Origin: a virus
DNA length: 26,565 nucleotides
Virus record (IMG/VR): IMGVR_UViG_3300024265_000185
Location: 1 to 26,565 of that record
Strand: one strand, 5' to 3'
A program made the position numbers and the translations under genes. The notes under the pieces are model-generated. The model searched no databases. It was not told the origin of the DNA and saw nothing but the letters and a program-made list of their open reading frames with translations. This document shows positions 1 through 26,565 of the stretch, piece after piece (position 1 is the first letter of the stretch; each line of letters opens with the position of its first letter).

Positions 1-18
1 CGAGGGGGGTGATTAGCG

Positions 19-723
19 ATGGGAACTGAAAACACACGAATGAATACAACTATTCAAGCGTTGGAGGATCTTAACTCTGGTCACCAGTACCACGCCATTG
101 CTTTAGTTGACGGTAAGCTCGCCAACAGTGGTGAGGAAGCAAGTGGAATCTTGTTAAACAAACCGAAAAGTGCGGAATTTGCAGCACTCGGATATATCGG
201 TGAGCTGAAGTTCGCTGCCGGTCTTGCAATATCCAAGGGTTCGAAATTGACCGTAACAACATCGGGTTGGTTAACTACTGCCGACAGTAATGACCCTATT
301 GTCGGTGAAGCGAAAGCTGCCGTAACATCCGGTTCAGTCGGAACTGGTCTTTTTGCATTTCCGACTGCAACTGATAAAGCAATGTACTTCCCATTCGAAG
401 TAACACCAACCGTTAATGTACTTGCGGGTACTGGCTATTCTTTGGACGATAATAAGTGTGCCGATAACGGTGAAGAATGTGATGGTGTCGCTATCACTGC
501 ATTATCTTCCGGTGTTGCCGGTAATATTGCGATAACGGGAGTAATCGGTGTTCGATATGCCGATGTGACAAGTGCCGGTGACCAGTTAAGTGTCACAGGA
601 TCAGGATATTTTTCAATTCTATCATCGGGTTATTACGGAGTTGGGAAGTGTCTTGCAAACGTAGCTTCTGGTTTAGTCGGAGATGCCCTGATAACACCGG
701 GCTTTGATTATACCGGAGTTTAA
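19..723 (+). CDS. Capsid cement/decoration-like protein, two fused domains
   Basis: This 234-residue protein sits two genes before the major capsid protein and resembles small capsid cement proteins of the DUF2190 type, which coat the phage head. Residues 1 to about 115 match the following gene (739-1119) almost motif for motif: ALEDLN near the start, then LNKPK, TVTTSG and TSGSVGTGLF. Residues about 120-234 look like a second, more diverged copy of the same fold, ending in SSGYYGVGK and a Gly/Ser-rich tail. The start ATG follows a G-rich Shine-Dalgarno stretch (GAGGGGGGTGA). It is glycine, alanine and threonine rich with no membrane segment, as expected of a beta-rich virion protein. Cement assignment is by family resemblance and position; the two-domain reading is my inference. 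Confidence 0.7.
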   Translation: MGTENTRMNTTIQALEDLNSGHQYHAIALVDGKLANSGEEASGILLNKPKSAEFAALGYIGELKFAAGLAISKGSKLTVTTSGWLTTADSNDPIVGEAKAAVTSGSVGTGLFAFPTATDKAMYFPFEVTPTVNVLAGTGYSLDDNKCADNGEECDGVAITALSSGVAGNIAITGVIGVRYADVTSAGDQLSVTGSGYFSILSSGYYGVGKCLANVASGLVGDALITPGFDYTGV

Positions 724-738
724 TGGAGGGTTTTAAAC

Positions 739-1119
739 ATGGGATATGAAAATAAATACCGTGTGACTACAATTCAGGCCCTCGAAGATCTTAATACCCA
801 TCAGTATCAAGCTATTGCACTTGATGATGGGGAGATCGCTAACAGTGGACAAGAGGCAGTTGGAATTCTGATCAACAAACCCAAGAACGGAGAACACGCG
901 GAAATCGCCTATGAGGGTGAGATTAAGTTCCGGGCAGGGGGAGCTATCAGTATTCATAAGCCTATAACCGTTACTACATCCGGCTATTTTGTCGATGCAG
1001 GGAGCGGATATTTTGTTGTCGGGAGAGCTAAAGCCACGGTGACATCGGGTTCTATTGGTACAGGGCTATTTAACTTTAAAACGCCGATTTACGCATATTC
1101 AAGCTCACAAGCTTGGTAA
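739..1119 (+). CDS. Capsid cement/decoration-like protein, single domain
   Basis: A 126-residue paralogue of the first half of the preceding gene, sharing TTIQALEDLN near the N-terminus, then NSGQEA, INKPK and TSGSIGTGLF. It resembles DUF2190-type capsid cement proteins and lies 27 bases upstream of the major capsid gene, in the same direction. The ATG follows a GGAGGG Shine-Dalgarno in the 15-base gap after the upstream stop. Together the two genes give three copies of the cement domain. The likely role is stabilising the mature head by binding the capsid exterior. Family assignment is moderately sure; virion location is inferred from context. Confidence 0.7.
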   Translation: MGYENKYRVTTIQALEDLNTHQYQAIALDDGEIANSGQEAVGILINKPKNGEHAEIAYEGEIKFRAGGAISIHKPITVTTSGYFVDAGSGYFVVGRAKATVTSGSIGTGLFNFKTPIYAYSSSQAW

Positions 1120-1146
1120 ATCGTACTAAATAAGGAGAATTTTGCT

Positions 1147-2100
1147 ATGGGAGCAACAGGAAGAGATGTTCATGTTGACGTGGCGTTGAGTAACGTGGCG
1201 ATAGCCTATAGACCGGAGGGTATGATCGCAGATCAGATCGCTCCAATTGTACCCGTCAACAAACAATCAGATGCTTATTACATTTGGAGTGCTGCCGATG
1301 CCTTTAGAGTTGAGGATGACAAGCGGGCTCCTGCAACCGAAGCAAACGTAATTACCAGATCAGTAAGTTCCGGTACTTTCTTTGCTGATAACTATGCCCT
1401 TAAAGATCGTATTCCGTATGAGGATATCGAGAACGCTGATGCGGGATTTATCTTTACAGAGCGTGCTTCAAGAACTCAGTACGTGAAAGATAAGTTGATG
1501 TTGTCAATGGAGTATCGAGTTGCTATGCAGTGTACTTCCGGTAGTAATATCGGAAGTTACGATACGACAAACTCAGCATGGACGGATTACACAAATGCAA
1601 GACCGATTGCCGATATCAAAACGGGTATGAATGTCGTTGAAGACACTACCGGTCAGCGTCCAAACAGTATTATCTTTGGTCGTTATGCATGGCGTCACTT
1701 CGTGGAAAACAGTGATGTGATAGACCGTGTATATGGTAATGTTACCAATGGCAAGACAGCCCGGATGATCGGTATCGAACACGCAAAGGCTGTATTCGAG
1801 TGTGACAGGGTACTTGTCGGTGGTGCGTATTACAACTCCACCGAAGAAGGACAAACCCTTTCATTAAGTCAACTCTGGAACGATAATGTGCTGATATATT
1901 ATGCACCCATGCGTCCTCGAAAGGACGTGCCTTCGTTCATGTACGCTTTCCGTTGGAATAAGGTCATGCAGATGACAGCAGCAGTCCATCAGTTACCAAG
2001 GGCGAAGGCTGAAGAGGTAGAACTCGGCTATTACCAAGATGAGAAAATCACTGCGAGTACGTTAGGATTTCTTATCACCGGAGTCGGTTCAGCTCAATAA
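1147..2100 (+). CDS. Major capsid protein
   Basis: A 317-residue protein with the look of a HK97-fold major capsid protein of the lambda gpE-like or environmental-phage type. It opens with a helical or extended N-terminus (DVHVDVALSNVAIAYRP), has a middle segment with ERASRTQYVKDKLMLSMEYR typical of the long spine helix, and a C-terminal part containing PRKDVPSFMYAFRW. There is no obvious prohead-protease delta domain. It is preceded by AAGGAGAA at good spacing, follows the cement genes and is followed by a hairpin at 2129-2151, so it probably marks the end of a highly expressed unit. The length fits this class of capsid proteins. Confidence 0.85.
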   Translation: MGATGRDVHVDVALSNVAIAYRPEGMIADQIAPIVPVNKQSDAYYIWSAADAFRVEDDKRAPATEANVITRSVSSGTFFADNYALKDRIPYEDIENADAGFIFTERASRTQYVKDKLMLSMEYRVAMQCTSGSNIGSYDTTNSAWTDYTNARPIADIKTGMNVVEDTTGQRPNSIIFGRYAWRHFVENSDVIDRVYGNVTNGKTARMIGIEHAKAVFECDRVLVGGAYYNSTEEGQTLSLSQLWNDNVLIYYAPMRPRKDVPSFMYAFRWNKVMQMTAAVHQLPRAKAEEVELGYYQDEKITASTLGFLITGVGSAQ

Positions 2101-2128
2101 TTTGTAACGGTGACGTAATAATAATAAC

Positions 2129-2151
2129 GGAGAGGGTGCGATTCCCTCTCC
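2129..2151 (+). terminator. Hairpin after the major capsid gene (probable terminator or attenuator)
   Basis: An 8-bp perfect GC-rich stem (GGAGAGGG pairing with CCCTCTCC, 7-base loop) is followed by ATTTTCC. It begins 28 bases after the capsid stop codon. The short T-run makes it a weak intrinsic terminator; partial read-through into the next genes would give the usual excess of capsid protein over connectors. Confidence 0.6.
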
Positions 2152-2176
2152 ATTTTCCATTATTCAGGAGGAAAAA

Positions 2177-2548
2177 ATGTTAACGAATCAGGCAAAAGCA
2201 TTAGGTATTCATCCAAGTTGTAAGAAAGAAAAAGAAGATGATGTCACTGAAATTAAAGGCGTGGATGTTACGGCGGACGAGGACATCAAGGAAGACGAAG
2301 ACATCAAGGAAGACGAAGACATCAAGGAAGACGAAGACATCAAGGAAGACGAAGACATCAAGGAAGACGAAGACATCAAGGAAGACGAAGACACATTGGC
2401 TGATAGAACTATCGATCTTGAAGTTATGAGTTATATCGATTTAAAAGAATTGGCCAAAGATCGAGGGATTGAGTTTAAATACAATATTTCGAAAGTAGAT
2501 TTGATCGAGCTTATAAAAGCCGACATGGTTACGGTTCTGGACAAATAA
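2177..2548 (+). CDS. Acidic-repeat protein with HeH/Rho-N-like C-terminal domain
   Basis: A 123-residue protein in three parts: a short basic N-terminus, an acidic low-complexity linker of six DEDIKE hexapeptides at residues 34-69, and a C-terminal domain (about residues 82-123) with YIDLKELAKDRGI and SKVDLIELIKA. The C-terminal pattern, two short helices with a Leu-Lys-Glu-Leu core, resembles SAP, HeH or Rho N-terminal domains often found in small proteins encoded right after phage capsid genes. The ATG has a strong AGGAGG. It could bind nucleic acid or another virion protein during head completion; function is unproven. The repeat region probably varies in copy number. Confidence 0.7.
   Translation: MLTNQAKALGIHPSCKKEKEDDVTEIKGVDVTADEDIKEDEDIKEDEDIKEDEDIKEDEDIKEDEDIKEDEDTLADRTIDLEVMSYIDLKELAKDRGIEFKYNISKVDLIELIKADMVTVLDK
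2276..2383 (+). repeat. 18-bp tandem repeat, six copies, in frame
   Basis: The unit gacgaagacatcaaggaa is repeated six times head to tail and encodes DEDIKE each time. Copies 2-6 are identical; copy 1 differs by one silent base (gag for gaa). Such identity suggests recent expansion by slippage. A partial seventh unit (DED) follows. Because the unit is a multiple of three, copy number can change without breaking the frame. Confidence 0.97.
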
Positions 2549-2570
2549 CTTAAGACAGGAGGAAACAAAA

Positions 2571-5429
2571 ATGAATATCGCAATACATTGTGGTGGAATG
2601 CCTTTTGATGGAATGTCTATATCAGAAGGTAAAGGATTAGGGGGATCTGAATCTGCCGGTTATTACATGGCGAAAGAACTTGCAGCTTTAGGTCATACGG
2701 TTGTTATGTTTACTGAGTCACAGAGAACAGGCGTTTGGGATGGTGTACGGTATGAATGGGTAGGTGAGCATACCAAGGAAACACCGTTAGGAAGACGCTT
2801 TCATTTTGGTACACAGGCTCCGAATGATGTCATGATAATTCAACGACATCCACAGGCTTTTAGCTATGAGTATAATGCAAAATTAAAGCTTTGGTGGCTG
2901 CATGACCTCGCATTGTATCGTAATGCCGGACTTGTACAGGCACATTTACATTCGATAGATCAGATGTTGACTGTATCGGAGTTTCACAGGAATCAGGTTT
3001 CTGAAGTGTACGATATTAACAAAGATTTTATAACACCTACATGGAACGGTGTGGATTATTCTATGTTTGAAGGTCTCGAAAATCTGGAACGTGAAAAGAA
3101 CAGTCTGGTATTTGCAGCAAGACCGGAACGAGGGCTTGAACCGCTTGTCGGTAAAGACGGTATCATGGAGAAACTCCCTGAATGTCATCTGTACGTTTGC
3201 GGTTATGAGAATACTACATCTCAAATGGCTTCGTTTTACAAGTACCTTTTTCAACGTTGTAAAGAACTTCCTAATGTCACTAACTTAGGGGCGTTGGGAA
3301 AGGAACAGTTATATAAGTTATTAGCTCAATCCATGTTGTACGTTTATCCGACAACGTTTGAGGACACAAGCTGTATCATGGTCTTGGAAGCAAATGCTGC
3401 CGGTACTCCGTTCTTAGCTTTTAAGACAGCAGCTTTACCGGAAACATGCAAGGGTAGTGGATCAAAGTTACTACCATTGAAAAAGGGAAAGGAGGATAAA
3501 AATAAATTTGCTCATACTGTAAAGTGTCTTCTTAATGATTCTGCGAAGTGGGAGAACCTTCATGAGAAAGCTAAGAATAAAAAACAGTCATGGGCGAGTG
3601 CTGCCAAACAATGGGATTCTCTTTTTAAGGATCTACTGAAAAAGAAATGTGATAACAAGATACGGTTACACCGGCATTTTGAGCGTTACAGTGACATAGT
3701 TCCGGCTGTGTGGGATGAAGCGACAGACGAAACTATCCCGGAGCTAAGCAGAAAGTACAAATTTTATTTTGAAAATAACTACAAAGAACATTTGGAGCGG
3801 TATTACAAGTACGAGAAAGATCGTGGAGTTATTTACGGCCCTGAATCAATGGTCGGTAATTCACGTTTTGAATGTGTCTCTGAAAAAATAGGTGAAATAA
3901 ATCCAAAGTCTTTGCTTGATTACGGCTGTGCTCATGGACATTTCGTAATGAACCTGATGAAGCGATATCCTGATATCAGATATTTTGGAGTTGATATAAA
4001 CAGGTCTAACATTGAAGCGGCTAAGAAATGGGCTATGGATGATGGTGCGACTCAGGAAGTCGCGGATAATCTATTTCTTGAAAGTTCCATTGAAGAAGGT
4101 TTTGAGTTAGCCAGTAAAGTTGACTTGTTACTCGCTTCGGAGATCCTCGAACACGTACCTGATCCAGTCAAGCTAATGACGGATTTAAAAAAGTATCTAA
4201 ATCCTGATGGTTACGTGATTATAACTGTTCCGTATGGAGCTTGGGAAGCTGTCGGATATCATGAACATCCCGAATGGCGATCTCATTTACATCACTTTGA
4301 ACGGCGAGATTTGTATGAGATATTCGGTTCACAGGATGAGTATAAACTGTTAGCCGTTCCTAATCGTGGTGAGTACGGTCATTTTGTATTGACGTTTAAA
4401 AACAGTAACACAAAATTTGGCTGTATTGATTACAATCGAAAGATAGTTGAACAGAATCCAAAAGAAACGCTGTCTGTCTGTCTGATTGCTAAAGATGCTG
4501 AGTACACAATTGGTAAGACTCTACAATCAATTGAACTGATAGCGGATGAAATTATCGTTGCTATTGATGAAACTACCACAGACGAAACGGAAAGAATTTG
4601 TAAAAAGTTCGGGGCAACTATTTTAAAAATCCCATCACCAATTAAGATCGGGTTTGATAAGGCAAGGAATCTAAGTATCGAGAACGCTATTATGGATTGG
4701 ATATTCTGGATCGATTGTGATGAAACACTCGAACATCCATTGCGGATGAATAAGTACCTGCGTCAGAACTGTTATGATGGTTACGGTATCAAACAACATC
4801 ACTTTGCTGCTGAACCGGCAGCTTTATTTAAAACAGACTATCCTGTCAGGCTGTTCCGTAATAATGGGAATCAGGAATTCTTCGGTGTCGTTCATGAACA
4901 CCCGGAAAAAGGTTACGATGAGGGGCCGGGGAAGATTACGATCATTCCTGATATAGCGATAATGCACATGGGCTACAGTACGGAAGAAGTCAGACGAAAA
5001 CGGTTTGATCGAAATTGGCCGCTAATGAGAAGGGAATGGAAAGCACATCCTGAGAGAAAATTAACTAAGTTCCTATGGGTCAGGGATCTGGCACACTATA
5101 TTAAATACAATCTTGAGGAAAACGGCGGTATTATAACCAATAAAATGATAGAGTGTGCTGATGAAATGATAATTGTTTGGAGAGACTTGCTTAAAATGGG
5201 CGAGACTCGTTTACTCATTGAGACAATTCCTTTCTATTCAGAAGCGGTTAATATCAAGGGTAATGGTATTGAGTACGTTTTTAATTTGGAAGCAACGAAG
5301 TTTATAGAAGGGATCAAGCTTGACGATGATCCCATAATCGGTAGGTTTGCTTCTAAGGAAGACGTGGAAAATTTAACAAAACATTTGGTTGATCAGAAAC
5401 TAAAATATTTTGATGATAGGTACTTTTAA
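2571..5429 (+). CDS. Trifunctional glycosyltransferase (GT4) - SAM methyltransferase - glycosyltransferase (GT2) fusion
   Basis: A 952-residue enzyme with three visible domains. Residues 1 to about 360 look like a GT4/GT-B glycosyltransferase: GGSESAGYY near the N-terminus, LWWLHDLAL, and a C-terminal PTTFEDTSCIMVLEANAAG block that matches the family's acidic-x7-Glu nucleotide-sugar site, with Asp in place of the first Glu. Residues about 420-610 form a class I SAM-dependent methyltransferase: LLDYGCAHGH (448-457) as motif I, the acidic residue of FGVDIN ending beta-2, and ASEILEHVPDP as motif IV. Residues about 632-860 form a GT2/GT-A glycosyltransferase: LSVCLIAKDAEYTIGKTL at its start and a metal-binding DCDE at 715-718. 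It lies between capsid and connector genes, starts after AGGAGG, and overlaps the next gene (TAATG). The role is probably building and methylating a glycan on the virion or on a host component; substrates are unknown. Confidence 0.88.
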   Translation: MNIAIHCGGMPFDGMSISEGKGLGGSESAGYYMAKELAALGHTVVMFTESQRTGVWDGVRYEWVGEHTKETPLGRRFHFGTQAPNDVMIIQRHPQAFSYEYNAKLKLWWLHDLALYRNAGLVQAHLHSIDQMLTVSEFHRNQVSEVYDINKDFITPTWNGVDYSMFEGLENLEREKNSLVFAARPERGLEPLVGKDGIMEKLPECHLYVCGYENTTSQMASFYKYLFQRCKELPNVTNLGALGKEQLYKLLAQSMLYVYPTTFEDTSCIMVLEANAAGTPFLAFKTAALPETCKGSGSKLLPLKKGKEDKNKFAHTVKCLLNDSAKWENLHEKAKNKKQSWASAAKQWDSLFKDLLKKKCDNKIRLHRHFERYSDIVPAVWDEATDETIPELSRKYKFYFENNYKEHLERYYKYEKDRGVIYGPESMVGNSRFECVSEKIGEINPKSLLDYGCAHGHFVMNLMKRYPDIRYFGVDINRSNIEAAKKWAMDDGATQEVADNLFLESSIEEGFELASKVDLLLASEILEHVPDPVKLMTDLKKYLNPDGYVIITVPYGAWEAVGYHEHPEWRSHLHHFERRDLYEIFGSQDEYKLLAVPNRGEYGHFVLTFKNSNTKFGCIDYNRKIVEQNPKETLSVCLIAKDAEYTIGKTLQSIELIADEIIVAIDETTTDETERICKKFGATILKIPSPIKIGFDKARNLSIENAIMDWIFWIDCDETLEHPLRMNKYLRQNCYDGYGIKQHHFAAEPAALFKTDYPVRLFRNNGNQEFFGVVHEHPEKGYDEGPGKITIIPDIAIMHMGYSTEEVRRKRFDRNWPLMRREWKAHPERKLTKFLWVRDLAHYIKYNLEENGGIITNKMIECADEMIIVWRDLLKMGETRLLIETIPFYSEAVNIKGNGIEYVFNLEATKFIEGIKLDDDPIIGRFASKEDVENLTKHLVDQKLKYFDDRYF

Positions 5430-5887
5430 TGGCTTATATAACTTACACGGAATTAACTAATCGGTATCAGGTAATCACAACTTGGAATACAAGCGAATCT
5501 ATTGTTACTGATGATTTAATTTATTATGCGGAAGTTGAACTCAACGGACGCTTGGCTTCTCATTTCACTGTACCATTTGCAGCCGCACATCCTACGGTGA
5601 AAGATTTAACTATGGATATGGCGTACTACAAAGCTCTTGTTACTAAAGATCCTGAGAAGGCTGAGAAGATACATGATGTTGTGATAGGACGGATCGAGAA
5701 AATTAAGAAAGGAGAGGAATACATTTACACTGGCTCGGGAACTACCATACTTCCAACAGGTGCGGGTGAAGAAATCTGGTCATCAACTGAAGATTATCAT
5801 CCGGTACACAGTATGTTTGATGCCGAAGATCCTCTTACAAGGATAAGTTCCGAGCAGCTCTATGATGAAGCACAGGAAAGAGAATGA
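5429..5887 (+). CDS. Head-tail connector, DUF1320/Mu gp36-like
   Basis: A 152-residue protein resembling the DUF1320 (Mu gp36-like) head-completion family. It has an N-terminal YITYTELTNRY, a helical core with DDLIYYAEVELNGRLASH, and KDLTMDMAYYKAL. These proteins form a ring joining the portal to the tail. The start overlaps the glycosyltransferase stop (TAATG), and its stop overlaps the next start (ATGA), so translation is probably coupled. The acidic C-terminal third is less conserved in appearance. Confidence 0.72.
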   Translation: MAYITYTELTNRYQVITTWNTSESIVTDDLIYYAEVELNGRLASHFTVPFAAAHPTVKDLTMDMAYYKALVTKDPEKAEKIHDVVIGRIEKIKKGEEYIYTGSGTTILPTGAGEEIWSSTEDYHPVHSMFDAEDPLTRISSEQLYDEAQERE

Positions 5888-6333
5888 TTTCAATGAAAAT
5901 GGTCGGTATGAAAGCTTTTCAACAGGCTATGAAAAACCGACTAAAAAAATTGAAGGATAGGCGAAAGGTCTATGGTCGTGCTGTAGTTATAATTGATCGA
6001 TGGATTCAAAAGAATTTTCAGCAAGAAGGTAAACTCGCAATGGGTGGTGGTGGCTGGAAATCTTTAGCTGCTGCCACGATTGAGCAAAGGAGAAAAGGAA
6101 AGAAATCAAGATTTGGAACTAAGATATTACAGGATAGGGGCTGGTTAAGAGACAAATGGAAAAAAACTTGGACAGCTCGTTATGGAGCAGTTCAGTCTAA
6201 AATGGATTATTCGGAAGGTCATCATAAAGGATTGGGACATTTGCCGGAAAGACGAATACTACCTACGGAAAAACAGATGATGCCTGAACTAACGAAAGTA
6301 TTCGAACATTTTGTTTCGGTAAGTATAAAATAG
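5884..6333 (+). CDS. Virion morphogenesis / tail completion protein (Phage_tail_S, Mu gpG-like)
   Basis: A 149-residue, strongly basic protein. It resembles the phage virion morphogenesis family (P2 gpS / Mu gpG type): an N-terminal helix, WIQKNFQQEG, a GGGGWKSLAAAT segment, ILQDRGWLRD and the typical C-terminal LPERRILP. Members act in head-tail joining or tail completion. It overlaps the preceding gene by four bases. A second in-frame Met at residue 4 could be the true start. Confidence 0.8.
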   Translation: MISMKMVGMKAFQQAMKNRLKKLKDRRKVYGRAVVIIDRWIQKNFQQEGKLAMGGGGWKSLAAATIEQRRKGKKSRFGTKILQDRGWLRDKWKKTWTARYGAVQSKMDYSEGHHKGLGHLPERRILPTEKQMMPELTKVFEHFVSVSIK

Positions 6334-6386
6334 TATCGAAAATAATTGTTGTGGGCTGATTAGACCAACGATCTCGACATGACACG

Positions 6387-6402
6387 TACCCAAACATGGG
6401 TA
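6387..6402. other. Perfect 6-bp hairpin in the 100-bp gap before the tail terminator gene
   Basis: TACCCA and TGGGTA form a perfect inverted repeat around a 4-base loop, followed by AATTTTAA. The gap 6334-6433 otherwise shows no ORF with a ribosome binding site. It may be a weak terminator or an RNA-processing site; there is no proper T-run. Confidence 0.35.
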
Positions 6403-6433
6403 AATTTTAAACACGCTTAAAAGCTATCAGATT

Positions 6434-6862
6434 ATGATAAATTTTAAAAACATAACACAGGCAATTGAGACAATACTGAACGCTCAATTGTCAGATTACA
6501 AAATAGTTCGGAACGAATTGAGAAACGTTGATCCGAATCAGGCTACATGGGGCAAAGGCTGGATAGGTATATACAGAGGGAAACTTGATTATGAACCTCA
6601 TACAACCGGAGCCACACCTTGGCTTGTTTCTGCTGATGTCATTATTGAAATTCAGGTCGCTTCAATGACTTCAGGTGACGATGCTGAAGACAAGTTACAG
6701 GACGCTGAACAAGAGGTACTTAATGCGTTAGTAACCGATTTAACACTTGGCGGTACGGTATTGATGACAAACGGTTTTAGTATAGAGTACGACTATAACG
6801 AAGATGAACAGGTCTATTACCATGCTGCCGTAATTACAGTACGAGGAGAATTAAGAGCATGA
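6434..6862 (+). CDS. Tail terminator-like protein
   Basis: A 142-residue protein in the slot between the virion morphogenesis gene and the tail tube, where siphoviruses encode the tail terminator (lambda gpU type), which caps the growing tube. It shows an N-terminal helix (ITQAIETILNAQL), WIGIYRG, a beta strand SADVIIEIQVAS, an acidic helix DAEDKLQDAEQEVLNALV, and a closing YYHAAVITVRGEL strand. The ribosome binding site is weak. The stop overlaps the next ATG (ATGA). Assignment rests on position and fold-like pattern. Confidence 0.6.
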   Translation: MINFKNITQAIETILNAQLSDYKIVRNELRNVDPNQATWGKGWIGIYRGKLDYEPHTTGATPWLVSADVIIEIQVASMTSGDDAEDKLQDAEQEVLNALVTDLTLGGTVLMTNGFSIEYDYNEDEQVYYHAAVITVRGELRA

Positions 6863-7023
6863 AGATAAAATGGATTGATGATCAAAGAGAGGTGCCGGGA
6901 ATCGGTATTCTTAATACGGATGATATTGTAAATTTACCGGCTGATATGGCAAAGAATTTCATAAAACAGGGGCAAGCTGAATCTGTTGGAAAAAAAAACA
7001 AAAAAACCAAAGATGAAATATAA
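6859..7023 (+). CDS. Small phage protein (54 aa), connector-associated
   Basis: A 54-residue ORF beginning MKIKWIDDQREVPGIGIL, with the segment TDDIVNLPADMAKNFIKQG and a lysine-rich tail. The pattern (protein ends in a small beta unit, then 'not below membrane, Ile-Lys-Gln-Gly' helix) recurs in short proteins found near phage head-tail genes. Its ATG overlaps the previous stop (ATGA) and GAGGAG lies upstream, and its end overlaps the sulfotransferase start, so it sits in a coupled chain. I do not know its function. Confidence 0.65.
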   Translation: MKIKWIDDQREVPGIGILNTDDIVNLPADMAKNFIKQGQAESVGKKNKKTKDEI

Positions 7024-7588
7024 GTTTCGACATTTTGCAATAATAGGATGTGGACTTTCAGGGAGTTCATTACTACAGAGTATTTTAAATAAACATTCTG
7101 AAGTTATTGTTATGTTTGAGCAGTATTCGAAGTCACCTGATTATTTCACACTTTGGATTGAAGAAAAGTATGAGCATGAGAAAAGGGGTGTTACATTCGG
7201 AATTAAGAATCCGGTAGAAGTTTTAATCAACAATAACTGGCCGGAGGAAAAGATATTAGAGATCAGCGATTACTTTTTTGTAATCTGGAATCTGAGAAAA
7301 TTTAGTGGATATCTGGACTCAGCTAAAAGGCGATCAACTTTTATACATCCAAAAGCGAAAGAATTTTGGGATAAATCAAATGAACTGTACTGGAAGGTCA
7401 GGGAAAGGCACCCGGATAAATTATTGTCTCTTAATTTTGAAGAATTAGTCACATATCCAAAAAGAGAAATAATTCGAATGTGTGACTTTTTAAATATAGA
7501 GTTTGAGCCGGAAATGTTAGACGTTAAACATAACGATAAACTTAGATATTCCAACGGAAAGATACTTGCGGAAAAGGCATTTATATAA
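7013..7588 (+). CDS. PAPS-dependent sulfotransferase-like protein
   Basis: A 191-residue protein with the main landmarks of the sulfotransferase family, which transfers sulfate from PAPS to sugars, lipids or small molecules. Residues 12-25 (GCGLSGSSLLQSIL) match the 5'-phosphosulfate-binding loop. Arg95 and Ser103 (LRKFSGYLDS, R-x7-S) match the 3'-phosphate-binding pair. Residues 140-169 (LNFEELVTYPKREI, then CDFLNIEFEPEML) match the family's C-terminal 'yEdLv-P...L..FLgi' block. It is shorter than usual (250-300), with a compact middle. I chose ATG at 7013, which overlaps the upstream stop; a TTG at 6986 would add nine lysine-rich residues. Its place between tail terminator and tail tube genes is unusual and suggests late expression. 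Confidence 0.75.
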   Translation: MKYKFRHFAIIGCGLSGSSLLQSILNKHSEVIVMFEQYSKSPDYFTLWIEEKYEHEKRGVTFGIKNPVEVLINNNWPEEKILEISDYFFVIWNLRKFSGYLDSAKRRSTFIHPKAKEFWDKSNELYWKVRERHPDKLLSLNFEELVTYPKREIIRMCDFLNIEFEPEMLDVKHNDKLRYSNGKILAEKAFI

Positions 7589-7610
7589 AATTTAAACAAG
7601 GAGAATTAAA

Positions 7611-8567
7611 ATGGCATACGGAATGAAAGGACATCTTGGGATCTGTTTTCAACAGAGTTTTGGTACTGCTTATATCAGTAGTTTTTTCTATGTACCGCTT
7701 ATCAGTGAAAGTGTTGTTGAGAGTATTCCACCCATTGTATCTGAGGGGATGCGTGGACGATTCGAAGAAGGTGACAGTTACGAAGGTGCTCATGAGGTTG
7801 CCGGTGATGTAGTAATCCCTGCACATCCGGTACTCTTAGGAGTACTGCTTAAAGCGTGGTGCGGTCAGTCTTCAGGTTCGTTAGCAACGTCAGTCTATAC
7901 TCATACTTTTCAACCGAAGACCTCAGATTTTGGTACTATGGCTGCTGTTCCACCTATGACGATTGAGGTATATAGAGACAGTGGTTCTGCTCACCAGTAT
8001 CATGATTGTTTATGTAACGGACTTTCGATTGAGATAGCGTATGGTGCAATAATTAAAGCTACTATGAGTATTATGGGAGCAAGTTTTGCAAAGGTTGCTA
8101 AAACAGGCCCAACATATATTGCAGGGAGTGAGTTTGTATGGAATCAGTCAAGTATCAGTTTTGGCGGTGCGGTTGATGAAGTATCTCAGATCACTTTAAA
8201 CATGGCTAATAATCTCGAGGGAAGAGGTACACTTGACGGTACAAAGAAATTTAATCGGATAAAACGTGCCGGTTTTCGTACAATAGATGTGTCAGGTACT
8301 ATTCTTTTTGTGGATGATGCTGAGTTCGATAAATGGCACGGACAGACTACACAGAAAACAGTAATCACGGTAACAGGCCAAGCTATTACAAGTGGTTATA
8401 ATGGAACATTTGAGGCCGATATACCTACAATGCGGTATTCGGAGTTTCCGGTAAACATAGGTGGCCCCGGAATGATAGAGGTCGGATTTGCTGCGTCTGC
8501 GAAGTATAATACTGGTTCAGCGACAATGGCAAAGTTTACGTTAGTTAACACACAATCAGTTTATTAA
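7611..8567 (+). CDS. Major tail tube protein
   Basis: A 318-residue protein directly before the tail-chaperone pair and tape measure, the standard slot for the tail tube subunit. Its start (YGMKGHLGICFQQSFGT) and mid segments (GAHEVAGDVVIPAHP, then LLGVLLKAW) match the general pattern of phage tail tube proteins, in which a beta-sandwich ring is built from such strands. Predicted content is largely beta strand, with no membrane helix. An AAGGAGAA lies before the ATG. The protein is larger than lambda gpV and may carry an extra surface domain at its C-terminus. Confidence 0.8.
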   Translation: MAYGMKGHLGICFQQSFGTAYISSFFYVPLISESVVESIPPIVSEGMRGRFEEGDSYEGAHEVAGDVVIPAHPVLLGVLLKAWCGQSSGSLATSVYTHTFQPKTSDFGTMAAVPPMTIEVYRDSGSAHQYHDCLCNGLSIEIAYGAIIKATMSIMGASFAKVAKTGPTYIAGSEFVWNQSSISFGGAVDEVSQITLNMANNLEGRGTLDGTKKFNRIKRAGFRTIDVSGTILFVDDAEFDKWHGQTTQKTVITVTGQAITSGYNGTFEADIPTMRYSEFPVNIGGPGMIEVGFAASAKYNTGSATMAKFTLVNTQSVY

Positions 8568-8582
8568 ACGAAAGGGGGAAGC

Positions 8583-9017
8583 ATGGACGTTATAATTGGA
8601 TGGAGTTCATACGAGACAAAATTTTTAGATGATCCGGTAACTATGGAGTTACGATCATTGAGAACGGAAGCATTTTTTAAATTACTTCCACTCATGCAGC
8701 ATAAAAATGCAAAACAACCAAAAGAGTCTGTTGAGAAATATCTTAAGCGGCTAACACCGGAAGAAAAGATTGAGATACAGGGAGCAAGTATTAAGACTCA
8801 AAAATTATCGGTTGAAATATTTCCTGATCATGTAAAGAATATAACAGGAATAACGTTAAACGGCAAAGCACCGACTTTTGAAGATTTGGCACAGGAAGCA
8901 ATTTTTCTTAATTTAGCGGTAGATATTTGTGGAGAACTTATATCGAGAACAAAACTTACAAGGGATGAGGAAAAAAACTCCGAAGGACTGTCCGCTTCTT
9001 CAACACAGGACGATTAA
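8583..9017 (+). CDS. Tail assembly chaperone, short form (gpG-like)
   Basis: A 144-residue, mostly helical protein between the tail tube and tape measure. It matches the role of lambda gpG: the more abundant chaperone that keeps the tape measure soluble before the tube is built. It includes LRSLRTEAFFKLLPLM, LKRLTPEEKIEIQG and a low-complexity acidic/serine end (SASSTQDD) that is reached only when no frameshift occurs. The start has a strong AAAGGGGG. A slippery heptamer at 8972-8978 allows some ribosomes to shift into the next frame. Confidence 0.8.
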   Translation: MDVIIGWSSYETKFLDDPVTMELRSLRTEAFFKLLPLMQHKNAKQPKESVEKYLKRLTPEEKIEIQGASIKTQKLSVEIFPDHVKNITGITLNGKAPTFEDLAQEAIFLNLAVDICGELISRTKLTRDEEKNSEGLSASSTQDD

Positions 9018-9256
9018 TTAACGCAAACTTTGCGGGTAGTCCTTTTTCGGTATGGTTAAAACTTTTTCATATGTGTCACGAATGGACGTATGACGGTGGA
9101 CAAGCAGTATCAAAGAGTAAAAGAACTTTTCGAACTGGTTACTATAAACGTTTATACTTACCGTCATCAGGTGATTTAAAGGATCAGTTTATTATTGTAA
9201 TGGATATTTTAAATATTATTCGTATCGAGGAAAATGAGATAGCAACAAATGTCTGA
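8583..9256 (+). CDS. Tail assembly chaperone, -1 frameshift fusion (gpGT-like)
   Basis: Ribosomes that slip by -1 at A AAA AAC (8972-8978) would continue in the frame starting CTC at 8978 and read open to the TGA at 9254-9256. This gives 132 residues of the short form plus 92 new ones, 224 in all. The added part contains FAGSPFSVWLKLFHM, WTYDGGQAV and YYKRLYLPSSGDL, a compact domain like lambda gpT. The extension has no ribosome binding site of its own before its first ATG (9071), and the tape measure starts inside its end (9249). Size, order and slippery site all match the conserved gpG/gpGT system. Confidence 0.85.
8972..8978 (+). promoter_or_regulatory. Programmed -1 ribosomal frameshift site, A AAA AAC
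   Basis: The bases AAAAAAC are phased so that the zero-frame codons are AAA (8973-8975) and AAC (8976-8978), the canonical X XXY YYZ arrangement. It lies 13 codons before the zero-frame stop. I see no convincing strong stem-loop just downstream; a weak GTCC/GGAC pairing (8990-8993 with 9008-9011) exists. Confidence 0.85.
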
Positions 9257-11132
9257 TAAAATAGAAATCATAATAGCTGCAAGAGATAAATTTAGTGGAG
9301 CCTTTGGTAAACTTACAGGGATGCTTCCATCTGCTAAGACACTGGCTCTTGGAACTGCTGCTGCAATCGGTGGTATAGGTACGGCTCTTATAGCTATGAC
9401 GAAATCAACTGCTAATGCTTACGACAAGGTTCAAAAATTTTCTGAACGGATAGGTATTTCAACGGAAGCTTTAAGTAGTTATCATCATGCTGCGGAACTT
9501 TCAGGTGTTTCAACAATGGCTTTTGATACGAGTTTACAGAGAATGACTCGGAGGATATCAGAAGCCGAACAGGGAATAGGTGTTGCTGTAAATGCGTTGG
9601 ATGAATTAGATATCTCGATTGATTCCATTACAGGGAAATCACCGGATCAACAGTTTGAAATAATTGCCGGGGCTATGGAAGGTATGGCAAGTCAATCTGA
9701 TAAAGTCCGTCTTGCTATGCAATTCTTCGATACCGAGGGTGTCGGGATGTTACAGATGTTGACAAACGGCACGAAAGGTCTAAAGGAAATGACTACCGAA
9801 GCTGAGAGATTCGGTCTTGTTATCTCCGCTGAAGCCGGTGCTAATGCTGCTGCTTTTAATGACTCCTTAACACGGATAACTGCTTCATTTACAGGATTGA
9901 GAAATAAGATCGCTGAAGACGTGATGCCGGTAATGACTGAGATGGCGAATAAATTTGCTAACTTCGTGGCTGATAATAGAGAAAAGATTATAGACTTTGG
10001 TAAAAAGGCAGGGGGATCTTTTTTAGAGATAGTTGAAAAAGGTGTTTTTGCTGCTGCCGTACTTCATGATGCGTGGCGTGGTCTTGGAATGATATTTGCG
10101 ACTATGCAAATCGGATTCTATAGTTTTATACAAGGACTCGAAACTACAGGAAAAAAGATCGGAGATTGGTTAATATCTACCGGGTGGGCTGAAAGACAAT
10201 ATGATGAGACAAAAAGATTTTTTAAAATAATGGATGCAACTGGTAAATCTACTGCTGAAACAGAAGCTAATTTAATCAAAGCTGAAGAGGCTCTTAATAA
10301 ACTTGTGGAAACCGGATCGTCATTAGGTAGGGTGGAAGAAATAATAGATTTAATGAAAGAAAAATTTAAAGAATTAACTACAGAAATGTCCGAAGATAAT
10401 TTTAGATTATTTTCAGATATTTCATCTTACTTAGAACTTAATGCTGCTAATGCTCAAACAAATGCTGATGAAATAGTTGAAATACATACAATGCGTCTTG
10501 AACAAATTCGAGAATTAGAAGCTGCTAAACAAGCTGAGGATGCTGTTATTTTAGCACAGTGGCAATCTGATGAGGAAGTACGAGCACAGGAAGAGATTGC
10601 AAGAACAAAAGCTATTGCTGATACGAAGATGGCGATTGAAAGACAGTTTTACAGTAATCTACTTGTAATCGGGAGAGCTTTCGGTAGAACTATGTTTAAA
10701 ATAATGCAACTTGCAGCCGTTCCTCGTATGTGGATAGATGCCCATGAAGCAGCAACGAAATCATTAGCAGCTTATCCTTTTCCTTGGAATATTGTAATGG
10801 CTGCTGCGTCTTATGGAGCAGTAGCAGCTCATATCGCAACCGTGTCTGGTCTTGCACCGGCAGCTCATGGTGGTATTACTTCCGTACCAAGAGAACAAAC
10901 GTTCTTACTGGATAAGGGGGAGCGGGTTTTATCACCTAATCAGAATCAAGATTTCACGGATTTTATTGGAGGTGGTAATGCCGGGTCGCAAAGTATAACT
11001 GTGGAAGTACTACCAAACGCAAGTAATGTACAGGCCATGCTTCAGATGGACAAAGACGATTGGTATAATATCGTAAATGATAAAGTCATACCGGCTATGA
11101 AACGTTTAAAGACCGTTGGAGTTGAAGTTTAA
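9249..11132 (+). CDS. Tape measure protein
   Basis: A 627-residue protein directly after the chaperone pair. It has an N-terminal IEIIIAARDKFSGAFGKLTG typical of phage tape measures, a hydrophobic Ala/Gly-rich stretch at about residues 30-50 (LALGTAAAIGGIGTALIAMT), long helical or coiled-coil segments (residues about 330-470, rich in Glu, Ala and Lys), and a second hydrophobic patch with PFPWNIVMAAASYGAVAA at about 510-540. The C-terminus carries GGITSVPREQTFLLDKGERVLS, seen in many tape measures. Using the usual 0.15 nm per residue, the tail would be about 95 nm. It overlaps the next gene (TAATG). Confidence 0.9.
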   Translation: MSDKIEIIIAARDKFSGAFGKLTGMLPSAKTLALGTAAAIGGIGTALIAMTKSTANAYDKVQKFSERIGISTEALSSYHHAAELSGVSTMAFDTSLQRMTRRISEAEQGIGVAVNALDELDISIDSITGKSPDQQFEIIAGAMEGMASQSDKVRLAMQFFDTEGVGMLQMLTNGTKGLKEMTTEAERFGLVISAEAGANAAAFNDSLTRITASFTGLRNKIAEDVMPVMTEMANKFANFVADNREKIIDFGKKAGGSFLEIVEKGVFAAAVLHDAWRGLGMIFATMQIGFYSFIQGLETTGKKIGDWLISTGWAERQYDETKRFFKIMDATGKSTAETEANLIKAEEALNKLVETGSSLGRVEEIIDLMKEKFKELTTEMSEDNFRLFSDISSYLELNAANAQTNADEIVEIHTMRLEQIRELEAAKQAEDAVILAQWQSDEEVRAQEEIARTKAIADTKMAIERQFYSNLLVIGRAFGRTMFKIMQLAAVPRMWIDAHEAATKSLAAYPFPWNIVMAAASYGAVAAHIATVSGLAPAAHGGITSVPREQTFLLDKGERVLSPNQNQDFTDFIGGGNAGSQSITVEVLPNASNVQAMLQMDKDDWYNIVNDKVIPAMKRLKTVGVEV

Positions 11133-11494
11133 TGGCGACTTTTGAATTGGGAATATCGAGTGCAAATGCTGTTACGTTTTATCCTGAGTGGGATTACAAG
11201 GCCGGTAAAATACAGATTCGTAATGAACATAGAACACGGGCAGGGAAACTAACTTTATATAAATGGAGTGATTATAAAACATTTGAATTTGAAGTAAATT
11301 GGGTAACTGCGAGTGACGCTTCACACGTCAATTCGTGGTTTGATACAAATACAGAATTGCTCTTTCTCATAACATCAAGCGGAGTTACTGCGGTACACAG
11401 TGTAATGCTGGTCGGAAAAGAAACACCATTGGCTCAATATAATAAGCCTTATGAGAATTATTATAAGGGATCGATATTGTTAGAGGGTTACTAA
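11132..11494 (+). CDS. Distal tail-like protein, single domain
   Basis: A 120-residue protein directly after the tape measure. It resembles small tail-tip proteins with a beta fold: FELGISSANAVTFYPEWD, an RT/RAGKL turn, SWFDTNTELLFLIT and LAQYNKPYENYYKGSI, ending LLEGY. The same pattern forms the C-terminal 120 residues of the next gene (NSWWDSGTKVQFHI, FAQYNKPHTDRMTG, ELEGY), so the pair arose by duplication. Likely role: the ring joining tail tube to tip (distal tail). The stop is directly followed by the next ATG. Confidence 0.65.
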   Translation: MATFELGISSANAVTFYPEWDYKAGKIQIRNEHRTRAGKLTLYKWSDYKTFEFEVNWVTASDASHVNSWFDTNTELLFLITSSGVTAVHSVMLVGKETPLAQYNKPYENYYKGSILLEGY

Positions 11495-12418
11495 ATGCCT
11501 ACTGGTATTTTTTATTCTACGCAGAGCGGTGATGATACGACTTGGAATGATATAGATTTTCATAGTAATATTGTCAATAATACTTTGGGAAGTTTTTTAA
11601 CTTATGATGGTAATACTTCAATCCTTATTCGAGATATTACACCGGGAAAAAATGCGAATATTATATCAGCTAAGTTAAAAATGTTCGCAATAAATTTAGG
11701 CCTTGGTAATTACGATAATGACACAGCTAATGAAAATATTTATTTTGAAGATACAGTCAATCCGGTTGCACCGACTAAGCTTTCAGAAGCATTAGCGTTA
11801 GAAATAAGATTAACTTCGCCTGTAGCGTGGAACGCTATTGAACACTGGACTACCGGACAATGGTATTGGTCACCTGATTTTAGTAATGCTTTTCAGAGCA
11901 TAGTTAATAAACCAAACTGGCTTTCAGGTAAAAATGCTCAGATAGTTTTACTTAATAACGGATCAACGAACAATGCATTTAGAGCACTTGCAGCTTATGA
12001 TTATAGTAGTGCTCAGTATAGACCGGAATTTCATGTTGAATGGTCACCTGCTGAAACAGGCTATGGTTTAGGTACAACAAGTGCTGATCAGATTAGTTTT
12101 AGTCCTAAGTGGGATAGTTACAAAAGGGGAAAAAAACAGTCAGCAATTCATAATAGATCACGTTCAAGTAAATTAAATATTTATAACTACGGAAGTTATA
12201 AAAGAATAGTGATAGAGACTGAATTTTTAGAAGCTGATAGAGCGGCAGAAGTTAACTCTTGGTGGGATAGTGGAACTAAAGTACAGTTTCATATAAATTC
12301 AGGAAATTCATCCGGGGTATATAGCATGATGATTATGAATGAATCAACACCATTTGCACAGTATAATAAACCTCATACGGATAGAATGACTGGTCGTATA
12401 GAACTGGAAGGGTACTAA
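11495..12418 (+). CDS. Tail-tip protein: carbohydrate-binding-like sandwich fused to distal tail-like domain
   Basis: A 307-residue protein in two parts. Residues 1-185 look like a DNRLRE/CBM-type beta sandwich: an opening tail of strands (SFLTYDGNTSILIRDIT), SAKLKMFAI, WNAIEHWTTGQWYW and a closing RPEFHVEWSP. Such domains often bind polysaccharide. Residues 188-307 are a paralogue of the whole preceding 120-residue protein. So the phage has a bare copy and a copy carrying an added, possibly glycan-binding, domain. It overlaps the following gene (TAATG). Binding is inferred, not shown. Confidence 0.65.
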   Translation: MPTGIFYSTQSGDDTTWNDIDFHSNIVNNTLGSFLTYDGNTSILIRDITPGKNANIISAKLKMFAINLGLGNYDNDTANENIYFEDTVNPVAPTKLSEALALEIRLTSPVAWNAIEHWTTGQWYWSPDFSNAFQSIVNKPNWLSGKNAQIVLLNNGSTNNAFRALAAYDYSSAQYRPEFHVEWSPAETGYGLGTTSADQISFSPKWDSYKRGKKQSAIHNRSRSSKLNIYNYGSYKRIVIETEFLEADRAAEVNSWWDSGTKVQFHINSGNSSGVYSMMIMNESTPFAQYNKPHTDRMTGRIELEGY

Positions 12419-13587
12419 TGGTAGCAGTTACATCATGGTTTGTAGATCAGACGAATGCTCCGGCAACTGAACCGGACATGACTTTTTTAATCGGTACTTC
12501 CGATTATTCAGATCGTGTTATTAAATGGCCTAAAATCAAGAGGGAGTCGGAGAGTGTAAAGTTTTCAAGTGTCGCTGTTGCTGTTGATAATGTCGATGGA
12601 CATTTTAACGGATTTTATACGAATGTTTATACAATACCGAATACCTGTACTTTAAAGATCGGGTTTACTCATCCTAACAGTAACGCTGAATTATTAACGG
12701 TATTCACAGGATTTTTGGAGGATGTACGATACAGTAAAAAACAATGTCTTTTGAAAATGAAAGACCGGCTGACTGATATGGGTGATCGAAAGGTAGGGGA
12801 TTCTGCTTCACCGGTTACGTTTGCAAATACTATACCATCAGAGATAGCTTGGGTTTTATGTACGAGTTACGGAGAATTATCGACTACAAAGAGTTCTGCT
12901 AATCCTGACATTGATTACACTGAGTTTCAAATATGGGCTGAAACGTTTTCAAAAGATACCGTAATTTGTGGGGCAAACTACGAAGGAATGAAGGTTTCGA
13001 AGGCTTTAACTTCGATTGCTGAAATGACAGGATCGATGATTTGGGTAGGTGGTGACGGTAAAATTATATTTAAAAGATACGTTGATGTTTCGTCTAATGA
13101 AACGCTGATCACCGATCCAATTGATTTAAGAATAGATGTTGAGGGTAAACGGCTTGCAAATCGTCAGAGTGTTCATTTTGATTATGCTGTTGAAAGTAAT
13201 TACTGGCAAAAACTGATAGTACAGGAAAATAGTGTTAGTGTTAGTTCTTACGGGTTGTATGATGATTTAAAAGAGGACGAAAATATTTGGTACGTTGATT
13301 CTGTATCAGCTCTTGGATTCGCACAGCGAAGATTAGGAATTTACCGAGAACCTCCGAAACGGTTTGAAGTAGACACACAGCTTTCCGGTGTCTTTAGAGA
13401 TATGGGCGAGTCAATACGTTTGGTGGATTCTTTTTTTGGAATTACATCAGCCGATATTTGGCGTATTACCGAACATGAACTGGATATGCAGACAGGGGAG
13501 ATGTACTTCGAACTTGATGGAGCGTTTTCAGGAAGTCCTTTTACACTGGATGTTTCTAAACTTGATGGAAGTGATTTATTATTATGA
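12418..13587 (+). CDS. Tail hub / baseplate protein (Tal or gp27-like)
   Basis: A 389-residue protein in the slot of the tail hub that closes the tube and holds fibres. It begins with two strand-rich segments (VKFSSVAVAVDNVDGHFNGFY, of which residues about 47-65 fit the 'nv dg.F' motif of hub domains), then LKIGFTH and LTVFTGFLEDVRYS, as in hub domains of the gp27/gpD type. The middle has SKALTSIAEMTGSMIWVGGDGKIIF, common in these proteins, and the end has WRITEHELDMQTGEMYFEL. There is no visible peptidase or lysozyme domain. Order after tape measure and distal tail proteins supports the call. Confidence 0.7.
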   Translation: MVAVTSWFVDQTNAPATEPDMTFLIGTSDYSDRVIKWPKIKRESESVKFSSVAVAVDNVDGHFNGFYTNVYTIPNTCTLKIGFTHPNSNAELLTVFTGFLEDVRYSKKQCLLKMKDRLTDMGDRKVGDSASPVTFANTIPSEIAWVLCTSYGELSTTKSSANPDIDYTEFQIWAETFSKDTVICGANYEGMKVSKALTSIAEMTGSMIWVGGDGKIIFKRYVDVSSNETLITDPIDLRIDVEGKRLANRQSVHFDYAVESNYWQKLIVQENSVSVSSYGLYDDLKEDENIWYVDSVSALGFAQRRLGIYREPPKRFEVDTQLSGVFRDMGESIRLVDSFFGITSADIWRITEHELDMQTGEMYFELDGAFSGSPFTLDVSKLDGSDLLL

Positions 13588-13599
13588 TGAGAGGATGCT

Positions 13600-14019
13600 A
13601 TGGCAACTTGGACTAACTTATCGGCAGCATTTGGTTATGGAACAACGTTAACCAGTGCACAACAGGGACAATTACGAGACAATATCACGGCAGCTTTTGA
13701 GAAAGCCGGTGGAGCCCCGGTACTGGCAAATGATTATGTAGTACGTGCCATGATAACATCAGGGGCAGTTGGATCAGTAGAAATTGGAGCTAAAGAAATT
13801 GATACGATACATATATCATCAGGTGCGATTGGAGCAGCCGAGATTAATATTCGAGCAGTTGGTTCTGCACAGTTGGATCAGAATCAAGTCACCGATGGTC
13901 ATATGGATTCTAATTTAGAATCAGTTACTATGAATAATATAGTGGCGGGAAGTAATTTTTACAAAATTATTGTAAGTAACGGTGTTATAACATCAGTAGT
14001 AGAATCACATGCACCATAA
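13600..14019 (+). CDS. Small fibre-like protein with repeated beta turns
   Basis: A 139-residue protein with an N-terminal attachment-like segment (WTNLSAAFGYGTTLTSAQQ, QLRDNITAAF) followed by imperfect repeats: SGAVGSVEIGAKEID, SGAIGAAEINIRAVG, then AQLDQNQV. Regular I/V-G/A-x-x-E spacing suggests a trimeric beta-helix or triple-stranded fibre shaft. It follows the tail hub and precedes larger fibre genes, so it probably belongs to the tail-fibre or tip complex. The start has GAGAGGATG upstream. No enzymatic motif is visible. Confidence 0.6.
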   Translation: MATWTNLSAAFGYGTTLTSAQQGQLRDNITAAFEKAGGAPVLANDYVVRAMITSGAVGSVEIGAKEIDTIHISSGAIGAAEINIRAVGSAQLDQNQVTDGHMDSNLESVTMNNIVAGSNFYKIIVSNGVITSVVESHAP

Positions 14020-14038
14020 AATTAAGGAGAATTAAACA

Positions 14039-14377
14039 ATGTTAAATTTAGAAGTTCCAAAGACACCACTTGGTAATCAAACTTTTGCAATCGTGCAGTC
14101 AGATTATATCGATATAATCTTACTTGCTGCAAATACAAAAGAAGATCACACCATCCCTACGGATGCTCAATACGTGGTATTTAATTGCGTGGATGCCGGG
14201 GGTGGACAGGTAACGTTCTGGATGAACATTGATAACGATGCAGCGATACCTTCCGCTGATGTGACTGACGGATCGGGAAGTGAGCCGAATCCAACCATCA
14301 GAGATCTTCATGGACAAACAACAATCAGTTTAATTGCGGCACAGGCTTGCTTTGTCGTGATGGCATTTTATAAATAG
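14039..14377 (+). CDS. Small virion-associated protein, unknown
   Basis: A 112-residue protein, predicted beta-rich (FAIVQSDYIDIILLAANTKED, QYVVFNCVDAGGGQVTFWMN, TTISLIAAQACFVVMAFYK). I do not recognise the family with certainty; the layout of strands resembles small fibre or tip accessory proteins. It lies in the fibre cluster, with AAGGAGAA before the ATG and a 17-base gap before the next gene, which itself has AGGAGGT. It is probably a structural component, for example of a trimeric tip; there is no signal peptide. Confidence 0.5.
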   Translation: MLNLEVPKTPLGNQTFAIVQSDYIDIILLAANTKEDHTIPTDAQYVVFNCVDAGGGQVTFWMNIDNDAAIPSADVTDGSGSEPNPTIRDLHGQTTISLIAAQACFVVMAFYK

Positions 14378-14394
14378 AAACAGGAGGTAGAAAA

Positions 14395-17300
14395 ATGGCT
14401 GGTGGAAATCCTTTTAATGTACCTGGCCCTCCGGCAATATTAGGGTCTAATGACAATGATAATAGTTTTCTCAGTGACGATGTTGTCGCGAATCGTGACG
14501 GATCGATCATTGAACGTCAGGAATGGATCATCAATGCTCTCGGTGGAGCACAGGCGAGATTTGAACAGAGTATATCGGCTACCGTTGAGGAAGATGTATA
14601 TTTACAGTTCACCATAACTTTGTTTGATCTTGATGCCGGTGCTGTGGCTTCTGCGAGTATTGATATAACGAGTATCAGTAACGTGATGTCAAAGGGGACT
14701 GCTGCCGGTGCTGCCTTTAGTGCTGCCGGTATTACACAACCAACCTTTGCGAAGTCAAACGGTCTTGTGACATGCTCCTATCGTTTCCTTGCTGCTGAAT
14801 GGGCGGTGGGTGACGTATATCGTCTGGTAGTTGGTGGTATTACTGCTGTCGTGGACGGTGAAACGGTTTATGTACCTGATATGGTATGGTCAAATCTCAT
14901 TGTCGAAGCTGCTGATATGACGGCTGAGATGGCGAAGATACCAAAGTCCGATAGTACCATTACATGGAATGACGTAGCTTTACAATCGATTCAGGATGAA
15001 TGTGAGGACGCTCTTGAAGGAGAAAATCTGGATCATCTTGCAAAGGTCGCTGTAGACACGAATCTTGCCACTACCGTACACGATGATAGTATCTTGGGAA
15101 ATTTGTTTGCAAAAGCAAACGTTACTAATTTTAACAGAACTACCGATTCAATGGAAATGTTATCGGATAAGTTAGGTGCGTATTCCGGTGACGGTGGAGC
15201 TGATTATAACGATTCAGTTAAAGCAGCGATAGAACTTCTTAGTAAATTCATTGCTTCCGGTGACGGTGACATGGCTGGTGGTACTCAACTGGCTTCCAAT
15301 AAATCTATTCCCGATGCTCTTGGTGTTACCGGAAGTGCAGCTATCAGTGAAGAGTTCAGTATGCAATCACTCTTTCAATTTCTGTATGGAAAACATGACA
15401 CCGTACATATTCTCTTTATACTTCCTGAAGCTGTCGGAAGTATCAATGCGGATAATACGGTCTTACAAACTGAGTTAGGTAAGTTGGGTGAAGTTATGAC
15501 AATCACACAAGCTGACTTACTTGCTCATGCCGAATTATCAAGCTATACTCTGGTTGTCTTGGGTACGAATAGCGGTACAGCTTGGACAACGGCTAACCTT
15601 GCAGACCTGAAACTCACACCTGATTTACCGATTCTCTGTGTTGATAAGGTGGCTTCCGCTTATCTTGAAATGGGTACTGACGGAGGGGATGCTGCTACAA
15701 AAACTGATATCAATGCCGTATCAACGATTGAGGGTAGTATTTTTGGAATCGGAGCGTGCGGATTAACCGGACTCGCTGCTGGTGCAAATGTAGTTTCAAC
15801 TTCAGCTACTTATCACACCTTAGATATGTCTGATGTAGATATTACCGAAACGTGGTGGGCTTATGAAACTGCTAATGCTAATACGGATGTTGTTTTAGGT
15901 GGTATTTTCAAACAGCAAAATGACGGTGAACTCGGTATTGATGAAGAAGGTGATCCGGTTCCGGGTAGTTTGATATTTGCCGGGTTCTGTTACGATGCGT
16001 CTGAACTGACAACATTAGGAAAGAGTACTTTTAAGCTGGCTGCTCTTATTCTGATTCATGAACGTACTGTAAGTTCATCAATTGCAATCATTGGAGCGAT
16101 CAGGGATTTTGAAAAAGAAGTTATCGGTAATCAAAAAAGCTTGTTATCAAATCCACTCCCTTTAGCTGATTTTATAACTGGTTCAAATTCTGGTTTAGGA
16201 GAGCCTTTACCAACAGATATTTCTCTATATGATGCAGTTCGAACTTTAGAGGGTTTATGTTTTGCCGGAATTATAACGACAGCGACAAGTGCTACGGAAT
16301 TTAAGGTTGCGAAGTTAGCTAATAAGGGAACAAATGTTTTTAATGATAAATTTTACATTCAGATAGTCGAAGCTGATAGCGCTGCACCTGAAGGGGAAGT
16401 TAAAAAAGTATCAGCTTATACGACAGGTGACGGTACTTTCACAACGGCTGCTTTCTCGGTAGCTCCTGATGTTGGTGATCAGATAATTTTATATCCTGAA
16501 AGTATTTTTGCTATTGGACAGATAGCTGATGCTGCTCTTGCAATGAACACAGCTTCGAATGGAGCTCAAACAATCGTAACACTTCTTCGGAGTATCTTAG
16601 AACGATTAGGTGAAACACCGGCTGATTCAGATGATAGTGCTCATACTATTCTTGGTCAACGTGATCTCACTGTTCCAGCAATGAACGCAGCAATGTCAAC
16701 TTCAAATTCAATTATTGAGATAGTTAGTGCTATTAAGGAACGTTTAGGTGCAACTCCGGCAGACACTGATGATCCACTTCATTTGATTCATGGTCAAAGA
16801 GATGATGCAGCTCCGGGTATGAACGTTGCTCCGGCTAACTCGGATAGTATTATAATGCATTTGAAAGCTATCCGTGAAACAGTTGGACAGGAGCCTGCCG
16901 ATGCCGATGACTCTCTTCATACTACAGTTGGTCAAAGGGATGCTACGGCTACGTCAGATGATCTTTCTGATATTGCTTCTACAGGTTTGAATGCAAAGGT
17001 TAGAAGGGCGTTGTTAAGATTTTCAGCCGGTGCGTTCAGCACAACAATTGATCCCGGTGGTTCTGCCCGAACTTGTCTCGAAGATCTTTGGACAGATTTA
17101 GGAGCTATGATTGCCGGTGCTGATGGTATTACCACATGGCCGGCTGCTGCTGATATCGGAGATGGTAAATCCCTTGCTGAAGGAATCAGGGCTATCCTTA
17201 CCTCGCTCGTTGGTGGAGATAATTTTGATGGATATACAAATATCAATAATACAGCGAATGTGTCTATCAATGCAGCTTTACAGAATATAGCTACTATTTT

Positions 17301-18003
17301 TGGAGCTAATGCTGCTAACGTTTTCAATCCGACAATAACGGGATCAGCGAGAACTGACCTTGATACAGCTCTCGCGGAATTAGCGAAATATTTTGCTACT
17401 AACGGTGCTGCTATTTCATCAACGGTTGATCCGGGTGGATCGGCAAGAGCGACACTTGAATTGATACTTGAAGATATTGCGAAGATGTTAGCTGGTGGCG
17501 GTGGTATCTCGACCTTTCCATCTGCTGTTGCTCCCGGTGACGGTGTTTCGATGGCTGAAGTTATCAGAGCTAATTATGACGCTCTAACTGGTGGATTAAC
17601 GGCTGCGGAAAGATCAAAGGGGAAGCTTCAAATAGCAGCTACAACCATTGATCTTGATCAAGCTGCCGGAACCGATACTTTATTTACGGGTACAACTCAA
17701 TCAGTTTTATTGACAGGGCTAACTATCAGAATACCTAATGTTGATATTTCCGGTGGCGCTTTAACATCTATTTCAATCCAAACAGATGATGTAACCCCGG
17801 CTGTTTTAATAAGTGCAGCAGCCGGTGCTCTTGGAAATCTTACAGAGGAAGCAACTCTAACATGGTCAGACCCGGCAGGAATACTTATTCCTACTGGAAC
17901 ACTTATCCAATTAACAATTGCAGGCGGGGCGGCAGGTGTTACTTGTACTTGTAATATTGTTGCTCAATGCCGAGCGGTGGTGAATTTAGGATATTTAGCC
18001 TAA
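14395..18003 (+). CDS. Large tail fibre / adhesin-like protein with repeats
   Basis: A 1202-residue, Ala/Thr/Asp-rich protein, the largest in the window. Residues about 1-180 are beta-rich. Residues about 335-560 contain HDTVHILFILPEAVG, LVVLGTNSG, LPILCVDK and a later LILIHER, an alternating strand-helix pattern that resembles a Rossmann or amidotransferase-like fold. Residues 736-849 carry two full and one partial 46-residue repeats (RLGxTPADxDD...LGQRD). Two further copies of a unit with DPGGSAR start at about residues 886 and 1012. The C-terminus (from about 1090) looks like a beta domain. It probably forms a long fibre or whisker on the tail tip; fibre assignment is from position and repeats. 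Confidence 0.6.
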   Translation: MAGGNPFNVPGPPAILGSNDNDNSFLSDDVVANRDGSIIERQEWIINALGGAQARFEQSISATVEEDVYLQFTITLFDLDAGAVASASIDITSISNVMSKGTAAGAAFSAAGITQPTFAKSNGLVTCSYRFLAAEWAVGDVYRLVVGGITAVVDGETVYVPDMVWSNLIVEAADMTAEMAKIPKSDSTITWNDVALQSIQDECEDALEGENLDHLAKVAVDTNLATTVHDDSILGNLFAKANVTNFNRTTDSMEMLSDKLGAYSGDGGADYNDSVKAAIELLSKFIASGDGDMAGGTQLASNKSIPDALGVTGSAAISEEFSMQSLFQFLYGKHDTVHILFILPEAVGSINADNTVLQTELGKLGEVMTITQADLLAHAELSSYTLVVLGTNSGTAWTTANLADLKLTPDLPILCVDKVASAYLEMGTDGGDAATKTDINAVSTIEGSIFGIGACGLTGLAAGANVVSTSATYHTLDMSDVDITETWWAYETANANTDVVLGGIFKQQNDGELGIDEEGDPVPGSLIFAGFCYDASELTTLGKSTFKLAALILIHERTVSSSIAIIGAIRDFEKEVIGNQKSLLSNPLPLADFITGSNSGLGEPLPTDISLYDAVRTLEGLCFAGIITTATSATEFKVAKLANKGTNVFNDKFYIQIVEADSAAPEGEVKKVSAYTTGDGTFTTAAFSVAPDVGDQIILYPESIFAIGQIADAALAMNTASNGAQTIVTLLRSILERLGETPADSDDSAHTILGQRDLTVPAMNAAMSTSNSIIEIVSAIKERLGATPADTDDPLHLIHGQRDDAAPGMNVAPANSDSIIMHLKAIRETVGQEPADADDSLHTTVGQRDATATSDDLSDIASTGLNAKVRRALLRFSAGAFSTTIDPGGSARTCLEDLWTDLGAMIAGADGITTWPAAADIGDGKSLAEGIRAILTSLVGGDNFDGYTNINNTANVSINAALQNIATIFGANAANVFNPTITGSARTDLDTALAELAKYFATNGAAISSTVDPGGSARATLELILEDIAKMLAGGGGISTFPSAVAPGDGVSMAEVIRANYDALTGGLTAAERSKGKLQIAATTIDLDQAAGTDTLFTGTTQSVLLTGLTIRIPNVDISGGALTSISIQTDDVTPAVLISAAAGALGNLTEEATLTWSDPAGILIPTGTLIQLTIAGGAAGVTCTCNIVAQCRAVVNLGYLA
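16600..16941 (+). repeat. 46-residue protein repeats within the large fibre gene
   Basis: Two full units and a 22-residue third begin at residues 736, 782 and 828. Each starts E-R/T-L/V-G-x-x-P-A-D-x-D-D and reaches G-Q-R-D at its position 19-22. The DNA copies are diverged, so this is an old duplication. The spacing suits a coiled-coil or shaft repeat. Confidence 0.85.
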
Positions 18004-18018
18004 TAAGGAGAAATTAAA

Positions 18019-19794
18019 ATGGCAGTACATATACATGGACGAGAAATTATAAGAGAAACGACTAATACCGAAACTCTATCTGGCACAAAAACACTTGTGA
18101 TTTCAGACGCTCAGATTCAATATTTAAATCCAGATGGTGCTGATAGAGATGTTGTCGCTTCTGCTGAAGCGGTTTCTGACGGATTGGAATTTAGTATATT
18201 CAACACAGGCGAAGAGCTTCTAACATTTAAAAATGATGGCGGGGATACTATTGACTATATTAATCCATATAGTTCAAGGATATTTAAATGTGATGGCACT
18301 GATTGGAATTCTTTAAAAGACATTGCTGATCTTATTAATGCAGTTGCTTATGGAGTTTCATGGGATGAGGATGATTCGAGCCCAACATTGACAAGAACAG
18401 GAGCCCTGATTGGCGTTGCGGCAGGGATAACGCCCGGAAACGTGCTTTTACCCATTCAGGCGGTTATGCGGCGGTGTGTGATGGCTGATGACGGAACTAT
18501 AGAATACTATCTATCCGCCACAGACAGTACAAAGAAAGAAGATGGTACAACTGCTTCCGATTTAGTTGGCGGTGATGGACAGGTGATGGTTGAGATACCT
18601 AAGTTCTATTACAAGTATTCTTACATCGCTGCTACTAATGTTCATAATTGGAGCATTGCAAGTGTCATGCTTCCGGGTTATAAACTTCATCCGGCTTTTA
18701 TGAAAAACGGTGCGGAAGTAGATTTTCGATACATGGGTGCTTATGAAGGTGTGCTTTATGATGACTCTGAAAGCAAATATGTTAATGGACTTTATATGCC
18801 TTCAGATGCTACATATACATTTTCATTTCTTGATAATGGTGGGGGAGATGATACTATTACGGCAGATGCTAATACTAATGCTTTCACTAACCTGGTAGCA
18901 ACGGTAGATAAAATTGTAGTGTCTGGAAGTACCGTAAATGATGGGACTTATGATATTAAAAGTGTGACGGATACCGTAATTACTTTAAATACTGGGTCGT
19001 TAGCTGGAACACAGGCGAATGATCAGTGTGTAATTCAAGTGCAGCGAGATTGGACAGCTACCACTGGAGATGTTCTTGGAAGTGTTTCTGGATTCGCTCC
19101 GATGAATTATGGAACGAGAGATAACTTCCGAGATGTAGCAGCTACCAGAGGAACTGGTTGGAGATGTAATGATTACGATTTGGTTTCAGCTATTCAACTT
19201 TTATATCTTGTGGAATATGCAAGTTTCTACTCCCAAAGCGTAATTGGAGCCGGTCTAACAGATTGGGCGGCTGGCTGGCCTGTTTGGAATAATTCTAATC
19301 CGATTGAAAAAACAGGAAATAGTAATTCAGACGGAAATGCCACGGCAAATACGTCTGGTGGTGATGCTACCGCTGGTTCATATATGAGTTATCGGGGAAT
19401 TGAAAACTTCTTTGGACATATTTGGAAGTGGGTAGACGGTTTTAATATAAACGGGAATATTCCGTATGTACATAATACAGATACGGAATTTGCAGATGAT
19501 ACAACTGCCAATTACACACGTTTGGAAGATGTCAATGGAGATGGAATCACTCTACATAACGGTGACGGGTATCAAGTAACGTTGGAACAAATTGATAGAG
19601 GATTTTTACCAGCATCGGTTGGAGGATCAAGTTCGACATATATTACTGATTATTATTATCAGGCGGCGGGGTGGCGTGTGGCGGAGCTGGGCGGGGTTGC
19701 GAGTCATGGCGCATTTGCGGGGGTCGCTTGTTGGTATCTTAGTATTGCGGCTGCCTCTTTGGATCGGATTATCGGTTCTCGCTTGTCTTTTTGA
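18019..19794 (+). CDS. Receptor-binding fibre with C-type-lectin-like end; likely DGR target
   Basis: A 591-residue protein. Residues 1 to about 110 resemble an attachment or beta domain. Residues about 112-260 form a conserved fibre domain (GVSWDEDDSSPTLTRTG, MVEIPKFYYKYSY, GYKLHPAFMKNGAEV) often seen in DGR-target fibres. Residues about 260-340 look like an inserted beta domain (SFLDNGGGDDTITADAN). From about residue 455 (SYRGIENFFGHIWKWVDGFN) to the end the pattern fits the C-type-lectin/formylglycine-enzyme fold used by Mtd-like proteins. It ends with WRVAELGG and IIGSRLSF, the typical frame of a variable region, with adenine-poor codons between (see separate entry). It probably binds the host receptor at the fibre tip. 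No reverse transcriptase or template repeat was found in the window. Confidence 0.8.
   Translation: MAVHIHGREIIRETTNTETLSGTKTLVISDAQIQYLNPDGADRDVVASAEAVSDGLEFSIFNTGEELLTFKNDGGDTIDYINPYSSRIFKCDGTDWNSLKDIADLINAVAYGVSWDEDDSSPTLTRTGALIGVAAGITPGNVLLPIQAVMRRCVMADDGTIEYYLSATDSTKKEDGTTASDLVGGDGQVMVEIPKFYYKYSYIAATNVHNWSIASVMLPGYKLHPAFMKNGAEVDFRYMGAYEGVLYDDSESKYVNGLYMPSDATYTFSFLDNGGGDDTITADANTNAFTNLVATVDKIVVSGSTVNDGTYDIKSVTDTVITLNTGSLAGTQANDQCVIQVQRDWTATTGDVLGSVSGFAPMNYGTRDNFRDVAATRGTGWRCNDYDLVSAIQLLYLVEYASFYSQSVIGAGLTDWAAGWPVWNNSNPIEKTGNSNSDGNATANTSGGDATAGSYMSYRGIENFFGHIWKWVDGFNINGNIPYVHNTDTEFADDTTANYTRLEDVNGDGITLHNGDGYQVTLEQIDRGFLPASVGGSSSTYITDYYYQAAGWRVAELGGVASHGAFAGVACWYLSIAAASLDRIIGSRLSF
19663..19791 (+). 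other. Candidate DGR variable region (VR)
   Basis: These 43 codons encode the C-terminal end of the lectin-like domain. Only 10 of 129 bases are adenine (about 8%), far below the surrounding sequence. Ten codons end in T with varied first two bases (GTT, AGT, CAT, TTT, TGT, TAT, AGT, ATT, GAT, ATT), as if derived from AAT codons of a template repeat. They alternate with A-poor fixed codons such as GCG, GGC and GGG. This matches mutagenic A-to-N retrohoming by a DGR. The exact start of the repeat is not set without the template. Confidence 0.7.
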
Positions 19795-19796
19795 TT

Positions 19797-19813
19797 GTAA
19801 TAATAAATATTAC
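19797..19813 (+). other. Hairpin just downstream of the candidate VR
   Basis: GTAATA and TATTAC form a 6-bp inverted repeat around the 5-base loop ATAAA, two bases past the stop codon of the fibre gene, followed by ACTTTTA. In the Bordetella phage DGR a hairpin or cruciform just after the variable region helps target recognition; this could be its equivalent, or a weak terminator. Confidence 0.4.
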
Positions 19814-19835
19814 ACTTTTAGTTAGGAGAAATTAA

Positions 19836-20183
19836 ATGAAAGTACAATCAAAAACATATCCTGAGATTACAAGGTCAAAAAAAGAAAGAATTGTTAGGGT
19901 TCCTCATAATATTGATGAGATCATCGTAGATGAAGAAACTATATACCAGTATGGCGAACAAATATATCCTGATGATGGACATGATATTGCTGACACAGAT
20001 TATTGGAATGCGAGAGCAGCAGAAAGCGATAGTTTGTTAGAATCGGCCAAAGACCTAGTGATTAGTTTAACTTATGATCAAATTGACAATCATATTGATA
20101 CGGTTTTTAGTAGCCTTGCTGTTGATCAGAAAGCTTCGTTGAAAAAGCTATACAAGGCTGTATTGTATTTGCTAAAAAGATAA
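19836..20183 (+). CDS. Fibre-adjacent protein, unknown (115 aa)
   Basis: A 115-residue protein with a basic, strand-rich N-terminal part (residues about 1-50, including RIVRVPHNIDEIIVDEETIYQYG) and a helical C-terminal part (ARAAESDSLLESAKDLVISLTYDQ and later SLKKLYKAVLYLLKR). AGGAGAAATTAAATG gives a clear start. I do not recognise a family. Its position right after the fibre gene is typical of fibre-assembly chaperones or tail accessory proteins. It does not resemble a reverse transcriptase, and its mixed layout does not match the all-helical DGR accessory protein Avd closely. No conserved catalytic residues are visible. Confidence 0.6.
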   Translation: MKVQSKTYPEITRSKKERIVRVPHNIDEIIVDEETIYQYGEQIYPDDGHDIADTDYWNARAAESDSLLESAKDLVISLTYDQIDNHIDTVFSSLAVDQKASLKKLYKAVLYLLKR

Positions 20184-20219
20184 ACTAGCAGAGGTTAATG
20201 TTCTGAAAGGAGGGTAAAC

Positions 20220-20606
20220 ATGGGTTGCCCGAAAGAGTGTAATAGTAGGTTGTCGGATCATCATAAGAGCCTGTACGATAAGGACGGTGTTGTTAGGATT
20301 TTAACTAATAAAATTGATGGTGCAATTGGATGTATCGGTAAAAAAATATCGTGGAAATCTTTCGGTATAATCATGATAACGGTAGTCAGTCTGATAACTT
20401 GGTACGCTGATCATATATCTGCTGATCGAACTTCAAAGGGTATCGATATTGCCAATAATACGAAAGAGATTGCTGTTACTGTTGAAAAAGTTACTGCTGT
20501 TGAAGCCAATATCAGAGATATAAAAACTACACAAGCTGAGATATTAAACCGGCAATTTACCCTTGATGAACTAAGACAGGTTATTAAAGAAGCCGTTAAA
20601 GAATGA
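20220..20606 (+). CDS. Membrane protein with coiled coil, possible lysis cluster member
   Basis: A 128-residue protein with a cytoplasmic-looking cysteine-containing N-terminus (MGCPKECNSRL), one transmembrane segment at about residues 47-64 (FGIIMITVVSLITWYA) and a downstream helical or coiled-coil region (NNTKEIAVTVEKVTAVEAN and a C-terminal FTLDELRQVIKEAVKE). AAGGAGGG precedes the ATG. The next gene overlaps by four bases (ATGA), and a holin-like gene follows it, so this may be a holin-associated or spanin-like protein. The order of domains differs from the XhlA type. Function is inferred only from context. Confidence 0.55.
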   Translation: MGCPKECNSRLSDHHKSLYDKDGVVRILTNKIDGAIGCIGKKISWKSFGIIMITVVSLITWYADHISADRTSKGIDIANNTKEIAVTVEKVTAVEANIRDIKTTQAEILNRQFTLDELRQVIKEAVKE

Positions 20607-21112
20607 CGATCTGTGATAACTGTAAAACAAAAACTGTCGTAATTTATATCACGGAAGAGGGCGATCTTTGTGATGAATGTAAAGACCTTTTAAATAACAG
20701 GAAAAGAAGAATGAAAATAGTTGAAATCATACGATTGGAAGAAGATTTTTATTTTGGAACCTTCGGTGTGCTGAAGATAGATAAAAAAGTTTTTTGTGTT
20801 ACGTTAGAACCGCCGGATAAGTTGAATGTTCAGAACGTATCTTCGATACCGGCACAGCAATATGTTTGTGTTTCAATAGTGTCTCCAAAATATAAAGAAA
20901 CATTTGAAGTCACGAATATAACTGGTCGTAGTAATGTGCTGTTTCATGCTGGAAATATAGTTGAACATACTAAAGGGTGTATTATTTTGGGGCAGTATTG
21001 GGGGAAGCTGAAAGATAGCAGGGCTGTTTTAAATAGTGGAAAAACGTTTAAAAGATTTTTATCTGAAATGAAATCTGATGATTTTCATTTAACAATAACG
21101 GAAAACTATTAA
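20603..21112 (+). CDS. DUF5675-like protein with N-terminal zinc-ribbon-like segment
   Basis: A 169-residue protein. Residues 1-36 carry C-x2-C and C-x2-C pairs (CDNC at 4-7, CDEC at 23-26), a small zinc-ribbon-like unit ending in a basic NNRKRR. Residues 37-169 resemble the DUF5675 family: a strand region FGVLKIDKKVFCVTLEPPD, then VLFHAGNIVEHTKGCIILG, the family's His-x-Gly-Asn ... Thr-x-Gly-Cys signature. These proteins recur in phage lysis regions and may act on cell wall; activity is not certain. The first ATG overlaps the previous stop; a second in-frame ATG at 20711 after AGGAAAAGAAGA could give the short form without the ribbon. Confidence 0.7.
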   Translation: MTICDNCKTKTVVIYITEEGDLCDECKDLLNNRKRRMKIVEIIRLEEDFYFGTFGVLKIDKKVFCVTLEPPDKLNVQNVSSIPAQQYVCVSIVSPKYKETFEVTNITGRSNVLFHAGNIVEHTKGCIILGQYWGKLKDSRAVLNSGKTFKRFLSEMKSDDFHLTITENY

Positions 21113-21123
21113 GGGGGTAAATC

Positions 21124-21450
21124 ATGTGGTACAAAGAAAAAACTTTATGGGCTGGAGTTGCGGGGATCGTTGCCGCTGCCGGTGGATTTTTTACAGGAAC
21201 CATGTCACCGGGATTTGCTTTACAAGCGGCGGTTTCGGCAGTAATGGTAATTTTCTTAAGAAAGGGAGCTGGTAATCCTAAACCTAAAAAGTTGCTTGCT
21301 CAAAAAACAACACGTGCCGGTCTTGTGTCGATAGCTGCTACGGCTGTTGGTGCAGTTACAGGAACGTTACCGATTGCTGTTGCTGTTCAGACTGGACTTA
21401 CAGCTTTGGCTGGTATCTTTTTACGGCAGGGAATCAATAAGTCTAAGTAG
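21124..21450 (+). CDS. Holin-like hydrophobic protein with internal duplication
   Basis: A 108-residue protein, very rich in Ala, Gly and Val. Residues about 6-50 and 62-106 are two copies of one unit: KTLWAGVAGIVAAAGG / KTTRAGLVSIAATAVG, then FFTGT / AVTGT, and IFLRKG / IFLRQG. Each unit could cross the membrane twice, giving up to four helices, with basic ends (KPKPKK linker, NKSK tail). Size and position after a DUF5675 gene suggest a holin or other small phage membrane protein. AAGGGGG lies before the ATG. It ends by overlapping the convergent gene on the other strand. Confidence 0.65.
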   Translation: MWYKEKTLWAGVAGIVAAAGGFFTGTMSPGFALQAAVSAVMVIFLRKGAGNPKPKKLLAQKTTRAGLVSIAATAVGAVTGTLPIAVAVQTGLTALAGIFLRQGINKSK

Positions 21451-21619
21451 GCGAGGATTGCTTAACTAAAGCGGCGATCTCTAAGATTGCCGCTTTAAGT
21501 ATGTTCTCAACTATATCCTTTGCCATGTCACTACTATAACCATTCGGTGTTTTAATCAGCATGTCTAAAAGACGTACTGCTTCACTACGGTGAGACTCGG
21601 CTTGTTCTGATAATTTCAT
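21443..21619 (-). CDS. Small unknown protein (58 aa), convergent with holin-like gene
   Basis: A 58-residue, mostly helical protein (KLSEQAESHRSEAVRLLDML near the start, ENILKAAILEIAALVKQ near the end). The start at ATG 21617-21619 follows GGAGGG at ideal spacing, inside the end of the upstream gene, so it is translationally coupled. An in-frame ATG at 21640 would add seven residues but lacks this site. The 3' end overlaps the 3' end of the + strand gene by eight bases. I recognise no family. A strong hairpin (21467-21497) lies within its coding sequence. Confidence 0.65.
   Translation of the reverse strand: MKLSEQAESHRSEAVRLLDMLIKTPNGYSSDMAKDIVENILKAAILEIAALVKQSSPT
21467..21497. terminator. 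14-bp hairpin at the convergence point, likely bidirectional terminator
   Basis: TAAAGCGGCGATCT pairs with AGATTGCCGCTTTA around the loop CTA (one G-U wobble on the + transcript). It starts 17 bases after the stop of the rightward holin-like gene and sits inside the leftward 58-residue gene. The stem ends in CTTTA on one strand and CTTTAG on the other, so it can act on transcripts from either side, though both T-runs are short. Confidence 0.65.
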
Positions 21620-21620
21620 T

Positions 21621-21830
21621 TTATCCCTCCATAAGTCCAATAGGTTTCAGACATTTACATTTTTCCTGTAATCGCCAGTTCTCCCGGATAAGTTCAAGGT
21701 TCTCCGTACTGACTTTAAATATCTCATTTTGAAGTTTCAGGTGTTCCGTTCTAAGAAAGATTAGGTCAGTGATACCGTAGATCGCTAACAGTAATATTAT
21801 GATCGTAATAGTAACGTAAATGACTCTCAT
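21621..21830 (-). CDS. Membrane-anchored coiled-coil protein (69 aa)
   Basis: A 69-residue protein with an N-terminal transmembrane segment at residues about 4-24 (VIYVTITIIILLLAIYGI) and a charged, helical rest (KLQNEIFKVSTENLELIREN) ending with a CKC pair. One N-terminal anchor followed by a coiled coil resembles the layout of an inner-membrane spanin (Rz type), but such layouts are common among small phage proteins. It overlaps the upstream gene by four bases (ATGA), and its end carries the ribosome binding site of the next. Function is uncertain. Confidence 0.6.
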   Translation of the reverse strand: MRVIYVTITIIILLLAIYGITDLIFLRTEHLKLQNEIFKVSTENLELIRENWRLQEKCKCLKPIGLMEG

Positions 21831-22051
21831 CTTTCATCTCCCTCTATCGGTAGTGTTGCTGTTTTAAGTTCATTAAGTCTTGTTAAAGCACCGGCACAGA
21901 AAACATCTCTTTTAATTTCCCATATCGACATTAAATTATCGTTATCTACTGGACAATCAAGTAACAATTTATAAGCACGATAATGAACGTTAATTATATG
22001 GTTTGCGATTGCAAGTGCTTTCCTGATTTGAAAAGTTTTATTTTGATACAT
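21827..22051 (-). CDS. Small unknown protein (74 aa)
   Basis: A mostly helical 74-residue protein (QIRKALAIANHIINVHYRAY, LMSIWEIKRDVF, ALTRLNELK). I chose ATG at 22049-22051, six bases after a GGTGA; GTG at 22057 is an alternative. The start lies within the end of the upstream 58-residue gene and the stop overlaps the next start (ATGA), so it is part of a coupled leftward chain. No known family is recognised. Confidence 0.6.
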   Translation of the reverse strand: MYQNKTFQIRKALAIANHIINVHYRAYKLLLDCPVDNDNLMSIWEIKRDVFCAGALTRLNELKTATLPIEGDER

Positions 22052-22214
22052 ATTCACCGATTGTTTCCATATTAAAGACTCTCCACCTTTTTTGTAATAA
22101 CCATCTTTGGCATGGATTAAAAGTCATAGTTGTTAATATCTGTTGTGTATAATCACCCCAATCAAGAAAGTCGCACCCAACCCGAAGCCAATCATTAAAA
22201 ATTGCTTGCCACAT
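22038..22214 (-). CDS. Small tryptophan-rich unknown protein (58 aa)
   Basis: A 58-residue ORF starting MWQAIFNDWLRVGCDFLDWG, with FNPCQRWLLQKRWRVF near the middle, and six tryptophans in all. AAAAGGA lies eight bases before its ATG and its end overlaps the next gene, so it is probably translated. I do not recognise it. It fills what would otherwise be a gap between two leftward genes. Confidence 0.5.
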   Translation of the reverse strand: MWQAIFNDWLRVGCDFLDWGDYTQQILTTMTFNPCQRWLLQKRWRVFNMETIGEYVSK

Positions 22215-22229
22215 TATTTTTCCTTTTAA

Positions 22230-22267
22230 AGCCCTGTTCGCATCTCGCTACTTTACCCGTCAGGGCT
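22230..22267 (-). other. Inverted repeat in the leader of the small-gene chain
   Basis: AGCCCTG (22230-22236) and CAGGGCT (22261-22267) are perfect 7-base arms 24 bases apart within an intergenic stretch (22215-22301). On the leftward transcript the second arm is followed by TTAAAAGGA, the ribosome binding site of the 58-residue gene. A second inverted repeat, CTCCGG/CCGGAG (22294-22299, 22310-22315), overlaps the upstream stop. They may form a terminator, or a structure controlling the next start. Confidence 0.45.
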
Positions 22268-22301
22268 GGCCGGGTCTATAAAAGGAATAACTGCTCCGGT
22301 A

Positions 22302-22508
22302 TTAACGCCCCGGAGTTGGGCGTGATTGATATAAACATTTAACGTCCTCTTTCAAAAGTTCCCTTTTACTTTCATCCTTGGCATTATCGATACACCTTTT
22401 TAGAAATATCTCGACATCCTCAAACGTGTCGAACCTATACCATTTACCATCAAGTGTGATAGACCAGTGGCCTGTGTAACTGATATTAAGTATTTTGCCT
22501 TTCATCAT
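22302..22508 (-). CDS. Small unknown protein (68 aa)
   Basis: A 68-residue protein: an N-terminal beta unit (KGKILNISYTGHWSITLDGKW) followed by a helical region rich in charge (TFEDVEIFLKRCIDNAKDES). I start it at the ATG overlapping the upstream stop (ATGA); a TTG 11 codons earlier would overlap the upstream gene more. The layout, a strand hairpin followed by a 'FEDVEIFLKR' helix, is seen in small phage accessory proteins of unknown role. No ribosome binding site is obvious, so coupling is likely. Confidence 0.6.
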   Translation of the reverse strand: MMKGKILNISYTGHWSITLDGKWYRFDTFEDVEIFLKRCIDNAKDESKRELLKEDVKCLYQSRPTPGR

Positions 22509-22762
22509 TTTGTTTGTGTAAATTCCCCGCACTTCGGACAAATATAATAACCGGCTAAGTACTTAATTCCGTGAATTTCTTTAGTACAGATTGGTTTATC
22601 ATCTGCCGGCAACTCCGTAATCCTCAACGCCCACGTACCGTCATCACGTTTAATCCATTGACCGGCATTTATTGATTTACCGTCATCAGTTTCAACCTCC
22701 ACGAAATGACCAGCATTGTGTACAGGTGCCCCATCGAAGATTATATTAATTGGTTTGCTCAT
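22505..22762 (-). CDS. Small phage protein with zinc-ribbon-like cysteines (85 aa)
   Basis: An 85-residue protein beginning MSKPINIIFDGAPVHNAGHF, with FVEVETDDGKSIN and GQWIKRDDGTWALRI, and an end with YYICPKCGEF. The opening (FDGPPxxxxGrFVEVEd) is a familiar start of small phage proteins of unknown function. CPKC, perhaps with the earlier Cys in KPICTKE, could bind zinc. It overlaps the gene before and after by four bases each. It is likely an early or accessory protein; no activity can be assigned. Confidence 0.65.
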   Translation of the reverse strand: MSKPINIIFDGAPVHNAGHFVEVETDDGKSINAGQWIKRDDGTWALRITELPADDKPICTKEIHGIKYLAGYYICPKCGEFTQTK

Positions 22763-22873
22763 TTTTGTTTCTCACGCCGATGCTTCTGCTCTTGTATCAG
22801 GATTTTAAAATACACTTCAATAGGCTCACGTTGTTGTTTACGGCGTTCTTTTTTCTTTTTTTTTCTTGCTCAT
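22759..22873 (-). pseudogene. Small basic protein ORF interrupted by one base in an A9 tract
   Basis: A start ATG (22871-22873) sits six bases after a perfect GGAGGTG. The frame stops after 11 codons (MSKKKKEKRTP). If one A were missing from the nine-A run at 22856-22864, the ORF would read on for 37 residues, including REPIEVYFKILIQEQKH and a basic end, to a TGA that overlaps the next ATG (ATGA). That fit suggests a sequencing or assembly error, or slippage on the A-run, rather than chance. Confidence 0.5.
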
Positions 22874-23048
22874 TTGACACCTCCGTTATACATCGACAAT
22901 TAAAATGTTTAGGCGGTACTATAAAACTCCTTACAAAATACTCTTTATCGAATAGTTTTTTGTAAACGATTACAGTATTCCTGATAGTTCTGTACCGCTT
23001 CCTGACAAAGAATAATAATACTTTTTCCCACCATTTTTTATCAATCAT
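22797..23048 (-). CDS. Small unknown protein (up to 83 aa)
   Basis: A basic protein starting MIDKKWWEKVLLFFVRKRYR, with YKKLFDKEYFVRSF and a cysteine pair in FNCRCI. GGCGGTGA lies five bases before the ATG. As read, it runs to 83 residues, but its last 20 or so follow the nine-A tract. With eight A's it would end after 69 residues and overlap less with the next ORF. I recognise no family. The N-terminal part is the reliable portion. Confidence 0.5.
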   Translation of the reverse strand: MIDKKWWEKVLLFFVRKRYRTIRNTVIVYKKLFDKEYFVRSFIVPPKHFNCRCITEVSNEQEKKRKKNAVNNNVSLLKCILKS

Positions 23049-23116
23049 TTTTCACCGCCTATCATTTCATCCATGTTAAGGTACGTGTTTTAAAAGATCG
23101 TCTGTCTAATCGTCTC

Positions 23117-23395
23117 TCACTTCGTTACAGGCGATATTTTAACGAGGTCTGGAATAACATTATCGATATAATTTTCGAGTTTATAAAGACGTTCCACCAT
23201 AGACTTAATATCGTCTAATCCCTGTATATCTTTATTGACCATTGCCTTTAAAGCGTCCTTGAAATTATTGTAATATCCTTTAGCTGTATAATGGATATCG
23301 CCCTTTGTCTTGCCGGACTGGATTACACCTTTTTTGGATAATGTGACACATACTTCATCTGCCGATAGATACCATTCGTCTGTTACTTTGATCAT
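23117..23395 (-). CDS. Small phage protein, DUF5405-like (92 aa)
   Basis: A 92-residue protein with an N-terminal beta part (IKVTDEWYLSADEVCVTLSKK), YTAKGYYNNFKDALKAMVNK in the middle and a coiled helix at the end (LDDIKSMVERLYKLENYID). This layout, in which a tyrosine-containing strand is followed by 'eAL..' helix, resembles the small DUF5405-like proteins of many phages. The chosen ATG (23393-23395) follows AAAGGA at good spacing, whereas the longer frame to 23512 lacks a site and overlaps the gene upstream. Role unknown. Confidence 0.65.
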   Translation of the reverse strand: MIKVTDEWYLSADEVCVTLSKKGVIQSGKTKGDIHYTAKGYYNNFKDALKAMVNKDIQGLDDIKSMVERLYKLENYIDNVIPDLVKISPVTK

Positions 23396-23408
23396 AATTT
23401 TTTCCTTT

Positions 23409-23642
23409 CTAAAGTAATTGTAATTGACCCTGCTTAATATAAAGTTTGTTTGGACTATGGTGCATATCCTGATAAAATTTAATATTACTGATTGTAAATT
23501 TAATGGCTTCATTTATACCTTTACCATGATTGTAACCTTCACAAATACATTTGCATTTTTTGTTCTTAGCATTATAACATCGAGCATCACACCTACCGAT
23601 AATTTTTCCATCTTCGTTTTTAAGCATCATGATTGTTGTCAT
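23409..23642 (-). CDS. Small cysteine-rich phage protein (77 aa)
   Basis: A 77-residue protein with a strongly patterned centre: GRCDARCYNAKNKKCKC followed by ICEGYNHGKG and INEAIKF. Five cysteines (C-x3-C, C-x-C-x-C) plus the NHGxG sequence form a signature I have seen in small phage and bacterial proteins of unknown function; a metal site is likely. I start it at ATG 23640-23642, with AGGGA upstream, although an ATG at 23681 inside the preceding gene is possible. The leftward order is Spo11-like gene, this gene, then the DUF5405-like gene. Confidence 0.62.
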   Translation of the reverse strand: MTTIMMLKNEDGKIIGRCDARCYNAKNKKCKCICEGYNHGKGINEAIKFTISNIKFYQDMHHSPNKLYIKQGQLQLL

Positions 23643-23653
23643 AATAGATTTCC

Positions 23654-24601
23654 CTATGGTTTCAGTATTAATTTTTTCCAATTTTTTTCAATATAGTCAA
23701 GAGTTTCTTTATAGCCCTGTTCCCTGTCTAAAACGTCTTGATAAATTTCATCATCCCGGTATTCTAAAACAGCACATTCTATTAAATCCCTCATAACCAT
23801 TGGTTCAAGTGCATCCAGTTCCCACGAATCATAACCGAATTCATCCGTGTATTTCGAACATCGAGGATCGGTAGTCTTAGCTGGATTAGGTGGTGGATCG
23901 TATGTTTCAATTTGATCCATATTAAGAGCAATTCTATTAACGATTACATCACACCAAAATTTATTATGTCTATCACCGATATCTCTGGTCATATCTATAC
24001 CAGATGGATCATGATCACCAAGGTGTATGATTACAGGAAACTGACCGTTCTCCTTATATTCGTTTAATCTTTGAGCAGCTTTCCACATAGAACTTTGGCT
24101 TGTATATCCTTTACAGGCAAAGAACGGAACATCGAGATCGTTACAGATAGGTTCTATAACACCTTCGAGGGCTTCTTTCTCAATCCAAACTTCAACGTGA
24201 TGATCCTGTCCTTCCCAATGATCGAGTCTGAATCCCCATGCTGCCGATCTGATAATTTGTCCGGGATTATTCCAATGCGATAGAGATTTAAGCTTACGTG
24301 TTCTATCTTCTATGGCTTCCCAATCAACATATCCACAATCTCTTGCTTTGCTGATTAATGAACTAAGACGCTTATAGTTCTTTTCGGTATTTTTTGTATC
24401 AAGCGGTAGTCCATGTTTTCGATTATATTCTTCATCAATCCAAGAATCTGGAAATAAATCTTTGCCAATGAACTGATAGTAAAGCTGTCTGACGGTCAAA
24501 ACCATATCTTCAAGTTGATATTCTTCTATGATTTTATTAGCAGCATTGATTATCTCCAAAGTTTTTTCTGTGACTTTTTTATTGATGTATTGAATTTTCA
24601 T
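23654..24601 (-). CDS. Spo11/topoisomerase VI subunit A-like TOPRIM protein
   Basis: A 315-residue protein with two landmarks of the Spo11/TopoVI-A family. VRQLYYQF (residues 37-44) matches the winged-helix R-x-x-Y-Y motif that carries the DNA-cleaving tyrosine (Tyr41 or 42). VEVWIEKEAL (136-145) with Glu141, and HLGDHDPSG (193-201) with Asp196 and Asp198, match the metal-binding TOPRIM core. FFACKGYTSQSSM lies between them. No B (ATPase) subunit gene is visible. Similar stand-alone A-like proteins have been described in mobile elements. It could cut or bind DNA during phage replication or recombination; activity is unproven. The start follows AAAGGAG, and the helicase gene ends 12 bases upstream. 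Confidence 0.75.
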   Translation of the reverse strand: MKIQYINKKVTEKTLEIINAANKIIEEYQLEDMVLTVRQLYYQFIGKDLFPDSWIDEEYNRKHGLPLDTKNTEKNYKRLSSLISKARDCGYVDWEAIEDRTRKLKSLSHWNNPGQIIRSAAWGFRLDHWEGQDHHVEVWIEKEALEGVIEPICNDLDVPFFACKGYTSQSSMWKAAQRLNEYKENGQFPVIIHLGDHDPSGIDMTRDIGDRHNKFWCDVIVNRIALNMDQIETYDPPPNPAKTTDPRCSKYTDEFGYDSWELDALEPMVMRDLIECAVLEYRDDEIYQDVLDREQGYKETLDYIEKNWKKLILKP

Positions 24602-24613
24602 AGTGTGCTCCTT

Positions 24614-26565
24614 TCACGGTTTCGGTAATAATGGATTCCAGCATGAGCTGAAGTTCTGAACTGAACGAACTAATCCCAAAGTCTGTTTCGCTCTCGTTGC
24701 AGCCACGTAAGCAACTCTTACTTCGTCATAAGCGGATCTCTTATCCCTGTCAATCGAGTCACGGATCTTAGGTGAAATCGATGTATCAAACCATACATAA
24801 TCGGCTTCTCCACCCTTGACCGAATTATGTACGATAGCTCCTCCACTTATATAACACTGATGTGGATGAACATTAAGACTATAAACTTTTCCTTGATAAT
24901 GGTTTTTTTTTATTAAAACAGGTAAAAAATCAGGTTTGTTATTCCACGGCACCCTATTTAAAAAATTATCTGTCGGAACTGGAATTTTCATATAATGACT
25001 TATAAGATTAGCGGCAATAGTTTCAAAAGCACTTCTGAGATTTCTTTTAGTAACGTCATTTTTTGGAGATGATCTTGTATATAATGGATAATTTTTATTT
25101 AATCCAAAATCTTTGAAGATTTTTTTGACTTTTAAATTCGAATCATTTTTTAAATCTTCATGAACAGCATGAACTTCTTGTGTAGTAAATTTTCTACATT
25201 TATTATTGATTTCAAATGTTAATCCCGTTATTCCATATATTGTCTGAGTTTTACATTCTGCAATCAATGCTTCTTTTCGTGTATTATAAATTCCTAATAT
25301 CCATCCATCTTCTGCTTGTTCAGTTGCTAATCTTGCTCCTATACCGGCTGATCTATATGGTTTTCTTGCTGACACACAAATACCTATTCTCCACCAATTC
25401 TTTCTACGCATTAAGTAAAGAACATATTTATCTATAAATTTATCGGTAAATTTTGCAACGATTCGATGATCTGGTGTAACTCTGGTTATCGATTTCTTAG
25501 TTGATATCGTTATTAATTCTCCTGAATATTTTCTATTACTGATTTCAAAAGAAAACCCATCCCCAGCGTTTGTATGTCCTCTCATCAATCTATTCATTTT
25601 TTTACTATAACTTAATAATTTATGAATATGAGGATTAAGATTTTTTATTGTGACATCTCCATGCCATGCTGTTGAGATTTTTTCATCTCCGGGAGAGCAA
25701 TGTACCGTTCCAACTATTGTATTTGGCTTAGCTGAGAATATGTTCTTGTTTCTTTTTTTGAGTATCAGTAACCGTTCAATCAAAGGTACAATCTTTCCGG
25801 TCAACCGGAAGACTTCAAGAAGCGGTCGCTGATCACCTTTTTCCACAAAGTTGTCCTCGAACCCTAAGATGGCTAAGTCGAACAAGTCCACACGTCCATT
25901 GTCCGGCATTTCGAGTATGGTTTTTTTCATCCCACGCCTGATGTTATCCTTTGCAATCATCTTTTCAACCATCAACTGAAAGCGTACAGTCGAAACTTCC
26001 TTACCGGAAAAAATCTCGAAGAAGGTTTCAATAGCTCTCCACGACTTAGTTCTCTTGGGATTCCAGTACAGGTTTTCAGGCCTGTACGGATTATACCACA
26101 TAAGATCTTGATTGATTAAGAACTCTATCCATTGCGGTATCTGGTAATTACACCTACACAGGATCATGTGTATTCCCGGAAGTGACAGGTCAGGCTGATC
26201 AACAACGTCAACCTTACCCTTGGTATATCTTGAATCAGGCTTGTACGTTGTGTTCTCACGATTTTTTGCCTGTACGATAATTCGTTCCCCATAATCGTGA
26301 ACAGCCGGTGGAACACGATAGGACTGGTCAAGATGTTTCAACCAGCCGTGTTCAAGGTCTCTGAAAACTTCTGGTACGGAACCGGAAAAACGAAAAATCG
26401 CTTGGTCACTGTCACCCGCGTAAGTCGTGTTCACGGTTTGTTCGCTCCATAATTGTGTCAATGTGTATTGAAGTGGTGTCAAGTCCTGTGCTTCATCAAC
26501 GAAAAGTATCTCTATACTTGGACATAATTCTCTTTCCAATACCTCCTCGAGCATACCGGTAAAAT
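24614..26565 (-). CDS. UvrD/PcrA-like SF1 helicase, intein-containing, 5'-partial
   Basis: The frame runs open off the right edge, so the N-terminus with the Walker A motif is missing; numbering here starts at Met 26554. Superfamily 1 motifs visible: motif II VDEAQD (19-24), motif III AGDSDQAIFRFSG (46-58), motif IV-like QSYR (77-80), motif V split as GTVH (282-285) and SVKGGEAD (578-585), and motif VI VAATRA (617-622). Between residues 285 and 578 lies a 292-residue intein (separate entry). After splicing the joined sequence would read GTVHSVKGGEAD, a normal motif V. It acts as an ATP-driven 3'-5' DNA helicase in phage replication, recombination or repair. It is first in the leftward set seen here. 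Confidence 0.88.
   Translation of the reverse strand, partial: FTGMLEEVLERELCPSIEILFVDEAQDLTPLQYTLTQLWSEQTVNTTYAGDSDQAIFRFSGSVPEVFRDLEHGWLKHLDQSYRVPPAVHDYGERIIVQAKNRENTTYKPDSRYTKGKVDVVDQPDLSLPGIHMILCRCNYQIPQWIEFLINQDLMWYNPYRPENLYWNPKRTKSWRAIETFFEIFSGKEVSTVRFQLMVEKMIAKDNIRRGMKKTILEMPDNGRVDLFDLAILGFEDNFVEKGDQRPLLEVFRLTGKIVPLIERLLILKKRNKNIFSAKPNTIVGTVHCSPGDEKISTAWHGDVTIKNLNPHIHKLLSYSKKMNRLMRGHTNAGDGFSFEISNRKYSGELITISTKKSITRVTPDHRIVAKFTDKFIDKYVLYLMRRKNWWRIGICVSARKPYRSAGIGARLATEQAEDGWILGIYNTRKEALIAECKTQTIYGITGLTFEINNKCRKFTTQEVHAVHEDLKNDSNLKVKKIFKDFGLNKNYPLYTRSSPKNDVTKRNLRSAFETIAANLISHYMKIPVPTDNFLNRVPWNNKPDFLPVLIKKNHYQGKVYSLNVHPHQCYISGGAIVHNSVKGGEADYVWFDTSISPKIRDSIDRDKRSAYDEVRVAYVAATRAKQTLGLVRSVQNFSSCWNPLLPKP
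24824..25699 (-). mobile_element. Intein in helicase motif V (292 aa)
   Basis: Residues 286-577 of the partial helicase. The first residue is Cys286 after GTVH, followed by SPGDEKISTAWHG (block A-like). Block B is VTPDHRIV (Thr360, His363). Block F/G is VYSLNVHPHQCYISGGAIVHN, with His576-Asn577 and the +1 residue Ser578. These are the standard protein-splicing residues. The central part (about 376-445) does not show LAGLIDADG motifs; it has VLYLMRRKNWWRIGI and later EALIAEC, a layout vaguely like GIY-YIG nucleases. Insertion in a conserved catalytic motif is typical of inteins. Confidence 0.9.

Follow-up and report, generated by a model that had tools for sequence, protein, structure and literature searches.

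The fibre gene that closes the tail module of the viral DNA analysed here (the window, a 26,565-base fragment of a viral record, with most of the viral genome and the host lying outside it) is probably a former target of a diversity-generating retroelement (DGR), whose cassette of template repeat (TR) and reverse transcriptase (RT) was either recently lost or left behind when the tip of the fibre was exchanged. The target had been spotted by base composition alone in a sequence-only reading, and homologues confirm it. The claim that the 3' end of the gene was diversified by A-mutagenesis is upheld by cassettes lying in cis in relatives, by the adenine signature, by the fold and by clustered variation, whereas the accompanying proposal that the rest of the system lies elsewhere or acts in trans is not supported: the cassette of this family adjoins the fibre gene, the junction in the window is cassette-less, several relatives are scarred, and the searches described below found no cognate TR.

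The fibre matches the phrog_5302 "tail protein" family (E 1.5e-86), and relatives are 50-75% identical to it across residues ~107-591. Upstream, the tail module contains a tape measure gene at 9249, minor tail proteins and a 1202-aa ORF at 14395 that gave no match in the family search. The length of 591 residues given by the sequence-only reading is correct, but the end that it set at 19813 overshoots the ORF by 19 bases, the stop codon being located at 19792-19794 (Table 1). Elsewhere in the window, a 952-aa ORF inside the head/connector module (2571-5429) joins glycosyltransferase, methyltransferase and glycosyltransferase-2 domains in a single frame, a 200-aa ORF in the connector/tail region (6986-7588) matches the sulfotransferase family, and an 18-bp tandem repeat (2238-2411) within the 123-aa ORF at 2177 encodes acidic KEDEDI-type repeats.

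Table 1. Features of the fibre gene and its 3' junction in the window
Feature	Position	Strand	Basis
Gene for the fibre / receptor-binding tail protein (591 aa)	18019..19794	+	ORF, phrog_5302 match, relatives
Well-folded C-terminal part, residues 107-591, DGR variable protein fold (C-type lectin)	18337..19791	+	AlphaFold2 and PDB match
Variable repeat (VR), adenine-poor 3' terminus of fibre gene	19663..19794	+	A count; mismatches against relatives' TRs
Cassette-less junction	19795..19835	+	blastn to leader 265 nt after RT in L165/L167/L168
Inverted repeat TGTAATA-ATAAA-TATTACA	19796..19814	.	Just after stop
115-aa gene	19836..20183	+	phmmer E 1.8e-12 to post-RT gene of L015

The C-type-lectin-like domain noticed at the end of the fibre is borne out by structure prediction. 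An earlier model built from 17 sequences was poor at the C-terminus and was replaced by an AlphaFold2 model of residues 107-591 with 72 relatives in the alignment, which reached a pLDDT of 96.4 and a pTM of 0.94. Compared with the PDB, it is closest to TaqVP (5vf4, E 2.8e-9), a DGR variable protein, and the next five matches are Mtd variants. The VR forms the 3' end of the coding sequence and falls within the C-type-lectin fold; the fibre tip would presumably bind the host receptor.

The composition of the VR is exceptional within the window. The count of 10 adenines in the last 129 coding bases, reported in the sequence-only reading, is exact (A10 C25 G52 T42 at 19663-19791), and lies 4.4 standard deviations below the mean of 129-nt coding windows (z = -4.4; n=7,934, mean 41.1 A, sd 7.0, minimum 20), making the VR the only place of such A depletion on the plus strand. 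The accompanying observation of ten NNT codons captured the pattern and underestimated its extent, as T occupies the third position in 19 of the 44 codons and A does so in 2. An A-poor, Gly/Ala-rich C-terminus with no link to a retroelement would account for this composition insofar as codons for Gly, Ala and Val are naturally A-poor. Such a chance origin is extremely improbable, since all other 129-nt sense windows hold at least 20 A, the mismatches with TRs are A-specific even when base controls are included (see below), homologues possess working cassettes and the fibre has the fold of DGR variable proteins; with cognate TR-VR pairs present in homologues, it was ruled out.

The adenine signature of the VR was measured against the TRs of relatives and not against a cognate TR. 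Relative to the L138 TR, the VR is mismatched at 27/36 template A and at 13/72 non-A positions (Fisher p 1e-8); the corresponding figures are 27/36 and 12/66 for the L006 TR and 24/33 and 15/75 for the L004 TR, with p values across the three comparisons ranging from 1e-8 to 3e-7. The scoring of the TR search treats template-adenine mismatches as neutral and thereby itself favors A; in the corresponding controls, with the neutral role given to C, G or T instead, the best scores were 23, 18 and 19, respectively, vs 39 for A. Together, the A-specific mismatches and the base controls indicate that the VR of the window arose through A-mutagenesis, with a TR belonging to its fibre family as the source.

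Direct evidence that this family is served by DGRs comes from its other members. Scans with the fibre and with its alignment retrieved more than 80 viral relatives and several genomic ones, and the 3' end of each fibre gene was searched for a TR and, with PF00078 and a family-specific profile, for an RT. In about half of these relatives, the same gene is directly followed by a cassette. Both a TR and a DGR-type RT are present in 39 distinct loci, in which the TR starts 25-505 bp after the fibre stop (median 48 bp) and the RT open frame follows the TR (median 253 bp). Across all of them, the mismatches between TR and VR total 928 at template A and 36 at other positions, with at most 3 non-A mismatches per pair. 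The family RT finds its best PDB match in 8ub7 (E 7e-40), a structure of the BPP-1 DGR RT, and RT translations from relatives contain VGNYLSQ or IGAPFSQ, the DGR form of the motif. An element conserved in the TR-RT spacer of L010, L014 and L019, GCCTCTTGGCAAAATA, is possibly part of the RT-bound template RNA. Among the cellular relatives, several gut Bacilli MAGs within L060-L120 (e.g., Lapin-014 bin1) encode many fibre-domain-related proteins per genome, and an RT lies nearby in few of them. In two DGR-bearing loci, L165 and L167, the 450 nt upstream of the VR are 99.8% identical and the 400 nt downstream 100% identical, and the VRs differ at 19/132 bases. Such near-identical flanks around differing VRs show that DGRs have recently been active in this fibre family in nature. 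The clustered variation among relatives that had been put forward as a check is thus seen in this pair, in the pair L123/L124 (see below) and in the divergence of VRs across the family.

In agreement with the sequence-only reading, which noted neither an RT nor a template in the window, neither PF00078 nor the family-specific profile detected an RT there, and the TR search found no TR-like repeat (best score 15; almost all cognate pairs score 83 or more). Beyond the window, scans of viral and genome contigs with IUPAC patterns for a cognate TR gave zero matches and recovered the TR of L006 as a positive control; being exact, these patterns are blind to a TR that has drifted at a fixed site. 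The best foreign TR for the window VR has 12-13 non-A mismatches, vs 0-3 in cognate pairs. Viral contigs searched via the downstream 115-aa gene gave no match, and the cellular genomes L053 and L055, which hold relatives, contain RTs with no nearby TR for those VRs. In the collections searched, a template cognate to the window VR was not found; relatives of the fibre do carry a TR and a DGR-type RT.

Where relatives carry the cassette, the window has a clean junction. The match to the leader that follows the RT in relatives begins at most 5 nt from the fibre stop (blastn E 3.6e-6, 78.6% over 56 columns), and the gene behind it belongs to a family of 48 members, 25 of which follow an RT and 23 of which directly follow a fibre gene with no RT behind it. 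The junction match and the shared next gene together mean that the window has the gene order of its relatives minus TR and RT. The inverted repeat just after the stop (7 bp) is positioned like the hairpin known behind VRs; a hairpin occurs in 5/43 DGR-bearing loci, with ~1.6 expected, and a conserved hairpin behind the VR was rejected on that count. The meaning of the inverted repeat is therefore doubtful.

Since the window itself carries no TR or RT scar, loss of its cassette is inferred from relatives. The same cassette-less state, with neither TR nor RT, is found in 27 loci with at least 3 kb downstream, i.e., in 26 relatives besides the window, and an RT search of 27 virus records, either cassette-less or TR-only and as long as 116 kb, L122 and L127 included, found none. 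Intermediate states also occur: 5' stubs of the TR are joined to the leader of the next gene in L008 and L140, L128 retains a 44-nt TR 5' stub, L145 a decayed TR, and L010 only the TR-RT spacer. L019 (4655-4980) has a perfect TR, with 23 A mismatches and 0 others, followed by an RT start of 8 codons (MIRYNNLY) and a stop, and an RT search of its 71-kb record found none; either its RT was lost very recently or its DGR is non-autonomous. The template stubs and the RT stub show that the cassette was lost repeatedly. When the VR columns are left out of the fibre tree, the DGR label has to change 21 times, and at least 17 changes are forced by well-supported branches. One cassette-less DGR-type fibre (L031:5911-7479) belongs to the complete circular Methanosarcina virus MetMV, which has the same gene order and in whose complete genome neither a TR nor an RT was found. 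This indicates that the MetMV fibre is a DGR target, either former or remote; the paper describing the virus is silent on any retroelement.

The state of the cassette-less VRs bears on whether diversification has ceased. Adenine has been regained to fractions of 0.22-0.31 in L146, L149, L150, L151 and L053, and in the L004 clade differences among VRs are spread evenly over all sites. Most cassette-less VRs, that of the window (0.08) among them, fall within the range of DGR-bearing relatives (0.06-0.19), which suggests either recent loss or continued supply. Continued diversification in trans, by a TR and RT encoded elsewhere by the same virus, by the host, or by a relative that co-infects or is resident, fits the A content of the window VR, as it does the cassette-less neighbours L008, L010, L013 and L017, whose flanks are ~85% identical while their VRs are 43-52% identical, with differences mostly at template-A sites. 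It also accords with the distal targets served by a remaining RT that the DiGReF authors report (PMC3521204) and with the fit of one sister contig's TR to a cassette-less VR (see below). However, a remote cassette was found in none of the cassette-less relatives tested, the best foreign TR is too distant from the window VR to resemble a cognate one, and scanning viral and genome collections with TR patterns gave nothing although the positive control was recovered. A remote or trans source is possible because the window is only a 26.5-kb fragment of its virus and the host lies outside the data; for the window VR such supply is currently unsupported, and we regard it as unlikely.

The sister contigs L123 and L124 come from the same metagenome. 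L124 has a cassette and L123 has none; they are 94-99% identical over the 400 nt before the VR and 75-88% identical farther upstream, and their relatedness ends ~13 bases past the stop. Their VRs differ at 19/40 template-A sites vs 6/89 others (p 2.6e-7), and the L124 TR matches the L123 VR with 25 A mismatches and only 2 others, almost as well as it matches the VR of L124 itself. The pair is consistent with tip exchange, loss, or diversification in trans. Alternatively, the window lineage may never have owned a cassette, its tip and VR having been acquired by recombination from a DGR-bearing phage, as the abrupt changes in identity between L123 and L124 and the scattering of the DGR state over the fibre tree would allow. 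This course has a low probability for the window, given that the same next-gene family occurs at DGR-bearing and cassette-less loci, that stubs in several relatives indicate deletion in place, and that no donor of the window tip is known, its nearest relatives being 73-75% identical. A broader proposal, in which the cassette-less and TR-only viruses of this family are non-autonomous DGR users that keep a mutable tip and depend for its diversification in trans on the RT (and TR) of sister viruses, appears very unlikely; these suppliers could be co-infecting or resident, with L124 as a potential supplier of L123.

Collectively, the preferred reading is that of a former target. Mutagenic retrohoming would once have written the last ~130 bases of the fibre gene: the TR would have been reverse-transcribed with random bases placed at its adenines, and the cDNA would have taken the place of the gene's 3' end, thereby altering exposed residues in the C-type-lectin tip, which presumably attaches to the host surface. 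The cassette would then have disappeared, leaving the fibre stop joined within ~5 bases to the gene normally found behind the RT, most likely through a recent deletion or through import of a fibre tip by recombination without its cassette, and the current VR would have been left as a fixed receptor-binding variant. The loss in the window lineage was presumably recent, and the VR is presumably now static, although a VR as A-poor as those of DGR-bearing relatives also fits continued diversification from elsewhere.

The family series, which runs from intact cassette through TR without RT, TR stubs and clean junction to regained adenine, renders both the loss of targeted hypermutation and trans supply testable. 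Moreover, targets without an RT are invisible to RT-based surveys, which likewise miss remote targets (PMC8144416).

The fibre can be compared with known systems at several levels. TaqVP, from Thermus aquaticus, has the closest fold to the fibre model with only 13% identity, and it was solved as a variable protein with its own cassette, unlike the window fibre. The phrog_5302 tail proteins of crAss-like and other phages belong to the same family over residues 62-591, an entry to which no DGR state is assigned. As in the phage and archaeal virus tail-fibre DGRs of BPP-1 (Mtd) and ANMV-1 (AdtA) (PMC4372165), the window has a C-type-lectin fibre with an A-mutated 3' VR, and its relatives hold a TR and a DGR-type RT directly downstream; in contrast to those systems, the window has neither TR nor RT, and its family has no conserved hairpin behind the VR. 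An A-mutated VR without a local RT has precedents in Nanoarchaeota DUSEL4, where a target and VR without RT were read as fossil or remote (PMC4372165), and in the distal targets of DiGReF, where one RT is reported to be lost while another serves them (PMC3521204); fragmentary cassettes have also been reported from crAss-like phages (PMC12386605). Thus, a DGR target without a local RT has already been described, and the added value here comes from the gradation of cassette states that a single fibre family displays and from the MetMV fibre: in contrast to the partial or fossil DGRs, this family shows intact, TR-only, stub and clean cassette-less states together, across virus contigs and MetMV.
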